From Cellulomonas sp. ES6 (lineage in GTDB: Bacteria > Actinomycetota > Actinomycetes > Actinomycetales > Cellulomonadaceae): a stretch of DNA of 64,000 bases. Positions 1-64,000 of this stretch are shown one piece after another. A model generated the notes under the pieces. The model had not been told where the DNA came from and ran no database searches. It worked only from the letters and a program-made list of their open reading frames with translations. Position 1 is the stretch's first letter. Each line of letters starts with the position of its first letter. The DNA lies in NCBI RefSeq assembly GCF_030053835.1, contig NZ_CP125655.1, forward strand, positions 2,108,001 through 2,172,000. The letters run 5' to 3'. The position numbers were made by a program, and so were the translations under genes.

Positions 1-113
1 AACGCGTGCATCCGCAGCCAGATGATGAGCAGCAGCAGCACGGCGATCGCGCCGGCCGCGATGCCGAGCAGCGGCCCGGCGGTCAGGGTCTGGGTCCAGC
101 CCTCAGGCGTCAT
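1..113 (-). CDS. GntP-like gluconate permease, N-terminal fragment
   Basis: The gene is cut by the window edge; only about the first 37 residues are visible. They begin MTPEGWTQTLTAGPLLGIAA and run into a strongly hydrophobic segment rich in Ala, Leu and Ile, consistent with the first membrane helix of a GntP-family gluconate:H+ symporter. The assignment rests mainly on position: it lies 49 bases downstream of the gluconokinase gene on the same strand, the usual gntK-gntP order. Another transporter family cannot be excluded from this fragment. Confidence 0.55.
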   Translation of the reverse strand, partial: MTPEGWTQTLTAGPLLGIAAGAIAVLLLLIIWLRMHA

Positions 114-162
114 GGGTGTCTCCGTCGACAGTGGTGGCGGTGGTGGTGGGCAGAGGTACGGG

Positions 163-765
163 TCAGCGGCCGAGGCGCCGGAGGATCTCGTCGACCAGCG
201 CGGCGGGCTTGGCGTCGATGTCGACGGCGAACCCGTCCTCGTCGTCGGCCAGCGGCTCGAGGGTCGCGAGCTGGGACACGAGCATCTCGGGCTTCATGAA
301 GTGCCCGGCCCGGCCCTGGATGCGCTCGGACAGCAGCTCGCGGCTGCCCGTGAGGTGGACGAAGCGCACCGGCCCGGCCTCGCGCAGCAGGTCCCGGTAG
401 GCCCGGCGCAGCGCGCTGCACGGGACGACGGCGCTCTCGCCGGCGGCGGCGCGCTCGGCGAGCCAGTCCCGGATGCCGCCGAGCCACGGCCAGCGGTCGT
501 CGTCGGTCAGGGGGGTGCCGGCCGACATCTTCTCGACGTTGGCCGGGGAGTGGAAGTCGTCGCCCTCGGCGAACGCCGCCCCCATGCGGCCGGCGAGGAG
601 TGCTGCGACAGTGGTCTTGCCGGAGCCGGCGACGCCCATGACCACGACGAGGTCGGGGCGCTCGGCGCCCGACGGCGCGGCGGTGCGGTGCGGTGCGGTC
701 TCGGCCTCGGTGACGTCGGTGTCCACCGGCTCAGCATCACCCACAGGTAGCACCTTTGTCCACAT
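163..765 (-). CDS. gntK: Gluconokinase
   Basis: Cytosolic kinase that phosphorylates gluconate to 6-phosphogluconate with ATP, feeding the pentose phosphate pathway. The P-loop MGVAGSGKTT lies near residues 43-52, followed by the family-typical EGDDFHSPANVEKM segment, the PCSALRRAYRD motif and the GHFMKPEML motif. The 200-residue product is longer than the usual 165-175 because about 35 extra residues precede the core. The ATG at 765 lies inside a putative operator palindrome, so a downstream GTG may be the real start. The gene precedes a permease fragment on the same strand and is divergent from a GntR/FCD regulator, forming a gluconate utilisation locus. Confidence 0.93.
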   Translation of the reverse strand: MWTKVLPVGDAEPVDTDVTEAETAPHRTAAPSGAERPDLVVVMGVAGSGKTTVAALLAGRMGAAFAEGDDFHSPANVEKMSAGTPLTDDDRWPWLGGIRDWLAERAAAGESAVVPCSALRRAYRDLLREAGPVRFVHLTGSRELLSERIQGRAGHFMKPEMLVSQLATLEPLADDEDGFAVDIDAKPAALVDEILRRLGR

Positions 766-773
766 GTGGTGCT
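749..773. promoter_or_regulatory. Putative operator of the gluconate GntR regulator
   Basis: Between the divergent gntK and GntR genes, AGCACC (749-754) and GGTGCT (768-773) form an inverted repeat with a 13-base spacer. It encloses the perfect 10-base palindrome CCACATGTGG (760-769). Position and symmetry suggest the binding site of the adjacent regulator; binding itself is inferred. Confidence 0.45.
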
Positions 774-814
774 CTCATAGTGTCGGGCGCCGTCCGCGGC
801 CCTACCCTGGACGC

Positions 815-1528
815 GTGCCCGCCGCCGTCCTCCACAGCACCGTCCTCGACACGCTGGGGCGCCGCATCACCGCCGGTGAGCTGCGCGCCGGGGCCGTCCT
901 GACGCTGCAGGAGCTGGGCGCCGAGTTCGGGGTGTCCCGCACGGTCGCGCGCGAGGTCATGCGCATGCTCGAGGGCCTCGGCCTGGTGCGCTCCAGCCGG
1001 CGCGTCGGCCTGGTCGTGCTCGGCATCGAGAGCTGGAACGTGCTCGACCCCCGGGTGATCGCCTGGCGGCTCGAGGGACCCGGCCGGCTCGCGCAGCTGC
1101 GGACGCTGACCGAGCTGCGCCACGCCGTCGAGCCGCTGGCCGCCGCCGGCGCCGCGCGGTACGCCCCCGTCGAGGTCCGCACGGAGCTCATGGACATCGC
1201 GCAGCGGATGCGGGCGCTCGGCGAGGCCGGGGAGGCCACGCAGGCGGAGTTCCTCGCGCTCGACATCCGGATGCACCAGCTGCTGCTGCGCGCCAGCGGC
1301 AACGAGCTGTTCGGGGCGCTGTCGGAGCTGGTGACGGCCGTGCTGTCCGGCCGCACGGCTCTCGGCCTCATGCCCGCCTCGCCCGTGCCCGCCGCTCTCG
1401 ACGGGCACGAGGCCGTGGCGCGCGCGGTCGCGCTCGGCGACCCGGTCGCCGCGCAGCGGGCCATGGCCGGCATCGTCGACGAGGTGCAGGGGTCCCTGCC
1501 GGACGACGCCGGCGTGGCCGCGTCCTGA
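815..1528 (+). CDS. GntR-family regulator with FCD ligand-binding domain
   Basis: Transcription factor of 237 residues, likely the gluconate-responsive repressor of the divergent gntK locus. An N-terminal winged helix-turn-helix (about residues 10-70; LQELGAEFGVSRTVAREVMRML) is followed by an all-helical FCD domain of the FadR subfamily (about 95-225). The GTG at 815 is chosen because the HTH begins just after it and because a TACCCT -10 hexamer (803-808) ends six bases upstream, suggesting a leaderless transcript. Reading upstream in the same frame would run through gntK. Confidence 0.88.
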   Translation: MPAAVLHSTVLDTLGRRITAGELRAGAVLTLQELGAEFGVSRTVAREVMRMLEGLGLVRSSRRVGLVVLGIESWNVLDPRVIAWRLEGPGRLAQLRTLTELRHAVEPLAAAGAARYAPVEVRTELMDIAQRMRALGEAGEATQAEFLALDIRMHQLLLRASGNELFGALSELVTAVLSGRTALGLMPASPVPAALDGHEAVARAVALGDPVAAQRAMAGIVDEVQGSLPDDAGVAAS

Positions 1529-1675
1529 CCGCCGCGCCCCGCCCGCCCGCGGGGCGGCCCGCGCTCCCGCACGCACAGGTGCACCACAGGCGCGTTCCAG
1601 CGGACGTGGAGCACCCGGCCGCACCGTAGGAGCCCTCACCGGGAGCCACCCGGTCCGGCAGCCCGGGAGGGCAGC

Positions 1676-3142
1676 GTGAGCGCTCCGCCGACCACCGCAG
1701 TGCCCGGCCCGCGCGCGCCGGGCGACACCACGCCGTCGCCCCGCCCGCCGGACGCCCGCGGAGGGCACGTCCGGCGCCTGCTCCCCCCGGCGCGACGACG
1801 CTGGTGGGGCGACGCGGTCGCCTGGCTCGTGGGTGCGCACCTCGGGGTCGTCACCGCGTTCTGGGTGAGCGCCGGTGGCGCCGGGCTGCTGCTCCAGGGC
1901 GGCGCGACCGCGCTGGGGTCCGCGGGCCGGCTCGCGGGCCTGTGGGCCAGCGCGCTGCTGCTGCTGCAGGTGCTGGGCATGGCACGCATCCCCGCCGCCG
2001 AGCGCGCGTTCGGGCAGGACAGGCTCACCACCTGGCACCGCTGGGCCGGGTTCACGTCGTTCTGGCTGCTCGCGTTGCACCTGGTCCTCATCGTGGTGGC
2101 GTACGCGTCGGCCGAGGGACGGGGTCCCGTCGCGGAGCTGTGGTCGATGACGCTCACGCTGCCCGGCATGCTGCTCGCGGTCGCCGGGACCGCCCTGATC
2201 ACCGGCGTCGTCGTGCTGTCCGTGCGTGCCGCGCGGCGGCGGCTGCGCTACGAGTCGTGGCACCTGCTGCACCTGTACGCCTACCTGGGCATCGGGCTCG
2301 CGCTGCCGCACCAGCTCTGGACCGGGTCGTCGTTCCTCGCCCACCCCTGGACCGCGGCGTACTGGTGGTCGCTGTACGGGCTCACGCTGGTCGCGCTGCT
2401 GACCTTCCGGGTGGCGCGCCCGCTGCTGCTGAGCGCCCGCCACCGGCTGCGCGTGGCGGCCGTCGTGCAGGAGACGCCGACGATCGTGTCGGTGCACGTC
2501 ACGGGGCGCCGGCTCGACCGGCTCCGGGTGGAGGCCGGCCAGTTCCTGGTCTGGCGGTTCCGGACCGGCGCCGGCTGGACGCGCGGCCACCCGCTGAGCC
2601 TCTCGGCGCAGCCCACCACCGCGGGGCTCCGCGTCACGATCGGCGTCCGGGGCGACGACGGCGCCCGGCTCGCGGCGATGGGACCCGGGACGCCGGTGCT
2701 CGTCGAGGGGCCGTTCGGCCGGACGGCGACGAGCGTCCGGACGCGGCACCGCATCGCGGCGTTCGCGGCCGGCGCCGGCATCGCGCCCGTGGTCGCCCTG
2801 CTCCAGGACAACGCGTGGACGCCCGGCTCCGACACCCTCGTGCACCGCTCGACCGACCCGTCGGAGGCCGCGCTGCGTGCCGACGCCGAGTGGCTCGCGG
2901 AGCACGCGGCCCTCCGGTACGTCCCGCTCCCCGGTCCGCGCTCCCGCACCGGCACGCCCTGGCTGCCCGCCGAGCACGGCCACGTCCCCGGACCCGACGC
3001 GCTGCGGCGACTCGTGCCCGACCTGGTGCACCACGACGTGTTCGTCTGCGGACCCGCCGCCTGGTCCACCGCCCTGGTCGCCGACCTGCGCGCCGCCGGC
3101 GTGCCCGAGCGGCAGATCCACCTCGAGTCCTACGCCTGGTGA
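1676..3142 (+). CDS. Ferric-reductase-like transmembrane flavocytochrome
   Basis: Membrane oxidoreductase of 488 residues moving electrons from NAD(P)H through FAD and haem across the membrane. About six hydrophobic helices (residues 45-250) carry paired histidines, as in ALHLVLI and WHLLHLYAYLG, typical of the ferric reductase/NOX fold. The C-terminal half is an FNR module: HPLSLSAQP resembles the flavin-binding HPFTIS motif, FAAGAGIAPVVALLQ the nucleotide-binding loop, and FVCGPAAW the terminal CGP motif. The GTG start follows GGGAGG. It is the first gene of an operon with an FMN-binding protein 12 bases downstream and ApbE, so it probably feeds electrons to a covalently flavinylated partner rather than acting on iron alone. 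Confidence 0.88.
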   Translation: MSAPPTTAVPGPRAPGDTTPSPRPPDARGGHVRRLLPPARRRWWGDAVAWLVGAHLGVVTAFWVSAGGAGLLLQGGATALGSAGRLAGLWASALLLLQVLGMARIPAAERAFGQDRLTTWHRWAGFTSFWLLALHLVLIVVAYASAEGRGPVAELWSMTLTLPGMLLAVAGTALITGVVVLSVRAARRRLRYESWHLLHLYAYLGIGLALPHQLWTGSSFLAHPWTAAYWWSLYGLTLVALLTFRVARPLLLSARHRLRVAAVVQETPTIVSVHVTGRRLDRLRVEAGQFLVWRFRTGAGWTRGHPLSLSAQPTTAGLRVTIGVRGDDGARLAAMGPGTPVLVEGPFGRTATSVRTRHRIAAFAAGAGIAPVVALLQDNAWTPGSDTLVHRSTDPSEAALRADAEWLAEHAALRYVPLPGPRSRTGTPWLPAEHGHVPGPDALRRLVPDLVHHDVFVCGPAAWSTALVADLRAAGVPERQIHLESYAW

Positions 3143-3154
3143 GAGGAGACTCCC

Positions 3155-3709
3155 GTGCGCCGCATCCTCGTCGCCGTGGCCGGCACCCTGTCCGGCCTCG
3201 GCCTGATCCTCCTGTACCCCACGAGCACCGGCCGGACGCTCGACACGACGGGCACCGCCGACGGGGCCGCGACCGCGGGCGGCGCGACGTCCGGGTCGAC
3301 CGCGCAGGCCGGGGACGGGGCGCCGTCCGGCTCCGGGGCGGAGTCCGGCTCCGCGGCCGGCAGCGGCGACGCGGCCGGCGCGACGACCCCGGACGCCGCG
3401 GGCTCGACCGGGTCCGGCTCGACCGGCTCGGGCTCGACCGGCACGTACTCGGCGTCCACGTCCATGCGGTACGGCACCGTCACCGTGACCGTCACGGTGA
3501 CCGACGGCCGGCTCACCGACGTCGGCGCGACCCAGGACTCCCCGGACGGGCGCTCCCGGAGCATCTCCGGACAGGCGATCCCGACGCTCAACAGCGAGGC
3601 GCTCGACGCGCAGAGCGCCGACATCGCCCTCGTGTCGCACGCCACGTACACGAGCGAGGCGTACGCGCAGTCGCTGCAGGCGGCGCTGGACGAGGCGGCG
3701 CAGGCGTGA
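3155..3709 (+). CDS. Exported FMN-binding domain protein (ApbE substrate)
   Basis: A 184-residue protein with an N-terminal signal or anchor helix (about 5-22), a long low-complexity Ser/Gly/Thr/Ala linker (about 30-105) and a C-terminal FMN-binding domain (about 105-184). The sequence SHATYTSEAY near the end matches the flavinylation motif in which FMN is linked to threonine. It starts at GTG after GAGAGGAG and its stop overlaps the ApbE start, so both are probably co-translated. Likely role: extracytoplasmic one-electron carrier taking electrons from the upstream flavocytochrome. The final acceptor is unknown. Confidence 0.88.
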   Translation: MRRILVAVAGTLSGLGLILLYPTSTGRTLDTTGTADGAATAGGATSGSTAQAGDGAPSGSGAESGSAAGSGDAAGATTPDAAGSTGSGSTGSGSTGTYSASTSMRYGTVTVTVTVTDGRLTDVGATQDSPDGRSRSISGQAIPTLNSEALDAQSADIALVSHATYTSEAYAQSLQAALDEAAQA

Positions 3710-4539
3710 GCGCGGCCGCGGACGCCACGGCCTGGACGCCGTCGGGCGACGACCTCGACGCCGCCGAGCGCGACACCCGGGTCCGGGAGGCCGCCGGGCT
3801 GCCGCGCTGCGCCTGGGTGGCGCACCACATGGCGATGCCCTGGAGCGTGCACGTCCGCGGGCCGGCGGCGCACGCCCCCGCCACCGCCGGCGCCGTGGCG
3901 GAGGCGTTCGCCCTGGTGGCGCGGATCGACGCGGCGCTCAGCCCCTTCCGCCCCGACTCGGACCTGAGCCGCTACCGCCGCGGGGAGCTCGGTCTCGACG
4001 CGGCACCGGAGCTCGCCGCGGTGCACCGGCGGTGCGTGGTCGCGCGGTCGGCGACGGGCGGCGTCGTCGACGCGTGGGGGTGGCGGGACGGCTTCGACCC
4101 GACCGGCCTCACCAAGGGGTGGGCCGTCGACCGCGCGCTCGACGCGCTGGCCGGCCTCGACGGCGACGTCGCGGTGGTCGCGGGCGGCGACGTGGGCGTG
4201 CGGAGCCGCAGCGGTCTGCCGTGGCGGGTCGGCGTGGAGGACCCCGCGGACCGCAGCCGGGTGCTCGCCTGGATCGACGTGACCGACGGCGGGGTGGCCA
4301 CGTCGGGCCCCGCCGCCCGCGGCGCCCACGTCGTCGACCCGCGCACCGGCGCGGCCGCCGGCGGCGCGATCCGGTCGGCGACCGTCGTCGCGGAGACCGC
4401 CGAGCGTGCGGACGTGTGGGCGACCGCCGCCGTCGTGCTGGGCGCGCACGCACCGGGCCGGCTCCGTGGGCTGCCGGGGACCTCCGGCGTGCTGGTGCTC
4501 GCGGACGGTTCCGTGCACCGGTGGGCGGCGCCGGCCTGA
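3706..4539 (+). CDS. apbE: FAD:protein FMN transferase (ApbE family)
   Basis: Enzyme of 277 residues that transfers FMN from FAD to a Thr/Ser of target proteins outside the cytoplasm. Family motifs are visible in order: MAMPWSVHV near the N-terminus, LSPFRPDSDLSRYRRG, DPTGLTKGWAVDRAL, VVAGGDVGVRS and HVVDPRTG. No clear signal peptide is present, which is common in actinobacterial ApbE annotations and leaves its export route open. The GTG start overlaps the stop of the FMN-binding protein gene by four bases, so enzyme and substrate are encoded together. Confidence 0.9.
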   Translation: MSAAADATAWTPSGDDLDAAERDTRVREAAGLPRCAWVAHHMAMPWSVHVRGPAAHAPATAGAVAEAFALVARIDAALSPFRPDSDLSRYRRGELGLDAAPELAAVHRRCVVARSATGGVVDAWGWRDGFDPTGLTKGWAVDRALDALAGLDGDVAVVAGGDVGVRSRSGLPWRVGVEDPADRSRVLAWIDVTDGGVATSGPAARGAHVVDPRTGAAAGGAIRSATVVAETAERADVWATAAVVLGAHAPGRLRGLPGTSGVLVLADGSVHRWAAPA

Positions 4540-4555
4540 GCCGGCGCCGGCCGCC

Positions 4556-4888
4556 TCAGGCCCGGTCGGGCCCCGTCGTGCTCCCGCCACCGGTGCCCGG
4601 CGCGGCGCCCGGCCCGGTGCTCCACGGCTCGGCGGACGCGCCGTCGTCGGAGCCGCGGGACACCGCGCTCTTCACCGCGTCGACCGCCTTGTCCTTGAGC
4701 GCGACGCCCTGGTCCTTCGCGAACCGCGCCGCCGTCGACTCGAGGTCGTCGACCGTGGACTGCACGCGCGGGTCGTGCCACGCGTCCGACGCCCACCCCT
4801 TGATCTTCTCGAACTGCGCGCGGCCCGCGCGGGTGCCGACGACGTAGCCGATGCCGGCGCCGAGGACGAATGCGAGCTTGCCCTTCAT
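4556..4888 (-). CDS. YtxH-like small membrane-associated protein
   Basis: A 110-residue protein starting MKGKLAFVLGAGIGYVVGTR, a glycine-rich N-terminal membrane segment typical of YtxH-domain proteins. A charged helical region follows (about 25-80; SDAWHDPRVQSTVDDLES), then a disordered Gly/Ser/Pro tail. YtxH proteins are small, often stress-linked membrane proteins of unknown mechanism. It converges with ApbE, with about 16 bases between the two stops. Confidence 0.75.
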   Translation of the reverse strand: MKGKLAFVLGAGIGYVVGTRAGRAQFEKIKGWASDAWHDPRVQSTVDDLESTAARFAKDQGVALKDKAVDAVKSAVSRGSDDGASAEPWSTGPGAAPGTGGGSTTGPDRA

Positions 4889-5033
4889 GCGTTCTCTCCC
4901 TGGTCGCTGGATCTCCTGATTCGATCGAGCCTAGGGGCGCCCGTCGTGGCGCGCCCGGCGAGCGCCGGGGACCGTTCGACGCGCACGACGATGCGGGCAG
5001 GAGCACAGTGGCCCCCGACGAGGGGGAGGCTCG

Positions 5034-6440
5034 ATGACGCAGACCACACGGGTGCCCGGCGGCGACCAGCCGGAGCTGCGGCGCACGATCGGCCGCACGG
5101 TGCTGCTGCTGTTCGTCGTCGGGGACATCCTCGGCGCCGGCATCTACGCGCTGACGGGGACGGTCGCGGAGCAGGTCGGCGGCGCGATCTGGCTGCCGTT
5201 CCTGCTGGCGTTCGCCCTGGCCACGCTGACCGCGACGGCCTACGCGGAGCTCGTCGCGCGCTACCCGAAGGCCGCCGGCGCCGCCCTGTACGCGAACCGC
5301 GCCTTCCGGCGGCCGTTCCTGACGTTCCTCGTGGCGTTCGCCGTCATGATGTCGGGCATCACCAGCGCCTCCGCGGCGGCGCGGGCGTTCGGCGGGGACT
5401 ACCTGGCGGAGCTGCTGCCGTTCGGGGTGCCGACCCTCGTGGCCGCGTGGGTGTTCCTCGGGCTCATCACGGTCGTCAACGTGCTCGGGGTCTCCGAGTC
5501 GGTGCGCGTGAACGTCGTGCTCACGCTGGTCGAGGCGAGCGGGCTGCTCGTCATCATCGGCATCGGGGTGTGGGCGCTCGCGCACGGCGACGGCGACCCG
5601 TCCCGCGCCCTCGACCTGCACACCGACGGCCCCGCGTGGATGGGCGTGCTCGGCGGCACCGCGCTCGCCTTCTACGCCCTGCTCGGGTTCGAGGACTCGG
5701 TGAACCTGGCGGAGGAGGCGCGGCACCCGCGGCGCGACTTCCCGCGGGCGCTGTTCGGCGGGCTCGCGGTGGCCGGGGCCATCTACCTGGCGGTGGCGTT
5801 CACGGCGTCGATGCTGGTGGAGACGGACGTGCTGGTCGGCTCCACCGGGCCGCTGCTCGAGGTGGTGCGCGTGGCCGGGCTGGCGTTCCCGCCGTGGCTG
5901 TTCGCGCTCATCGCGCTGCTCGCCGTCATGAACACCGCGCTGATCAACATGATGATGGCGTCCCGCCTGGTGTACGGGATGTCCCGCGAGGGGATCGTCC
6001 CCGCCGCGCTCGGCCGCGTGCACTCCCGGCGCCGCACCCCCGTGGTCGCGATCGCGTTCACGGTGGTCCTCGCGCTGACGCTCACCGCGACCGGCGACCT
6101 CGGCGGCCTGGCCGACACCACCGTCCTGCTCCTGCTGCTCGTGTTCGCGGTGGTCAACGTCGCCGTGCTCGTCCTGCGCCGCCGCCCCGCGGACGACGAC
6201 GAGACCGGCACGGTGGACGGCGACCGCGAGCGCTCGTTCCGCGCGCCGACGTGGGCGCCCGTCGTCGGGGCGGTCGTGTCGCTGGCGCTGGCGTCGCCGC
6301 TGACGGGCCGCGAGGGGGCGGTGTACCTGCGGGCCGCCGTGCTGCTGGGGATCGGCGTGGTGCTGTACGTCGTCAACCGGCTGCTGACGGGCGGGACCGG
6401 CGCGACCGCGGACGAGGACGCCACCGCCGCGACCGGCTGA
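5034..6440 (+). CDS. APC-superfamily amino-acid permease
   Basis: Integral membrane transporter of 468 residues with about 12 hydrophobic helices. The N-terminal GDILGAGIYALTGTVAEQVG matches the substrate-binding helix 1 of the amino acid-polyamine-organocation superfamily, and GFEDSVNLAEEARHPRRDFP matches its conserved helix 6-7 region. The ATG follows a strong AGGGGGAGG ribosome site. Substrate is not predictable; cationic amino acids or polyamines are plausible. Monocistronic. Confidence 0.88.
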   Translation: MTQTTRVPGGDQPELRRTIGRTVLLLFVVGDILGAGIYALTGTVAEQVGGAIWLPFLLAFALATLTATAYAELVARYPKAAGAALYANRAFRRPFLTFLVAFAVMMSGITSASAAARAFGGDYLAELLPFGVPTLVAAWVFLGLITVVNVLGVSESVRVNVVLTLVEASGLLVIIGIGVWALAHGDGDPSRALDLHTDGPAWMGVLGGTALAFYALLGFEDSVNLAEEARHPRRDFPRALFGGLAVAGAIYLAVAFTASMLVETDVLVGSTGPLLEVVRVAGLAFPPWLFALIALLAVMNTALINMMMASRLVYGMSREGIVPAALGRVHSRRRTPVVAIAFTVVLALTLTATGDLGGLADTTVLLLLLVFAVVNVAVLVLRRRPADDDETGTVDGDRERSFRAPTWAPVVGAVVSLALASPLTGREGAVYLRAAVLLGIGVVLYVVNRLLTGGTGATADEDATAATG

Positions 6441-6471
6441 CCCCGGCCCGCCCGCCACGCCCGCGCCGCGG

Positions 6472-6897
6472 TCACGCGAACCCGAGCAGCGCGGCGACCT
6501 CGGGCTCCCGTTCGACCCAGCCGGGTGCGTCGTGGAGCACCACCCGGGTCTCGAACTCCGCCGCGGTGATCCCGGGCGTCAGGGTGACGTGCATCGTGAG
6601 CGCCGCGTCGACCGCGACCAGCAGCCGGCCGTCGTCCGGCACGACCGACCGCAACCACGCCGCGAGCTCGCCCCACCCGGGCCACAGGGCGTCGCACGAG
6701 AAGGAACGCCGGTCCCGGAAGTAGTTGATCTGGTAGACCCCGGCGGGACCCACCACCTGGACGTTGACCGCGGAGGCTCGTGGCGGCCGGAGCCGCCGTA
6801 CCCGCGCGTCCGGCCACCGCCGACGTGCCACCTCGGCGAACCGGTCGGCGGTGAGCGGGATCGTCCCCTCGCACGCGACGAGCAGGTTGTTGCTCAC
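6472..6897 (-). CDS. Putative immunity protein, second tandem copy
   Basis: A 141-residue protein of no recognised family, starting at GTG 6897, which overlaps the upstream stop by four bases. It is a clear paralogue of the preceding gene: both contain a hydrophobic QI[ND]Y strand followed by an R-rich turn, then a D-A-L segment, an [AV]AW[LV]R[SA]VVPD block, and an identical-style C-terminus (PGW-E--EPEVAALLG). Position immediately behind a REase-fold toxin gene in a four-gene overlapping operon makes an immunity role likely. This is inference from gene order; the family was not recognised. Confidence 0.65.
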   Translation of the reverse strand: MSNNLLVACEGTIPLTADRFAEVARRRWPDARVRRLRPPRASAVNVQVVGPAGVYQINYFRDRRSFSCDALWPGWGELAAWLRSVVPDDGRLLVAVDAALTMHVTLTPGITAAEFETRVVLHDAPGWVEREPEVAALLGFA

Positions 6898-7343
6898 GGC
6901 GACCGGCCGCCACGGCCGAGCAGCGCGGCGACCTCGGGGTCGCGCGCCTCCCACCCGGGCGTCCCGTGGTCCACGACAGCGGAGGCGACGTCCGTGGGCC
7001 GCATGCCCGGGAGCAGCTCCACGTGGAGGGTCATCGCGGCGTCGAAGGCGATGAGTCGACGGCCCTGGTCCGGCACGACGGCGCGGACCCACGCGGCCAC
7101 CTCCGGCCACCGGTCGGGCAGCGCGTCGGTGCTGATCGCGGTGCGGGTCCGCAGGTAGTCGATCTGGAACCCCGACCCGTCCGGCGGATCGATCTGCACC
7201 TCGACCTCCACGTGGAACGGCGGGCGACGGCGGACCACGGTCGCCGCAGACCCCCACCGGGCGACGGCGGCCCGCGCCAGCGCCTCGAACGACACCGGCA
7301 GCGGCGCCGCGGTCGTCCCCCGGATGTACAGACGGTTGCTCAC
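6894..7343 (-). CDS. Putative immunity protein, first tandem copy
   Basis: A 149-residue protein (start GTG 7343, overlapping the toxin stop by four bases). It begins MSNRLYIRGTTAAPLPVSFE and ends with PEVAALLGRGGRSP, and is paralogous to the next gene along most of its length. No signal peptide, membrane helix or known catalytic motif is seen, so it is probably cytosolic. As the gene directly following the toxin it is the prime candidate for the cognate immunity protein. The downstream copy may protect against related toxins or a displaced ancestral effector. Function is inferred from context only. Confidence 0.68.
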   Translation of the reverse strand: MSNRLYIRGTTAAPLPVSFEALARAAVARWGSAATVVRRRPPFHVEVEVQIDPPDGSGFQIDYLRTRTAISTDALPDRWPEVAAWVRAVVPDQGRRLIAFDAAMTLHVELLPGMRPTDVASAVVDHGTPGWEARDPEVAALLGRGGRSP

Positions 7344-8713
7344 GAGCGGACCACCACCTCCACGTCCAGACCGTCTCCGACCAGCGACCGGGCGCGCGCC
7401 AGCAGGTGCTCCGCCGCCTCCGGGGTCGACGTCACGATCCGCAGCCGCTCCACCGGGTTGTCGCCTCCCCGGATCACGGCGGCGTACCGCTCCACCTCGT
7501 CGTCGAACCCCGCGAGCAGGTCGTCCCGCAGGAAGTCCGGCACGCTCCCCTCCCACATCGAGGCGCCCGGTCGCTCGACGAACTTCGCCTCGACCGCCAC
7601 CACGGCGTCCGGGTCGATGTGCACACCGTCCGCCCAGATCCTCGTGTCGCCGCTCCGGAGGCGGAACTCCTCCGGTCCGGCCCAGGTCCGCTGGTAGTCG
7701 GCCCACCCCTCGACGCGGGTGACCGCACGGACGTCGCCGGCGGCCCGCAGCGCGTCCAGCCAGCGCTCGCCGGCGGCGACGCGGTCCACGCCGTCGGCGA
7801 TGTCCTGGAGGTACCGCGCCATCCGCGCGGCGCCCGCGACGCCGGCGGTCGACCCGCCCGTGACCAGGCTCGTCGCGAGGTCGGGCGCGTGGCCGCCCCA
7901 CCACCGGCCGGGGTGGTCGGCGAGCCCGTCGGTGTCGAGCAGCACCCGGCCGGTGCCGAACGGGTCCTCGCCCGCCGCGTGGTACAGGTCGACCGTCGAG
8001 GTCCCGAGCTCCGCCCACGACGACGCCCAGCCGGGGCCGTCGACGACCGCGCGCAGCGAGCCGTACCGCCACAGCGCGCCGGCGGTGGAGGTCAGCCAGT
8101 CGGCGACGCCGCGCAGGAAGTCGCCGGGGTGGAGTCCGCCGTCCGGGACGCCGGCGGAGAGCCCGTCGAGCACGCCCGCCGCGGCGGCCTCCGACGCGAC
8201 GACCTCCGCGCGGGCGGAGGCGAGCACCTGCTCGGCGAGCGCCCGGTGCGACGCCCCGGGGTCGACGTCGGCGACGCGGGGCCGCCAGCGGGTCGCACCC
8301 GGGGTGGACGAGGGGGACGACGGCGTGCCGAGCACCGGCGGGTCCACGTCGGCGCGGCGGCGCCACGCCGCGCTCAGGTCCTCGCCCTGCGCCCACAGGG
8401 CGACGGCGACCTCGGCGCGGGCGTGCGCCCACCGGACCACGGCGGCGTGCTGCCGCAGGACCCCGCCGGCGACGTCGGTGGCGCCCGCGACCGTGTCGAG
8501 CACCTCGACCAGCCGCGAGCGGTGCGCCGCCCAGGCCTCGGACGCGGCGCCGTGCCAGCGGTCGCACGCGGCGCGTGCCGTGTCGGCCGACGCGGCCGCG
8601 AGCGCCCGGCGCCGCCCGTCGACCTCCGCCGCCGAGCCCTCGAGCGCGTCGGGGTCGGTCGGGACCAGCGCCCGCGCGTCGGTGGACGTCGCGAGGGTCG
8701 CGCCGCCGATCAC
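7340..8713 (-). CDS. WXG-type polymorphic toxin with C-terminal REase-fold nuclease domain
   Basis: A 457-residue putative contact-dependent effector. The N-terminal 140 residues are helical and alanine-rich with WHG and EAW motifs, resembling WXG100/LXG trafficking domains of type VII secretion substrates; there is no Sec signal. The C-terminal region (about 325-457) has a D-x12-E-x-K arrangement (D362 in ADGVHID, E375 and K377 in VEAKFV), the signature of restriction-endonuclease-fold (Tox-REase-2-like) nucleases. Starting at GTG 8713 gives a 4-base overlap with the upstream WXG-like gene, and its stop overlaps the first immunity gene. DNA cleavage of competitors is the likely activity, by family analogy. 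Confidence 0.78.
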   Translation of the reverse strand: MIGGATLATSTDARALVPTDPDALEGSAAEVDGRRRALAAASADTARAACDRWHGAASEAWAAHRSRLVEVLDTVAGATDVAGGVLRQHAAVVRWAHARAEVAVALWAQGEDLSAAWRRRADVDPPVLGTPSSPSSTPGATRWRPRVADVDPGASHRALAEQVLASARAEVVASEAAAAGVLDGLSAGVPDGGLHPGDFLRGVADWLTSTAGALWRYGSLRAVVDGPGWASSWAELGTSTVDLYHAAGEDPFGTGRVLLDTDGLADHPGRWWGGHAPDLATSLVTGGSTAGVAGAARMARYLQDIADGVDRVAAGERWLDALRAAGDVRAVTRVEGWADYQRTWAGPEEFRLRSGDTRIWADGVHIDPDAVVAVEAKFVERPGASMWEGSVPDFLRDDLLAGFDDEVERYAAVIRGGDNPVERLRIVTSTPEAAEHLLARARSLVGDGLDVEVVVRS

Positions 8714-9018
8714 GGGCGGGCCGGCAGACCGGCGAGGTGGTCGCGGGCCATCGCGTCGGCCTCGTCGTAGGCGGACGCGGCGCCCCTGATCTGCTCGCCG
8801 GCGTGGTCGACCTCCGCCGCGAGCGCCGTCAGGAGGTAGCGGTAGCGCGCGTCGAACCGCGCCCCGGCGGAGGTCAGCGGGCCCGCGCGCCACGCCTCCG
8901 GCCCGGGGACCACCGGGGCGGCGCCCGTGGCCGCCACCCGGTCGGCGACGCGCAGCACGTCGTTCCCGGTGCGGCGGAGCTCCGCCGTGTCGACCTCGAA
9001 CAGGCTGGCGTCAGCCAC
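8710..9018 (-). CDS. WXG100-like small helical protein
   Basis: A 102-residue, cysteine-free, all-helical protein starting MADASLFEVDTAELRRTG. Size, composition and a central W (EAWRAG, near residue 43) resemble WXG100/ESX-type partners that pair with type VII effectors. It is the first gene of the four-gene toxin operon. GTG 9018 is preceded by AGAGAGGTGG, a good ribosome site. Probable role: partner or chaperone for export of the toxin. No secretion ATPase is present in the window. Confidence 0.68.
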   Translation of the reverse strand: MADASLFEVDTAELRRTGNDVLRVADRVAATGAAPVVPGPEAWRAGPLTSAGARFDARYRYLLTALAAEVDHAGEQIRGAASAYDEADAMARDHLAGLPARP

Positions 9019-9048
9019 GCTCGTCCACCTCTCTCGGGGATGCGCGGC

Positions 9049-9066
9049 TGCTACTCAAAAGTAGCA
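9049..9066. promoter_or_regulatory. Hairpin/palindrome upstream of the toxin operon
   Basis: TGCTACT (9049-9055) and AGTAGCA (9060-9066) form a perfect 7-base inverted repeat around CAAA. It sits about 30 bases upstream of the WXG-like gene start, in a locally AT-rich patch between the divergent toxin operon and PPK2 gene. Possible operator. Confidence 0.35.
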
Positions 9067-9127
9067 CGACTCAGGTCCCCGCCGCCGGCACCTCCCGCGG
9101 CGCGCGGCGGCGGCGTACCGTCCGGGC

Positions 9128-9940
9128 ATGACGCCGAAGGTGCCCAAGGCCGTGTACGAGGCGGAGCTGTTCCGGCTGCAGTCGGAGCTGGTGACCCTCC
9201 AGGAGTGGGTGCGCGCCACCGGGGCCCGCGTGGTGGTCGTGTTCGAGGGCCGCGATGCCGCCGGCAAGGGCGGCACCATCAAGCGCATCACCGAGTACCT
9301 GAGCCCCCGGGTCGCCCGCATCGCCGCGCTGCCCGCGCCCACGGAGCGCGAGCGCGGCCAGTGGTACTTCCAGCGCTACATCGCGCACCTGCCGGCGCGC
9401 GGCGAGATCGTGCTGTTCGACCGGTCCTGGTACAACCGCGCCGGGGTCGAGACGGTCATGGGGTTCTGCACACCGCAGGAGCGCGCCCGGTTCCTGCAGC
9501 AGACGCCGGGGTTCGAGCAGATGCTCATCGACGACGGCATCCTGCTGCGCAAGTACTGGTTCTCGGTGTCGGACGCGGAGCAGCTCCGGCGCTTCCGGTC
9601 CCGGCGGAACGACCCGGTGCGCCGGTGGAAGCTCAGCCCGATGGACCTGGAGTCGATCGCGCGCTGGGAGGAGTACTCCCGGGCGAAGGACACGATGTTC
9701 GCGCACACCGACCTGCCGACCAGCCCGTGGTACGTCGTGGAGTCCGACCTGAAGCGGAACGCGCGGCTCAACATGATCGCGCACCTGCTGTCGACCATCC
9801 CCTACCAGGAGGTGCCCCACGACCCGGTGGTGCTGCCGGAGCGCCCACCGGCGTCCGAGGAGTACGTGCGGCCGCCCCGCGAGCTGTCCACGTACGTCCC
9901 GGACCACTGCGCGTCGCTGCTCGGGGACCCGGAGGCGTAA
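9128..9940 (+). CDS. ppk2: Polyphosphate kinase 2
   Basis: Cytosolic PPK2-family kinase of 270 residues that uses polyphosphate to phosphorylate nucleoside diphosphates (or the reverse). The Walker A loop GRDAAGKGG is at residues 41-49, and VLFDRSWYNRAGVE carries the Walker B aspartate and the DRSWYNR signature. A lid module with KYWFSVSDAEQLRRF and the WKLSPMDLES segment follow. Length matches single-domain class I PPK2 enzymes. The -10 hexamer TACCGT (9116-9121) ends six bases before the ATG, suggesting a leaderless mRNA. Confidence 0.94.
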   Translation: MTPKVPKAVYEAELFRLQSELVTLQEWVRATGARVVVVFEGRDAAGKGGTIKRITEYLSPRVARIAALPAPTERERGQWYFQRYIAHLPARGEIVLFDRSWYNRAGVETVMGFCTPQERARFLQQTPGFEQMLIDDGILLRKYWFSVSDAEQLRRFRSRRNDPVRRWKLSPMDLESIARWEEYSRAKDTMFAHTDLPTSPWYVVESDLKRNARLNMIAHLLSTIPYQEVPHDPVVLPERPPASEEYVRPPRELSTYVPDHCASLLGDPEA

Positions 9941-9964
9941 CACGCGCCGGGTACCGTCCCGCGC

Positions 9965-10483
9965 GTGACCGCACGACCCGCGCCCGCGCCGGCCCCCGCC
10001 CGGGGCACCTCCGCACCCGTGATCGCCCCCGAGGACCCGCGCACGCCCGACGTGCGGGCCCTGCTGACGCGTCACCTGCAGGCGATGCACGCGCAGAGCC
10101 CGCCGGAGGACGTGCACGCGCTCGACGTCGACGCGCTCGCCGCCCCCCACGTGACGTTCCTCGCGGCGCGTGACGCGGACGGCACGCTGCTCGGCGTCGG
10201 CGCCCTCGCGCGGATCACCCCCGGGCACGCCGAGATCAAGTCGATGCACACCGCGGCCGCGGCCCGGCGGCGCGGCGTCGCGGCCGCGCTGCTCGACCGG
10301 CTGCTCGCGCTCGCCGCCGAGCAGGGCGACGACCGCGTCAGCCTGGAGACGGGGACGCAGGACGGCTTCGCGGCCGCCCGCGCGCTGTACGAGCGCGCGG
10401 GGTTCGTCGCGTGCCCCCCGTTCGCCGCCTACCGGCCGAGCCCGTCGTCGGCGTTCTACACCCGGCTGACGCCGCCGCGCTGA
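9965..10483 (+). CDS. GNAT-family N-acetyltransferase
   Basis: A 172-residue acetyl-CoA-dependent acetyltransferase. The core motif HTAAAARRRGVAAALLDRLL matches GNAT motif A (R-x-x-G-x-G/A acetyl-CoA pyrophosphate loop), and the C-terminal LYERAGFVACPPFAAYRPS matches the aromatic motif B of YafP/ElaA-like small-molecule acetyltransferases. An Ala/Pro-rich 20-residue N-terminus may not be structured. The GTG start lies seven bases after a TACCGT hexamer (9952-9957), another apparent leaderless start. It sits 24 bases behind PPK2. Substrate unknown. Confidence 0.85.
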   Translation: MTARPAPAPAPARGTSAPVIAPEDPRTPDVRALLTRHLQAMHAQSPPEDVHALDVDALAAPHVTFLAARDADGTLLGVGALARITPGHAEIKSMHTAAAARRRGVAAALLDRLLALAAEQGDDRVSLETGTQDGFAAARALYERAGFVACPPFAAYRPSPSSAFYTRLTPPR

Positions 10484-10572
10484 GCCCCGCCGGGCCGCCG
10501 GGCACCGGTGGCGGGCACCGGGCGCGGGACCTACCGTCGATGCGGCAGATCCTTCGAGAACGGGGAGGCGAC

Positions 10573-11043
10573 GTGGTGCAGCACGGCGGTGGGAGCTCCC
10601 GCGGACCCACCGACGCGGGGCTCGCCGCGTCGGTGCCGCCGGACCGGTTCACGGCCGTCCGGTCGTGGTCGCTCGACTCCGTCACCGACCTGTCCCGGGT
10701 GCGCCGCGAGCTCCTGTCGGCGGTCACCGCCCGGCACGCCGCACCGCAGGACCTGCTGGGCCAGGTGCCCGAGAACATGGTGCTGGTCGCCTCCGAGCTG
10801 GCGACGAACGCGCTCGAGCACGGGCTGCCCCCGACCGTGCTGTCCCTGCTGACCGACGGCACCGACTACCTGCTCGACGTCTGCGACGCGGACCTGCACT
10901 CGGTGCCGGTGCTCGCGGGCGAGCGGCCCGTCGGCGCCGGCGGGTTCGGGCTTCTGATCGCCCGGAGGCTCTCGCAGTCCGTCGGCTGGTACACGACCGA
11001 CTCCACCAAGCACGTGTGGGCGATCTTCCCCGCCCAGGGCTGA
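10573..11043 (+). CDS. RsbW-like ATP-binding regulatory protein (HATPase_c_2)
   Basis: A 156-residue protein of the GHKL ATPase superfamily, of the type used as anti-sigma or phosphorylation switch kinases in actinobacteria. The N-box ELATNALEHG (about residue 75), the G1 region DVCDAD and the glycine-rich G2 loop GAGGFGLLIARRL are visible. There is no sensor or transmembrane part. GTG 10573 is preferred because GGGGAGG (10562-10568) lies at proper spacing; the in-frame ATG at 10540 is too close to a TACCGT -10 element. No partner anti-sigma antagonist is adjacent, so its target is unknown. Confidence 0.82.
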   Translation: MVQHGGGSSRGPTDAGLAASVPPDRFTAVRSWSLDSVTDLSRVRRELLSAVTARHAAPQDLLGQVPENMVLVASELATNALEHGLPPTVLSLLTDGTDYLLDVCDADLHSVPVLAGERPVGAGGFGLLIARRLSQSVGWYTTDSTKHVWAIFPAQG

Positions 11044-11062
11044 CGCAGGCGGGGACCGCCGC

Positions 11063-12328
11063 TCAACGCCCGTTCGCGCGCGCGTCCAGCGCGAGCGCGC
11101 GGAACGTGTCGGCGACGGGCGTGCGGCGGCGGTCCAGGCCCCCGCGGCCGTCCTCGACGAGGTCCCACAGGCCCATCGTCAGCAGGTGGTCCGCACGCGG
11201 GCCGGTCCCGTGGCGGTACGTCCACTCGTACATGTCGAACACGGGCCACCACGTGTAGCCGACCACCCGGTGCCCGAGCGCGCGCAGGGCGCGGACGGCG
11301 GCGACGGACTCGTGCAGCCACGCGACGCGGTCGGCGACGGGCGCGGTGACCGACGTCTCCGTGAGCATCACCGGCACCCCGTGGCGGCGCTCGGCCTCGG
11401 TGAGCACCTCGACGAGCCCCGCCACGCCGGCGTCCTGGGTGGGCCGCGGGTCGGCGAACCCGCCGCCGTGGTGGACGCCCTCCTCGAACACCTCCGTGGA
11501 GATGCGCGGGTAGTAGTTGACGCCCATCACGTGCGGCCGCACGGCCTGGTCCGCGAACCAGGCGAGGCTCGCGTCGTCCATGCCGCCGCCCCGCAGCACG
11601 GGCAGCAGGGGGTGACCGTCGGCCACGCGCCCGGTGACGAGGTCCTCGACCAGGTGGGCCTGCTCGCGCAGCCGCGCCGCCTGGTCGCGGTGCTCGCCGT
11701 CCACGTCCCCGGCGTACCGCATGGAGGCGTCCACGTGCACGAACGTCGCGCGGTCGCCGAGCACCTCCGCGACGCCCTGCTGCGTGCGGACGAACCCCTC
11801 GCCGAGGCTCCGCACCATCGCCACCAGGCCCGTGTCCCCCGTCAGGTAGGGCGGCCAGTAGCCGTAGACCCCGCAGAACAGCGCGTGGATCATCGGCTCG
11901 TTGACGGGGGTGTAGTCCGTGACCGCGTCGGCGTACCGCTCGGCGAACGCGACGGCGTACTCGGCGACGACCTTCGGGTAGTCGGGGTGCGCGAACTGCC
12001 CGTCGAGCCACAGCGGGGTGCCGTAGTGCAGCAGGTCGATCACCGGGCGCAGGCCCAGCTCGCCGAACCTGTCCACCACCCGGTCCACCCACGACCAGTC
12101 CCACTGCCCCGGGGCGGGGCTGACCCGGTACCAGGGCACCCCCCACCGCAGGAACGTGGCCCCGGCGTCGACCGCGAGCTGCAGGTCGGAGGCGTACTTC
12201 GCGTAGTGGTCGGTCAGCGCGTACTCGTCGATCGCGCGCTCCCCCGGCCCGGACTGCGGGACGAACGTGTCCTCCACCCCGAGGCCGAAGTGCAGCGCGC
12301 CGTCCTCGAACCAGCGGCGGGCGCTCAC
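11063..12328 (-). CDS. Family 1 glycoside hydrolase (beta-glycosidase type)
   Basis: Predicted cytosolic GH1 retaining glycosidase of 421 residues, somewhat shorter than the usual 440-480. The acid/base motif TPVNEP is at about 141-146 (E144). The nucleophile region reads LTETS (E324) instead of the common TENG, so substrate preference may differ from classic beta-glucosidases. The conserved LRWGVPWYRVSP strand and WWPVFDMYEW segment support the fold. No signal peptide is present, fitting hydrolysis of imported oligosaccharides. Its GTG start overlaps the upstream permease stop by four bases; it is the last gene of sugar cassette 1. Confidence 0.86.
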   Translation of the reverse strand: MSARRWFEDGALHFGLGVEDTFVPQSGPGERAIDEYALTDHYAKYASDLQLAVDAGATFLRWGVPWYRVSPAPGQWDWSWVDRVVDRFGELGLRPVIDLLHYGTPLWLDGQFAHPDYPKVVAEYAVAFAERYADAVTDYTPVNEPMIHALFCGVYGYWPPYLTGDTGLVAMVRSLGEGFVRTQQGVAEVLGDRATFVHVDASMRYAGDVDGEHRDQAARLREQAHLVEDLVTGRVADGHPLLPVLRGGGMDDASLAWFADQAVRPHVMGVNYYPRISTEVFEEGVHHGGGFADPRPTQDAGVAGLVEVLTEAERRHGVPVMLTETSVTAPVADRVAWLHESVAAVRALRALGHRVVGYTWWPVFDMYEWTYRHGTGPRADHLLTMGLWDLVEDGRGGLDRRRTPVADTFRALALDARANGR

Positions 12329-13203
12329 TTGAGCCCCGTGGTGGCGATGGACTCGATGAACCGCCGCTGCACGAACAGGAACGCCACGACCAGCGGCACC
12401 ACGGCGACGAGGGCGCCGGCCATCATCACGCCGTAAGGCACGATGCCACCCGGGCCGGTGAGCAGCGTCAGCCCGGACGTGATGGTGCCCATCTCGCGCT
12501 GCGTGGTGAACACGAGCGGCCAGAGCAGGTCGTTCCAGTTGTTGACGAACACGAAGATCGCGAGGGTCATCAGCGCGGGCCGGGCGTTGGGCAGCACGAT
12601 CTGCGTGAAGACCCGCAGCTCCGAGGCCCCGTCGATCCGCGCGGCGTTGTCGAGGTCCCGCGGCAGCGACAGGAAGAACTGCCGCAGGAAGAAGATCCCG
12701 AAGGCGTCGGCGGCGCGCGGCGCGATCAGCCCGGCGAAGGTGTTGACCCAGCCCAGGTCGCTGACGATCTGGTAGACGGGGATCAGCGTCGCCTGGAACG
12801 GGATCATCAGCGTCGCGACGATCGCCACCAGCAGCGCCTTGCGGCCGGCGAAGTCGATCCGCGCCAGCGCGTAGGCGGCGAGCGAGTCGAACACGAGGGC
12901 GAAGACGGTCACCCCACCGGCGAACAGGAACGAGTTGCCGATCAGACGCGCGAACGGCAGGTCGGCGAAGATCCGCGCGAAGTTCACCGTGGTCCAGGCG
13001 TCGGGCAGCAGCGTGGGCGGGAACGCGTTGACCTCGGACGTCGGCTTGAACGCCGTGAACAGGACGATCGCGAGCGGCAGCAGCGCGACGAGGGTCGCGA
13101 CGACGACGGCGGCGGTCAGCAGCACCGTCGACGGGCGGACCCGGCGGCGGCGGGGCGCGGGCCGGGGCGCGGGACGGGCGACCCCCAGGGTGGCGGCGGA
13201 CAT
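12325..13203 (-). CDS. Sugar ABC transporter permease, MalG type
   Basis: Inner-membrane permease of 292 residues with about six helices. The cytoplasmic EAA loop that contacts the ATPase is visible (AARIDGASELRVFTQIVLP, about 190-210). The C-terminus ending RRFIESIATTGLK is typical of CUT1 family MalG/LacG proteins. Translationally coupled to the MalF-type gene upstream (one-base ATGA overlap region) and to the GH1 gene downstream. Confidence 0.92.
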   Translation of the reverse strand: MSAATLGVARPAPRPAPRRRRVRPSTVLLTAAVVVATLVALLPLAIVLFTAFKPTSEVNAFPPTLLPDAWTTVNFARIFADLPFARLIGNSFLFAGGVTVFALVFDSLAAYALARIDFAGRKALLVAIVATLMIPFQATLIPVYQIVSDLGWVNTFAGLIAPRAADAFGIFFLRQFFLSLPRDLDNAARIDGASELRVFTQIVLPNARPALMTLAIFVFVNNWNDLLWPLVFTTQREMGTITSGLTLLTGPGGIVPYGVMMAGALVAVVPLVVAFLFVQRRFIESIATTGLK

Positions 13204-14183
13204 CAGCGCTCCTCCTCGCGGCGGCCGAAGAACACGAACTGGACGAGGCTGAGCAGCAGAGTCGCGAGCAGCAGCACGTAGGACAGGGCGGACGCGAACC
13301 CGAGCTCGAGCTTGCGGAACCCGGACTCGTAGATCTCCATCACGACGGTCTGGGTGCTGCCGTACGGACCGCCGCCGGTCATGACGTAGATCTGGTCGAA
13401 CGCCTGGAGGGCCGCGATGAGCGCGAAGATCAGGACGAACGCGGTGGTGTTCGACAGCATCGGCAGCGTGATGTGCCGGAACCGGGACCAGGCACCCGCG
13501 CCGTCCATCTTCGCCGCCTCGTACAGGGAGCCCGGGATGTCCTGGAGCCCGGCCAGGAAGATCACCATGTAGAACCCGAAGTTCTTCCAGACCGCGACCA
13601 GGGCCACGGCCGGCATGGCGAGCGTCGGGTCCTGCAGCACGTTGCCGAGGTCGATGCCCAGGCCACGCAGCCAGTAGTGCAGCAGCCCGACCTGCGGGTC
13701 GATGAGGTACGACCAGGCGAGCGCACCCACGGCCAGCGAGATGATGAACGGCAGGAACAGCGCCGTCCGGAACAGGCCGCGCAGCGGCAGCCGCGGGTCG
13801 TTCAGCAGCAGCGCGAGGGCCAGCGCGACCACCACCGCCGTCGGCGTGAACAGCACCGCGTAGAGCACGGTGTTGCCGACGGCGTCGCGGATGTCCGGGT
13901 CGGTGACGATCCGGGCGTAGTTCTCCAGCCCGACCCACTCGGCCTGACCGAAGCCGCTCGCGTCGGTGAACGACATCTGGAGCGCGGACAGCATCGGCCA
14001 GACGACGAACACGCCCAGGACCAGCAGCGCGGGGGCGAGGAACGCCAGGGCGGTGCGGGTACGGCGGCGGCCGGTGCGGGGACTGCGGGACGACGGCGAG
14101 CCGGTGGCGGGACGCCGCCCGCCCAGCGGGGCGGGCGCGCGGTAGGCCCGGCGACGCGGGCTGACGGCCTGCGCGGAGCTCAT
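13203..14183 (-). CDS. Sugar ABC transporter permease, MalF type
   Basis: A 326-residue CUT1 permease with a basic N-terminal tail of about 45 residues and six predicted helices. The EAA loop is YEAAKMDGAGAWSRFRHITL, and the sequence YVMTGGGPYGSTQTVVMEIY is the common periplasmic turn of MalF/LacF proteins. It forms a heterodimer with the overlapping MalG-type protein. It lies 97 bases behind the binding-protein gene, with a hairpin in that gap. Confidence 0.92.
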   Translation of the reverse strand: MSSAQAVSPRRRAYRAPAPLGGRRPATGSPSSRSPRTGRRRTRTALAFLAPALLVLGVFVVWPMLSALQMSFTDASGFGQAEWVGLENYARIVTDPDIRDAVGNTVLYAVLFTPTAVVVALALALLLNDPRLPLRGLFRTALFLPFIISLAVGALAWSYLIDPQVGLLHYWLRGLGIDLGNVLQDPTLAMPAVALVAVWKNFGFYMVIFLAGLQDIPGSLYEAAKMDGAGAWSRFRHITLPMLSNTTAFVLIFALIAALQAFDQIYVMTGGGPYGSTQTVVMEIYESGFRKLELGFASALSYVLLLATLLLSLVQFVFFGRREEER

Positions 14184-14202
14184 GGTGGTGCCTCTCGGTG
14201 GG

Positions 14203-14252
14203 GCCGGCCTCCCCCGACGCCCGGGCAGGGACGCGGGGCGGGGGAGACCGGC
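14203..14252 (-). other. Hairpin between binding-protein and permease genes (cassette 1)
   Basis: GCCGGCCTCCCCCG (14203-14216) pairs with CGGGGGAGACCGGC (14239-14252) with one mismatch. It sits after the binding-protein stop and before the first permease, where such structures commonly protect the 5' message and lower downstream expression. No T-run follows, so complete termination is not expected. Confidence 0.5.
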
Positions 14253-14280
14253 TGCGGTGCGGGTCCGGCGGGGCCGGGCC

Positions 14281-15540
14281 TCAGTCGTCGAGCGCGGCCT
14301 GGACGGCGGTCTGGGCCTCGGCCAGCAGCGCGTCGACCGGCTCGCCGGCCATCGCGCGCTGGGTCAGGTCGTCGACCGCGGTCAGCACGTCGGTGCTGTT
14401 GACGACACCGGGCAGCAGCGGGCGGCCGAGCTCCGCCTGCTCCGTGAGCGCCGCGACGACGGGGTTCTCGCCGACCTCGTCGGTCGTCACGTCCGTGCGC
14501 AGAGGCGGCCAGCCGGAGCCGAGCGACCACGCGACCGCCTGCTCGTGCGCGAGGAAGTAGCTGAAGAACTCCTGCGCGGCCGCCTGCTGCGCCTGGTCGG
14601 CCTGCTCGGTGAGGGCCATCGCGACCCCGATGGCGGAGGCGGCCTGCGTCGCGGGGCCGGCCGGGATGGGCGCGATGCCGTAGTCGATGCCGTTCTCCTC
14701 GGAGATCGACGCCATCCACGGGCCGCCGATGTACATGCCGACCCGGCCGCTGGAGTACAGGCCGTCGCCCGCGATGCCGTCGACGCCCGTCGGGCTGAGC
14801 TGCGTCGCCGCGATCGCGCCGTGCCAGAACTCGAGGGTCTCGGCGTTCTCCGGGGAGTCGATCACGGCCTTGCCGTCCTCGACGACCGCGCCGCCGTTGC
14901 CGTAGAACAGCGTGGGCCAGACGCCGTTGCCGACCGTCGCGTGGTCGGTCAGCACGAGGCCGTACTGCTCGGGCGTGCCGTCGCCGTCCTCGTCCACGGT
15001 GAGCGCCTCGGCGGCGGCGACCCACTCGTCCCAGGTTGTCGGGACCTCGACGCCGGCCTCGGCGAACAGGGCCTTGTTGTAGAACATCGTGAGCGGCACG
15101 AACCCGGTGGGGACGCCGTACGCGGTGCCGTCGACGGTGACCATGTCGAGGGCGCCCGGGTTGAGGTCGGGCGTGGCCTCGTCGCCGGCGTAGAAGTCGT
15201 CCAGGTCGACGAACGCGCCGCGGTCGGCGTAGACCGGCAGCCGCTCGGCCGGCATGGCGACGATCTCGGGCCCGTTGTCGGCGGACAGGGCCGGCAGGAA
15301 CGTGTCGTCGATGACGTCCCAGGGGTTCACCTCGGTGGTGATGGTGATCTCGCCGTCGTGCGCGGCGTTGAAGTCGTCGACGATCTGCTCGAGCACGTCG
15401 CCGTCGGCCTCGGTGTAGCCGTGCCAGAACGTGAGCTCGACGGGTCCGTCGGAGCCGGAGGAGGAGCCGCCGCCGGAGCACGCCGCGAGGGCGAGCGTCA
15501 GGCAGACCGGGGCGGCCAGCAGTGCGGGGGTTCGCTTCAT
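14281..15540 (-). CDS. Sugar ABC transporter substrate-binding lipoprotein
   Basis: A 419-residue extracellular solute-binding protein (family 1). The N-terminal lipoprotein signal ends at LALAACSGG, so the protein is lipid-anchored at the cysteine near residue 21. Ser/Gly linker follows, then the bilobal binding domain (LTFWHGYTEADGDVLEQIVD onward). It captures an oligosaccharide for the downstream MalF/MalG-type permeases; GH1 and GH43 partners suggest plant cell-wall derived oligosaccharides. Two LacI-type operators lie in its promoter, and GAAAGG precedes the ATG. No ATPase gene is in the cassette. Confidence 0.92.
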   Translation of the reverse strand: MKRTPALLAAPVCLTLALAACSGGGSSSGSDGPVELTFWHGYTEADGDVLEQIVDDFNAAHDGEITITTEVNPWDVIDDTFLPALSADNGPEIVAMPAERLPVYADRGAFVDLDDFYAGDEATPDLNPGALDMVTVDGTAYGVPTGFVPLTMFYNKALFAEAGVEVPTTWDEWVAAAEALTVDEDGDGTPEQYGLVLTDHATVGNGVWPTLFYGNGGAVVEDGKAVIDSPENAETLEFWHGAIAATQLSPTGVDGIAGDGLYSSGRVGMYIGGPWMASISEENGIDYGIAPIPAGPATQAASAIGVAMALTEQADQAQQAAAQEFFSYFLAHEQAVAWSLGSGWPPLRTDVTTDEVGENPVVAALTEQAELGRPLLPGVVNSTDVLTAVDDLTQRAMAGEPVDALLAEAQTAVQAALDD

Positions 15541-15572
15541 CGCGGTGGACCTTTCGGAACGTCTACTCCCGG

Positions 15573-15597
15573 TACAACGTTGTAAGTCAACGTTGTA
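15573..15597 (-). promoter_or_regulatory. Double LacI operator in the cassette 1 promoter
   Basis: Two copies of CAACGTTG lie 15 bases apart: the perfect palindrome TACAACGTTGTA (15573-15584) and TCAACGTTGTA (15587-15597). On the minus strand a TTGACT (15590-15585) lies next to the first site, so that site would fall in the -35/-10 spacer. The same core occurs before the LacI gene and before GH43. Confidence 0.75.
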
Positions 15598-15688
15598 AGT
15601 GCATGGTGCCGGGACGCCCGCCGGGCTGTCAACCCCGGGCCCCGGGAGGGGGCAGGACCGCAGGTCAGGGGCGCGGGCGCGCCGGGCG

Positions 15689-16729
15689 TCAGAGCGTCGT
15701 CGACTCCCGGACCACCAGCCGGAAGTCCGGCGCGACCACGCGCGGCGCGAGCTGCCGCCCGGTCCGGCGGTCCGCGATCCGCTCCTGCAGGTACTCCACC
15801 GCCAGCCGCGCCACCTCGTGCCGGCCGGGCTCCACCGTCGTGAGGCTCGGGTACGCGAAGCGGCCGTCCGCCACGTCGTCGAACCCGACCAGCGCCACGT
15901 CGTGCGGCACGCGCAGGCCGCGCTCCTGCAGCGAACGCAGCGCGCCGAGCGCCAGGTCGTCGTTCATGGCGAACACGGCGTCCATGCGCGTGCCCGCGTC
16001 GAGGACCTCGGCCATCGCGCGGGCGCCGTTCGGCCGGTCCCAGGTCTCGATCGGCACCACCAGCGCGTCGTCCACGGGGATGCCGGCCGCGGCGAGCGCC
16101 GCGACGTAGCCCGCGTGGCGCAGGCCGGCCACGCTCGTCGTCTCCCCCGCGTGGGCGCCGAGCAGCAGCACCCGCCGCCGGCCGAGGCCCAGCAGGTGCC
16201 CGGTCGCCGCGCGGGCCGCGTCCTCGTGGCGCATCGTCACGTGGTCGACCGCGCCGGCGAACAGCGGCTCGCCGAGCACGACGAGCGGCGACGCGGGTGC
16301 GGCGTCCTCGGCGTCCTGGGCGGTCAGGCCGAGCGGCGCCAGCAGCAGCCCGTCCGTGAGGGACAGCCGCGGGCTGCGCAGCACCTCGAGCTCGCGCTCC
16401 CGGTCCCCGCCGGTCTGCTCGACCAGCACGACCAGCCCGCGCTCCGCCGCCGTGTGGATGACGTCGTCGGCGAGCTGGGCGAAGAACGCCTGGCCGAGCT
16501 CGGGGACGGCCAGGCCGATCACCCCGCTGTGCCCGCGGCGGAGGTTCCGGGCGGACAGGTTCGGCCGGTAGCCGAGTTGCTCGACGGCGGCGAGCACCCG
16601 CGCGCGCGTCGCCTCACGCACCTGCGGGTGGTCGTTGAGGACGTTGGAGACGGTCTTGAACGAGACCCCGGCCACCTCCGCGACGTCGCGGAGCGTGGGC
16701 GCCGGTCCCTCCCCTGCGTGCGCTGCCAC
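15689..16729 (-). CDS. LacI-family regulator of cassette 1
   Basis: A 346-residue repressor. The N-terminal HTH reads LRDVAEVAGVSFKTVSNVLN with hinge helix PNLSARNLRRG (about residues 12-70). The remainder is a periplasmic-binding-protein-like sugar sensor ending in the dimer region. It lies between the binding-protein gene (same strand) and divergent GH43. CAACGTTG cores occur just upstream of its own GTG start, in the cassette promoter and in the GH43 leader, so it probably represses all three and itself. The operator assignment is inferred from position and repetition. Confidence 0.92.
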   Translation of the reverse strand: MAAHAGEGPAPTLRDVAEVAGVSFKTVSNVLNDHPQVREATRARVLAAVEQLGYRPNLSARNLRRGHSGVIGLAVPELGQAFFAQLADDVIHTAAERGLVVLVEQTGGDRERELEVLRSPRLSLTDGLLLAPLGLTAQDAEDAAPASPLVVLGEPLFAGAVDHVTMRHEDAARAATGHLLGLGRRRVLLLGAHAGETTSVAGLRHAGYVAALAAAGIPVDDALVVPIETWDRPNGARAMAEVLDAGTRMDAVFAMNDDLALGALRSLQERGLRVPHDVALVGFDDVADGRFAYPSLTTVEPGRHEVARLAVEYLQERIADRRTGRQLAPRVVAPDFRLVVRESTTL

Positions 16730-16739
16730 GTGGCGACCT

Positions 16740-16750
16740 TACAACGTTGA
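16740..16750. promoter_or_regulatory. CAACGTTG operator upstream of LacI gene
   Basis: TACAACGTTGA contains the same core (16742-16749) as the sites at 15573-15597. It lies about ten bases before the LacI GTG start on the minus strand, consistent with autoregulation. Confidence 0.65.
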
Positions 16751-16790
16751 ATTCCGGAGCGGACCGGCGCTACTGTCGCGGCGCCACCCG

Positions 16791-16800
16791 TACAACGTTG
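16791..16800. promoter_or_regulatory. CAACGTTG operator upstream of GH43
   Basis: TACAACGTTG occurs downstream of a possible -10 TACTGT (16771-16776) and abuts the GGAGAA ribosome site of the GH43 gene. Repressor bound here would block both initiation and early elongation. Confidence 0.65.
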
Positions 16801-16808
16801 GAGAACTC

Positions 16809-17828
16809 GTGGAGATCCCGAACCCGGTCGTGCTGCAGCGCGCCGACCCGCACGTCCTGCGTCACGACGGCCGGTACTACTTCACCGCGTCGCACCCCGC
16901 GTACGACCGGGTGGTGCTCCGCCGCGCCGACACGCTCGCGGGGCTGCAGACCGCCCCCGAGGTGACGATCTGGGAGCGCCACGCCGACGGCCCGATGTCG
17001 CACCTGATCTGGGCGCCCGAGCTGCACCGCGTGGGCGGCGCCTGGTACGTGTACCTGGCCGCGGCCCCCGACGACCGCGGCACCGCGGACGCGCCCGGCG
17101 CCGCGGAGACGTTCAACCACCGCGTGTACGTGCTGGAGAACACGGCACCGGACCCCTTCACGGGCACGTGGGTCGAGCGCGGCCAGGTGGACACCGGGTG
17201 GGAGACGTTCGCGCTCGACGCCACCACCTTCGTGCACGACGGCACGCAGTACCTGGTGTGGGCGCAGCAGGACCTCGCGGTCCGCGGGCACTCGAACCTC
17301 TACATCGCCCCGATGGCGGACCCGTGGACGCTCGCGGGACCGGCGGTCCTGCTCAGCCGGCCCGAGCACGCCTGGGAGACCGCCGGGTTCTGGGTGAACG
17401 AGGGGCCGGCCGTGCTGGTCCGGCACGGCCGGGTGTGGCTCACGTACTCCGGCGCGGCGACCGGCCCCGAGTACGCGATGGGCCTGCTGACGGCTGACGC
17501 CACCGCCGACCTGCTCGACCCGGCGTCCTGGACCAAGAGCCCCGAGCCGGTGATGGTGAGCAACCCGGCCACCGGGCAGTACGGGCCGGGCCACAACTCG
17601 TTCACCGAGACCGAGGACGGCCGGGTCGTGCTCGTCTACCACGCCCGGCCCGCCCCCGAGACGGCCGGGGACCCGCTGTGGGACCCCAACCGCCACGCCC
17701 GCGCGCAGGTGCTGCCGTTCGACGCCGACGGCCGGCCCGTGTGGGGCGTCCCGGTGCCGGACACGCGGCCCGTGCCGACGTCGACCGTCGTGCTGCGACC
17801 CGACGGCACGCCTCCCGCCGTCGCCTGA
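16809..17828 (+). CDS. Family 43 glycoside hydrolase (arabinofuranosidase/xylosidase type)
   Basis: A 339-residue predicted five-bladed beta-propeller GH43 enzyme. The blade-1 motif RADPHVLRHDGRYYFTAS carries the catalytic base Asp (about residue 13). IWAPELHRVGGAWYVYLAA is the characteristic second-blade motif, and a later GFWVNEGPAVL segment likely holds the acid Glu. GPGHNSFTETEDGR is also typical. No signal peptide, so it acts on imported arabino- or xylo-oligosaccharides. GTG 16809 is chosen because GGAGAA precedes it; an upstream reading frame would cover the operator. It is divergent from LacI and carries its operator. Confidence 0.88.
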   Translation: MEIPNPVVLQRADPHVLRHDGRYYFTASHPAYDRVVLRRADTLAGLQTAPEVTIWERHADGPMSHLIWAPELHRVGGAWYVYLAAAPDDRGTADAPGAAETFNHRVYVLENTAPDPFTGTWVERGQVDTGWETFALDATTFVHDGTQYLVWAQQDLAVRGHSNLYIAPMADPWTLAGPAVLLSRPEHAWETAGFWVNEGPAVLVRHGRVWLTYSGAATGPEYAMGLLTADATADLLDPASWTKSPEPVMVSNPATGQYGPGHNSFTETEDGRVVLVYHARPAPETAGDPLWDPNRHARAQVLPFDADGRPVWGVPVPDTRPVPTSTVVLRPDGTPPAVA

Positions 17829-17830
17829 CA

Positions 17831-17874
17831 CCGGGCCGGGGTCGGCCCCCCGCGCGTGCGGCGGGCCGGCCCGG
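17831..17874. terminator. Shared hairpin between GH43 and the surface-protein gene
   Basis: CCGGGCCGG (17831-17839) and CCGGCCCGG (17866-17874) form a 9-base perfect stem in the short gap between two converging genes. Position suggests a bidirectional terminator, although there is no T-run. Confidence 0.55.
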
Positions 17875-17879
17875 CGTCG

Positions 17880-20800
17880 TCACTCCCGTCGCAGGCGGCG
17901 GGACACCACCAGCAGGGCGCCGAGCAGCAGCGCGCCCAGCCCGCCCAGCAGCAGCCACCCGGCGTCCGAGCCGGTGCGGGCCAGCTCGCCCGCGGGCGCG
18001 GCGCTCACCGCGGAGTCGCTCGCCGGCGGCACGCCGGTGCCGTGCGGGTCGTCCGGCTGCACGACCGCCGTGTTGCCCACCGTGGCGCCGGGCGTGGTCA
18101 CGTCCGTCACCACGAGGACCGTGGCGGTCCCGCCCGCCGCGAGCGGCCCGTCGTGGCGGCAGGTGACGACCTGGCCCTCGACGGTGCAGTCGAACCCGTC
18201 ACCCGTGGCGGAGACGTACCGCAGGCCGGCCTCGAGCTCGTCGCTCACGGTGAACCCGTCCCGCACGTCCCGGGTGCCGGCGGACAGCACCGTGACCTCC
18301 CACGTGATGCGCCCGGCCACCCGGTCGGCGACCGCCTTGCGCACCGCGAGCCTGCTCTCGTCGGCCGGCACGAACCCGAAGTCCAGCGTCAGGTCCTCCT
18401 GGCCGCCGGTCAGGGCGGACGAGTCCGCGGTCCACGTCGAGGAGTCCCGCGCCCGGTCGGACCCGGCCCCCTCGAGCGTCGGCGCGTACGGCCGCAGCGC
18501 GTCCGCGGACGCCAGCCGGTCGACCGTCACCCGGTACCGCCCGGGCAGCAGGTCCGCGAACACGTACCGGCCGTCCGCGTCGGTGGTCACCGGCCGCACG
18601 GGCCGGCCGAACGCGTCCAGCACGTCCGACCCGTCCGGGCCGGTCAGCCGCAGCACGACCCCCGGGATGCCCGGCTCGCCCGGGTCCTGCACGCCGTCGC
18701 CGTCGGTGTCGACCCAGACGAGGTCCCCGACGCGGACGGTGCGCTCGACCAGGCCCGCGTCGACCGTCGGGTCGACGTAGTCGGCCGTGAGCCCGTCCGC
18801 GGGGACCACCGGACGCACGCGCGGTGCGTCGGTGCCGAGCCGCACCACCCGGGTCCAGCCGTCGGCGCCGGCGCCCGAGTCGCCCGCCCCGTCGCCCACG
18901 AGCGACCGCGTGAACACGTACCGGGCGGCGGTGGCGTCGTCGAGCACGAACCGCACCCGGTACTCCCCCGCCGGCAGCAGGTCGACGTGCCAGCGGCCGT
19001 CCGGGCCGGTGACGGTGGTCGCGACGGGCTCGTCCGACCCGGCCGGCACCACCTGGACGGTCACGCCCGGCACCCCGGGCTCGTCCGCGCCCTGCCGGCC
19101 GTCGCGGTCCCGGTCGACCCACACGAGGTCGCCGAGCGCGTACGTGCGGTCGACGGCGACGCCGGCGCGGTTGGGCTCGAGCGTCTCGTGCACCAGCCCG
19201 GACGCCGCGACGCTCGCCGTGCTGACGACCATCGTGTTCCACGCGGGCGCGTCCGCGTCGGCGGCGGCCCGGTCGTACCCGGTGGCGGACCGGGTGCGGA
19301 AGGTCACCGTGACGGTCTCCCCCGGCTGGAGGGGCTCGGCGGCGAGGTCGACGTCCACGCGCAGCCCGCGCACCGCAGCGAGGTCGTCGACCTGGTCGGC
19401 GGGCGTCCACACGTCGGCGGCGCACCCGTCGCCGGCGGGGTCCGCCGACCGCGGGTCGCCGGTGAACCGGCACGTCCGCCCGTCGAGCAGGTACGACACC
19501 GCGCTGCTGCCGGCGGCGGGGACGCCCTCGACGTGGAGGTCGCCCAGGTACTCGGGCGCCCAGACGCTGCCGCGCGGCGACCCGCTCTGCGAGCGCGACG
19601 TCCCCGTGTCACCGGGGTGCGGCAGCACGTCGACGAGCGAGATCGCGGCGGTGGGCAGGTTGCCGGTGTTGGTCACCCGCATCCGCCAGGTCTCCGTCCC
19701 GCCGGGGGCCGTCCGCACCAGGCAGGGGTTCCGGTAGAACCCGCCGTCGTCGGTGCAGGTGCCGCCGACCGTGCTCACCACGCCCGTGGGCCGCCCGCCG
19801 GGGGCGACGTCCTCCGCCACGTCCTTGACGCGCAGGTAGGTGGCCATCGCGACGACCTCCACCGTCGCGGTCGCCTCGCGCCGCAGGTCGTCCGCGGCGG
19901 TCAGCACGAACCCGTTGGTGAGCGTCGTGCCCGCGGCGACGCCCGGCCGCACGGCGAGCGGCACCGTGACGAGCACGCGCTCCCCGGGCAGCAGGCGGGT
20001 GCCGGGCGGGAAGGTGACGCGCAGCGCGGTGCCGTCGAGCGTCACCGTCGGCGTGGCGGACGCCGCGGCAGCGGTCGCCGGCGTGACCTGCACGCTCGCG
20101 GCGCCGTACGCGAGCTCGTCGTAGACGAGCAGGGCGCCCTCGGCGTCGGCCGGCAGCACGTCGGTCAGCACGGGGTCGACCAGCGGGGCCGTGCCCGTGC
20201 TGGTCGCGGTCAGCGTGAACGGGATGACCGCGCCCGGGCCGGTGGTCGTGGTGACCGGCGACTTGGTCACCGTGGCGTCCGGGGTGCCGTCGGTGACGGT
20301 GTACGGCGCGGTGACCGGGTCCAGGACCACGGGCGACGGCGTGTGCTCGCCCTGCACGGAGCCGGTGAGCACGTTCGTGACGGTGCCCGCCGGGACCTCC
20401 GCGCCGGTGCTGCGCAGCGTGCTGCGCGGCGCCAGCGTGACCAGGACCGTCGGGCCCTCGAACCCGCCCACGACGCGGTTGGCGAACCACCGGCCCTCGG
20501 GCGCGGTGAACGTGACGCGCAGGCCGGTCACGTCCGACGGGTCCACGCCGTCCGGCAGGTCGCCCGCGCCCGCGGGGAGCGCCGGGGAGGCCGCGGCGGT
20601 GCCGGGGGCCAGCTCCGACGTCACCGCCGGGGTCCACGCCCCGTCCACGCGGTACTCGACGGCGGCGGTGAAGCCGGTCCCGTCGGCGGCGGTCACGCCG
20701 GACAGCGCCTCCACGCCCACGAGGTCCACCGCGTCCCAGAACTCCGGCGTCGTGTCCTCGAGCACGTACTGCCACGGGCGGCTCACCGCCGCGTCGCTCG

Positions 20801-23753
20801 TGCGCCGCGCGCTCAGCGCGAGCCGCACGGTGCGGTCCTCGGCGGCGTACCGGGACACCGTGCCGGGGTCCACCGACTTGGCGAGCGCGCCGTCGAGCGG
20901 CTGCAGCGCCTCGGGGTACAGCACGGTGTCGGCGCGCGCGGCGTCGTCCGGCGTGCCGGGGCCGAGGTCGCCGCGCAGCGTGTTGACGACGGTCGTCCAC
21001 GCCGGGCCGTCCGCGGTCCCGAGCACCGGCGAGCCGGAGCGGGTGGTGGCCCGCAGCTCCGTGTCGGCGACCACGGTGAGCACGGCGCCGTCCGGCAGCG
21101 TGCCGTCCGCGCGCGCCTCGACCTGCGCCACGTCGGCGAGCTCGGCCCGGGTCAGCGCGGCGACCGCCGCGGCCGACGTCAGCGTCCGCAGCGGCGTGCC
21201 GTCCGCGTCGCGCAGCACGACGGTGAGGTCCCGCGTGCCCTCCGGGGCGGTGACCGCCAGGCGCGTCACGTCCACCAGGTCGAACGCGTTGGCGGGCACC
21301 TGCGGGTCCGGGTCGACCAGGCGCAGTGTCTCCACGGGGATGCCGGTGACGTTCTGCACCCGCATGGTGAGGCGGTTGGCGGGCCGGTCGCCGTCCTCGG
21401 CCGTCGCGTTGCCGACGGGGACGAGCGCCGCGGCGTCGCGCCACTGCTTGCTCGCGTCGACGCGCCGGATGTCCAGGGGCGTGCCGCCCGGTCCGGGCGT
21501 CGTGGTCGCGGTGTCGCCCGAGGTGCCGGTGAGGCCCTCGCCCACGCCGGTGCCCTCACCGGTGGTCGAGGCGGTGTTGGTCAGGGCGGTCCCCGGGGCC
21601 TGCGCCTCGGTCAGCGCCATCACGAGCGTGACGACGGGTCGGAAGCTGCCGGTGGTCGGCAGGGACGCGCCGGCGGTCAGCGGCGTGTACACGACGCGGA
21701 CCCCGTCGGCGCCCGCGGGCACCGCCAGGTCGAGCAGCGCGGAGGCGTCGGACGTCGGCCCCGCGAGCGAGGTCCACGCCCCGCCGACCCGGACCAGCAC
21801 CTCGGCCTGCGACCCGCCGGGGACCGCGACGGACCCGAGGCGGTCGAGCGCGGCGACGCCCCACAGGCTGGACCCGGCGGTGCCGTCCGCGACGTCCTCG
21901 ATCACGAGCCGCCCCACGGGCACCGTCGTGTCGGCGGAGATGCCGCCGGTCAGCCGGGCGACGACCTCCTGACCCACGGCGCCCGTGACCTGCTCGCCGC
22001 CGACCGCCTGCGTCAGCGTCTTCGCGGTCGTCGTGACGACGCGGCGCGGCACGACCGTGAGGGTCGCGGTCGCGGTGCGCTCCGCCGCGGCCGTGCCGTC
22101 GGAGGCCGAGCCGCCCACGGCCACCTGGTTCGGGAAGCCGCGGGTGGTGTCCCAGCCGGCGTCCGTGGCGACGCGCAGCGGCAGCACCGCCCGCGCGCCC
22201 GGCGGCATGGTGCCGCGGTACTCCACCTGGACGCCCGTGACGACCGCACCGGCCGGCACCTGCGGCCAGCCGACCGTGCCGGCCGAGCCACCCGCCGGGG
22301 CGGTGACCGTCGTGGTGAGCGGCAGGCCCGGGCCCGTGCCGGTGAACGTCACGTCGGCCTCGACGGCGCCCTCCGGCCAGTCGGCGCCCGCGCCGGTGCC
22401 CGTGCCGTCGGACCCGAGGCCCAGCAGCGCGAGCTTGCCGTCGGCCGTGGTCCCGAACGGGTCGGTGCCGGTGGCCGGCTCGCGCACGGTCAGGGTGGCG
22501 AGCGTGGTGTTGGAGGAGTTGGCGGCGCTCAGCGCGACGACCGCCTCCGCGCCGGCCACGACCTGCGCCTGCGCGCGGCCCTCGACGGTCTTGCCGGCGG
22601 TGACCTCGACCGTCACGGGGTTGAGCTGCACCGTCGCGGAGGCCGTGCCGGTGGCGTCGCCGGCCGCGGTCGCGACCGATCCCGCGGCCGTGTTGGGGAC
22701 CTGCGTCACGGCGTCGCGGTCCGCGGTGCCGTTCTGGCCGAGCCGGAGCGCGACCGCGCCGGAGGCCCCCGGCGGGAGGGCCTCGGCGTCGTCGCCCGTG
22801 AAGCGCAGGACGACGCCCGTGACGGCCGCGAGGTCCACCGCGCCGGTGTCGACGGGGGTGCCGGGCGCGAACGGCCCGACCGTGGTGCTGCCCGCCGCGG
22901 TCACCAGCTCGACCGTCAGGCCGGTGGCACCGTCCGGCGCCGTCCAGTCACCGAAGCCGCGCAGGTCCAGCGGGGTGCCGGGCCCGAACGCGGGCGCGGT
23001 GCCGGCGGCCGGGTCGGTCAGGGTGAGCGCCGTCGCCGCGACGGGGGACCGGTTCTCCACCCCCAGCGCGAGGGTGAGGTCCGCCCCGTCGCCGGCCACC
23101 TGGTCCGACGGGGTCCAGCGCTTGGTGACGCCGACGGCCGGGTCCACCGGGACGACGACCGTCACGGTCGCGTCGTCGGACACCGGGTCCGCGTTGGCGG
23201 CGACGGCGTCGGCGGTGTTCACCACGGACGCGCCGTCCCACGAGCGGTCGGTGCCGGCGGGCAGCGTGGTCTGCACGAGCACGGACAGGCTCTGGCCCGC
23301 GGCGATGCCCTGCGCACCGGGCCGGCCGGCGTCGGTCTCGCGGAAGGCCACGCGCACCTCGCTGCCGTCCACGGCCACGTCGGCGGACCCCGTGCGCTGC
23401 CCCTGCACCGACACGCCGTCCGGCTCGATGACGAACGGCGCGGGGACCGCGTCCGTCAGCACCGCGTCGACGCACATCGTGACGATGGACTCGCACGTGA
23501 CGTCGATCGTCCAGGTCACGCGGTCCCCGGGGCGCGCCTCGGTCGGCACGACCGACTTCACGACGCTCAGCGCCGCCCGCGGCTCCTCGGCCGCCGCCGG
23601 GGCGCCCGCCGCCGTGGCCGCCGCCGGCGCCCCGGCCACGGCGGCGACGAGCGCCAGCACGACCGTCAGCCCCAGCGCCCACCCGCGGGCCCACCCGCGC
23701 GACCACCGTCGCGCCCACCGTCCGGCGTGCCCTGCACCCTGCCTGTTCTCCAC
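17880..23753 (-). CDS. Giant sortase-anchored surface protein with DUF11 and SdrD-B-like repeats
   Basis: A 1957-residue cell-wall protein. A signal peptide with a twin-Arg-like basic start and hydrophobic core (about 20-45) is followed by many beta-rich repeat modules of the DUF11/conserved-repeat type (about 55-1500). Two SdrD-B-like domains then follow: LGDLVWVDRDRDGRQGADEP (about 1540) and VGDLVWVDTDGDGVQDPGEP (about 1675), both with calcium-binding D-x-D-x-D-G loops. A further DUF11 module precedes the C-terminal sorting signal LARTG (1924-1928), hydrophobic helix and RRLRRE tail. LAxTG signals suit class E sortases. GTG start follows GAGGGA. Divergent from a membrane-tethered ECF sigma factor, its likely regulator. 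Adhesin or S-layer-like role is inferred. Confidence 0.9.
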   Translation of the reverse strand: MENRQGAGHAGRWARRWSRGWARGWALGLTVVLALVAAVAGAPAAATAAGAPAAAEEPRAALSVVKSVVPTEARPGDRVTWTIDVTCESIVTMCVDAVLTDAVPAPFVIEPDGVSVQGQRTGSADVAVDGSEVRVAFRETDAGRPGAQGIAAGQSLSVLVQTTLPAGTDRSWDGASVVNTADAVAANADPVSDDATVTVVVPVDPAVGVTKRWTPSDQVAGDGADLTLALGVENRSPVAATALTLTDPAAGTAPAFGPGTPLDLRGFGDWTAPDGATGLTVELVTAAGSTTVGPFAPGTPVDTGAVDLAAVTGVVLRFTGDDAEALPPGASGAVALRLGQNGTADRDAVTQVPNTAAGSVATAAGDATGTASATVQLNPVTVEVTAGKTVEGRAQAQVVAGAEAVVALSAANSSNTTLATLTVREPATGTDPFGTTADGKLALLGLGSDGTGTGAGADWPEGAVEADVTFTGTGPGLPLTTTVTAPAGGSAGTVGWPQVPAGAVVTGVQVEYRGTMPPGARAVLPLRVATDAGWDTTRGFPNQVAVGGSASDGTAAAERTATATLTVVPRRVVTTTAKTLTQAVGGEQVTGAVGQEVVARLTGGISADTTVPVGRLVIEDVADGTAGSSLWGVAALDRLGSVAVPGGSQAEVLVRVGGAWTSLAGPTSDASALLDLAVPAGADGVRVVYTPLTAGASLPTTGSFRPVVTLVMALTEAQAPGTALTNTASTTGEGTGVGEGLTGTSGDTATTTPGPGGTPLDIRRVDASKQWRDAAALVPVGNATAEDGDRPANRLTMRVQNVTGIPVETLRLVDPDPQVPANAFDLVDVTRLAVTAPEGTRDLTVVLRDADGTPLRTLTSAAAVAALTRAELADVAQVEARADGTLPDGAVLTVVADTELRATTRSGSPVLGTADGPAWTTVVNTLRGDLGPGTPDDAARADTVLYPEALQPLDGALAKSVDPGTVSRYAAEDRTVRLALSARRTSDAAVSRPWQYVLEDTTPEFWDAVDLVGVEALSGVTAADGTGFTAAVEYRVDGAWTPAVTSELAPGTAAASPALPAGAGDLPDGVDPSDVTGLRVTFTAPEGRWFANRVVGGFEGPTVLVTLAPRSTLRSTGAEVPAGTVTNVLTGSVQGEHTPSPVVLDPVTAPYTVTDGTPDATVTKSPVTTTTGPGAVIPFTLTATSTGTAPLVDPVLTDVLPADAEGALLVYDELAYGAASVQVTPATAAAASATPTVTLDGTALRVTFPPGTRLLPGERVLVTVPLAVRPGVAAGTTLTNGFVLTAADDLRREATATVEVVAMATYLRVKDVAEDVAPGGRPTGVVSTVGGTCTDDGGFYRNPCLVRTAPGGTETWRMRVTNTGNLPTAAISLVDVLPHPGDTGTSRSQSGSPRGSVWAPEYLGDLHVEGVPAAGSSAVSYLLDGRTCRFTGDPRSADPAGDGCAADVWTPADQVDDLAAVRGLRVDVDLAAEPLQPGETVTVTFRTRSATGYDRAAADADAPAWNTMVVSTASVAASGLVHETLEPNRAGVAVDRTYALGDLVWVDRDRDGRQGADEPGVPGVTVQVVPAGSDEPVATTVTGPDGRWHVDLLPAGEYRVRFVLDDATAARYVFTRSLVGDGAGDSGAGADGWTRVVRLGTDAPRVRPVVPADGLTADYVDPTVDAGLVERTVRVGDLVWVDTDGDGVQDPGEPGIPGVVLRLTGPDGSDVLDAFGRPVRPVTTDADGRYVFADLLPGRYRVTVDRLASADALRPYAPTLEGAGSDRARDSSTWTADSSALTGGQEDLTLDFGFVPADESRLAVRKAVADRVAGRITWEVTVLSAGTRDVRDGFTVSDELEAGLRYVSATGDGFDCTVEGQVVTCRHDGPLAAGGTATVLVVTDVTTPGATVGNTAVVQPDDPHGTGVPPASDSAVSAAPAGELARTGSDAGWLLLGGLGALLLGALLVVSRRLRRE

Positions 23754-23849
23754 GTCAGTCCCTCGTCCGCTCGCACCTGGTCCGGGCCGGGAAGGCCCTC
23801 CTGCGGTGCAGGACTGCGGGGGGCGGTCGCTATGACGCGAGTTCGGCAG

Positions 23850-23895
23850 TCCGGTTCGTCGGATTCGTCCCTTCGGGTGAACGGGACAAACCGGA
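23850..23895. promoter_or_regulatory. Nested inverted repeat between surface protein and ECF sigma gene
   Basis: TCCGGTT (23850-23856) pairs with AACCGGA (23889-23895), and within it GTCCC (23867-23871) pairs with GGGAC (23883-23887). It lies in a relatively AT-rich 215-base divergent gap, suited to co-regulation of both genes. Factor unknown. Confidence 0.4.
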
Positions 23896-23968
23896 TACCT
23901 GCAACGTCCGGGACCTCTGGTTGGGTGGCCGGACCGCCTGAGCCCACCGGCGGTTCCCCCAGGAGGCG

Positions 23969-25804
23969 ATGGACGTCGTGCTGCCCGCGACGGAGAGGTC
24001 CGACACCGAGCTCGCGCAGCGTGTGCGCGACGGCGACCACGACGCGTACGGCGAGCTCTGGCGACGGCACGCGGACGCGGGCCGTGCGGCGGCCCGCCGG
24101 ATCACCGACCGGTTCGACCCCGACGACCTCGTGGCCGAGGCGTTCGCGCGGATCCTCGAGGCGCTCGGCGCGGGCCGCGGCCCCGACGGGGCGTTCCGGC
24201 CCTACCTGTACGCGACGATCCGCAACGTCGCCATGTCGTGGACCGCCCGCGCGGGCGCGACGACCAGCCTCGACGGGGTCGACGGGCCGGTGGACGAGCC
24301 GCCCGTCGCCCAGCGCCTCGCCGACGAGGCCCTGCTCGCCCGCGCCTACGCGTCGCTGCCGCCGGAGTGGGCCGAGGTGCTCTGGTACACCGAGCTCGAG
24401 GAGCTGACGCCGGCTGAGGTCGCACCGCTGATCGGCCTGCAGCCGAACGCCGCTGCGGCCCTGGCCTACCGCGCCCGGGAGGGGCTGCGGCGCGCCTGGC
24501 TGCAGGCCCACGTGACCCGGCTGCCCGAGCGCGCCGACTGCCGCTGGGTGGCCGAGCGCGTCGGCGACCACCACCGCGGGGCGCTGTCCCCGCGCGCCCG
24601 ACGCCGGTTCGACCGGCACCTCGAGACCTGCGACGACTGCCCGGTCCTCGTGGCCGAGGTCGGCACGGAGGCCGAGATCCTGCTCCGGGCGCGGCTGCGC
24701 GCGCTGCTCTGGCCGCTGCCCGCCCTCGCGGTCGCCCTCCCCGGCGGGCCGCTCGCCGCCGGCGCGGCAGGCACCCCCGCCCCGCGCCGGCTGCGCCCGT
24801 CACGGCGGTCGCTCGCCACCGCGGCCGCTGCCGCTGCGGCAGTGCTCGCGCTCGCCGCCGGTGCGCTCGGGCTGGCACGCCTCGGCGGCGGTGACGGACC
24901 CGCCCCGCAGGCGGCGGACGTCACGGCGCCCGAGGCGCCCGCCCCGGGCCCGCAGCCGCCCGGCCCGGCCACCCCGGTGGACGACCCGGTGCCGGACGGC
25001 GCGGAGCAGCTCCCCCCGGACGACGACGCCACGCCGCCCCGGAGCCCCGTCCGGGAGGGCGACGGGACCCGCGGCGGCACGACGGCCGCACCCGCGGGGG
25101 ACCTCCCGCCCGTCCCGGCGGCGCCGCCGGGACCCGCACCCGTGCACCCCGGCACCCCGGCCGGGCCCGGGACGCCGGTGGACCCGGAGGTGCCGGTCGA
25201 CCCCGAGGTGCCCGTCGACCCGGAGGTGCCCGTCGACCCCGAGGGCCCGGCCGCCCCGACCGTCGTCGACGTGCTCGCCGAGCCGCACTACCTGCCCGCG
25301 CTCTCCGGGACGGCGGTGCCCGGTGCGGTGGTCGAGCTCCGGACGGCCGACGGCGCCGTCCTCGGCGCCACCAGGGCCGACGAGGCGGGCGCGTGGCGGG
25401 CCGCCGTGCAGGCGGACGTGGACGCGGGCACCGCGGTCACCCTGGTGGTCGTGCAGCGGGTGGACGACCGCGAGTCCCCGGTGGCCGGCCCGTTCGGCCC
25501 GTACACCGCGGAGGCGCCGGAGCTGCTGTCGCCGGCCGACGGCGAGGTGGTCGTCCCGGTCGCGCTGGACGGCGACGGGGTGGCGGACGACCTCGAGGTG
25601 CGGTTCGGCGGCACCGCCGGGTTGCGCGTCGAGGCCGCCGTCGACGGCGTGCGCACGGGCCGGACGCACGTGCTCGCGGACGCCCCGCTGGTGCGGACCG
25701 TGCACGGGCTGACCCCGGGCGCGCACACGTTCGCCGTCCGGTACGCCGACCCCGACCGGGGGCTCGTCGGCGCCTGGGCCCGGGTCGCGTTCACGGTGCC
25801 GTGA
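23969..25804 (+). CDS. ECF sigma factor fused to anti-sigma zinc finger, membrane helix and extracellular domain
   Basis: A 611-residue single-chain sigma/anti-sigma receptor. Region 2 (about 12-90; DPDDLVAEAFARILEAL) and region 4 (about 125-180; YTELEELTPAEVAPLIGL) give the sigma factor. Next comes an H-x3-C-x2-C zinc finger (H217, C221, C224; HLETCDDC), as in anti-sigma ZAS domains. One membrane helix (about 282-305) leads to a Pro-rich extracellular stalk with four tandem VDPE[VG]P hexamers (about 405-430) and Ig-like beta domains (about 435-611). ATG follows AGGAGG. Similar C-terminally extended actinobacterial ECFs are known. Likely released or activated by an envelope signal to transcribe neighbouring surface genes. 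Confidence 0.85.
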   Translation: MDVVLPATERSDTELAQRVRDGDHDAYGELWRRHADAGRAAARRITDRFDPDDLVAEAFARILEALGAGRGPDGAFRPYLYATIRNVAMSWTARAGATTSLDGVDGPVDEPPVAQRLADEALLARAYASLPPEWAEVLWYTELEELTPAEVAPLIGLQPNAAAALAYRAREGLRRAWLQAHVTRLPERADCRWVAERVGDHHRGALSPRARRRFDRHLETCDDCPVLVAEVGTEAEILLRARLRALLWPLPALAVALPGGPLAAGAAGTPAPRRLRPSRRSLATAAAAAAAVLALAAGALGLARLGGGDGPAPQAADVTAPEAPAPGPQPPGPATPVDDPVPDGAEQLPPDDDATPPRSPVREGDGTRGGTTAAPAGDLPPVPAAPPGPAPVHPGTPAGPGTPVDPEVPVDPEVPVDPEVPVDPEGPAAPTVVDVLAEPHYLPALSGTAVPGAVVELRTADGAVLGATRADEAGAWRAAVQADVDAGTAVTLVVVQRVDDRESPVAGPFGPYTAEAPELLSPADGEVVVPVALDGDGVADDLEVRFGGTAGLRVEAAVDGVRTGRTHVLADAPLVRTVHGLTPGAHTFAVRYADPDRGLVGAWARVAFTVP

Positions 25805-25891
25805 CCGGGTGAAACGCGTGCTGGCCTGCGGGTTCCCGGCGCCCGGGACGGTACGGTCCAGGCACAGCCACCCGTGACCGAGGAGCCCCGC

Positions 25892-27615
25892 GTGCCCGTC
25901 GCCCGTCGTCGTCGTCCCCTGACCCGCGTGCGTGCCGCGCTCACCGCCGCCCTCGTGCTGGCCGCCGGGCTGCTCACCGCCGGGCCCGCCGCGGCGGTCC
26001 CCTACGCCGTGACCGGCACGCCGACGGTGCCCGGCAGCGCGTGGCTCGGGCAGCCGTTGACCGTGTCGCTCGCGGCCGTGGAGGTCACCCCGACGCCGGT
26101 CACCACGGCGGTCGACTGGTACTGGTCCGACGGCACGCAGCTCACGGACGACCGGGACGACCTGGTGTACGTACCGACGCAGGCCGACCTCGGCAAGTCG
26201 CTGTACGCCGCGGTGTGGTTCGGCGACGGGACCAGCGAGACGTACGTCGTCGGCACGAACATGACCGGAGCGGTCGCGACCCCCGGCTTCGACGCCACGC
26301 CCTCGTACGCCGTCACCGGCACCGGCCTCGTCGGGCAGCCCCTCACGCTCACCCCGACCGGCGCGTGGTCGCCGGCGGCGGAGACGCTGACCTACGTGTG
26401 GCACCGCTACCCCGTCGACGCCGTCGTCGCGTCCGGCAGCGGCAGCACGTTCGCCACGTACACGCCCGACGCCGACGACATCGGCTCCACGCTCTACGTC
26501 GTCGTCACCGCGACGGCGACGGGCCGGGTCACCAACACCCAGACCTCGACGGCGAGCACCACGGTGCACCTCGGGTCGTTCGACGGCGTCGGCCGCCCGA
26601 CCGTCTCCGGCTCCGGGCTCGTCGGGGACCCGTTCACCGCGACCTTCGACACCGCCGGCGTGACCCCGGCGCCGGACTCCGTGGACTACCAGTGGTACCG
26701 CACGGACGGCACGCCCGTGCCTGGCGCGACGTCCGCGACGTTCACCCCTGGCCTCGACCTGCTGGGCCAGCCGCTGTACGTGCAGGCCGTGCTCCACGCC
26801 GCCGGCCACCACGACTACCAGACGCTCGGCTCGGACTACACGCCGACCGTGTCGCTGCGCTCCTTCACGCCCGGCGCCGCGCCCCAGCTCGTCGGCCGGC
26901 ACGTCCTCACCGGCTCGCTGACCGCCACGCTCGACACCGCCGCGTGGTCGCCGCAGCCGGAGTCGCTGACCTACCAGTGGTTCACGGCCGACGGCACGCC
27001 GGTGCCGGGCGCCACCGCGGCGACGCTGCTGCCGACGCGCGACCTCGTCGGGGAGAGTGTGTACGCCGTCGTCACCGCGCACGCGACCGGGTACCAGCCG
27101 TACGAGATCGCGACGCCCCCGTCCGGCCGGATCGCCGCACCCACCATCGCGGCGTCCACGGACAGCGCCGTCGCCGGCGACTCGGTGACCGTGGAGGTGT
27201 GGGGCCTGCTGCCCGACACGGAGTACACGCTCGAGCTGCACTCCACGCCGGTGTTCCTCGCGACCGCGCGCACGTCCGGCGAGGGCGTCCTGCGCGTCAC
27301 CGTCGACCTCCCCGCCGGGACGCCCGCCGGCGACCACCACATCGTGGTGCTGCTGGACGGCGTCGCCGTGACGTCGGTGCCGGTCACGGTCGCCGCCGCG
27401 CCCGCGGACCCGGAGGCCCCGGCCGCCGCGCCCGCTGCCGCCGCGCGCCGACGGCCGCCCGGCCGGCCGCGCTCGCCACGACCGGCGCCGACGACGCGGG
27501 CGGCCTGCTCGCGCTGGCCGTGCTGGCGCTCGTGGCCGGCGCCGCGGCCGTCACGGGCCGCCGGGTCGCGGCACGACGCGCGCCGGTGCCCGCGCGCGTG
27601 ACCCCCCGCCGGTAG
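25892..27615 (+). CDS. Sortase-anchored Ig-like repeat protein, C-terminus frameshifted
   Basis: A secreted repeat protein in which the sorting signal lies in a different frame from the body. The body starts at GTG 25892 (AGGAG at 25881-25885; GTG 25874 is an alternative). It has a signal peptide ending near AGPAAA and four similar 80-95-residue beta modules with the recurring pattern LTYQWFTADGTPVPGATAAT. As written, that frame continues to a stop at 27601 through an unnatural Arg/Pro-rich tail. The next frame instead encodes LATTG (27472-27486), a hydrophobic helix and a basic tail ending at 27615. A one-base loss or gain near 27400-27470 restores a normal anchor. Either a sequencing error in GC repeats or a real inactivation. 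It follows the ECF fusion gene by under 90 bases. Confidence 0.78.
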
Positions 27616-27627
27616 GGCCCGGCCCCG

Positions 27628-28551
27628 TCAGCCCTCCGCGGCCAGCGGCAGCCGGCGCACGCACGCGAACCGGCGCGCCGACCCGTCGACCGGGTCGGTG
27701 AACGCCACCTCCGCGGCGAGCAGCTGGAGCGGCCGGGAGAAGTCGTCGACCGGCACGTCCAGCACCTCGGGGTACAGCGGGTCGCCGACGATCGGGATGC
27801 CGAGCCCCAGCAGGTGCACCCGGAGCTGGTGCGTCCGGCCGGTGCGCGGTGTCAGCCGGTAGACGCCCCGCCCGTCCACCTCGGACTCGAGCTCGACCAG
27901 GGTCTCGGCGTTCGGCGGCGCGCCGGGCACCACCTCCGCCTGCCACCGGCCGCGCTCCTTGCGCAGGTGGTCGCGCACCACGACGGGCAGCGCGAGGTCC
28001 GGCCGCAGGGGCGCCAGGGCGCGGTAGGTCTTGGCGACGGCGCGGTGCTCGAACAGCGTCTGGTAGGCGCCGCGCCACCGCCGCTCGGTGCTGAGCAGCA
28101 GCAGGCCGGACGTCACGCGGTCCAGCCGGTGCAGCGGCGACAGCTCCGGCAGGCCGAGCTCCTCGCGCAGCCGCACCACCACGCTCTCGCGCACGTGCCG
28201 GCCCCGGGGGATCGAGGACAGGAACGGGGGCTTGTCGACCACCACCAGGCGCTCGTCCCGGTGCACGACGTGGACGGCGCCCGGAACCGGCGGCTCGTCG
28301 CGCAGCTCCCGGTGGAACCACACGAACCGGTGCGGCGCGTACGGGTCGTCCGCGCGCACGGGCCGGCCGTCCTCGCCGACGAACGCCCCCGAGGCCAGCA
28401 TCCCGGGCACGTCGACGTGCTCGGGCAGGCGGTCGCGCAGCCAGGCGCCCATCGTCGGCCACGGGTCCACCCGGTCGCGCGCGCGGTCCGGGGTCCGGAC
28501 CCACGCCGCCCCCAGGCCGTGGCGCGGGGGCAGGGGCGAGCGGGGCGGCAC
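27628..28551 (-). CDS. RluA-family pseudouridine synthase
   Basis: A 307-residue RNA-modifying enzyme converting uridine to pseudouridine in rRNA or tRNA. The catalytic motif HRLDRVTSGLLLL (Asp essential) is visible near residue 140, preceded by VVDKPPFLSSIPRG and followed by KTYRAL and the RTGRTHQLRVHL block. It lacks an N-terminal S4 domain and has instead a 90-residue extension containing WPTMGAWLRDRLPEHVDV. That architecture is common in actinobacterial homologues. Target site cannot be told. Converges with the surface-protein gene. Confidence 0.92.
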   Translation of the reverse strand: MPPRSPLPPRHGLGAAWVRTPDRARDRVDPWPTMGAWLRDRLPEHVDVPGMLASGAFVGEDGRPVRADDPYAPHRFVWFHRELRDEPPVPGAVHVVHRDERLVVVDKPPFLSSIPRGRHVRESVVVRLREELGLPELSPLHRLDRVTSGLLLLSTERRWRGAYQTLFEHRAVAKTYRALAPLRPDLALPVVVRDHLRKERGRWQAEVVPGAPPNAETLVELESEVDGRGVYRLTPRTGRTHQLRVHLLGLGIPIVGDPLYPEVLDVPVDDFSRPLQLLAAEVAFTDPVDGSARRFACVRRLPLAAEG

Positions 28552-28588
28552 CCGGTGATGGTACGAGGCCGCCCGCCGCGCCGGACGC

Positions 28589-28870
28589 TCAGAACTCCTG
28601 GAGCTCCAGGAGGTTGTCCGTCCACGCGCCGTCCGCCCACGTCCGCAGGTGCGCGGCCCCGAAGGCCGGGTGCACCGTCGTGACGCGCACCGAGGACGGG
28701 CCCTGCCCGACGTAGGCGTGGCCGCCCTCGGTGTCGATCCACTTCACCACGGCGGCGCGGGGGCTCACGCCGTGGTCGTTGTCCTCCAGGCTGGTCCACT
28801 GCACATCGGTGATGTGCTCGTGGTCCCGGACCCCGTCGGACAGGCGGATGTGGGTGATGCGGATGCTCAT
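28589..28870 (-). CDS. DUF3892-like small protein
   Basis: A 93-residue protein beginning MSIRITHIRLSDGVRDHEHI with WTSLEDNDHGVSPRAAVVKW in the middle, resembling the DUF3892 family of short cytosolic proteins without a known function. ATG 28870 is used rather than an upstream in-frame start, because the conserved family N-terminus begins there. No operon partner is evident. Confidence 0.72.
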   Translation of the reverse strand: MSIRITHIRLSDGVRDHEHITDVQWTSLEDNDHGVSPRAAVVKWIDTEGGHAYVGQGPSSVRVTTVHPAFGAAHLRTWADGAWTDNLLELQEF

Positions 28871-28956
28871 GGCGCGTTCTCCTCGACCACCGGCTGGGGC
28901 GCGACGCTGCGCCCTGGCCCAGCGTCCCGCCGCCCGCACGGCACCCGGAAGGGACT

Positions 28957-29760
28957 TCAGTCCGTGGCCGGGCGCGCGGGCGGTGCCGGCGGCAGCGGGT
29001 ACCGGCGGCGCAGCACGCGGCGCTGGACGTACGTCCACGCGACCGTCACGAGCAGGTACAGGCCGGCCGCGAGCGGCACCACGCACGCGACCACGGCCGT
29101 CGTCAGCGGGAGCATCCCCAGCAGCCGCTGCGTGCCGGGGCCGGCGAGCGGTCCCGCGGGCGTGCCCGCCCCGGTCTCGGGTGCCGGCGGCGCCAGCGGC
29201 CCCCCGGGTCGCGCCGCCCGCCGGCTGAGCTCACCCACCGCCGCGACGGCCGCGACGACGGCGCCGAGGACGAGCAGGGTCGCCGCCGACGCGCCACCAC
29301 CGCCCAGGACGCCCACGAGGCTCGACCCGAGCGGCACGCCGGCCAGCGTCTCGCCCAGCAGGGCGTTCGGGTGCCCGGCGAGCCGCGGGTGGACGAACAC
29401 CGCGTAGATCACGCCGACCACCGGCGCCTGGAGGAGCACCGGCAGGCACCCGGCGAACGGCGTCGTGCCCTCGTCGGCGTAGAGCTGCAGCGTCGCGGCC
29501 TGGAGCTTCTCGGGCTGGTGGCTGTGCCGCCGCCGGAGCTCCGCGAGCCGGGGCGCGAGACGGGCCCGGGTCTGCTCCGCGCGCGCCTGCGAGACGCCGA
29601 CGGGGACGAGCGCGGCGCGCACGAGCAGGGTCACGAGCACGACGGCGGCGGCCGCGGCACCGCTGCCGGCGAGGGGTTCGAGCAGGTGGGTCAGGCCCAT
29701 GAGGGCGCGGTAGGCCGTGTCGAGCACGGCGGCGACGGGGGGCAGGGAGAGCAGGTCCAT
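28957..29760 (-). CDS. YidC/Oxa1-type membrane protein insertase
   Basis: A 267-residue membrane protein with about five hydrophobic segments. The Oxa1 core is recognisable: a first helix, then a charged hairpin (RLAPRLAELRRRHSHQPEKL), the conserved LPVLLQAPVVGVIYAVF segment and C-terminal helices. It is shorter than housekeeping YidC and far from an rpmH-rnpA locus, so it is probably an accessory paralogue. It is followed in the operon direction by nothing close; upstream is a DUF6412-like gene that commonly accompanies this paralogue type. Confidence 0.85.
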   Translation of the reverse strand: MDLLSLPPVAAVLDTAYRALMGLTHLLEPLAGSGAAAAAVVLVTLLVRAALVPVGVSQARAEQTRARLAPRLAELRRRHSHQPEKLQAATLQLYADEGTTPFAGCLPVLLQAPVVGVIYAVFVHPRLAGHPNALLGETLAGVPLGSSLVGVLGGGGASAATLLVLGAVVAAVAAVGELSRRAARPGGPLAPPAPETGAGTPAGPLAGPGTQRLLGMLPLTTAVVACVVPLAAGLYLLVTVAWTYVQRRVLRRRYPLPPAPPARPATD

Positions 29761-29876
29761 GGTGGGTCCTCGGTCGTGACGGGCGGGTACGCGTCCGCCG
29801 ACCGACCCGTGCGCGCGGGCGACCGGTCACCGCGCGCTGCGCGGTGTCGGGTGGAGAGAGCCTCGGGACGGGTGGG

Positions 29877-30173
29877 TCAGCCGAGGAGCAGGCCGGGTGC
29901 CCGGGGACGGGGCCGCCCCGGGGCGTCGGGGTCGCTCTGCGCCGTCGAGGGCCCGGCGTCGGCCGTCGCGCGGACGTGCCCGGCGGGGACCGCGGCGACG
30001 TCGAGCACGAGGCCGCGCAGCCCGCGGGCCAGCAGCGCCGTCGCGACCGCGACCGCGAGGGTGGTGGCACCGGCGAGCACCAACGTGCTCGTCAGCGTGC
30101 CCGCCCCGAGGAGGAGCGCCAGCGACACCACGGCGTCGCGCAGCAGCTCGACGACGGGCAGGGCGTCTCCCAC
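29877..30173 (-). CDS. DUF6412-like small membrane protein
   Basis: A 98-residue protein with two hydrophobic segments (about 8-30 and 32-58) and a Pro/Arg-rich C-terminal tail. It resembles DUF6412 proteins found beside YidC-like genes in Micrococcales. GTG 30173 is preceded by GAGAGGAA. It is upstream of the YidC-like gene on the same strand with a 116-base gap. Function unknown; possibly a partner or substrate of the insertase. Confidence 0.65.
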   Translation of the reverse strand: MGDALPVVELLRDAVVSLALLLGAGTLTSTLVLAGATTLAVAVATALLARGLRGLVLDVAAVPAGHVRATADAGPSTAQSDPDAPGRPRPRAPGLLLG

Positions 30174-30226
30174 CGGGGTTCCTCTCGTCCGGAGGTGCTG
30201 GTGCGACCAGGGTAGCCGGTCGCCCG

Positions 30227-30242
30227 ATCAGATAATCAGATA
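30227..30242. promoter_or_regulatory. Tandem 8-base repeat in the toxin-antitoxin promoter
   Basis: ATCAGATA occurs twice head to tail (30227-30234, 30235-30242), directly before the antitoxin ATG. The junction contains GATAAT (30231-30236), a good -10 hexamer. This AT-rich island is probably the antitoxin-bound operator/promoter. Confidence 0.6.
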
Positions 30243-30244
30243 GG

Positions 30245-30514
30245 ATGCGAGCCATGCGGACGATGACAGCGACGACGATCTCGCGGGGGTTCGCCGCGGC
30301 GCTCGACGCGGTGGAGCACGGCGACGTCATCACGATCACGCGCGGCGGCCACCCCGTGGCCGAGCTGCGTCCCGTCACGACGGCGACGGGACGATCGCTC
30401 GCGCGCGCGCTCGACGCGGCCGACGCCGCCCTCGACGAGGCGTTCGAGTCCGACGTGCACGCGGCGACGGACCTGCTCACCCCCGACGAGGGCGACCCGT
30501 GGCGCGACGCCTGA
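30245..30514 (+). CDS. Phd/YefM-type antitoxin
   Basis: An 89-residue antitoxin. The N-terminal DNA-binding part reads MTATTISRGFAAALDAVEHG with the hallmark DVITITRGGHPVAELRPV strand of Phd/YefM proteins; the C-terminal helix would wrap the toxin. Three in-frame ATGs (30245, 30254, 30262) are possible starts; 30245 is nearest to the -10 element. It overlaps the PIN-domain toxin gene by 16 bases and probably autoregulates through the tandem repeat in its promoter. Confidence 0.85.
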   Translation: MRAMRTMTATTISRGFAAALDAVEHGDVITITRGGHPVAELRPVTTATGRSLARALDAADAALDEAFESDVHAATDLLTPDEGDPWRDA

Positions 30515-30915
30515 TCCTCGACACGGGCGCCCTGATCGCGTTCGAGCGCGGCACGCTCGACCGGGCGGCCCTCGCCGACGACGACCTGGCCGTCGCCGCC
30601 GTCACGATCGCCGAGTTCCGCACGGGCGTCGAGCTCGCCGACTCCCCCGCGCGCGCGGCCTCCCGGCGCGCGGTCCTGGACGCGGTCACCGCGACGATCC
30701 CGGTGCTCGACTACACCGAGGCCACCGCGGCCCTGCACGGCCGCCTGCTCGCGCACACGCGCCGGACCGGCCGGCGCCGCAGGGCGCACGACCTGATCAT
30801 CGCGGCCACCGCCGTCGAGCACGACCGCACCGTGCTCTCGACGGACGCCCGCGCCCGGTTCGGGGAGCTGCCGGCCGTCCGCTACCTCGCCGCGGCGGAC
30901 GCAGCCGCCCGCTGA
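30499..30915 (+). CDS. vapC: PIN-domain ribonuclease toxin (VapC type)
   Basis: A 138-residue PIN nuclease. Acidic metal-binding residues are in the expected places: ILDTGALIAFERG (first Asp, residue 8), AEFRTGVELAD (Glu), HDLIIAATAV (Asp) and LSTDARARF (last Asp). VapC toxins cleave specific tRNA or rRNA sites. The GTG start lies within the antitoxin gene, so the pair is translationally coupled. It is paired with a Phd-type rather than a VapB-type antitoxin, a common mix. Confidence 0.88.
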   Translation: MARRLILDTGALIAFERGTLDRAALADDDLAVAAVTIAEFRTGVELADSPARAASRRAVLDAVTATIPVLDYTEATAALHGRLLAHTRRTGRRRRAHDLIIAATAVEHDRTVLSTDARARFGELPAVRYLAAADAAAR

Positions 30916-30949
30916 CCCGCCGCGCGCTGACCCGCCGCCCGCCGACCTG

Positions 30950-30973
30950 CCCCGGGCACACGCGTGCCCGGGG
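30950..30973. terminator. Terminator hairpin between vapC and GH172
   Basis: CCCCGGGCAC (30950-30959) and GTGCCCGGGG (30964-30973) form a perfect 10-base stem with loop ACGC between convergent genes. Confidence 0.65.
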
Positions 30974-31038
30974 CCCGTCACGGGGGACCCCGGGCACGCG
31001 CCGCGCCGCGTCCGGCGCGGGTCGGTGACCGCCGGGCC

Positions 31039-32136
31039 TCAGCGCGGCTCGCGCAGCGGGGCGGGCGGCAGCGGCTCGCGGGCGCCGCCCGGCGTGTCCT
31101 GGTACCAGTACGCCGTCGTGCAGACGTCGTCCGCCCGCTCGAACAGGCGTCCGCCGCGGTCGCCGATCTGCTGGAGCGTGACGCGCAGCCCGGTGGCGAA
31201 CCGGATCGGGTCGGGCAGGTGCCAGCGGTACATGCCGTGGCTCGGCGGCATCGTCGTGTCGTACGGCGAGTGCGCGGTGCCGTCCTCGACGATCCGCTGG
31301 TGGTAGCCGAGGTACGCCGAGCTGAAGGTCTGCGCGCGGGGCACGGGGACCGCGCCGAGGTGGTCCTGGAACGCCCACGCGCCGCCGACGTAGTCCTCCA
31401 CGCCGGTGCCGCAGATGGTCGGCAGGTCGGTGTCGTCGTCGACGAAGAACTTCATCTCGCCCTCGCCCCACCAGAACCGCTCGAGGGCGGTGACGCCGAT
31501 GTAGGTGCCGACGTACGCCCCGCGGCCGGTCACCCCGTCGAGCACGACGTGGTCGGTGCCCCGCGGCGCGGCGGGGTCGGAGCGGCGCCACGCGGCGTGC
31601 AGGTAGCCGACGTCGTCGCCCAGGTCGTCGTCCAGCGAGTACGACACCTCGTAGAACACGTAGGGGATGTCCCCGGCGTGCTGGTTGACGAGCTCGATGC
31701 GCGCCCGCCGCCGGAACGGCATCGGCAGGTAGCAGTTGAACCCGCCGTTCGGTGCGACGACCACGGCCTCGGACGTCATGACGGACGCGGTGGCGAACCC
31801 GCTGCAGAAGAAGTCCCCGAACGGCACCTCGACGGCCGGCTCGTCCGCGTCGTCCCACGTCATGCGGAGCACGAGGTCCCGCAGCACGTACGGCCCGGCC
31901 TCCGTGTCGCGCGGCAGCGTGAACCACAGGTGCCGGATGACGCCGGGGCCCTCGATGTCCGCGATGGTCAGCGCCTCACCGGCCGGCACGGGCACGCACG
32001 GCCGGCCCTTGCGACCGGGCCCGAGCGCGGACGCGGCCGAGCCCCCGGCGCCCGGGGCACCGGTGGGGTTCTCGGCGCTCAGCGACCGGGTGCGGGTCCC
32101 GTCGAGGACGGCGTAGGCGGGCGTGGCGAGGGGCAC
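31039..32136 (-). CDS. Family 172 glycoside hydrolase (DUF2961)
   Basis: A 365-residue GH172 enzyme, a jelly-roll family that includes alpha-D-fructofuranosidases acting on difructose dianhydride I and alpha-D-arabinofuranosidases. Family motifs: LWFTLPRD, VPFGDFFCSGF, NGGFNCYLPMPF, and the catalytic pair in WWGEGEMKFFVD (E225/E227) and GTGVEDYVGGAW (E247). GTG 32136 is chosen since AGGAG lies seven bases upstream; GTG 32178 overlapping the permease stop is an alternative. No signal peptide. It is last in sugar cassette 2, so the imported substrate is probably a fructo- or arabino-furanoside. Confidence 0.85.
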   Translation of the reverse strand: MPLATPAYAVLDGTRTRSLSAENPTGAPGAGGSAASALGPGRKGRPCVPVPAGEALTIADIEGPGVIRHLWFTLPRDTEAGPYVLRDLVLRMTWDDADEPAVEVPFGDFFCSGFATASVMTSEAVVVAPNGGFNCYLPMPFRRRARIELVNQHAGDIPYVFYEVSYSLDDDLGDDVGYLHAAWRRSDPAAPRGTDHVVLDGVTGRGAYVGTYIGVTALERFWWGEGEMKFFVDDDTDLPTICGTGVEDYVGGAWAFQDHLGAVPVPRAQTFSSAYLGYHQRIVEDGTAHSPYDTTMPPSHGMYRWHLPDPIRFATGLRVTLQQIGDRGGRLFERADDVCTTAYWYQDTPGGAREPLPPAPLREPR

Positions 32137-32174
32137 GGCGGAGCTCCTGGGGGTCGGGGACGGGACGGGCGCGG

Positions 32175-33095
32175 TCACTTCACGGCCCCGGCGGTGACGC
32201 CGCGCGTGAGGGTCCGCTGGAACAGGACGAAGAAGACGAGCGTCGGCAGCAGCGACAGCAGGGACGCCGCCGCGAGCTGGGTGACGTCGAGGGTGTTCTG
32301 GCCCTTGAGGGCCGCCAGCGCGATCGGGATGGTCTGCGCCTTCGGCGTGATGAGCATGATCATCGGGATGAAGAACTCGTTCCACGTCCAGACGAAGAAG
32401 AACACCAGCAGCACCGACATGGTCGGGCGCATGATCGGGGTGACGATGCGGGTCAGCAGCACCCAGCGGTTGGCGCCGTCGACGCGGGCGGCCTCGAGCA
32501 TCTCGTGCGGGAACGTCCCGAGCACCGAGCTCAGCAGGTAGGTGCCGAAGGCCGCCTGCAGCACCACGAAGATGATGACGACCGACCAGACCGAGTTCTG
32601 CAGCCCGACCGCCTGCGCGCCGGAGAAGAGCGGGTAGATCAGGGCCTCCTGCGGCAGGATCGTCGCGAGCAGCAGCACGAACACCACCCACGTGCGGCCG
32701 CGCACCCTCCCGATGCCGAGGGCGTACGCGCTGAGCATCGCCAGCACCACCCCGCCGACCGCGACGACGCCCGCGATGAGCACGGAGTTCGCGAGCAGCT
32801 GCGGGTAGTCGACGCTCGACAGGTAGCGCTCGAACGCCGACAGGGTCCACTCCTGCGGCAGCGCGAGCGGGCCGCGGCGCGAGTAGTCCGCGCCGGTCTT
32901 GAACGCGTTCGTGACCAGCAGGTAGAACGGCAGCAGCATCCCCACGCCGACGACCACGGCGAGCAGCAGCACCAGCCAGCGCTGCCCGAGCAGGGCGACG
33001 GACAGGCGGCGGTCGCGGGACCGGCGGCGGCGCCCGTCCCGGCGCCGGGCGGGGTCGGGCCGGCGCACCGGGGCGGCGGCGGTGGTCGTCGTCAT
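32175..33095 (-). CDS. Sugar ABC transporter permease, MalG type
   Basis: A 306-residue CUT1 permease with a basic 40-residue N-terminus and six helices. The EAA loop is LEAARVDGANRWVLLTRIV. The C-terminus LTRGVTAGAVK is typical. Its ATG start overlaps the MalF-type stop (ATGA). Confidence 0.92.
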   Translation of the reverse strand: MTTTTAAAPVRRPDPARRRDGRRRRSRDRRLSVALLGQRWLVLLLAVVVGVGMLLPFYLLVTNAFKTGADYSRRGPLALPQEWTLSAFERYLSSVDYPQLLANSVLIAGVVAVGGVVLAMLSAYALGIGRVRGRTWVVFVLLLATILPQEALIYPLFSGAQAVGLQNSVWSVVIIFVVLQAAFGTYLLSSVLGTFPHEMLEAARVDGANRWVLLTRIVTPIMRPTMSVLLVFFFVWTWNEFFIPMIMLITPKAQTIPIALAALKGQNTLDVTQLAAASLLSLLPTLVFFVLFQRTLTRGVTAGAVK

Positions 33096-34036
33096 CGGTC
33101 GGCCTCCACGGATCGCGCCTGCCAGAAGATGAGGCCCCCGGCGACGAGGCCGATCACCACGGCGAGCACCGTGGCGGACGCGGCGCCGTAGCCGACGCGG
33201 GACAGCTCGAAGAAGTTCCGGTAGGAGAAGAACGACGGCACGTAGGTCGAGCTCTCCGGGCCGCCCCTGGTGAGGATGAGCACGGGGGCGAACAGCTTCA
33301 TCGCGCCGATCGTGGCGGTGAGCACCACCACGTAGATGTCGGTGCGGATGTGCGGCACGGTGATCGCGCGGAACCGGCGCCACCAGCCGGCGCCGTCGAG
33401 CTCCGCCGCCTCATAAAGCTCCGGGTCGACCCGCTGGAGCGCCGACATGAGCACCACGACCGGGTAGCCGATCTGCAGCCAGACCAGCATGAGCATGATC
33501 GACCAGAGCGCGATGCCGGGGTCGCCGAGCCAGTCGGGGAGCGTCGTGACGCCGAGCGAGCGCAGCACCGAGTTGAGCGCGCCGTCGCGGGTCTCGAGGA
33601 TCCAGCTCCAGAGCACGCCGGCCACGGCGATGGGCAGGATCTGCGGCAGGTAGTACGCCGCCCGCAGCACCGACGCCGCCCGGGCCCCGAAGCTGCGCCC
33701 GATGTGGTCGAACAGCAGCGCCGCGAGCACGAGGCCGATCACGGTGGGCACCACGGCGACAGCGCCGATGAGGTAGAGCGTGTTGCCGAACGAGCGCCAG
33801 AACACGTCGTCCTGCATGAGCTCGCGGTAGTTCTCGAGCCCGACCCAGGTGCGCGGGGCGGCGCCGCCCTTCCAGCTGAAGAGGCTGTACCAGACGTTCA
33901 CGGCGAACGGGACGAGGACGACCAGGCCGAACCCGACGCCCATCGGCAGCAGGTAGGCCCAGTAGCTGACGGGTCGCCGCGGCCGGGGCGCCGGTGCGGG
34001 GCGGGGCCGCGCGCGCGGCGGGGTGGTGGCTGTCAT
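33092..34036 (-). CDS. Sugar ABC transporter permease, MalF type
   Basis: A 314-residue CUT1 permease with six helices. The EAA loop reads YEAAELDGAGWWRRFRAITV, and TRGGPESSTYVPSFFSYRNFF is the MalF-like periplasmic turn near the C-terminus. It pairs with the overlapping MalG-type gene. It is separated from the binding-protein gene by 70 bases containing a strong hairpin. Confidence 0.92.
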   Translation of the reverse strand: MTATTPPRARPRPAPAPRPRRPVSYWAYLLPMGVGFGLVVLVPFAVNVWYSLFSWKGGAAPRTWVGLENYRELMQDDVFWRSFGNTLYLIGAVAVVPTVIGLVLAALLFDHIGRSFGARAASVLRAAYYLPQILPIAVAGVLWSWILETRDGALNSVLRSLGVTTLPDWLGDPGIALWSIMLMLVWLQIGYPVVVLMSALQRVDPELYEAAELDGAGWWRRFRAITVPHIRTDIYVVVLTATIGAMKLFAPVLILTRGGPESSTYVPSFFSYRNFFELSRVGYGAASATVLAVVIGLVAGGLIFWQARSVEADR

Positions 34037-34056
34037 GCGTGTCTCCCGGAGTGGGG

Positions 34057-34085
34057 GCCCGGGCCGGCGTCGTGCCGGCCCGGGC
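34057..34085 (-). other. Hairpin between binding-protein and permease genes (cassette 2)
   Basis: GCCCGGGCCGGC (34057-34068) and GCCGGCCCGGGC (34074-34085) form a perfect 12-base stem with loop GTCGT, in the same place as hairpins in cassettes 1 and 3. Confidence 0.55.
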
Positions 34086-34106
34086 CGTGCGCGTGGCGCG
34101 GGCGGG

Positions 34107-35393
34107 TCAGGAGTCCTTGCCGGAGTCGTAGAAGTCCTGGAGCCCGGCCAGGAAGCCCGCGGCGTCCGTCGACCCGTTCGTCATGCCCTGCAGCCCGCTC
34201 ATCTGGAAGTCGAGCAGGCCGGGCACCGGGTAGTCCGGGTAGAACGACAGGGCGTCGGCGGCCTTGATGGCGTCGAACTGCTCGTTCATGTCCCGCATGC
34301 GCGGGTCCTCGATCGCGGCGGTGTCACCGGCGACGGGGATGCCGCCCTGCGCGGCGATCTCGTTCTGCACCTCGGGGGACAGGGTCGTGGCGATCCAGTC
34401 GTACGCGAGGTCCTTGTGCTGGGAGCTCGCCGGGACGCCCCACAGGTGGCCGGACGCGCCGGCGTTGAGCGCCGCCCCCGGGAACGTGAACGTGCCCCAC
34501 TCGAAGTCGGCCTCCTCGGCGACCCGGGAGAACGACCAGGTGCCGTTGGCCATGAAGGGGAACTCCCCGGCGATGAACGCCCGCTCCATCTCGTCGGCCT
34601 TGATCCCGGCGAGCTGCGTGCCGAGGTAGCCCTTCTCGATCCACTCCTGGAGCCGCTCCGTGCCGGACGCGAACGCCCCGGACGTCACGTCGGGCTCGCC
34701 CTGCAGGAAGATGAAGTCGTCGATCTCCTGCCGGTCGGCGTCGCCCGAGACGAGCTGCCACCAGGTCTGGAGCACGGCGTGCTCGCCGGCGTTGCTGGAG
34801 ACGGGCGTGACGCCGTCCGCGAGGAACGCGTCGAACATGTCCTCGAGCTCGGCCATCGTCTGCGGCGGGGCGTCGAAGCCGTGCTCCGCCAGCAGGTCCG
34901 CGTTGTAGTAGAACGTGAAGAACGACGCGATGTTCGGGACGCCGTACCAGTCGCCGGAGCCGGCGTGGCCGTTCTCGTCGTACTTCGCGAGCGCCGCGAC
35001 CGAGCCCGTGATGGTGTCGTCCCAGCCGTTCTCCTCGACCACGTCGGTGAGCGGGTCGAGCAGGCCCTGCGCGGCGAGCTGCCCGCCGTCGGCGTTGCCC
35101 GTGTTGAACTGCATCACGTCGGGCACGTCGTCCCCGGTGAGCAGGATCTTCGCGTTGGAGCGGATGGAGTCGAAGCTCGTGGAGGCGAACTCGACGTCGA
35201 CGTCGGGGTGCGCCTCCTGGAACATCTCGAGCGCGAGCTGCCACCCCTTGTACTGCGCGGTGGACGTCGTCTCGTACTGCAGGATCGTGAAGGTCGAGTC
35301 GTCGCCGCCCGATCCGCCACCGCAGGCGGCGAGCGCGCCACCTGCCAGGACCGCCACGGCCGCGCCGGCCACCCGGAGCCTCGTTCGTGTCAC
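34107..35393 (-). CDS. Sugar ABC transporter substrate-binding lipoprotein
   Basis: A 428-residue extracellular solute-binding protein. The lipobox LAAC (cysteine near residue 24) is followed by a Gly-rich linker and the binding domain beginning TFTILQYETTSTAQYKGWQLALE. It is first gene of cassette 2 and divergent from a LacI regulator with two operators in between. Partner GH172 suggests a furanose-containing oligosaccharide such as a fructan-derived disaccharide. No ATPase is encoded nearby. Confidence 0.92.
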   Translation of the reverse strand: MTRTRLRVAGAAVAVLAGGALAACGGGSGGDDSTFTILQYETTSTAQYKGWQLALEMFQEAHPDVDVEFASTSFDSIRSNAKILLTGDDVPDVMQFNTGNADGGQLAAQGLLDPLTDVVEENGWDDTITGSVAALAKYDENGHAGSGDWYGVPNIASFFTFYYNADLLAEHGFDAPPQTMAELEDMFDAFLADGVTPVSSNAGEHAVLQTWWQLVSGDADRQEIDDFIFLQGEPDVTSGAFASGTERLQEWIEKGYLGTQLAGIKADEMERAFIAGEFPFMANGTWSFSRVAEEADFEWGTFTFPGAALNAGASGHLWGVPASSQHKDLAYDWIATTLSPEVQNEIAAQGGIPVAGDTAAIEDPRMRDMNEQFDAIKAADALSFYPDYPVPGLLDFQMSGLQGMTNGSTDAAGFLAGLQDFYDSGKDS

Positions 35394-35461
35394 AGCTTCC
35401 TCCCACGTCGTCGCTGACTGTGTGCCGTGCCACCGCCCGCCGTGACCCGGGTTGCAGCGGT

Positions 35462-35538
35462 GGTAACGCTACCTCCGGCCTCGCGATGCGTCTAGCAGGA
35501 ACGTCGCCCGCGGCACGTTGCGGTTTGGTAACGTGACC
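35462..35538. promoter_or_regulatory. Pair of putative LacI operators (GGTAACG type)
   Basis: GGTAACGCTACC (35462-35473) and GGTAACGTGACC (35527-35538) are near-perfect palindromes around CG, each with one mismatch in the symmetry, 65 bases apart in the gap between the divergent binding-protein and LacI genes. The spacing would allow looping or separate control of both promoters. Confidence 0.6.
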
Positions 35539-35560
35539 TCCGACCAGCGAGGGAGCAGCG

Positions 35561-36562
35561 GTGACGACGATCAAGGACGTGGCGCGCCTGGCCGGCGTGA
35601 GCCCCATGACGGCCTCGCGCGTCGTGAACGGCACCGGCAACGTCGGCGCCGACGCGGCGGCCCGCGTCCAGCAGGCCGTCGCCGCCCTGGGCTACACCCG
35701 CAACCACGCCGCCTCCACCCTCCGGCGCCGCGGCGGCCCCACGTGGACCGTCGGGCTGGTCATCGAGAACGTCGCCAACCCGTTCCAGGCCCAGCTCCAC
35801 CGCGAGATCGAGGACGCCGTGCGGGAGCGCGGGTCGCTGGTGCTCGCCGCCAGCACCGACGAGGACCCCCAGCGGATGGCCGACCTGGTGCAGGAGCTCC
35901 GGTCCCGGCAGGTGGACGGCCTGGTGGTCGCCCCGCCGCCCGGCGACCAGTCGTACCTCGCCGTCGCGCGACGCCAGGGCATCCCCGTCGTGCTGGTCGA
36001 CCGGCCCGCGGACGGCATCGCCGCGCCCGCCGTGCTGTCCGACGGCCGCGGCGGCACGCACCAGGCCGTGTCCCACCTCGTCGCCCACGGCCACCGGCGC
36101 ATCGCGTACGTCACCGACCTGCGCTCCGCCACCATGCGCGAGCGGCACGCCGGGTTCCTCGACGGGCTGCGGGAGCACGGGATCCCCGCCGACCCGGCCC
36201 TCGTGCGCACCGACGTCGAGACCCCCGAGGCCGCGTCCGCCACGGTGCTGGAGCTGCTCGCCCTGCCCGACCCCCCGACCGCCGTCGTCACCGGCCGCGA
36301 CGGCACCACGATCGGCGCCGTCCGCGCCCTGCACCGCGCCGGCGTCCAGCACCGCGTCGCCCTGGTCGGGTTCGACGACGTCGAGCTCGCCGACCTCGTC
36401 GAGCCGGGGCTGACCGTGGTCGCGCAGGACCCGGTGGCCGTCGGCCGCAGCGCCGCGCGGCTGCTGCTGGACCAGCTCGCCCGGCCGGACGCCGTGCTCG
36501 AGGGCGTGCGGCTGCGCACGACGCTGATCCCCCGGGGCTCCGGGGAGATCCCCGCGCCCTGA
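35561..36562 (+). CDS. LacI-family regulator of cassette 2
   Basis: A 333-residue repressor. The HTH is [20 protein letters not shown] with hinge [14 protein letters not shown]; the rest is a sugar-binding core ([20 protein letters not shown] onward) ending in [21 protein letters not shown] 35561 follows GAGGGAG. Divergent from the cassette it probably controls. Confidence 0.92.
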
Positions 36563-36771
36563 CGCGCGCCGGCACGGAGGTCCTCCGCCGCGGCGCCCCC
36601 GGACGGTCCGCCGTTCACCCGCCCGCCCGGGGCCGCCACCCGGACGCGGGTGCCCGCCACCCGGGTGCAGCAGGACCGAGGTCCCGATCCGGCCGCCGAC
36701 CAGGCCGAACCCGTCAGCAGGCCCCGGCGGCGGTCGATGCACCAGGCATCCCGCTCGCAGAGGAGAAGGTC

Positions 36772-37845
36772 ATGCGCGTGTTCCGTCGTCAGGCCGCCGC
36801 CGACGGCGTCGCCCCCCTCGTCGCCCGCATCGGGGCCCAGGCGGTGCTCGACGCGCTGCCGGCCCCGCTGATCGTCGCGGACGACAGCGGCACCATCGTC
36901 CAGCGCAACCGCGCCGGCGACGTGCTCGCGCAGCGGATCGTCGCCCAGCACGGGAAGCACGTCATGGAGGCGCTGCGCGTCCGGCTCGCCGAGACCATCC
37001 GGGACTGCCGGCAGTTCCCCGTCACCACCATCACCTCGGTGCCGGTCGGTTCGGGGTCGGTGGAGCTCCGCGTCGTCCTCGACCGGCTGCCGGAGGGCTT
37101 CGTCGGCGTGTGGGACGACGTCACCGACCAGCACGTGCAGCGGCGCACCACCGTGGAGGTCGCCGACGAGCTCACCGGGTCGGCGTCGACGCTCACCGCG
37201 CTCGCCCAGCGGCTGGCCGACGACGCCGACGGGGTGTCCGGCCGTGCCGCGTCGGTGGCCGCCGCGTCCGAGCAGATGTCGGCCAGCATCCACGAGATCG
37301 CGTCGGGCTCCACGGCCGCGTCCGCCGGGACGGCCCGGGCGGTCGAGTCGGCGTCCACCGCGAGCCACCGCCTGGCGGCGCTCACCGAGGTCGTCGAGCG
37401 CATCGGCACCGTCAGCCGCCTCATCACGTCCATCGCCGAGCAGACGCACCTGCTGGCGCTCAACGCGACCATCGAGGCGGCCCGGGCCGGCGAGTCGGGC
37501 CGGGGCTTCGCGGTGGTGGCCGGTGAGGTGAAGTCGCTCGCCGACCGCACGCACGAGGCGACCGACGAGATCACGGGCATGGTCGACGCCATCACCGAGA
37601 CCACCGCGCACGCCACCCAGGCCATCGGCGAGATCGTCACGCAGATCGAGGACGTCCGGGAGCGGCAGGCCGGCATCGCGGCCGCCGTGCAGGAGCAGTC
37701 GGCGGTCGCCGACGGCATGAGCCGGGACGTCGGCAGCGTCGCGGAGGCCGCCGCGGCCACGGCGCGCGCGGTCGACGGGCTGCGGTCCTCGGCGGACTTC
37801 GTCTCCGGGCGGGCGACGCGGCTCGAGGAGCTGTTCCAGGCCTGA
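36772..37845 (+). CDS. Soluble methyl-accepting chemotaxis protein with PAS-like sensor
   Basis: A 357-residue chemoreceptor without membrane helices. The N-terminal 120 residues form a PAS-like domain ([21 protein letters not shown]). The C-terminal signalling hairpin (about 130-350) contains the highly conserved tip [24 protein letters not shown] near residue 220, which binds CheA/CheW. ATG follows GAGGAGAAGG. The receptor probably senses a cytoplasmic cue such as redox or a metabolite. No other chemotaxis genes occur in the window. Confidence 0.9.
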
Positions 37846-37861
37846 GCGCGCGCGCCGGGCA

Positions 37862-37929
37862 GCCGTCGAGAGTGCAGTAGGTGCGGGGTTCGCGGCCCGG
37901 AAACCCGCATCTGCTGCAACCTCGACGGC
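37862..37929. repeat. Long imperfect inverted repeat between chemoreceptor and TetR genes
   Basis: GCCGTCGAG (37862-37870) pairs with CTCGACGGC (37921-37929). The inner parts TGCAG, AG and TGCGGG also pair with their complements, giving a stem of about 29 bases with few mismatches around a short GC loop. Longer than a usual terminator; may be a REP-like or MITE-like element that also ends both converging transcripts. Confidence 0.6.
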
Positions 37930-37933
37930 GGCC

Positions 37934-37990
37934 GGGCGGGCTCGAGCAGGCTCGGGCGGGCTCGAGCAGGCTCGGGCGGGCTCGGGCGGG
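37934..37990. repeat. 20-base tandem repeat next to TetR gene
   Basis: GGGCGGGCTCGAGCAGGCTC is repeated at 37934-37953 and 37954-37973, followed by half units GGGCGGGCTC and GGGCGGG up to the TetR stop codon. Confidence 0.75.
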
Positions 37991-37992
37991 CG

Positions 37993-38553
37993 TCAGGCGC
38001 GGCGGCGCGCGACCAGGGCCCGGGCGACCTCGCGGGCGAGCGCGGTCCTGTGGCCCGGGTCCCGCAGGCGCATCGCGAGGTCGCCCGAGACGACCAGCAG
38101 CAGCTCCTCGGCGAGCGCCGCGGCGTCCGGGCCGACGACCGGCTCCGCGAGCGCGGTGAGCCGGGACCGCAGGGTCTCGGTGTCCGTGCGCACCGCGGCG
38201 GCGACCTCGGCCGACTCGTCGGCGTGCTCCGCGGCCGCCCCGAGGAACGCGCACCACCGCGCGCCGCGCGGGCCGGAGCGGAACGCGTCGAGGGCGTCGA
38301 ACACCGCGAGCAGCCGGCCCTCGTCGTCGGGCTGCCGCTCGACGCACGCGTCCCACGTCGCGACCCAGTCGCGGTGCCGGCGGTCGAGCGCAGCGGCCAC
38401 CAGCGCCTCCTTGGTGGGGTAGCCGCGGTACAGCGTCGCGGCCGACGCCCCGGCGCGGGCGAGGACGGCGTCGACGGGCGTGGCGGCGATGCCGCGGGAG
38501 AAGAACAGCTCCTCCGCCGCGTCGAGCAGCCGGGCTTCGGTGGTGGCGCGCAC
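37993..38553 (-). CDS. TetR-family regulator
   Basis: A 186-residue regulator. The N-terminal HTH (LLDAAEELFFSRGIAATPVDAVLARAG, about residues 9-55, with LYRGYPTKEALV) is typical; the ligand domain is unspecific. Divergent from an MFS exporter whose start overlaps a palindrome, so it is likely the repressor of that exporter. Confidence 0.88.
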   Translation of the reverse strand: MRATTEARLLDAAEELFFSRGIAATPVDAVLARAGASAATLYRGYPTKEALVAAALDRRHRDWVATWDACVERQPDDEGRLLAVFDALDAFRSGPRGARWCAFLGAAAEHADESAEVAAAVRTDTETLRSRLTALAEPVVGPDAAALAEELLLVVSGDLAMRLRDPGHRTALAREVARALVARRRA

Positions 38554-38563
38554 CGCCCCAGCC

Positions 38564-38597
38564 TATGCTCAAGAAGTGAAACGTTCGTTTTCGTTTC
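38564..38597. promoter_or_regulatory. MFS promoter with overlapping TetR-type palindromes
   Basis: The -10 TATGCT (38564-38569) ends six bases before the MFS GTG. GAAACG (38578-38583) and CGTTTC (38592-38597) form an inverted repeat, overlapping a second palindrome AAACGTTCGTTT (38580-38591). Both fall inside the first codons, which are strikingly AT-rich for this genome. Confidence 0.5.
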
Positions 38598-39964
38598 GGC
38601 CTCCGCCGCTCCCGCCCCCCGCCCGCCGCGCCGCGCTGCTCGCCGCCGGCACCGGGCTGATCGCCGCGACCTACGGCCTGACCCGGCTCGCCTACGGGCT
38701 CGTGCTGCCCGACGTCCAGGCGGAGCTGGCGCTGGACGACGCCGCCGCCGGCCGGGCCGCGCTCGGTGCGTCGCTCGCGTACTGCCTCGCCGCCGTGACC
38801 GGGTTCGTGGCGGCCGGCTCCCACCGGCGGGCGCTCGTCGCGGCGGCGGCGCTGACCGCCGGCGCGGGGGCCGCGGGGATGGCGCTGGCGCCCACGGCCG
38901 GGGGGTTCGCGGCGGCGGCGGTGCTCAGCTCGGCCGGCGCGGGGTTCGCCTCCCCCGCGCTGGTGCAGGTCGTGGCGGGCCACGTCCCCCCGGCCGCCGC
39001 CGACCGCGCGCAGGCCGTCGTCAACGCCGGCACCGGGCCGGGGCTGGTGGCCGCGGGCGTGCTCGCGCTGGTCGTGCTGCCGGACTGGCGGCTGGCGTGG
39101 GGCGTCGTCGCCGTCGTGACGGCCGCGGCCGGGGCGCTCGTGCTCGCGCTCGACCGCGGGGACGAGCGCTCCGACCGCGCGCCCCGAGACGGCCCCGAGC
39201 GAGCCGAGGGCGCCGGGGGCGCCGAGGGCGCCGCCCGCGCGACGTCGGGCGACGAAGCGGCGAGCGCCCACGCCCGCCCGGCAGGCGGCACCGCCCCGGC
39301 GAGGCGCCTCGTCTCCGCCCTGCCGCCCACCGCCTGGTTCGCCGCCCACCGCCGCCTGCTCGTCGCCGCCCTGCTGCTCGGGGCCGGCTCGGCCGCGGTC
39401 TGGACGTACGGCCGGTCCCTGCTGGTCGAGGCCGGCGCGGGTCCCACCGCCTCGGTCGCGGCGTGGATCGCCGTCGGGGCGGGCGGCGCGGCGGTCATCG
39501 GGACCGCCCGCCCGCTCACGGCCGCCGGACCGCGCACCGCGTGGGGGGTGACGGTGCTCGCGGTCGCCGCCGCCACGGCCGCGTTCGCCCTCGTGCCGGG
39601 CGCCACCGGCCCGGCCCTCGCCGCCGCCGCGGTCTTCGGCTGGGGCTACACCGCCGCGACCGGCGCCCTCATCGCGTGGACCGTCCGGCTCGACCCCGGC
39701 CGGGCGCCCTCCGGGACGTCGATGCTGTTCGTCGTGCTGGTGCTCGGCCAGGGCGCGGGCTCGGCGGCCGCCGGTGCGCTCGTCGGCGGGTGGGGCCCGC
39801 GGCCGACGTTCCTCGCGGCCGCCGTCGTCGTCGCCGGGGCCGCCCTCGTCACCCGGCGGGCGGGCGACGAGGGCGCGGCGGCGGGCCGTTCCGCGGACGG
39901 CGTCAGGCGTCGAGCACGAGCTCCGCGAGCGGGCCGTCCGGCAGCACCAGCTCGCAGAACGTGA
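38576..39964 (+). CDS. MFS transporter
   Basis: A 462-residue major facilitator with about 12 hydrophobic helices in two halves, separated by a low-complexity charged loop (about 200-240, rich in Glu, Gly and Ala). The start of helix 1 (AATYGLTRLAYGLVLP) resembles YbfB/CynX-like efflux carriers. The GTG start follows a TATGCT -10 at leaderless spacing. The last 62 bases overlap the convergent GH32 gene, so the C-terminal tail may be dispensable. Control by the divergent TetR suggests drug or metabolite export. Confidence 0.84.
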   Translation: MKRSFSFRPPPLPPPARRAALLAAGTGLIAATYGLTRLAYGLVLPDVQAELALDDAAAGRAALGASLAYCLAAVTGFVAAGSHRRALVAAAALTAGAGAAGMALAPTAGGFAAAAVLSSAGAGFASPALVQVVAGHVPPAAADRAQAVVNAGTGPGLVAAGVLALVVLPDWRLAWGVVAVVTAAAGALVLALDRGDERSDRAPRDGPERAEGAGGAEGAARATSGDEAASAHARPAGGTAPARRLVSALPPTAWFAAHRRLLVAALLLGAGSAAVWTYGRSLLVEAGAGPTASVAAWIAVGAGGAAVIGTARPLTAAGPRTAWGVTVLAVAAATAAFALVPGATGPALAAAAVFGWGYTAATGALIAWTVRLDPGRAPSGTSMLFVVLVLGQGAGSAAAGALVGGWGPRPTFLAAAVVVAGAALVTRRAGDEGAAAGRSADGVRRRARAPRAGRPAAPARRT

Positions 39965-41282
39965 CCCGCCCGTCGGCGGTGAACACCTCCACCACGCTGC
40001 CGTCCACCACCACGCGCAGCGCGACCGGGCCGTCGCCGGGCACCGGCGCCACCGCCGGCGCGGTGAAGTGCGGGTCGAGGCCCGCGGCCGGCGCCGGGCG
40101 CGTCAGGACGAGCCCCTCGGCGTCGAGCGCCAGCGTCAGGACCGCGCCCCCGGTCTCGTCCCGCACCGCCACGCGCCCGCCCCGCGGCAGCACCACCTCC
40201 ACGACCGCCGGCCCCTCCAGCGGGACGGCGCCCGGCGCGGGACCGACGGCGTGCACCGGTGCGTCGGCGGGCAGCACCGGCCGCTGCACCAGCACCGCCT
40301 CGCCGTCCACCCGCACCAGGGCGAGCTCCCGCGCCAGCGACATCGAGGAGCGCCACGGCGCCGTCGGCACCTCCCGGGCGTACTGCCACGACGAGGCCCA
40401 CCCGATCGTCAGCGCCCGGCCGTCCGGCGCGTCGCTCCACGCCACCGCGGCGTAGTAGTCGTGGCCGTGGTCGAGCCAGCGCGGCGCGCCGTCCCGCAGC
40501 GGCGCCGGGGTGAACGTCGTGCCGTCGAAGTCGCCCACCAGGTACTGCATGCCGGAGCCCCCGGTGGCGCCGCCCGGGTTGAGCGACAGCAGCAGCACCC
40601 AGGCCCGCTCGCCAGGGGCGCCGCCCTCGACCGGGACCTGGAGCAGCGCCGGGCACTCCCAGACGCCGCCGACCGCGCCGACCGGGCCGACGTGCGAGGC
40701 GAGCGCCCAGTCGCGCAGGTCCGGCGAGGTGTAGAGCGCCACGCGCTGCCGGTCGGCCTCCACGACGGCCATGACCCAGTGGTCGCCGTACCGCAGCACG
40801 TACGGGTCGCGGAACTCGGCCGACCCGATGTCGAGCACCGGGTTGCCCTCGAACCGGGCGAACGTCCGGCCGCCGTCCCCCGACCACGCCAGCGCCTGCG
40901 ACTGGTTGCCCGGCCGGGCCGCGGTCCACACGGCGACCAGCGCGCCCGCGCCGAAGCCCGCCGTGCCCCCGTGGTCGACCACCGCGGAGCCGGAGAACAC
41001 CATCTCGCCGTCCTGCGCCGGGATCGCCGTGCCGTGCTCGGTCCAGTGCACGAGGTCCGCCGACGTGGCGTGGCCCCAGGAGATGTCGCCCCAGGTCGTC
41101 CCGTGCGGGTTGGTCTGGAAGAACAGGTGGTAGACGCCGTCGGCGTGCACCAGGCCGTTCGGGTCGTTCAGCCAGCGGTCGGCGGTCGTGAAGTGCCAGG
41201 CGGGCCGCAGGTGCGGCGTCGGGGCCGGCTGCGCGTCGGCGTCCGTGACGGCCGTGTCGCCGGCGGCGGGGAGCATCGTCAT
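39903..41282 (-). CDS. Family 32 glycoside hydrolase (fructan/sucrose hydrolase)
   Basis: A 459-residue GH32 beta-fructofuranosidase. The beta-propeller carries the three catalytic motifs: WLNDPNG (37-43, nucleophile D40), FRDP (157-160, transition-state D159) and WECP (208-211, acid/base E209). A C-terminal beta-sandwich ends the protein. No signal peptide is present, so it hydrolyses imported sucrose, kestose or short levan/inulin oligomers. One base separates it from the upstream permease gene; it ends cassette 3. Confidence 0.92.
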   Translation of the reverse strand: MTMLPAAGDTAVTDADAQPAPTPHLRPAWHFTTADRWLNDPNGLVHADGVYHLFFQTNPHGTTWGDISWGHATSADLVHWTEHGTAIPAQDGEMVFSGSAVVDHGGTAGFGAGALVAVWTAARPGNQSQALAWSGDGGRTFARFEGNPVLDIGSAEFRDPYVLRYGDHWVMAVVEADRQRVALYTSPDLRDWALASHVGPVGAVGGVWECPALLQVPVEGGAPGERAWVLLLSLNPGGATGGSGMQYLVGDFDGTTFTPAPLRDGAPRWLDHGHDYYAAVAWSDAPDGRALTIGWASSWQYAREVPTAPWRSSMSLARELALVRVDGEAVLVQRPVLPADAPVHAVGPAPGAVPLEGPAVVEVVLPRGGRVAVRDETGGAVLTLALDAEGLVLTRPAPAAGLDPHFTAPAVAPVPGDGPVALRVVVDGSVVEVFTADGRVTFCELVLPDGPLAELVLDA

Positions 41283-41283
41283 G

Positions 41284-42270
41284 TCAGCCCTTCACCCCCG
41301 AGGACGCGATGGACCCGATGAACGCCTTCTGGAACGCCAGGAACAGCGCCAGGACGGGCAGCGTGATCATCGAGGCGTAGGCCATGATCTGCCCCCACGA
41401 CACGTTGAGCTGGAAGAAGTACTGGATGCCGATCATCACGGGACGCAGCTCCTCGGACTGCACGACCATCAGGGGCCACAGGTAGGAGTTCCAGGCGGGC
41501 AGGAACGTCAGGATCGCGACGGTGGCGACCGCCGGGCCGGACAGCGGCATCACCACGCGGCGGTAGATGCGGAACCACCCGGCGCCGTCCATCCGCGCGG
41601 CCTCGTCGAGCTCCGTCGGGATGGACGTGAAGTACTGGTAGAAGAGGTAGATCGAGAACGCGTTGGCCAGGAACGGGATCACCTGCACCTGGTACGTGTC
41701 GAGCCAGCCCTGCGTCAGCTCCAGGTGGAAGCCCTCCAGGCGCAGGCTCGGGAGCTTGTTCACCCACCACACGAGCGGCAGGGCCAGCGTCTCGAACGGC
41801 ACGATGAGCGTCGCGATGATCGCGGTGAGCACGAGCTGCTTGCCGCGCCACCGCAGCCGGGCGAGTCCGAATGCGGCGAGCGAGTTGATCACGAGCCCGA
41901 GCGCCACGGTGACCGCGGAGATGCCGATGGAGTTGAGCAGCAGGCGGGCGAACGGCACCCGGTCGAACACCGCCGTGTAGTTGTCCAGCGAGATGTCCCC
42001 GACCGGCAGGAACGCCCGCCAGGACCCGAGGTCCGCGAAGATCTGCAGGTCGGGCTTCAGCGAGGACACGAACAGGAACAGCAGCGGCCCGACGAACACC
42101 AGGCCGAGCAGCACCCGCCCGGTCTGCGTGAGCCAGGCGGCGCGGCGGCGGCCCGCCCGCCGGCCGGAGCGGGCGCGCGGCTCCGGGGCGGGCTGCGCGG
42201 CGGGCGCCAGGTCCCCGGCGGCGGGGCCGGGCACCGGCGAGGTGGCGTGCGGGGGCGTGACGGTGGCCAT
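41284..42270 (-). CDS. Sugar ABC transporter permease, MalG type
   Basis: A 328-residue CUT1 permease with a basic, Pro-rich N-terminus (about 50 residues) and six helices. EAA loop: LDEAARMDGAGWFRIYRRVV. C-terminus KAFIGSIASSGVKG is typical. Only one base separates it from the MalF-type gene upstream and from GH32 downstream. Confidence 0.92.
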   Translation of the reverse strand: MATVTPPHATSPVPGPAAGDLAPAAQPAPEPRARSGRRAGRRRAAWLTQTGRVLLGLVFVGPLLFLFVSSLKPDLQIFADLGSWRAFLPVGDISLDNYTAVFDRVPFARLLLNSIGISAVTVALGLVINSLAAFGLARLRWRGKQLVLTAIIATLIVPFETLALPLVWWVNKLPSLRLEGFHLELTQGWLDTYQVQVIPFLANAFSIYLFYQYFTSIPTELDEAARMDGAGWFRIYRRVVMPLSGPAVATVAILTFLPAWNSYLWPLMVVQSEELRPVMIGIQYFFQLNVSWGQIMAYASMITLPVLALFLAFQKAFIGSIASSGVKG

Positions 42271-42271
42271 G

Positions 42272-43219
42272 TCAGTCCTTGTCCCGGGTGAGGAAGCGCT
42301 GGACGCCCGACACGACGAGCACCAGCACGAAGAAGACGAGGGAGATCGCCGAGGCGTAGCCCGTGGCGAGCTGCTGGTAGCCGGTGCGCACGGCCATGTA
42401 GACGACGGTCGTCGTGGAGTCCAGCGGCCCGCCCTGCGTCATGACGTTGATCTGCGTGAACAGGCTCAGCGCGGCGATCGTGATGGTGATGAGGATGAAC
42501 GTCCGGGTCGCCGCGAGGCACGGCCACGTGATGTACCGGAACCGCTTCCAGCCGGTGGCGCCGTCCAGGTCACCGGCCTCGTAGAGCTCGCCCGGGATCG
42601 TCTGCAGGCCGGACAGCCAGATGATCATGTGGAAGCCGACGGCCTGCCAGATGGACATGAGGATGATCGCCGGCAGCGCGGTGCGGGTGTCGTTGAGCCA
42701 GTCGACCGGCTGGTACGACGGGTGGACCACCGTGATCATCGCGTTGAGCAGCCCGTCCTTCTGGTACAGGAACCGCCACAGCAGCGACACCACGACCATC
42801 GACGTCACGACCGGCACGAAGTACAGCGTCCGGAAGATGTTCGTGCCGCGGACCTTCGCGTTGACCAGCAGCGCGAGCACCAGCGCCAGGCCGGCCTGCA
42901 CCGGCACCACCACGGCGGCGAACACCACGGTGTTGCGCAGCGACGCCCAGAACACCGGGTCGCCCCAGAGGGTCGCGAAGTTGTGCAGCCCGACGAACGA
43001 GGCCGGCCGCGGGGAGATCAGCCGGGCGTTGGTGAACGCGAGGACGAACGCGAGCACCACGGGCACGACGAGGAACACCACCAGCAGGGTGGCGGCGGGC
43101 GCCACCATCCAGGCGGCGGTGCGTGCCTCGTGCCCGCGGCTGGTGCGCGTGCCGCCGCGGGACGGGCGGCGCGCGGCGGACCGCGGTCGCAGGCGCGCGG
43201 CTCCGGTGGCGAGGGCCAT
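42272..43219 (-). CDS. Sugar ABC transporter permease, MalF type
   Basis: A 315-residue CUT1 permease. The EAA loop is YEAGDLDGATGWKRFRYITW and the C-terminal turn VMTQGGPLDSTTTVVYMAV matches MalF-type proteins. The start ATG 43219 follows AAAGGTCCCGC; longer readings of the frame run into the binding-protein gene and are not credible. Confidence 0.92.
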   Translation of the reverse strand: MALATGAARLRPRSAARRPSRGGTRTSRGHEARTAAWMVAPAATLLVVFLVVPVVLAFVLAFTNARLISPRPASFVGLHNFATLWGDPVFWASLRNTVVFAAVVVPVQAGLALVLALLVNAKVRGTNIFRTLYFVPVVTSMVVVSLLWRFLYQKDGLLNAMITVVHPSYQPVDWLNDTRTALPAIILMSIWQAVGFHMIIWLSGLQTIPGELYEAGDLDGATGWKRFRYITWPCLAATRTFILITITIAALSLFTQINVMTQGGPLDSTTTVVYMAVRTGYQQLATGYASAISLVFFVLVLVVSGVQRFLTRDKD

Positions 43220-43299
43220 GGCGGGACCTTTCGGGGTGGGGCGCGACGGCGCGGAGGCCGGCGCGGGGGTCGGGGTGCCGTCCGCTCGGAGCAGCGGTG

Positions 43300-43371
43300 C
43301 GGGACGACGGGGTGCGGCCGGCGCCCGGGCGGACCGGGACGACGGGGTGCCGGGCGGCGGGCGCCGGCCGC
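43300..43371 (-). other. Hairpin and direct repeat between binding-protein and permease genes (cassette 3)
   Basis: GCGGCCGGCGCCCG (43314-43327) pairs perfectly with CGGGCGCCGGCCGC (43358-43371). The 16-base direct repeat CGGGACGACGGGGTGC occurs at 43300-43315 and 43335-43350. Same location as hairpins in the other two cassettes. Confidence 0.55.
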
Positions 43372-43377
43372 GGGGCG

Positions 43378-44673
43378 TCAGAAGGCGTAGTCGCCGTTCT
43401 GCGCGATGTCGTTGTCGATGTCGGAGACGGCCTTGTCGAGGATCGTCGCCGGGTCGCCGCCGGACAGGATGTCCTGCGTCGCCTTCTGGAACACCGACGT
43501 GATGTACGGGTAGGCGGGCGTCACCGGGCGCACCACCGCGTAGTCCTGCGAGAACGTCCGGAACACCTCCTTGGCGCCGCCGGCGGCGTAGTCCGTCATC
43601 GCCGCGGCCGCCTCGTCGGTGGCGGGGATGGTGCCCGTCGCCTCCGCGAGCGCCTGCACGTACTCGGCCTGGTGGCTGAACTCGAGGTAGGCGCGCGCGC
43701 CGTCGACGTCCTCGCACTGCGCGCTCATCGCCCACTGCCAGGAGCCGCCGCCGATGGCCGGGCCCTCGCCGAGGTCGACCGGCGGGATGACCACCGCGTC
43801 GTCGCCGAACGCGTCGGTGACCGTGTCGTACGCCCACGAGCCGCTGTAGAGGATCGCGGACTTCCCGTTGACGAAGTCGGCCGTGGCGTCCTCGCCGGAG
43901 CGCGCGGCGATGTGGCCGTCCGCGACGAGGCCCTGCATCCAGCCCGCCCAGTCGAGCGCGGCGTCGCCGTTCAGCACGCCGTCGGCCGTGGTGTAGCCGT
44001 CCCGGTCGACCAGGTCGCCGCCGGCGGACTGCAGGAACGGCGAGTAGGCGTAGGTGATCCACTCGCCGGTGCCGCCGGTGCCGAGGTCCAGGGGGTAGTC
44101 GTACTGCCCGGTCGCCTGGAGGTCGTCGAGCACCGTCTCCAGCTCGTCGCGGGTCCACGGGTCGTCGGTGGTGGGCACGCGGGCGCCGACCGCCTCGAGC
44201 GCCGAGGCGCGCGTGAAGAACGCCAGCGCGACGTCGTAGTGGCCGAACGCGTACACGTCCCCGTCCACCTCGCCGATCGTGCTGGGCAGCTGCCCGTCGA
44301 GCTCGTCGTCGGGCAGCCCGAGCGGCTGGATGTAGCCGGCCCACGCCCAGTTCGGGACGTTGGGGGCGTCGATGTCGAGCACGCACGGCAGCTTGCGGGC
44401 GGACGCGGCGGCCACGACGGCGTCGTTGTAGGACGCCTGCGGGAACGCCTCGAGCTCCACGCGGTAGTCGGACTGGCTCGCGTTGAAGTCGTCGACGATC
44501 TGCTGGTTCGCGGCGAGCTCGGCGTCGTTGCCGCCGTTGTGGGTCCACAGGGCGATGGTGGTGGGGCCGTCGCCGCTGCCGCCGGACGACCCGGAGGAGC
44601 AGGCGGTCAGGGCGACGAGGGAGCAGGCGGCTACGCTGGCGGCTGCGAGGCGCCGGACGGTGTGACGAGACAC
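43378..44673 (-). CDS. Sugar ABC transporter substrate-binding lipoprotein
   Basis: A 431-residue solute-binding protein. The lipoprotein signal ends at LVALTACSSG (cysteine near residue 25). Binding core starts TTIALWTHNGGNDAELAANQ. It leads cassette 3, whose GH32 partner points to fructooligosaccharides or sucrose. Cassette lacks an ATPase gene. It lies 85 bases behind the LacI gene on the same strand, with a terminator-like hairpin and a palindrome between. Confidence 0.92.
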   Translation of the reverse strand: MSRHTVRRLAAASVAACSLVALTACSSGSSGGSGDGPTTIALWTHNGGNDAELAANQQIVDDFNASQSDYRVELEAFPQASYNDAVVAAASARKLPCVLDIDAPNVPNWAWAGYIQPLGLPDDELDGQLPSTIGEVDGDVYAFGHYDVALAFFTRASALEAVGARVPTTDDPWTRDELETVLDDLQATGQYDYPLDLGTGGTGEWITYAYSPFLQSAGGDLVDRDGYTTADGVLNGDAALDWAGWMQGLVADGHIAARSGEDATADFVNGKSAILYSGSWAYDTVTDAFGDDAVVIPPVDLGEGPAIGGGSWQWAMSAQCEDVDGARAYLEFSHQAEYVQALAEATGTIPATDEAAAAMTDYAAGGAKEVFRTFSQDYAVVRPVTPAYPYITSVFQKATQDILSGGDPATILDKAVSDIDNDIAQNGDYAF

Positions 44674-44718
44674 GGAATGGTCCTCCGGATCACTGGATGG
44701 TCGTTCATCTGGTGTGCC

Positions 44719-44740
44719 GCGACGCGCTGCAACGCGTCGC
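44719..44740. promoter_or_regulatory. Palindrome in the cassette 3 promoter region
   Basis: GCGACGCG (44719-44726) and CGCGTCGC (44733-44740) form a perfect 8-base inverted repeat around CTGCAA, upstream of the binding-protein gene. It is a candidate operator of the adjacent LacI protein. Confidence 0.4.
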
Positions 44741-44745
44741 TGGGG

Positions 44746-44775
44746 CGCCGCCCCGGGGTCATTCCCGGGGCGGCG
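44746..44775 (-). terminator. Hairpin at the 3' end of the LacI gene
   Basis: CGCCGCCCCGGG (44746-44757) and CCCGGGGCGGCG (44764-44775) form a perfect 12-base stem that includes the LacI stop codon in its loop region. No T-run follows. Confidence 0.5.
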
Positions 44776-45796
44776 TTCCGACGGAGGCCCGGTGCACGAC
44801 CGGACCCCGGAGCCGGACCGTGCGCACCTCGGGCTCGTGGCCCTCGTCGCGCGCGGAGATCTGCTGGTACAGCTGCTGCGCCGCCCACGCGCCCATCTCC
44901 CGGTGCGGGAGGGCGACGGACGTCAGCGGCGGGTCGATCGCCTCGGTGAGGATCCGCATGTCGTCGAACCCGACGACCGAGACGTCCACGCCGACGCGCA
45001 GCCCGAGGGCGTGCGCCGCGAGGTAGGCGCCCATCGCCATGCGGTCGTTGAAGCAGAACAGGCCGGTGGGGCGGTCGGGTCCGGTCAGCAGGGCGGTCGC
45101 GGTGCGCCGCGCGGCGTCCGTGGTCGGCTCGCTGGGGACGACGACCACGTCCTGCGCGGGGCGCCCGGCCTCGGCGCACGCGGCGCGGAAGCCCGCGGGG
45201 CGTCCGTGCGAGGCCGGGATGTCGTCGGCGTCGTTGATCATGGCCAGCCGGCGGTGACCGGCGTCGAGCAGCACCGCGGCTGCGTCCCGGCCGCCGGCGA
45301 CCTCGTCGGGCGTGACCCACGAGTGCGTGCTCCCGGCGGCCTCGGCGTTGAGCACCACGACCGGCACGTCCGCGAGGCCCTGCGGCACCTGGACCACCCG
45401 GTGGTACATCGCGGCGTACAGCACGCCGTCGACCTCCCGGTCCAGCAGCTCGCGGACCTCGCGGGCCTCCAGCTCGGCGTCGTACTCGGTGTTCGTCACG
45501 AGCAGCACGCCGTCGTGCGCGCGGATGACCTCCTGCGCCCCGGCGATGAGCTCCCCGGCGTACGGGGTGGTCGCGATCTCGTCGCCGACGAAGCCCACGG
45601 AGTCGGACCGGCGGGTGCGCAGCGTGCGCGCGACGGCGTTCGCGGAGTACCCGAGCTCCTCGGCGGCGCGGCGCACGCGCTCCTGCGTGCCGGCCGACGT
45701 GCGGGTGCCGGGGGTGCGGTTGAGCACGTGCGAGACCGTCGTCGCGGACACCCCGGCGCGGGCGGCGACGTCCCGGATGCTCACGCGTGCTGCCAC
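44759..45796 (-). CDS. LacI-family regulator of cassette 3
   Basis: A 345-residue repressor with HTH SIRDVAARAGVSATTVSHVLN and hinge SANAVARTLRTRR, then the sugar-sensor core (VGFVGDEIATTPYAGELIAG onward). It precedes the GH32 sugar cassette on the same strand and probably controls it. The GTG start is followed directly by the conserved HTH. Confidence 0.9.
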   Translation of the reverse strand: MAARVSIRDVAARAGVSATTVSHVLNRTPGTRTSAGTQERVRRAAEELGYSANAVARTLRTRRSDSVGFVGDEIATTPYAGELIAGAQEVIRAHDGVLLVTNTEYDAELEAREVRELLDREVDGVLYAAMYHRVVQVPQGLADVPVVVLNAEAAGSTHSWVTPDEVAGGRDAAAVLLDAGHRRLAMINDADDIPASHGRPAGFRAACAEAGRPAQDVVVVPSEPTTDAARRTATALLTGPDRPTGLFCFNDRMAMGAYLAAHALGLRVGVDVSVVGFDDMRILTEAIDPPLTSVALPHREMGAWAAQQLYQQISARDEGHEPEVRTVRLRGPVVHRASVGTPPRE

Positions 45797-45832
45797 GGGC
45801 CGCTCACCGCCACTTCGTCGTGTCCGTGGCTG

Positions 45833-45867
45833 CCAAACCGTTTTGTCAGCCGAGTGCCAAAACGATG
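45833..45867. promoter_or_regulatory. AT-rich half-site pair upstream of the cassette 3 LacI gene
   Basis: CCAAACCGTTTTG (45833-45845), a near-palindrome, and CCAAAACGATG (45857-45867) share the CCAAA[AC]CG word. They lie 40-70 bases upstream of the LacI start, in AT-rich sequence. Possible autoregulatory operators. Confidence 0.4.
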
Positions 45868-45955
45868 AACCACCGGACGGGTCCGTGTCAACCCACCGCC
45901 GCGCACACGACGTGCGGCTGCGGCGGACACCGCCGGGGCGGCGCCGGGGGCGAGG

Positions 45956-46501
45956 TCAGCGCAGCGGGCGTCCGTACTGGTCACGACCTCCGGAGGCCAG
46001 CAGGACGATCCCGTCGACGACGGCCCACAGCCACACGGCCGGGGCGATGACGAACCCGATGAGCACCACCATGAGCAGCCCGCCGAGGAAGAAGCCCAGC
46101 AGCTGCAGCAGGCCGATCGCCGTCTGCCCCGCGTAGAGCCGCCCGACGCCGCACACGCCGACCAGCGGCAGCAGGAGCTGGAGCAGGCCCGCGGTGGAGC
46201 GGCTCTTGTCCGACCACGGCAGCCCGGTCGCGGGGTCCACCCCGTACGGCGCGGTCGGGCTCGCGTACAGCGGCGCCGCGGGCGGCGGGTACGCGGCGGC
46301 GTACGCCTGCACGGCGCCCGGGTACGGCTGCTGCGCGGCGTACGGGTCCTGGCCCGGGTACGGGTCCTGCCCCGGGTACGGCTGCTGCGCGGCGTACGGC
46401 TCGGCCCCCGGGTACGGCGGCTGGTCCTGCGGCGTCGGGTACGGGTCGCCGACGGGCTGCGCGCCCTCGGCCGGCTGCGGGGGCTGCTGCTCGTCCGTCA
46501 T
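45956..46501 (-). CDS. TM2-domain protein with Pro/Tyr-rich N-terminus
   Basis: A 181-residue membrane protein. The N-terminal 80 residues are a cytoplasmic low-complexity region with repeated PYPGQDPY / PYAAQQPYPG words. The C-terminal TM2 domain (about 100-170) has two helices joined by a short turn, with VGRLYAGQTAIGLLQL and AVVDGIVLL as its conserved parts. Function of TM2 proteins in bacteria is unknown. Confidence 0.85.
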   Translation of the reverse strand: MTDEQQPPQPAEGAQPVGDPYPTPQDQPPYPGAEPYAAQQPYPGQDPYPGQDPYAAQQPYPGAVQAYAAAYPPPAAPLYASPTAPYGVDPATGLPWSDKSRSTAGLLQLLLPLVGVCGVGRLYAGQTAIGLLQLLGFFLGGLLMVVLIGFVIAPAVWLWAVVDGIVLLASGGRDQYGRPLR

Positions 46502-46569
46502 GCGCCGGACACTAGCGCGGCGGGCGCCGCCCGCGGACGGGATTCCCGGGCCGTCGTGGGCGCCGGCGG

Positions 46570-46989
46570 TCAGAACGCGTAGCGGCTCACCGCGTCGGGG
46601 TGGATCACCAGGCGGACCTGCTCCTCGGCGAGCAGCCCCTCGAGCTCCCGCGCGCGCACCGGGTCGTCCAGGTCCCAGTACCGGGCCGCGAGCCGGGCCG
46701 CCAGGTCGTGGCCACCGTCGTGCTCGACCGTCACGGGCCCCGACACCGCCACCCAGTGCTCCCGCTCACCCACGGGGGCGGCGACGACGATCGACGCCCG
46801 CGGGTCCTCGCGCAGGCGGCGGACCTTCAGCGTCCCGGGGCCGGTGAACAGCTGCACCGTGCCGTCGTCCGCGAGCTCGAACCACACCGGTCGCGGCTGC
46901 GGCGGCGTGGGCCCGGCGGCGACGGTGAGGAACCCGTGCAGCGGGCGCTGCAGCAGGGCGCGGTCCTCGGCGGTGAACGCGGCGGCCAT
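46570..46989 (-). CDS. PPOX-class F420-dependent oxidoreductase
   Basis: A 139-residue split beta-barrel flavin/deazaflavin protein. It starts with a short helix then FLTVAAGPTPPQPRPVWFELADDG, and the loop LKVRRLREDPRASIVVAA is typical of actinobacterial F420-binding PPOX proteins. The C-terminal RLVIHPDAVSRYAF matches the TIGR03618-like subgroup. Substrate unknown. ATG 46989 is used; upstream frame extension crosses the divergent YciI promoter. Confidence 0.82.
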   Translation of the reverse strand: MAAAFTAEDRALLQRPLHGFLTVAAGPTPPQPRPVWFELADDGTVQLFTGPGTLKVRRLREDPRASIVVAAPVGEREHWVAVSGPVTVEHDGGHDLAARLAARYWDLDDPVRARELEGLLAEEQVRLVIHPDAVSRYAF

Positions 46990-47146
46990 GGTCGTCCTCC
47001 CGGGTGAGTGGCGGATCCTCCTCGCGCAACCCCGGGCGGCGCGCACGGATTCCTCGCCGGCGGCTGTCGATCCGGGGCCTTCCCGTTCGACCTGGGAGGT
47101 GAGAGGGTCCGCGGGAGGCGGGCCACCGACACCGAGGGAGACGACG

Positions 47147-47569
47147 ATGGCCAAGTACATGCTGATCATGCGGGGCACCGACGAGGGCGTCGCGGCCTTC
47201 CGGGAGCTGGACTTCCGTGAGGTCATCGCGGCGATGGGCCGGTACAACGAGTCGATGATGCAGGCCGGGGTGCTCGTCGGCGGCGAGGGGCTGAGCGACG
47301 CCACCGAGGGCGCCGTCGTGGACTTCACCGCCGAGACCCCGGTCGTCACCGACGGCCCCTACGGCGAGACGAAGGAGCTGTTCAACGGCTTCTGGATCCT
47401 CGACGTGCCCGCCCTCGACGACGCCGTCGAGTGGGCCAAGCGCGCCCCGCTGCACGGCGCGGGCAACAAGATCGAGGTCCGCCGCGTCACCGGCCCCGAG
47501 GACTTCCCGCAGGACGACGAGTGGATCCAGAAGGAGGCCGTGTGGCGGGAGCAGCTCGGGACGAACTGA
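47147..47569 (+). CDS. YciI/DGPF-domain protein
   Basis: A 140-residue ferredoxin-like-fold protein. MAKYMLIMRGTD and the DGPYGETKELFNGFWIL motif define the DGPF/YciI family, which is characteristically encoded with ECF42 sigma factors. AGGGAG precedes the ATG. The sigma gene starts within its last 28 bases, so the pair is co-expressed. Role unclear; some members are thought to be small-molecule enzymes. Confidence 0.9.
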   Translation: MAKYMLIMRGTDEGVAAFRELDFREVIAAMGRYNESMMQAGVLVGGEGLSDATEGAVVDFTAETPVVTDGPYGETKELFNGFWILDVPALDDAVEWAKRAPLHGAGNKIEVRRVTGPEDFPQDDEWIQKEAVWREQLGTN

Positions 47570-48855
47570 GCGCCGCCGACGCCGGGCGGCGCGCCGTCGA
47601 GGCGGTCTGGCGGATCGAGTCCGCGCGGATCGTCGGCGCGCTCGCCCGGTACACCGGCGACTTCCCGCTGGCCGAGGACGTGGCGTCCGAGGCGCTGGCC
47701 GAGGCCCTCGTCGCGTGGCCGCGTGACGGCGTCCCGCGCGACCCCGTCGCGTGGCTGCTGCACGTCGGCCGGCTGCGGGCGGTCGACGCGTTCCGGCGCC
47801 GGTCCGCCCGGGACACCCGGTACGCCGCCCTGGGACGCGGGCTGCCCGAGGGCGGCGCGCACGCGGGTGCCCAGCCCGCCCTCTCGGACGACCCCGACGT
47901 GCTGTGGGACCCCGACCGGATCGACGACGACCGGCTCGCGCTGCTGTTCGTGGCCTGCCACCCCGTGCTGCCGCGCGAGGCCCGGCTGGCGCTCACGCTG
48001 CGGGTGGTCGGCGGGCTCACCAGCGAGCAGGTCGCCGCGGCGCTGCTCGTCCCCGTGCCGACCGTCCAGGCCCGGATCACCCGCGCCAAGAAGACGCTCG
48101 CCGCCGCCGGCGTGCGGTTCGAGGTCCCGCCCGCGGCCGAGCGCGCCGAGCGCCTCGGGTCGGTGCTGAACGTCGTGTACGTGCTGTTCACCGAGGGCTC
48201 GTCGGCGTCCACCGGCGACTCCTGGATCCGGCTCGACCTCGCGCACGAGGCGGTCCGGCTCGCGCGGGTGCTCGCGCGGCTGGTCCCGGACGAGCCCGAG
48301 GCCCAGGGCCTCCTCGCGCTGCTCGAGCTCACCGCCGCCCGGTTCCCCGCGCGCACCGGCCCCGACGGCGAGCCCGTGCTGCTCGCCGACCAGGACCGCC
48401 GCCGGTGGGACCGGTCCGCGATCCGCCGCGGCCGCGCCGCCCTGGCCCGCGCGCACGCCGCCGGCCGCGGGCTCGGGCCGTACGCCCTCCAGGCCGCCAT
48501 CGCCGAGCAGCACGACCTCGCGCCCTCCGTGCCCGGCACCGACTGGGCGCGCGTCGTCGAGCTGTACGGGGCGCTCGCGCAGGTCGCCCCGTCCCCCGTC
48601 GTCGAGCTCAACCGCGCCGTCGCGGTCTCCCAGGCGTCCGGCCCGGCGGCCGCGCTGCCCCTGGTCGACGCCCTCGCCGACGCCGGCGCCCTGCGCGGGA
48701 CGTACCTGGTGCCGAGCGTCCGCGGCGAGCTGCTCGCCCGCCTCGGCCGGACCGACGAGGCCCGGGCGGAGCTCCTGCGCGCGGCCGCGCTGTGCGGCAA
48801 CGCCCGCGAGCGGTCGGTCCTGGAACGCAAGGCAGCGGACCTCCGGGACGCCTGA
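47542..48855 (+). CDS. ECF42-type RNA polymerase sigma factor with C-terminal TPR-like extension
   Basis: A 437-residue sigma factor. Region 2 is at about 20-85 (FPLAEDVASEALAEALVAWP; WLLHVGRLRAVDAFRRR), and region 4 at about 135-195 (TSEQVAAALLVPVPTVQARI). A DUF6596/TPR-like C-terminal domain (about 200-437; VLNVVYVLFTEG, ELNRAVAVSQASGP) is required for activity in studied ECF42 members. GTG 47542 is chosen for AAGGAGG at 47531-47537; it overlaps the YciI gene. No anti-sigma gene is present, as usual for this group. Confidence 0.9.
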   Translation: MAGAARDELSAADAGRRAVEAVWRIESARIVGALARYTGDFPLAEDVASEALAEALVAWPRDGVPRDPVAWLLHVGRLRAVDAFRRRSARDTRYAALGRGLPEGGAHAGAQPALSDDPDVLWDPDRIDDDRLALLFVACHPVLPREARLALTLRVVGGLTSEQVAAALLVPVPTVQARITRAKKTLAAAGVRFEVPPAAERAERLGSVLNVVYVLFTEGSSASTGDSWIRLDLAHEAVRLARVLARLVPDEPEAQGLLALLELTAARFPARTGPDGEPVLLADQDRRRWDRSAIRRGRAALARAHAAGRGLGPYALQAAIAEQHDLAPSVPGTDWARVVELYGALAQVAPSPVVELNRAVAVSQASGPAAALPLVDALADAGALRGTYLVPSVRGELLARLGRTDEARAELLRAAALCGNARERSVLERKAADLRDA

Positions 48856-49158
48856 CCGCGCCCCTCCCCGCGACCCCGGCGGTTCCCCTTCGGAGGCTCC
48901 GACAGTCATCGGAGGGAGGGACGCGGGCTCGGAGGTCTCCGCGGACACCTCCGATCCCGCGCGGACCTCTCCGATCACGGTGGGAGCCTCCGACAGTGAG
49001 CACGAGGGTCCGTCCCGGAGGCCGGGGCCGCATACGACTCGGCGCAACCCACCGGCCGGGCAGTCGGTGCGCGCGTGTAGCATCGGTCGAGCAGGACGCT
49101 TCGCAGCCTCCCGCATCGCCTTGAGCCCCGCGCCCCGTGGTGCGGGGCTCTCGTGCTG
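48856..49158. repeat. 303-base gap with iterated nested inverted repeats and a hairpin
   Basis: No gene is seen here. The left part (48890-48999) iterates CGGAGG-type words in both orientations: TCGGAGGT (48929-48936) pairs with ACCTCCGA (48947-48954), extended by GCGGG/CCCGC. CTCCGACAGT recurs directly at 48897-48906 and 48988-48997. The right part holds a TAGCAT hexamer (49078-49083) and a strong hairpin at 49123-49150. Confidence 0.6.
49123..49150. terminator. Hairpin at the 3' end of the DUF3800 gene
   Basis: GAGCCCCGC (49123-49131) and GCGGGGCTC (49142-49150) form a perfect 9-base stem with a 10-base loop, just past the DUF3800 stop. A TAGCAT hexamer 40 bases to the left raises the possibility of a short + strand RNA ending here; that is speculative. 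Confidence 0.5.
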
Positions 49159-49938
49159 CTACGGCTCCCAGCACAGCTCGTGCACGATCGCGGGGGCGAC
49201 TCTGCCCCAGATCTCGTCGTTGGCCCGCTGCGCACGCGGATCCGCTTCTGCGTGGGTGCACCTCCGCCGGTGCAGGAAGGTCACGAGGTCGGCCGCCTGC
49301 AGGAGCCGCGAGTGCTCCGAGGGCGCGAAGTGGATCGTGTCGATCAACCGGTGCAGCGTCGTGCTGCGGTACCCGGGAGTGCCGCCGACCCGGAACTCAC
49401 GGAAGTTGGTGCGGTGACGGTCGCTGTTGTGCACCTCGTCCGCCAGCACGAGAGCGTGGGCGCCGGAGACCTCAGCGCGCTCGTCCACCCGCTCCAGCAG
49501 GTGACCGAGCACGACCTCGTGGGGCGGGTGCGGGTTCACGTAGCGCTCGCGCTGCCGGCGGACGTTCATGCCACGCAGGACGACCTGCGCACCCGAGCTG
49601 CCGAGGACCTGCATCGCCCTGGCGTACACGTTGATCCGGGCACGGGTGGGGACGTCGCGCCACTCGCCCTTGCCCTGGAACAGCGGGTTGGCGTGCATCT
49701 CCGCCGCTGGCGACAGTCCGAACCTCCCGCAGTAGTCGCCCACGATCGCGTCGAAGCCGGCCTCGATGCGCGCGGCGGCTTCACCGTCGACGAGGACCGC
49801 GCCGAGGTAGAACCGCTCGGCGGTGTACGACTCGTCGACGTACGCCAGCAGCAGCCCGGACGGGAACGGGTCCCGACGGACGTCCGGTCGATCGTGCGTC
49901 ACGCTCGGTTCGTTCTCGCGGGCGACAACGGTGTTCAC
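49159..49938 (-). CDS. DUF3800 protein
   Basis: A 259-residue protein of the DUF3800 family, whose members have an RNase H-like look with an N-terminal D-E-S motif. Here LLAYVDESYTAERFYLGAVL near residue 30 and a later ALVLADEVHNSDRH supply the acidic residues, with ADLVTFLHRR near the C-terminus. Such proteins are often found in phage or defence islands, and activity is unproven. GTG 49938 is preferred because TAGCGT ends seven bases upstream on the minus strand (apparent leaderless start); GTG 49971 is an alternative. No related gene adjoins it. Confidence 0.8.
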   Translation of the reverse strand: MNTVVARENEPSVTHDRPDVRRDPFPSGLLLAYVDESYTAERFYLGAVLVDGEAAARIEAGFDAIVGDYCGRFGLSPAAEMHANPLFQGKGEWRDVPTRARINVYARAMQVLGSSGAQVVLRGMNVRRQRERYVNPHPPHEVVLGHLLERVDERAEVSGAHALVLADEVHNSDRHRTNFREFRVGGTPGYRSTTLHRLIDTIHFAPSEHSRLLQAADLVTFLHRRRCTHAEADPRAQRANDEIWGRVAPAIVHELCWEP

Positions 49939-50057
49939 CCGGGCGACGCTAGCCGCGGAGCGCACGACCACCGCCGGCGCTTCGCACGCACGTCGACAAC
50001 GATCGCCGCCTCCCCGCTCAGATCCCGAGCCAGGAACCAGCGCCCGTGCGTGCGGAC

Positions 50058-50996
50058 CTACGCCCCCTCGGAGCGCCCCTCGCGCCAGTAGCCCATGAAC
50101 GCCACGGCCTTGCGGTCGACGCCGCAGCCGCCGACGAGGTGCCGGCGCAGCGTCTTGATCGCCCCGGCCTCGCCGGCGAGCCAGGCGTAGAGCGCGGCGG
50201 ACTGCCGCAGGGGCTCGCCGGTGGTGTGGTCGACGGGGACCTCCCAGAGGATGCCGCCGTCGATGTCGACGTCCTCGAGGTCGAGGCCGTCGGGGACGGG
50301 GGCCTCGTGGGGCATGAGGCGGGTGCAGGCGGCCTGGACGGCGGGGACGAGCAGCGAGCCGTGCGGGGCGCCGTCGCGCGGGAGCCAGCGGACGGTGACG
50401 CCGGCGGGGGCGTCGAGGGGCAGCTCGTCGCCGGTGACGGGGACCTCGAGCAGGGCCTCGCCGCGGGCGTCGCGGGGCAGGCGCTCGAGGATGCCGGCGA
50501 TGGCGGGGACGGCGGTCTCGTCACCCGCGATGAGCAGGCGGTCGGCGTGGGCGGGCGGGACGAAGTCGACGCCGCCGGACGGCCCGGGGTGCGCGCGGTT
50601 GGGGCCGAGCACGACGAGGGAGCTGCCGACGCCGGCGGACGCGGCCCAGCGGGAGGCGGGGCCGGCGTCGCCGTGCAGGACGACGTCCACGTCGAGCTCA
50701 CGGGCGTCCTGCCGGACGGCGCGGGCGGTGTAGGTGCGGATGGGGTGGCGGAGCTCCTCGGGGAGATCGCGCCACTGCAGGTACCAGGACTCGCCCTGCG
50801 GGACGGTGTCGTAGCCGCACGGCAGCGGGAGCAGCAGCTTGATGCGCTGGTCGTAGCCGTTGTCGGCGAACTGGTCGAGGTCGTCGCCGGTGAACGTGAA
50901 GCGGCGGAACGACGGGCTGAGGTCCACGACGCGTGCGACCCGCACGTCGAAGAACCGGAACGGCGTGGTGACGGCCGGCGCGGTGGTCGTGGTCAT
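50058..50996 (-). CDS. Siderophore-interacting protein (ferric-siderophore reductase)
   Basis: A 312-residue flavoenzyme of the SIP/ViuB family that reduces imported ferric siderophores in the cytosol. FAD-binding domain includes [23 protein letters not shown] and the substrate domain has [20 protein letters not shown]; the C-terminus [13 protein letters not shown] segment ([20 protein letters not shown]) and [11 protein letters not shown] end are family signatures. ATG 50996 is used. A DtxR/IdeR-type iron box lies 17 bases upstream, predicting induction under iron limitation. Confidence 0.92.
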
Positions 50997-51012
50997 GGCG
51001 CCACCGTAACCC

Positions 51013-51031
51013 GAAGGCAAGCCTTACCTCA
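51013..51031 (-). promoter_or_regulatory. DtxR/IdeR iron box
   Basis: GAAGGCAAGCCTTACCTCA, read on the minus strand as TGAGGTAAGGCTTGCCTTC, closely resembles the 19-base iron-regulator box of actinobacteria. It lies in the promoter of the siderophore-interacting protein. Confidence 0.8.
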
Positions 51032-51067
51032 CCCCCTGTGTGACACATCCCACTGGGTGGACCGCCG

Positions 51068-52306
51068 TCATGCTGCGGACGTCCCGAACGCGAGACCCAG
51101 CAGGTAGGTCGCGGCGGCGGCGCCGAAGCCGATCGCCAGCTGGCGCAGCGCGCGCTTGGTCGGCGAGGACCCGGACAGCACGCCGACCGTCGCCCCCGTG
51201 CCGAGCAGCGCCAGGCCGACCAGCCCGCTCGCGAGGGCGACCGCCGGCCAGCCCTCCATGCCGAGCAGGTACGGCACGACGGGGACCAGGGCGCCGGTGG
51301 CGAAGAAGCAGAAGCTCGCCCCGGCGGCGCCGACCGCGGAGCCGACGGTCTCGTGCTCGTCGACGACCTCGGCGGGCACGTCGGGCACAGCGGGCGCGAC
51401 ACCCGCGGCACCCGCGTCGGCCGCCCCCTCGCCGCCCGCACCCGCCCCGGCGTCCGCGGCCTCGTCGACCGCCCCCTCACCGGGCGTGAGCGCGGACGCG
51501 GGCGCGGCGCCCTCCAGCACGGCGAGCCCGGCCAGGACGGTGCCGGCGCGCTCCCGGGCGGCGTCGGGCGTCATCCCGCGCGCCCGGTAGACGAGCGCCA
51601 GCTCGTTGGCGTCGAGGTCCAGGTGCGGCAGCGCCTCGCGGGCCTGCCGGCTCGGCCGCGACGCCTCGAGCAGCTCACGCTGCGAGCGCACGGAGACGTA
51701 CTCCCCGGCTCCCATGGACAGCGCCCCGGCGAGCAGGCCGGCCAGTCCCGTGAGGAGCACGGTGGACGTGGCGACGCCGCTCGCGCCGATGCCGAGCACG
51801 AGCGCGAGGTTGCTCACCAGGCCGTCGTTCGCGCCGAACACCGCGGCGCGGAACGTGCCCGAGATGCGGTTGCGGCCGCGCATCGCGAGGCTGCGGACGA
51901 CCTCCTCGTGGATGCGCTCGTCGGCGGCCATCGTCGGGGTCGCGTCGGCGTCGTCCGCGTACGCGGAGCGGGACTCGGCGCGCTGCGCGAGCGCGAGCAC
52001 GAACACGCCCCCGAACCGCCGGGCCAGCCAGCCGAGCACGCGCGAGCGGTAGTCGCCGCGCAGCGGGCGGCCCACCTGGTCGCCGAGCAGGTCGAGCCAG
52101 TGCTGCTCGTGCCGCTTCTCGGCGTCCGCGAGCGCCAGCAGGATCGCCCGCTCCTCACCCGTGCGGCGCGACGCGAGGTCGCGGTACGCGGCGGCCTCGG
52201 CCCGCTCGTCCGCGAGGTAGCGGCGCCACCGGCGCACCTGCCGGCGGGTCGGGGTGGGCGCGGGCGCTGCGGGGTGGCCCCCGGAGGGGCTGTGGGTCGG
52301 TGGCAC
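51068..52306 (-). CDS. Ferritin-like/VIT-family membrane iron (manganese) transporter
   Basis: A 412-residue fusion of an N-terminal rubrerythrin-like domain (about 25-140; YLADERAEAAAYRDL, LADAEKRHEQHWLDLL) with a CCC1/VIT1 membrane domain (about 150-412; FGANDGLVSNLALVLGIGAS, GAGEYVSVRSQRELLEA). Such MbfA-like proteins export or sequester Fe2+ or Mn2+. The cytoplasmic segment at about 275-320 is expanded into an Ala/Gly/Glu low-complexity run. It sits beside the siderophore-interacting protein, so uptake and detoxification of iron are encoded together. Confidence 0.87.
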   Translation of the reverse strand: MPPTHSPSGGHPAAPAPTPTRRQVRRWRRYLADERAEAAAYRDLASRRTGEERAILLALADAEKRHEQHWLDLLGDQVGRPLRGDYRSRVLGWLARRFGGVFVLALAQRAESRSAYADDADATPTMAADERIHEEVVRSLAMRGRNRISGTFRAAVFGANDGLVSNLALVLGIGASGVATSTVLLTGLAGLLAGALSMGAGEYVSVRSQRELLEASRPSRQAREALPHLDLDANELALVYRARGMTPDAARERAGTVLAGLAVLEGAAPASALTPGEGAVDEAADAGAGAGGEGAADAGAAGVAPAVPDVPAEVVDEHETVGSAVGAAGASFCFFATGALVPVVPYLLGMEGWPAVALASGLVGLALLGTGATVGVLSGSSPTKRALRQLAIGFGAAAATYLLGLAFGTSAA

Positions 52307-52354
52307 GGTCCACCATCGTGGGGCTTGCCGACGCCCACGTCACGCGTTCCGGGC

Positions 52355-52374
52355 CGATTCGGGAGGCCGAATCG
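52355..52374. promoter_or_regulatory. Palindrome upstream of the ferritin/VIT gene
   Basis: CGATTCG (52355-52361) and CGAATCG (52368-52374) form a perfect 7-base inverted repeat about 50 bases upstream of the gene start; a candidate operator. Confidence 0.35.
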
Positions 52375-52468
52375 ACGGGTCCGCCGGCCCCCTGAGCAGG
52401 GCGCCGGACGTCCCCGACCGGCGGTCCGGCGACCCGGGTGCCACCACCCCCGCCCGGCGCGTGCCCGG

Positions 52469-52834
52469 TCAGTCCTCCCAGGGCGGCGTCTCGTCGAGCT
52501 TCCGGTAGTACTTCGCGAGGTGGCTCTTCACACGGTCGACGTCCTTCGCCGGCAGGTCCACGCCGCCGCGCGAGCCCTGCAGGACGGCTGCGGCGGCGAA
52601 CACGCCCCGCGGCACGGCCACCAGCCGGTCGTCGACGACGTCCGCGATGAGCAGCTTGTACGCCGTGAAGTTCCCCTTCGCGTCGGCGTCGTACCAGACG
52701 TGCGCGTCGCGGTACGTCTCGTTCGGGTCGTCCTCGGCGCCCGCCCAGGCGCGGACGCGCTTCTCGGCGGCGGCGCCGTCCCACTCGCGGTCGCGGTCGG
52801 CGAGCGGCAGGTCCTGGAACGCGGTGACAGCCAT
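52469..52834 (-). CDS. Small hypothetical protein resembling a phage prohead-protease-associated domain
   Basis: A 121-residue soluble protein, MAVTAFQDLPLADRDREWDG at the start and DVDRVKSHLAKYYRKLDETP near the end. The combination of AYKLLIADVVDD and a helix of the DVDRVKSHLAKYYRK type recalls segments attached to HK97-type capsid proteases and stand-alone host copies of them. No protease residues, portal or capsid genes are present, so it is not evidence for a prophage. Function unknown. Confidence 0.6.
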   Translation of the reverse strand: MAVTAFQDLPLADRDREWDGAAAEKRVRAWAGAEDDPNETYRDAHVWYDADAKGNFTAYKLLIADVVDDRLVAVPRGVFAAAAVLQGSRGGVDLPAKDVDRVKSHLAKYYRKLDETPPWED

Positions 52835-52904
52835 GGTGCTCCTCTCGAACCGTGGGGTTGGTCAACCGGCCGGTTGGACACGGCCGGACGGGGTCACGAC
52901 GCGG

Positions 52905-53915
52905 TCACGACGACGGCGCGGCCTCGCGCAGCTTCTCCAGCAGCGGCCCGGCGGCCTCGTCGAGGAACCGCTGCTGCGCGGCGTCGCCCACCTGCACGAG
53001 CGCGATGTCGGTGAACCCCGCCTCCCAGTAGGCGCTCACGCCCTCGACGATCGCGTCGAGGTCCGGGCCGCAGGGGATCGTCTCCGCGACGTCGTCCGGG
53101 CGGACGTATTGGCTGGCCGCGTCGAACGCCTCCGTGGTCGGCAGGTCGGCGTTGACGTGCCAGCCGCCGGCGAACCACCGGAACTGCTCGTGCGCGCGCC
53201 GCTTCGCGGTCTCCACGTCGGGGTCCCAGGAGATCGGGATCTGCCCGATCTTGCGGGACGGGGCGGGCGGCTCCGCGCCGACCTCGGCCGCCGCCTGCGC
53301 GCGGGCGTCGTCCCAGCCCTGCAGCAGGTCGGCCTCCGGCTCGGTGGTGATGAGGTGGTCGGCCAGCGGGGCGAACCGGGAGATCGACTGCGCGCCCGAC
53401 ACGGCCACGCCGATCTCGACCGGCTGGTCCGGCAGGTCCCACAGCCGGGCGGAGTCCACGCGGAAGTGCACGCCGTCGAACGTCAGCCGGTCGCCGTCCA
53501 GCAGCGCGCGGATGATCTCGACGGCCTCCTCCAGCATGTGGTGCCGCTCGCCGACCGCCGGCCAGCGCTCGCCCACGACGTGCTCGTTGAGGTTCTCCCC
53601 CGCGCCGAGCCCCAGCGTGAAGCGCCCGTCCGACAGCACGCCGACGGTCGCGGCCTTCTGCGCGACGATCGCCGGGTGGTACCGCACGGTGGGGCAGGTC
53701 ACGTACGTCATCAGCCCGACCCGGGACGTGGCCTGCGCGACCGCGCCCAGCAGCGTCCAGGCGTACGGCGCGTGCCCCTGCTCGTCGAGCCACGGGAACG
53801 CGTGGTCGCTGGAGACGAGGAAGTCGAACCCGAGCCGCTCCGCGTCGACGCCGTAGCCGACGAGCTGCTTCGGGCCGGACTGCTCGGTCATGAGGGTGTA
53901 CCCGAATCGCGTCAT
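52905..53915 (-). CDS. F420-dependent luciferase-like (LLM) oxidoreductase
   Basis: A 336-residue TIM-barrel LLM enzyme of the TIGR03557 type, relatives of F420-dependent glucose-6-phosphate dehydrogenase. Visible: FDFLVSSDHAFPWLDEQGHA, VGLMTYVTCPTVRYHPAIVAQKAAT, and GRFTLGLGAGENLNEHVVG, a phosphate-binding motif for the F420 tail. Electron donor/acceptor unknown. ATG 53915 begins exactly at the family start MTRFGYTLM. Confidence 0.92.
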   Translation of the reverse strand: MTRFGYTLMTEQSGPKQLVGYGVDAERLGFDFLVSSDHAFPWLDEQGHAPYAWTLLGAVAQATSRVGLMTYVTCPTVRYHPAIVAQKAATVGVLSDGRFTLGLGAGENLNEHVVGERWPAVGERHHMLEEAVEIIRALLDGDRLTFDGVHFRVDSARLWDLPDQPVEIGVAVSGAQSISRFAPLADHLITTEPEADLLQGWDDARAQAAAEVGAEPPAPSRKIGQIPISWDPDVETAKRRAHEQFRWFAGGWHVNADLPTTEAFDAASQYVRPDDVAETIPCGPDLDAIVEGVSAYWEAGFTDIALVQVGDAAQQRFLDEAAGPLLEKLREAAPSS

Positions 53916-54067
53916 GCTCCGAGCCTCACACCGGGAGGACGACCCGGCATCCGGGGCGGGACGGCGGGCGGCACGGCGGGCGGCGCGACCGGCGTCCGGT
54001 CCGCACCCGCCCGCCCGGCCCCGCCCGCTCAGCCCCGCCGAGCGCCCCGCCCGAGCACCCCGGCCGC

Positions 54068-54931
54068 TCAGCCCTCCGCGAGCGCCGCGCGCAGCCCGTC
54101 CACGAGCGGCGTCGTCGGCCGCCCGATGAGCCGCGACAGGTCGTCCGTGCCCCCGGCGAGCAGCCCGTCGCGGGTGTTCTCGTCCAGGGCGACCACGAAC
54201 CCCGCGGTGCCCTCGTCGAGCCCGGCGGCCAGCAGGTCCGCCCGGCGCTGCTCGGACGTCACCGCGCGGAACACGACCGGGCGGCCCAGCACCTCGGACG
54301 CCGCGGCGGCGAGCTCGTCGAACGACCACGCGACGTCGCCGGCCAGCTCGTACACCGCGTCGTCGTGGCCCTCGGTCCGCAGCACGACGGCGGCCGCGGC
54401 CGCGAAGTCGTCGCGGGGGGCGCTGGCGACCCGGCCGTCGCCGACGGCGGCGACGATCTCCCCGGACTCGCGGGCCTGCTGGACGTCGCCGAGGTAGTTC
54501 TCCGTGTACCAGCCGTTGCGCAGCAGCGTGAAGGTCAGGCCGGACGCCCGGATGATCTCCTCCGTGGCCTTGTGCTCCGGCGCGAGCACGAGCGGCGTCT
54601 CGTCCGCGTGCGGGGCCGACGTGTAGACCAGCCGGCGCGCGCCCGCCGCCACCGCCGCCTCGACGACCGCGCGGTGCTGCGGGACCCGGCGGCCGACCTC
54701 GCTGCCGGACACGAGCAGCACGACGTCGGCGCCCTCGAGGGCGGCGGCCAGCGTCTCCGGGCTGTCGTAGTCGACGGCCGCCACGCGCACGCCGCGCTCG
54801 GCGAGGTCCGCCAGCCGCTCGGTGCGGCGTCCGGTGGCGACGACCTGCTCGGCGGGCACGCCGTCCGCGAGCAGGTGCTCGACGACGAGGCGGCCCAGGT
54901 GGCCGGTGGCACCGGTGACGACGATCGACAT
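54068..54931 (-). CDS. NmrA-like NAD(P)H-binding reductase (QorB type)
   Basis: A 287-residue atypical short-chain dehydrogenase. The N-terminal nucleotide motif GATGHLGRLVVEHLL (residues 7-21) and later NGWYTENYLGDV resemble NAD(P)H:quinone oxidoreductase QorB. Divergent from an HxlR regulator with an inverted repeat between, the classic arrangement for QorR-controlled quinone or electrophile detoxification. Confidence 0.88.
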   Translation of the reverse strand: MSIVVTGATGHLGRLVVEHLLADGVPAEQVVATGRRTERLADLAERGVRVAAVDYDSPETLAAALEGADVVLLVSGSEVGRRVPQHRAVVEAAVAAGARRLVYTSAPHADETPLVLAPEHKATEEIIRASGLTFTLLRNGWYTENYLGDVQQARESGEIVAAVGDGRVASAPRDDFAAAAAVVLRTEGHDDAVYELAGDVAWSFDELAAAASEVLGRPVVFRAVTSEQRRADLLAAGLDEGTAGFVVALDENTRDGLLAGGTDDLSRLIGRPTTPLVDGLRAALAEG

Positions 54932-55030
54932 GGGGGTTCCCTTCCGTAGCGCGCCGGGTGACGGCGCCACCGGGCCCGCGCCCGGCACCCGCCCCAACCA
55001 GCGGCGCCGCGCGAACCTTCCGGGTCGCGG

Positions 55031-55053
55031 GTACCCACTTCTGCGTAAGGTAC
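55031..55053. promoter_or_regulatory. HxlR/QorR-type operator
   Basis: GTACC (55031-55035) and GGTAC (55049-55053) form an inverted repeat with a 13-base spacer in the divergent gap, immediately before the HxlR start. The GTAC-type half-sites fit this regulator family. Confidence 0.55.
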
Positions 55054-55057
55054 TGGC

Positions 55058-55474
55058 ATGACGGTGAGCATCGAGGCCAGCCCGCTGCAGTCGTCCGCAC
55101 CCGGTGCGGCACCGAGGCCGAGCGCGCTGCAGGAGCTGCTGACGGACGGCGTGCTGCCCGCGGCGTGCCCCAGCCGGATCGTCCTGGACCACGTGACGAG
55201 CAAGTGGGGCGTGCTGGTGCTGGTCGCGCTGTCGGAGGGCACCCGGCGCTGGGGCGAGCTGCGGCGGGTGGTCGAGGGCATCAGCGAGAAGATGCTCGCC
55301 TCCACGCTGCGGACCCTGGAGGCCGACGGGCTGGTGCTGCGCGAGGCCACGCCGTCGATCCCGCCGCGGGTCGACTACTCGCTGACGCCGCTCGGCCGGG
55401 AGCTCGCCACGCACCTGCTGCCCCTGGTGTCCTGGGTCGCGGCGCACGCGGAGGCCATCGTGCGCCGCGACTGA
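55058..55474 (+). CDS. HxlR-family redox/electrophile-responsive regulator
   Basis: A 138-residue winged-helix regulator. CPSRIVLDHVTSKWGVLVLV carries the conserved N-terminal cysteine (about residue 38) used for redox sensing in YodB/QorR proteins; the core HTH reads RWGELRRVVEGISEKMLAST, followed by PRVDYSLTPLG. Probably represses the divergent QorB-like gene and itself. Confidence 0.92.
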   Translation: MTVSIEASPLQSSAPGAAPRPSALQELLTDGVLPAACPSRIVLDHVTSKWGVLVLVALSEGTRRWGELRRVVEGISEKMLASTLRTLEADGLVLREATPSIPPRVDYSLTPLGRELATHLLPLVSWVAAHAEAIVRRD

Positions 55475-55595
55475 CGCGCGTCGGCCGCGGCGCGGGCCGG
55501 GCGGTGGACCGCCGTCGTGCGCACCCGCCCAGGGGACGCACAGGCCCGGCGCCTACGATGACCCCTCCGCCAGACCCCGATCGAAGGACGAGCTC

Positions 55596-56531
55596 GTGCG
55601 CCGAACGGCCGCCTCCCTCCTCGCCGTCTCGCTGCTGCTGCTCGCCGGCTGCGGCAGCGACGGCGCGGACGACTCCGCCTCCCCCTCCACGTCCGCCTCC
55701 GCGTCGCCCGACGCCGCCGCCACGGCCGGCGCCGAGGACGTCGCCGCCCTCGAGGCCGTCACGCTGACCGGCGAGCCCGGCGAGGAGCCCACGTTCGACT
55801 TCGAGCAGCCGTTCTCGGTGTCCGCCGCCGTCGCGCGCGTGGTGACGCCCGGCACCGGCGAGACCGTCGAGGAGGGCCAGCTGATCGGCGTCAACATCGC
55901 GGCGGTCAGCGGCGAGGACGGCAGCAGCCAGGGCGGCACCTACGGCAGCACCCCGCAGTCGTACGTCGCGGACGACGCGAACCTCCCGTCCGCTCTGCTC
56001 GAGCAGGTGCTCGGCCAGAAGGTCGGCGCGCGCCTGCTGTTCGCGAACCCCAGCACCTCCGGCACGCTGCTGCTCGCGGTCGAGCTGATGAGCACGCAGT
56101 CCGTGCCGACGCGCGCCGAGGGCACCGCCGTCACGCCGCTGCCGGACGGCCTGCCGACGGTGACGCTCGCCGACGACGGCCAGCCCTCCATCGAGCCGGT
56201 CGACGGCGACGCCCCGACCGAGCTCGTCGCGCAGCCGCTCATCGAGGGCTCCGGCCCCGCGGTCGAGGCGGGGCAGACGCTCACCGTGCAGTACAGCGGC
56301 TGGCTCTGGGACGGCACGCCGTTCGACTCCTCCTGGGAGCGCGGCGCGTCCTCCACGTTCGCCCTGACCGGCGTCATCGAGGGCTGGCAGCAGGGCCTCG
56401 CCGGTCAGCCCGTCGGCAGCCAGGTGCTGCTGGTCGTCCCGCCGGACCTCGGCTACGGCGACCAGGAGAAGGACGGCATCCCGGCCGGGTCCACGCTGGT
56501 CTTCGTCGTGGACATCCTCGCCGCCTCCTGA
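55596..56531 (+). CDS. FKBP-type peptidyl-prolyl isomerase lipoprotein
   Basis: A 311-residue exported lipoprotein with lipobox LLLAGC (cysteine near residue 19) and a Ser/Ala-rich spacer. Two FKBP-like modules follow: a degenerate first (about 75-180) and a canonical second (about 205-311) with VQYSGWLWDGTPFDSSW, IEGWQQGLAGQPVGSQ and VPPDLGYGD. It assists folding of secreted proteins on the outer face of the membrane. GTG start after AAGGACGAG; a -10 TACGAT lies at 55554-55559. Terminated by a strong hairpin. Confidence 0.92.
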   Translation: MRRTAASLLAVSLLLLAGCGSDGADDSASPSTSASASPDAAATAGAEDVAALEAVTLTGEPGEEPTFDFEQPFSVSAAVARVVTPGTGETVEEGQLIGVNIAAVSGEDGSSQGGTYGSTPQSYVADDANLPSALLEQVLGQKVGARLLFANPSTSGTLLLAVELMSTQSVPTRAEGTAVTPLPDGLPTVTLADDGQPSIEPVDGDAPTELVAQPLIEGSGPAVEAGQTLTVQYSGWLWDGTPFDSSWERGASSTFALTGVIEGWQQGLAGQPVGSQVLLVVPPDLGYGDQEKDGIPAGSTLVFVVDILAAS

Positions 56532-56547
56532 CGGCACGCAGCGCAGC

Positions 56548-56585
56548 ACAGGGACCTCGGTCGCACCAGCGGCCGAGGTCCCTGT
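56548..56585 (+). terminator. Intrinsic terminator of the FKBP gene
   Basis: ACAGGGACCTCGG (56548-56560) pairs perfectly with CCGAGGTCCCTGT (56573-56585) around a 12-base loop, starting 16 bases after the stop codon. Confidence 0.8.
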
Positions 56586-56648
56586 CGTCGTGGCACCCGA
56601 CGTGGCTACTGTGGCGTCCTGCGGCCCTGCACACCCGGGAGACCAGCG

Positions 56649-58736
56649 ATGGAGACGGCGACGACGCCGTCGGTCCGCAACGTGGCGCTCGTCGGCCACG
56701 GCGGTTCCGGCAAGACGACACTGGCTGAGGCCCTGCTGCTGCGGTCCGGGGCTGTCCCCCGGGCCGGCAGGGTGGAGGACGGCTCGACGGTCTGCGACCA
56801 CGAGCCCGAGGAGGTCGCGCGCGGCTCGTCCGTGAGCCTGGGCGTCGCCGACCTCGACTGGACGTGCAGCCAGGGCTGCCCCCACCGCATCACCCTGCTG
56901 GACACACCCGGGTCGCCGGACTTCGCCGGCGCCGTGGACGCGGCGCTGGCCGTCGCCGACCTCGCGGTGGTGGTGGTCAGCGCGGTCGACGGGGTGCAGT
57001 CCGGGACCGAGGCGGTCTGGCGGCGGTGCGACGAGGCGGGGATCCCCCGCCTCGTCGTCGTTTCGCAGGAGGACCGGGCGCGCGCGGACTTCCACCGGGT
57101 GCTCGACCAGGTGCGCGACCTCGCGGCCCGCACCGGCCGGGAGCCGTCGGGCGTCGTGCCCCTGGAGCTGCCGCTCGGCGAGGAGCAGGCGCTGCACGGC
57201 GTCGCGGACGTGCTGTCCGACCGCGGGCTGGACTACGGCACCGACGGCCGCCACCACGACTGCGACCTGCCCGCCGACGTGGCGGACGAGGAGCACCGGC
57301 TGCACGGCGAGGTCACCGAGGAGATCGTGGCCCACGACGACGAGCAGCTCGAGCGCTACCTGTCCGGGGAGGAGCCCGGCGCCGCGGACCTCGAGCGCAC
57401 GCTGGCGCGCGAGGTCGTGACGGGCGGGGCCGTGCCCGTGCTCGTCGCCTCCGCCGCCACCGGCGTGGGGATCGACCGGCTCGCGGACCTCGTGTGCGAG
57501 ATCGGGCCGTCGCCCGCGGACAGGCCCGCGCGGCTCGTGGTCGGGAGCGGCTCGGAGGAGGAGGGCGGTGCCGTCACGGAGCTCCCCGCCGACCCGGACG
57601 GCGAGACCGTGCTGCACGTCTTCCGGACGGTCGCCGACCCGTTCGTCGGGCAGGTGTCCGTGTTCAAGGTGCTGTCCGGCACCGTCCGCTCCGGGGACCG
57701 GCTGGTCGCCGCGGGCACGGGCGCGGAGGAGCGGCTGCACGGGCTGTTCCGGCTGCGCGGCCGCGACCACCTCCCCGTCGACGCGCTGCCCGCCGGGTCC
57801 GTCGGCGCGGTCGCCAAGCTCGCCGGCGCGCCGGCCGGCACGCTGCTCGCGTCGCGGGCCCAGCCGGTGCGGCCGGTCACGCTGCCACCACGGGAACCCG
57901 TGCTGGCCGTCGCGCTCGCACCGGTCAGCCAGGCCGACGACGACAAGCTGTCGGCCGCGCTGACACGCCTCGCGGCGGAGGACCCCACGCTGCGGGTCGA
58001 CCGCACCCCCCACCAGACGGTGCTCCGGGGGCTCGGGGACGCGCACCTCGCGGTCGCCGTCGACCGGCTCGCCCGGGTGTTCGGCGTGCACGTCACCACC
58101 GAGCCCGTGCGCATCGCGTACCGGGAGACGCTCGCCGGCCCGGCCGAGGCCGAGGGGCGGTTGAAGAAGCAGTCCGGCGGCCACGGGCAGTTCGCGGTGG
58201 TGCAGCTGCGGCTCACCCCGCGGGCACCCGGCACCGGGTTCGCGTTCGTCGACTCCGTGGTGGGCGGCGCGGTGCCCCGGGCGTACCTGCCGGCCGTCGA
58301 GCGCGGGGCCGCGGAGGCGCTCGCCGCGGGCGGGCCGCTGGGCCACCCCGTCGTCGACGTGCAGGTGGAGGTCCACGACGGCAAGGCGCACGCCGTCGAC
58401 TCCTCCGACATGGCGTTCCGCACGGCCGCCGCCGCGGGGGTGCGCGCCGCCCTCGCGTCCGCCGGCACCGTCCTGCTGGAACCGACCCTGCACGTCACCG
58501 TCGTCGTCCCGTCCGCCGCGCAGGGGGACGTGCTCGGCGACCTGTCCGGCCGCCGCGGGCGCATCACCGCCACCGGCACCACCGACGACGGGCGCGTGCG
58601 GATCGAGGCCGTCGTCCCCGAGGCCGAGGTCGTCCGCTACGCGCTCGACCTGCGGTCGCTCACCGGCGGGCACGGGGAGCTGGTGCTCGCGCCCGGGGAG
58701 TACGAGGTCAGGCCGGGGCACCTCGCGCCGGCCTGA
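56649..58736 (+). CDS. EF-G-like GTPase (EF-G2 type) with altered G4 motif
   Basis: A 695-residue translational GTPase-like protein with the full EF-G domain layout. G1 is GHGGSGKTT (16-24), G3 is DTPG (85-88). The G4 position that should read NKxD is SQED (139-142), losing the guanine-specifying Asn and the Lys. Domains II (about 320-400), III, IV (QSGGHGQFAVVQL near 515) and V follow. Actinobacterial EF-G2 proteins are non-essential paralogues of unknown role and often have relaxed G4 motifs; this one is further diverged. ATG follows GGGAGA. Confidence 0.9.
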   Translation: METATTPSVRNVALVGHGGSGKTTLAEALLLRSGAVPRAGRVEDGSTVCDHEPEEVARGSSVSLGVADLDWTCSQGCPHRITLLDTPGSPDFAGAVDAALAVADLAVVVVSAVDGVQSGTEAVWRRCDEAGIPRLVVVSQEDRARADFHRVLDQVRDLAARTGREPSGVVPLELPLGEEQALHGVADVLSDRGLDYGTDGRHHDCDLPADVADEEHRLHGEVTEEIVAHDDEQLERYLSGEEPGAADLERTLAREVVTGGAVPVLVASAATGVGIDRLADLVCEIGPSPADRPARLVVGSGSEEEGGAVTELPADPDGETVLHVFRTVADPFVGQVSVFKVLSGTVRSGDRLVAAGTGAEERLHGLFRLRGRDHLPVDALPAGSVGAVAKLAGAPAGTLLASRAQPVRPVTLPPREPVLAVALAPVSQADDDKLSAALTRLAAEDPTLRVDRTPHQTVLRGLGDAHLAVAVDRLARVFGVHVTTEPVRIAYRETLAGPAEAEGRLKKQSGGHGQFAVVQLRLTPRAPGTGFAFVDSVVGGAVPRAYLPAVERGAAEALAAGGPLGHPVVDVQVEVHDGKAHAVDSSDMAFRTAAAAGVRAALASAGTVLLEPTLHVTVVVPSAAQGDVLGDLSGRRGRITATGTTDDGRVRIEAVVPEAEVVRYALDLRSLTGGHGELVLAPGEYEVRPGHLAPA

Positions 58737-58778
58737 CGACCACGGGGGCCGGCCGACGCGGTCTGCGCCGGCGGGTGG

Positions 58779-59207
58779 CTAGCGCCCGGCGGCCAGCGCC
58801 TCGGGCGCGGCCTCCGGGACCGGCGTGCCCGTGCCGAGCCGCGCCTCGTACATCCCGATCTTCATCTCGATGATCGCCAGGTGCTCGGCGGCCGCGGCGA
58901 GCTCCGCCCGCACGGCGTCCCGGTGCGCGACCAGCAGCGCCAGCCGCTCCGGCTCCGTGCCGTCCCCGCGGCGGACCAGCGCCACGTACTCGCGGAGCTC
59001 CCGGATCGGCATGCCGGTCGCCCGCAGCCGCGTCAGCAGGTGCAGCCAGCCGAGGTCGCGCTCGGTGTAGCGCCGGTGACCCGAGGCGTCGCGCTCCACG
59101 GCGTCCAGCAGCAGGCCGTCACGCTCGTAGTAGCGCAGCGTGTGGGCGGACAGTCCGGTCGCCGCGGACGCCTCGGCGATGGTGAACGTGCGGGTCTCGT
59201 CGGTCAC
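58779..59207 (-). CDS. MerR-family regulator
   Basis: A 142-residue regulator. The winged HTH reads FTIAEASAATGLSAHTLRYYERDGLL (about 5-35), with the HRRYTERDLGWLHLLTRLRATGMPIREL second part and a C-terminal coiled coil (about 90-125). No effector-domain cysteines are present, so it is not a metal sensor of classic type. GTG 59207 is used; ATG 59219 is four codons longer. Target genes unknown. Confidence 0.87.
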   Translation of the reverse strand: MTDETRTFTIAEASAATGLSAHTLRYYERDGLLLDAVERDASGHRRYTERDLGWLHLLTRLRATGMPIRELREYVALVRRGDGTEPERLALLVAHRDAVRAELAAAAEHLAIIEMKIGMYEARLGTGTPVPEAAPEALAAGR

Positions 59208-59303
59208 GCACACCAGCATGCGCCGGTGGTCAAGCGGCGGCCCGGGGCCGGCGGCCGGCACGCCTAGGCTCGGGGCGTCCACCCGCCCGCCCGAAGGAGC
59301 ACC

Positions 59304-59903
59304 GTGCGTCCACCCACCCGCTGGGAGCAGATCGGCCAGCAGAACCCCGACCGGTCCGCCTGGTACGTCGAGCGGTTCCGCCGCATGGCCGCCGACGGCG
59401 CCGACCTGGCGGGCGAGGCGCGGACGGTCGACGCGATGGTGCCCCGCGGCGCCCGCGTGCTCGACGCCGGCTGCGGACCCGGCCGCGTGGGCGGCGAGCT
59501 CGTGCGGCGGGGGCACACCGTCGTCGGCGTCGACGTCGACCCGGTGCTCGTCGAAGCCGCCCGCGCCGACCACCCCGGCGGCACCTGGCTGGTCGGCGAC
59601 CTCGCGGAGCTCGACCTGCCCGCCGCCGGCATCCACGAGCCGTTCGACGTGGCCGTGATGGCGGGCAACGTGCTGACCTTCGTCGCCGAGGGCACGGAGG
59701 CCGAGGTGCTGCGCCGCATCCGCGCGCACCTCGCACCCGGTGGCCGGCTCGTCGTCGGGTTCGGCGCCGGGCGGGGCTACCCGTTCGAGGCGCTCGACGC
59801 GGACGCCGCCGCCGCGGGCCTGCGCGTCGACCACCGGTTCGCGACGTGGGACCTGCGGCCGTTCACCCCGGAGTCCGACTTCCTGGTCGCCGTCCTCACC
59901 TGA
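59304..59903 (+). CDS. Class I SAM-dependent methyltransferase
   Basis: A 199-residue methyltransferase. Motif I VLDAGCGPGRVGGELVRRGH (about 50-70) binds SAM, VDVDPVLVEAARAD is motif II, and AVMAGNVLTFVAEG and LAPGGRLVVGFGAG are motifs IV and V. GTG follows AAGGAG at ideal spacing. Substrate unknown. Confidence 0.9.
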   Translation: MRPPTRWEQIGQQNPDRSAWYVERFRRMAADGADLAGEARTVDAMVPRGARVLDAGCGPGRVGGELVRRGHTVVGVDVDPVLVEAARADHPGGTWLVGDLAELDLPAAGIHEPFDVAVMAGNVLTFVAEGTEAEVLRRIRAHLAPGGRLVVGFGAGRGYPFEALDADAAAAGLRVDHRFATWDLRPFTPESDFLVAVLT

Positions 59904-60123
59904 CCACCCTCGCTCCCTCCCGTCCCCCACCCCACCTCCCGTCCCCTCCTCACCACACGACCGTTCGGATCCGAACGAACGGACACGCCGGGCGTGCCGG
60001 TGCGATCGGATCCGTCCTGCCCCCTGAAGGGGCGTGCGTGGACGCGTGGGCGGCGGGCGCGGGTGGTCCGAGCGCGGCGGGCGCGGGTGGTCCGGGCGCG
60101 GGTGGCGTGCCAGGCTCGACGCC
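59904..60123. repeat. 220-base gap with pyrimidine tract, palindrome and tandem repeat
   Basis: No gene seen. From 59904 to about 59955 the + strand is almost only C and T. CGTTCGGATCCGAACG at 59962-59977 is a perfect 16-base palindrome. A 24-base unit beginning GCGGCGGGCGCGGGTGG is repeated at 60050-60073 and 60074-60097 with one change, followed by a partial third copy before the TsaC-like gene. Confidence 0.7.
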
Positions 60124-60744
60124 ATGGCCCGGTACTTCGACGTCCACCCGCACGACCCGCAGGCCCGCTCGATCGGCCAGCTCGTCGCGCTGCTCCGCGA
60201 CGACGCGCTCATCGCCTACCCGACGGACTCCGGCTACGCGCTCGGCTGCCGCATGGAGAGCCACACGGGTGCCGACCGCATCCGCGCGATCCGGCACCTC
60301 GACGACCGGCACCACTTCACGCTCATGTGCCTGGACTTCGCGCAGCTCGGACAGCTCGTCCGTCTGGACAACGCGCCGTTCCGCGCGATCAAGGCCGCCA
60401 CGCCCGGGCCGTACACGTTCATCCTCCCGGCCACGAAGGACGTGCCGCGCCGGCTCGCCCACCCGAAGAAGCGGACCGTCGGCGTGCGCATCCCCGACAG
60501 CCGCGTGGTGCAGGCGCTGCTGCGCGAGCTCGGTGAGCCGCTGCTGTCCTCGACGCTGATCCTGCCCGGGGACACCGAGCCGCAGACCGACGGGTGGACC
60601 GTCAAGGAGGAGCTCGACCACGTCGTCGACGCCGTCGTGGACGCCGGCGAGTGCGGCACCGAGCCGACCACCGTCGTCGACTGGTCCGAGGGCTACCCGG
60701 AGGTCGTCCGCGCCGGCGCCGGCGACCCCACCCGCTTCGCCTGA
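60124..60744 (+). CDS. L-threonylcarbamoyladenylate synthase family protein (YrdC/Sua5 type)
   Basis: A 206-residue YrdC-domain protein. The core [19 protein letters not shown] and the [16 protein letters not shown] and [19 protein letters not shown] segments match the family that makes threonylcarbamoyl-AMP for the t6A tRNA modification. It could be a paralogue (YciO-like) rather than the essential TsaC, because the gene lies outside any tsa cluster and has a C-terminal extension of about 30 residues. ATG 60124 is used; the upstream frame is covered by repeats. Confidence 0.85.
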
Positions 60745-60771
60745 CCCCCGCCCCGCCCACCCCGCACCCCG

Positions 60772-60839
60772 CGAGGTCGTCAGGTCGGGCCGAGGTCGTC
60801 AGGTCGGCGTGACGACCTCGGACGGACGTGACGACCTCG
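60772..60839. repeat. Nested inverted repeat built from CGAGGTCGTCA
   Basis: CGAGGTCGTCA occurs twice (60772-60782, 60791-60801), then its complement TGACGACCTCG twice (60810-60820, 60829-60839). The copies can pair as an inner and an outer stem. Located between the TsaC-like and uracil-DNA glycosylase genes. Confidence 0.75.
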
Positions 60840-60883
60840 CCGGAGCGAGCGCGCCGCAGCGGCCGGGGGCGGAGGATGGGGGC

Positions 60884-61636
60884 GTGCTGCCTGACGACCG
60901 GACCCCGGACGACCCCGGCTACCCGGCCGCCGCCGCGTCGGCCGCCCTCGACCTCGCGGGGCTGGACGGCGCCGTCGTCGAGTGCCGGGCGTGCCCGCGG
61001 CTGGTGGCGTGGCGGGAGCACGTCGCGGACGTGAAGCGGGCGGCGTTCCGCGACCAGGAGTACTGGGCCCGCCCGGCCCCGGGGTTCGGGGACCCGGACG
61101 CGGAGGTGCTGGTCGTCGGGCTGGCGCCCGCCGCGCACGGCGCGAACCGCACCGGCCGGATGTTCACCGGCGACCGGTCGGGCGACTTCCTGTTCGCCGC
61201 GATGCACCGCGTCGGCATGGCCTCGCAGCCCACGTCGGTGCACCGCGGGGACGGGCTCACGCTGACCGGCGTGCGGATCACCGCGCCGGTGCACTGCGCG
61301 CCGCCGGACAACAAGCCGCTGCCCGAGGAGCGCCACCGCTGCGGACCGTGGCTGGCCCGGGAGCTCGAGCTCGTCCGCCCGCGGGTCGCGGTGGTGCTCG
61401 GGGGGTTCGGCTGGGACGCCCTGCTGCGCACCCTCGACGAGCAGGGCTGGGCCGTCCCGCGCCCGCGGCCCCGGTTCGCCCACGGCGCCGAGCACGTCGT
61501 CGAGCACCCGCGCGGCGACAGCCTGACCCTGCTGGGCTGCTTCCACGTCAGCCAGCAGAACACCTTCACGGGCCGCCTGACGCCGGACATGCTCGACGCC
61601 GTCCTCCGCCGCGCCCGCGCCCTGACACCCCCCTGA
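60884..61636 (+). CDS. Family 5 (UdgB) uracil-DNA glycosylase
   Basis: A 250-residue 4Fe-4S DNA repair enzyme. Motif [21 protein letters not shown] is the family-5 signature, and motif B is [10 protein letters not shown] near the C-terminus. Cysteines for the iron-sulfur cluster occur in [20 protein letters not shown] and GCFHV. It removes uracil or deaminated bases from DNA, useful in GC-rich genomes prone to cytosine deamination. GTG 60884 avoids placing the intergenic inverted repeat inside the gene; GTG 60809 is a longer alternative. Confidence 0.92.
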
Positions 61637-61644
61637 CGCCCCAC

Positions 61645-61723
61645 CCGCCGAGTTCGGCACGTCCGTGGCGAGGTCGGCAGCTCGGACTGCCGACCTCGCC
61701 TGGGACTGCCGAGCTCGCGGCGG
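61645..61723. repeat. Nested inverted repeat built from GAGGTCGGCAG
   Basis: The inner stem GGCGAGGTCGGCAG (61667-61680) pairs perfectly with CTGCCGACCTCGCC (61687-61700) around CTCGGA. The outer arms CCGCCGAGTTCGGCA and TGCCGAGCTCGCGGCGG pair with few mismatches. It lies between convergent UDG and SDR genes and resembles the element 0.8 kb to its left. Confidence 0.75.
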
Positions 61724-61740
61724 AGGGGTGGGTGCGCGGG

Positions 61741-62640
61741 TCAGCTCAGGGGGCGGCCGCCCGTGACGCCGATGCGGTCGCCCGTGATGTAGCTGGACTC
61801 CTGGCTCGCGAAGAACACGTACGCCGGGGCGAGCTCCGCGGGCTGCCCGGCGCGGCCGAGCGGGGTGTCGCCGCCGAACTGCTCGACCTTCTCGGCGGGC
61901 ATCGTCGCGGGGATCAGCGGCGTCCAGATCGGCCCGGGCGCGACGGCGTTGACCCGGATGCCCTGCTCGGCGACCTGCTGGGCGAGGGCCTTGGTGAAGT
62001 TGAGGATCGCGGCCTTCGTCGCGGCATAGTCGATGAGCTCCGGGCTCGGCTGGAACGCCTGGACCGACGTCGTGTTGATGATGCTGGCGCCCTCGCCCAG
62101 GTGGGCCAGCGCGGCCTTCGTGATCCAGAACAGCGCGTAGAGGTTCGTCTTCAGCGTCCGGTCGAGCTGCTCGGTCGTGAGGTCCAGCAGGCCGCCGTCC
62201 TGGGCCATCTGGTACGCCGCGTTGTTGACGAGGACGTCGAGCCCGCCGAGCTCCTGGACGGCCCGCTCGACGAGCTCGCCGCAGAACGCCTCGTCGCGGA
62301 TGTCGCCCGGGCACGTCACGGCCCGCCGACCCGCGGCCTCGACCAGGCGGACGGTCTCCTGGGCGTCGTCCTCCTCCTCCGGCAGGTACGAGATCGCCAC
62401 GTCGGCGCCCTCGCGCGCGAACGCGAGCGCGACCGCCCGGCCGATGCCGGAGTCGCCGCCGGTGATGAGCGCGCGCCTGCCCTCGAGGCGTCCGGAGCCG
62501 ACGTAGGTGTCCTCGCCGTGGTCGGGCTGCTGCCGCATGTCGTCCGTCAGGCCGGGGTGCGCGATCTGCTGCGCGGGCTGCTCCGGCGCGGGGTGCTGGG
62601 TGCTCGGGTCCTGGGGTGTCGTCTGGTCGCTCATGCTCAT
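61741..62640 (-). CDS. Stress-type SDR oxidoreductase (GSP39/YhdF-like)
   Basis: A 299-residue classical short-chain dehydrogenase with an extended polar N-terminus (about 1-50) typical of general stress protein 39-type enzymes. Motifs: TGGDSGIGRAVALAF (coenzyme), NNAAYQM, and catalytic YAATK with the preceding Ser in INTTS. NAPGPIWTPLIPATM-type segment closes the active site. ATG 62640 or 62634 are both possible starts. Substrate unknown. Confidence 0.9.
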   Translation of the reverse strand: MSMSDQTTPQDPSTQHPAPEQPAQQIAHPGLTDDMRQQPDHGEDTYVGSGRLEGRRALITGGDSGIGRAVALAFAREGADVAISYLPEEEDDAQETVRLVEAAGRRAVTCPGDIRDEAFCGELVERAVQELGGLDVLVNNAAYQMAQDGGLLDLTTEQLDRTLKTNLYALFWITKAALAHLGEGASIINTTSVQAFQPSPELIDYAATKAAILNFTKALAQQVAEQGIRVNAVAPGPIWTPLIPATMPAEKVEQFGGDTPLGRAGQPAELAPAYVFFASQESSYITGDRIGVTGGRPLS

Positions 62641-62840
62641 CCATCGTCCGGGTCCTGGCGGGAAGCGCCACCCGGGCACGGACCCGCGGGCGCCCGAGTT
62701 GCCGCCCCGGTCCGGGTCACCCCACAGTGGCCCCCGGCCGGCACGCGCGCCACCAGCACGTCCACCCCGCGCGCACACCGGCCGCACGGGGTCCGCCCAC
62801 GCAGGATCTAGGGTGGCGGACCGTGGCCGACAGGAGGAAC

Positions 62841-63119
62841 GTGACCGACGACGAGCAGTACGTCGAGATCTGGGGCGACCGCGTGTCGCTGCGGGACCTG
62901 GTCGTGGCGCTCGCGGTGTGCGCCGCGGCGACCGTCCTGGCCGTCGTCGCCGGGCGGGCGCTCGGGTCCTCGGAGTTCTTCTGGGGCCTGGGCGGGGCCG
63001 TCGTCGGGTTCGGCGTCGCCGTGCTGCTGGTGCGGCCGAAGCGCGACGTGCAGATCGTCGCCGACGACGCGGACGCGGCCTCCGCCGCGCCCGGCGCCCC
63101 CGCCGGCCCGGCCGCCTGA
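62841..63119 (+). CDS. Small membrane protein preceding a TctA-like permease
   Basis: A 92-residue protein with two hydrophobic helices (about 18-38 and 45-66) between a charged N-terminus (TDDEQYVEIWGDRVSLRD) and an Ala/Pro/Asp tail. GTG 62841 follows AGGAGG closely; GTG 62823, eight bases after TAGGGT, is an alternative leaderless start. The next gene begins ten bases later, so it is likely a small partner subunit of that permease, analogous in position to TctB. Confidence 0.7.
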   Translation: MTDDEQYVEIWGDRVSLRDLVVALAVCAAATVLAVVAGRALGSSEFFWGLGGAVVGFGVAVLLVRPKRDVQIVADDADAASAAPGAPAGPAA

Positions 63120-63129
63120 GCCGCCGACC

Positions 63130-64000
63130 GTGGACCTCGCCCTCCTGCTGCCGATGGCCGGCGCCGCGCTGGCCGCCGTGCTGCTGTACACGCTGATCGG
63201 CTTCATCCCCGGGACCGACGAGACGTCGGTGCTGCTGCCCGTGACGCTCGCGCTGGTGCTGGCCGGCACCGACCCGCAGGTCGTGCTCGCGTTCTTCATC
63301 GCGGCGGTCGTGACGCTGAACCTCACGAACTCGATCCCGACGGCGCTGGTCGGGCTGCCCGGCGGGGTGCTGTCCGCGCCGATGATCGACCACGCCCTGA
63401 CGCTGAAGCGGGAGGGCCGGGCCGCGGAGACGATCCGCAAGATGGCGGCCGGCTCCGTGGTCGGGACGCTCGTCGCGGTGCCGCTCGCGCTGCTGATCGC
63501 CGGTGCCATCACCCCGTGGGCCGAGCAGCTGCGCGAGTACGGCTCCCTGCTGTTCGTCGGCGGTGCGGTCGTGCTGGCCCTGCTCGGCCGCAACCGGGTG
63601 CTGTCGCTGCTCGCGATCATCCCGCTGGGCCTGCTGTTTCAAGGGGTGCAGGCGCTGTACCGGCAGACCGGCGTCCTGCCCGAGGACGGCACGATCACGG
63701 TCTCGTTCTTCCTGTCGATCACCGCCGGCCCGCTGCTGCTGAGCCTGGCCACGCTGCTCAACCCGACGCTGCGGGAGGCGCTGCCCCGCGGCCCGCGCAC
63801 GCCGGTGCGGATCACCCGGGGCGAGCTCCGGGGCGCACCGCTCAGCCCCCGGCGCCTGCTGACCCGCGCGGAGCTCGGCGCGAGCGCGACGGTGTCCGCC
63901 GCGTCGACGCCGCTGTTCTTCCTCAGCCCCGTCGCACTGACCCTGCTCATGGGCGAGGCCGCGGGGGCCCGCGCGAAGCAGGCGCGCGACCGCGCGTCCC
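63130..64000 (+). CDS. TctA-like membrane transporter, C-terminally cut by window edge
   Basis: An open reading frame of 290 codons without stop at the window end. Several hydrophobic helices are visible, with FIPGTDETSVLLPVTLAL and ALVGLPGGVLSAPMIDHALT resembling the paired Pro-Gly re-entrant motifs of TctA (tripartite tricarboxylate transporter large subunit). GTG 63130 is ten bases behind the small membrane protein gene. No binding protein (TctC) is seen, so transport mode and substrate remain open. Confidence 0.7.
   Translation, partial: MDLALLLPMAGAALAAVLLYTLIGFIPGTDETSVLLPVTLALVLAGTDPQVVLAFFIAAVVTLNLTNSIPTALVGLPGGVLSAPMIDHALTLKREGRAAETIRKMAAGSVVGTLVAVPLALLIAGAITPWAEQLREYGSLLFVGGAVVLALLGRNRVLSLLAIIPLGLLFQGVQALYRQTGVLPEDGTITVSFFLSITAGPLLLSLATLLNPTLREALPRGPRTPVRITRGELRGAPLSPRRLLTRAELGASATVSAASTPLFFLSPVALTLLMGEAAGARAKQARDRAS

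Follow-up and report, generated by a model that had tools for sequence, protein, structure and literature searches.

A predicted T7SS-delivered toxin cassette in Cellulomonas sp. ES6 and an uncatalogued family of candidate immunity proteins

We describe a compact four-gene operon of a soil bacterium, A-B-C-D in order of transcription, that most probably (we put the probability at roughly 0.8) represents a T7SS-delivered antibacterial polymorphic-toxin cassette: A would encode a partner protein, B a nuclease toxin, and C and D immunity proteins of an uncatalogued family. In the mechanism we propose, the product of A would pair with B at its helical, WXG-bearing N-terminus and take it to an ESX-like T7SS encoded ~0.26 Mb away; the C-terminal Tox-REase-2 nuclease of B (D362, E375-x-K377) would attack nucleic acid (DNA or RNA) in a neighbouring cell, and C and its tandem paralogue D would serve as cytoplasmic immunity proteins that bind the toxin domain, with D perhaps covering toxin variants. 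The architecture looks ordinary for T7SS toxin operons; what appears to be new is the immunity family, apparently the missing partner of Tox-REase-2. The original prediction had called the operon a “complete interbacterial weapon cassette,” a description that comparative genomics supports well. The layout of the genes, the family of B, its conserved catalytic-type residues, a T7SS locus in the genome and the tie between the C/D family and the toxin domain are documented below; the A-B complex, export, nuclease activity, binding and protection are what we deduce from them.

The operon and its toxin

The cassette occupies 6472-9018 of the window (the whole 64-kb stretch of DNA that was analysed), where open reading frames and sequence place its four genes on the minus strand (Table 1). 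The predicted GTGA overlaps, each a 4-base overlap of stop and start codon, were borne out at all three junctions. A second genome of the same species (G804) has the operon, with A, C and D 100% and B 98.7% identical, and that of another genome (G048) is 92-94% identical to the window's, the C/D tandem being kept in both; because it recurs in this way (98.7-100% and 92-94%), the arrangement is more than a chance one.

Table 1. Features of the cassette and its flanks (positions in the window)
Feature	Position	Strand	Description
Gene A	8710-9018	-	102 aa; weakly EspC/PPE-like, probably the partner that targets the toxin to the T7SS; C-terminal Y84DEAD (YxxxD)
Gene B	7340-8713	-	457 aa; polymorphic toxin; Pfam T7SS_signal + Tox-REase-2
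T7SS_signal domain of B	8177-8698 (genome 2116177-2116698)	-	PF21725; carries W53-H-G55
Tox-REase-2 toxin domain of B	7343-7702, residues 338-457	-	PF15646; E349, D362-G363, E375-x-K377, T428
Gene C	6894-7343	-	149 aa; probable cognate immunity protein, uncatalogued family
Gene D	6472-6897	-	141 aa; further immunity candidate, paralogous to C and in tandem with it
GTGA overlap A/B	8710-8713	-	Read in sequence
GTGA overlap B/C	7340-7343	-	Read in sequence
GTGA overlap C/D	6894-6897	-	Read in sequence
Amino-acid permease	5034-6440	+	Flank of the operon
Polyphosphate kinase 2 (PPK2) gene	9128-9940	+	Other flank of the operon

The original prediction had guessed a Tox-REase toxin with a WXG-like N-terminus. 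An HMM check of B now gives the exact family, Pfam PF15646 Tox-REase-2 (E 9.9e-13, 48.9 bits against a cut-off of 27.6), and the N-terminus, with its W53-H-G55, matches PF21725 T7SS_signal (E 9.5e-11, above the curated cut-off). The proposed core residues D362, E375 and K377 lie exactly where they had been predicted and are, together with W53, G55 and G363, invariant in all six aligned proteins (B included). Across a wider set of 41 Tox-REase-2 domains, K377 is present in all, D362, G363 and T428 in 40 each and E349 in 39; position 375 holds E in 28 domains and D in the other 13. The part of the 2012 survey of Zhang et al. (PMC3482391) that concerns this family gives its signature as E, DG, [DE]xK, T, W. 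In our own assignment of columns, E349, D362-G363, E375-A-K377 and T428 of B fit that signature; for its last residue, no column of the 41-domain alignment is W in 70% or more. The family name and these conserved residues suggest a REase fold for B, and a search for PDB sequence relatives of B found none.

A protein search in which the best 8000 candidates were scored gave four homologues of B, one of them named “restriction endonuclease fold toxin-2 domain-containing protein [Cellulomonas sp. C5510].” One protein, P0006, is 95.8% identical to B over residues 1-120 and 98.6% over residues 121-330, but 63.4% in the toxin domain: this is the polymorphic pattern of a near-identical N-terminus joined to a diverged toxin domain. 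The opposite trend is seen in P0005 (92% and 92% in the two N-terminal parts, 98% in the toxin domain). In a related genome (G016), one toxin frame (L024:5156-7441) lacks a stop codon where one normally stands and reads on through the next family gene in another frame; the toxin may be extended, the frame may have shifted or the assembly may be wrong.

The C/D family and its coupling to the toxin domain

Both downstream genes, which had been put forward simply as two immunity candidates, are kept as such, with the refinement that one is a paralogue of the other (47% identity over 143 columns). That their family is undescribed, as had been suggested, holds against Pfam (no match above cut-off for C, D and 18 relatives), NCBIfam (none for C, D and eight relatives), PADLOC (no family matched by C or D), PDB sequences (no significant relatives of either) and the Tox-REase-2 entry of the 2012 survey (PMC3482391). 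One sub-threshold match was seen, that of D to PEPCK (E 0.083). An AF2 model of C (pLDDT 94.2, pTM 0.88) has a beta-alpha-beta4-alpha arrangement for which no clear structural relative was found, TBP-like and helix-grip folds and the CdiI of 4g6v having been considered.

A protein search with C alone returned a single relative. Among 148 related genomes, matches to C occurred in 7 and matches to Tox-REase-2 in 11, every one of them in the same genus. A wider draw gave matches in 5 of 394 genomes of the class, with the window's genome among the five, and in 34 of 295 genomes of one distant genus, which protein names suggest is Streptomyces. Profile-profile comparison unites four subfamilies of the C/D family: the C/D type and the Streptomyces type are joined with 94% probability over 121 columns, the weakest pair with 46%, and in all six comparisons none of 50 column shuffles equalled the real score. 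The family protein search gave at least 151 matches from the best 8000 candidates, with no functional name among the 120 matches listed. Two long forms of 340-361 aa (L025:3794-4816 and L026:5724-6809) consist of an immunity-like domain followed by a seemingly common C-terminal region, for which no Pfam family scored above cut-off.

The family is closely coupled to the toxin domain. The region downstream of the toxin was inspected at 44 of the 53 matches found, and in 42 of these 44 loci a C/D-family gene lies directly behind the Tox-REase-2 toxin, as recognised by leave-one-out tests, many of which kept close relatives in the training set (the two loci missed were L017 and L022). Distances between toxin domains and distances between partners, uncorrected for shared ancestry, are strongly correlated: r is 0.93 for all 41 pairs, 0.86 for the 11 that belong to the window's genus and 0.93 for the 30 outside it, a strength reached by none of 2000 permutations in each case. 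Among 81 genomes of the genus, the family is present in 11 of 11 that have Tox-REase-2 and in 9 of the 70 others, a conservative count, the same-species genome G804 being scored as toxin-less.

A natural domain swap bears on what the partner follows. The toxin of G072 has a PrsW-like N-terminus resembling that of G052 (528 bits) and a window-like toxin domain that scores 96 bits against the window, 33-34 against G043 and G063, and gives no match to G052. Its partner matches those of G016 and G071 (40 and 48 bits), both of which stand behind window-type toxin domains, and matches none of the partners of other PrsW-type toxins; with C itself it gave no BLAST match at 1e-3. In this one natural swap, the partner therefore tracks the toxin domain rather than the N-terminus used for delivery. 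The PrsW label derives from a G043 protein above the Pfam PrsW cut-off with a similar-looking N-terminus, none of the scanned Tox-REase-2 toxins themselves being above that cut-off.

Not every copy sits beside a toxin. The 81 genomes hold 29 family genes: 16 at a Tox-REase-2 locus, one beside an apparent toxin remnant (in G075, an open reading frame phmmer-similar to B with no PF15646 match) and 12 elsewhere. Of these 12, three belong to immunity-like arrays that follow some other toxin-like gene. The copy in G010 comes after a T7SS_signal toxin of a different kind and two paralogous small genes; the two copies in G043, one of which lacks a clear open reading frame, come after a PrsW protein, a sub-cut-off SUKH-like gene and two related small genes. 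At least one other toxin-less copy (G052:C21) looks broken. As for the two genes of the window, C is the likelier cognate partner since it adjoins the toxin and outscores D against the single G016 partner (77.5 and 57.2 bits). A second recurrent family of ~180-200 aa occurs as tandem pairs behind other toxins (L023:5046-6419 and L137:3069-4324, whose genes look alike by eye); the one member scanned had no Pfam match, and it is possibly another uncatalogued immunity family.

Proteins that hold a toxin domain as chaperones would likewise adjoin the toxin and co-vary with it, and C and D might accordingly be chaperones or export adaptors, of which the EsaE-type partners are an example, instead of immunity proteins. 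We consider this improbable, at something like one chance in ten, since the family stays with one toxin family although the delivery N-termini of the toxins are of two unrelated kinds (T7SS_signal and PrsW-like), since toxin-less copies, alone or in arrays, would be normal for immunity genes but not for dedicated chaperones, and since the role of partner already suits gene A. Reading C and D as immunity proteins, we think it reasonably likely, with less assurance than for the cassette as a whole, that they belong to an undescribed immunity superfamily of small beta-alpha-beta4-alpha proteins that would act as the dedicated, near-universal antidote to Tox-REase-2 across the Actinobacteria, passed on together with the toxin domain irrespective of the mode of delivery (T7SS or PrsW-like), its toxin-less copies protecting against the toxins of rivals. 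If true, this would fill the immunity gap of the 2012 survey and suggest a testable function for many Actinobacterial proteins, and the natural tandem paralogues and the natural toxin-domain swap allow a direct test of immunity specificity.

Delivery and genomic setting

Gene A had been described as WXG-like; it has no W-x-G motif, and its actual likeness is to PPE (E 0.0075) and EspC (E 0.0091), both below the Pfam cut-offs. It does carry, near the C-terminus, a match to YxxxD/E (Y84DEAD), YxxxD being the ESX-type secretion motif; the homologue in G016 has YLEVE, and that in G010 has no YxxxD. Homologues of A were found by phmmer at 4 of 13 loci (the window and 12 relatives), and these are the same four (the window, G048, G016 and G010) whose toxins have the T7SS_signal N-terminus.

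The ESX-like T7SS locus of this genome, unlinked to the toxin, contains by Pfam an S8 peptidase, EccB (E 2.4e-66), EccD and two WXG100 proteins, as well as an EccC-like open reading frame with three P-loops that was recognised by eye. Among 81 genomes of the genus, EccB is found in 31, T7SS_signal in 35 and both in 20 (Fisher p 0.002), and the link is thus real but not strict: 15 of the 35 T7SS_signal genomes, G010 with its T7SS_signal toxin among them, have no detected EccB.

The distance of ~0.26 Mb to the T7SS locus and the 4-base overlap of the toxin gene with that of its small partner are also what an intracellular toxin-antitoxin module, never exported as a weapon, might present. We regard this as very unlikely given the T7SS_signal domain, the WXG motif and the upstream YxxxD partner, as well as the pattern of P0006, whose toxin domain has diverged behind a near-identical N-terminus; moreover, no type II toxin-antitoxin system known to us carries an ESX signal domain. 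The exported cassette remains our preferred reading. Least probable of all, at a slightly lower level still, is that the cassette has decayed or no longer works in full (an inactive B, or the immunity genes alone in use), for which apparent toxin remnants beside family members elsewhere in the genus, as in G075, could be cited, but B is full length with its catalytic-type residues and the whole operon is 92-100% conserved in two other genomes.

The simplest reading of the flanks is that the cassette was inserted at a permease/PPK2 site. In G016 (L148) and G034 (L150) the permease lies ~70 bases or less from PPK2 with no operon between them, an empty site, and in five more genomes the two are 0.8-1.4 kb apart, A and B again being absent. 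A related operon does occur in G016, on a different contig. The operon occupies the PPK2 site in three genomes (the window's, G804 and G048), and at the other 20 of the 30 PPK2 loci no permease was seen within 1.5 kb.

Three further features of the window may be recorded. At 30245-30915 (+), a Phd/YefM-like antitoxin (E 5.2e-6, narrowly under the cut-off) and a PIN-domain protein (E 1.3e-9) are probably an ordinary type II toxin-antitoxin module; a 1957-aa open reading frame at 17880-23753 (-) with C-terminal SdrD_B and DUF11 repeats is probably a large surface protein; and a 611-aa open reading frame at 23969-25804 (+) combines Sigma-70 region 2, a zinc finger (zf-HC2) and a bacterial Ig domain, a combination that struck us as unusual.

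Relation to known systems

This type of system is well known, and the surprise is therefore a moderate one. In size, position and operon logic, C and D resemble the catalogued Imm/SUKH immunity families, and the G043 copies are arrayed with a sub-cut-off SUKH-like gene; unlike those families, the C/D-family members tested have no Pfam or NCBIfam match above cut-off. The order of genes (a small targeting factor, a toxin with an LXG-type N-terminus and a small immunity open reading frame) is shared with AaEAS of Amycolatopsis azurea, as presented in the relevant part of PMC12691689, and tandem immunity paralogues are likewise described for esaG, tsaI and tipC in the corresponding part of PMC9484751. 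From these T7SS toxin operons the present cassette differs in its toxin domain and its uncatalogued immunity family, and here the toxin and the T7SS genes are unlinked.

The closest comparison is with the Tox-REase-2 polymorphic toxins themselves. In the open-access literature searched, “Tox-REase-2” appears in Zhang et al. (2012) only and “PF15646” nowhere. The table entry for Tox-REase-2 in that survey (PMC3482391) lists T7SS (WXG) delivery and, for the immunity partner, “-”. Our toxin agrees with what the survey gives for this family in HMM family, C-terminal position of the domain, occurrence in Actinobacteria and T7SS (WXG) delivery; unlike the 2012 entry, the loci described here have a consistent partner family, one that includes both gene C and gene D.
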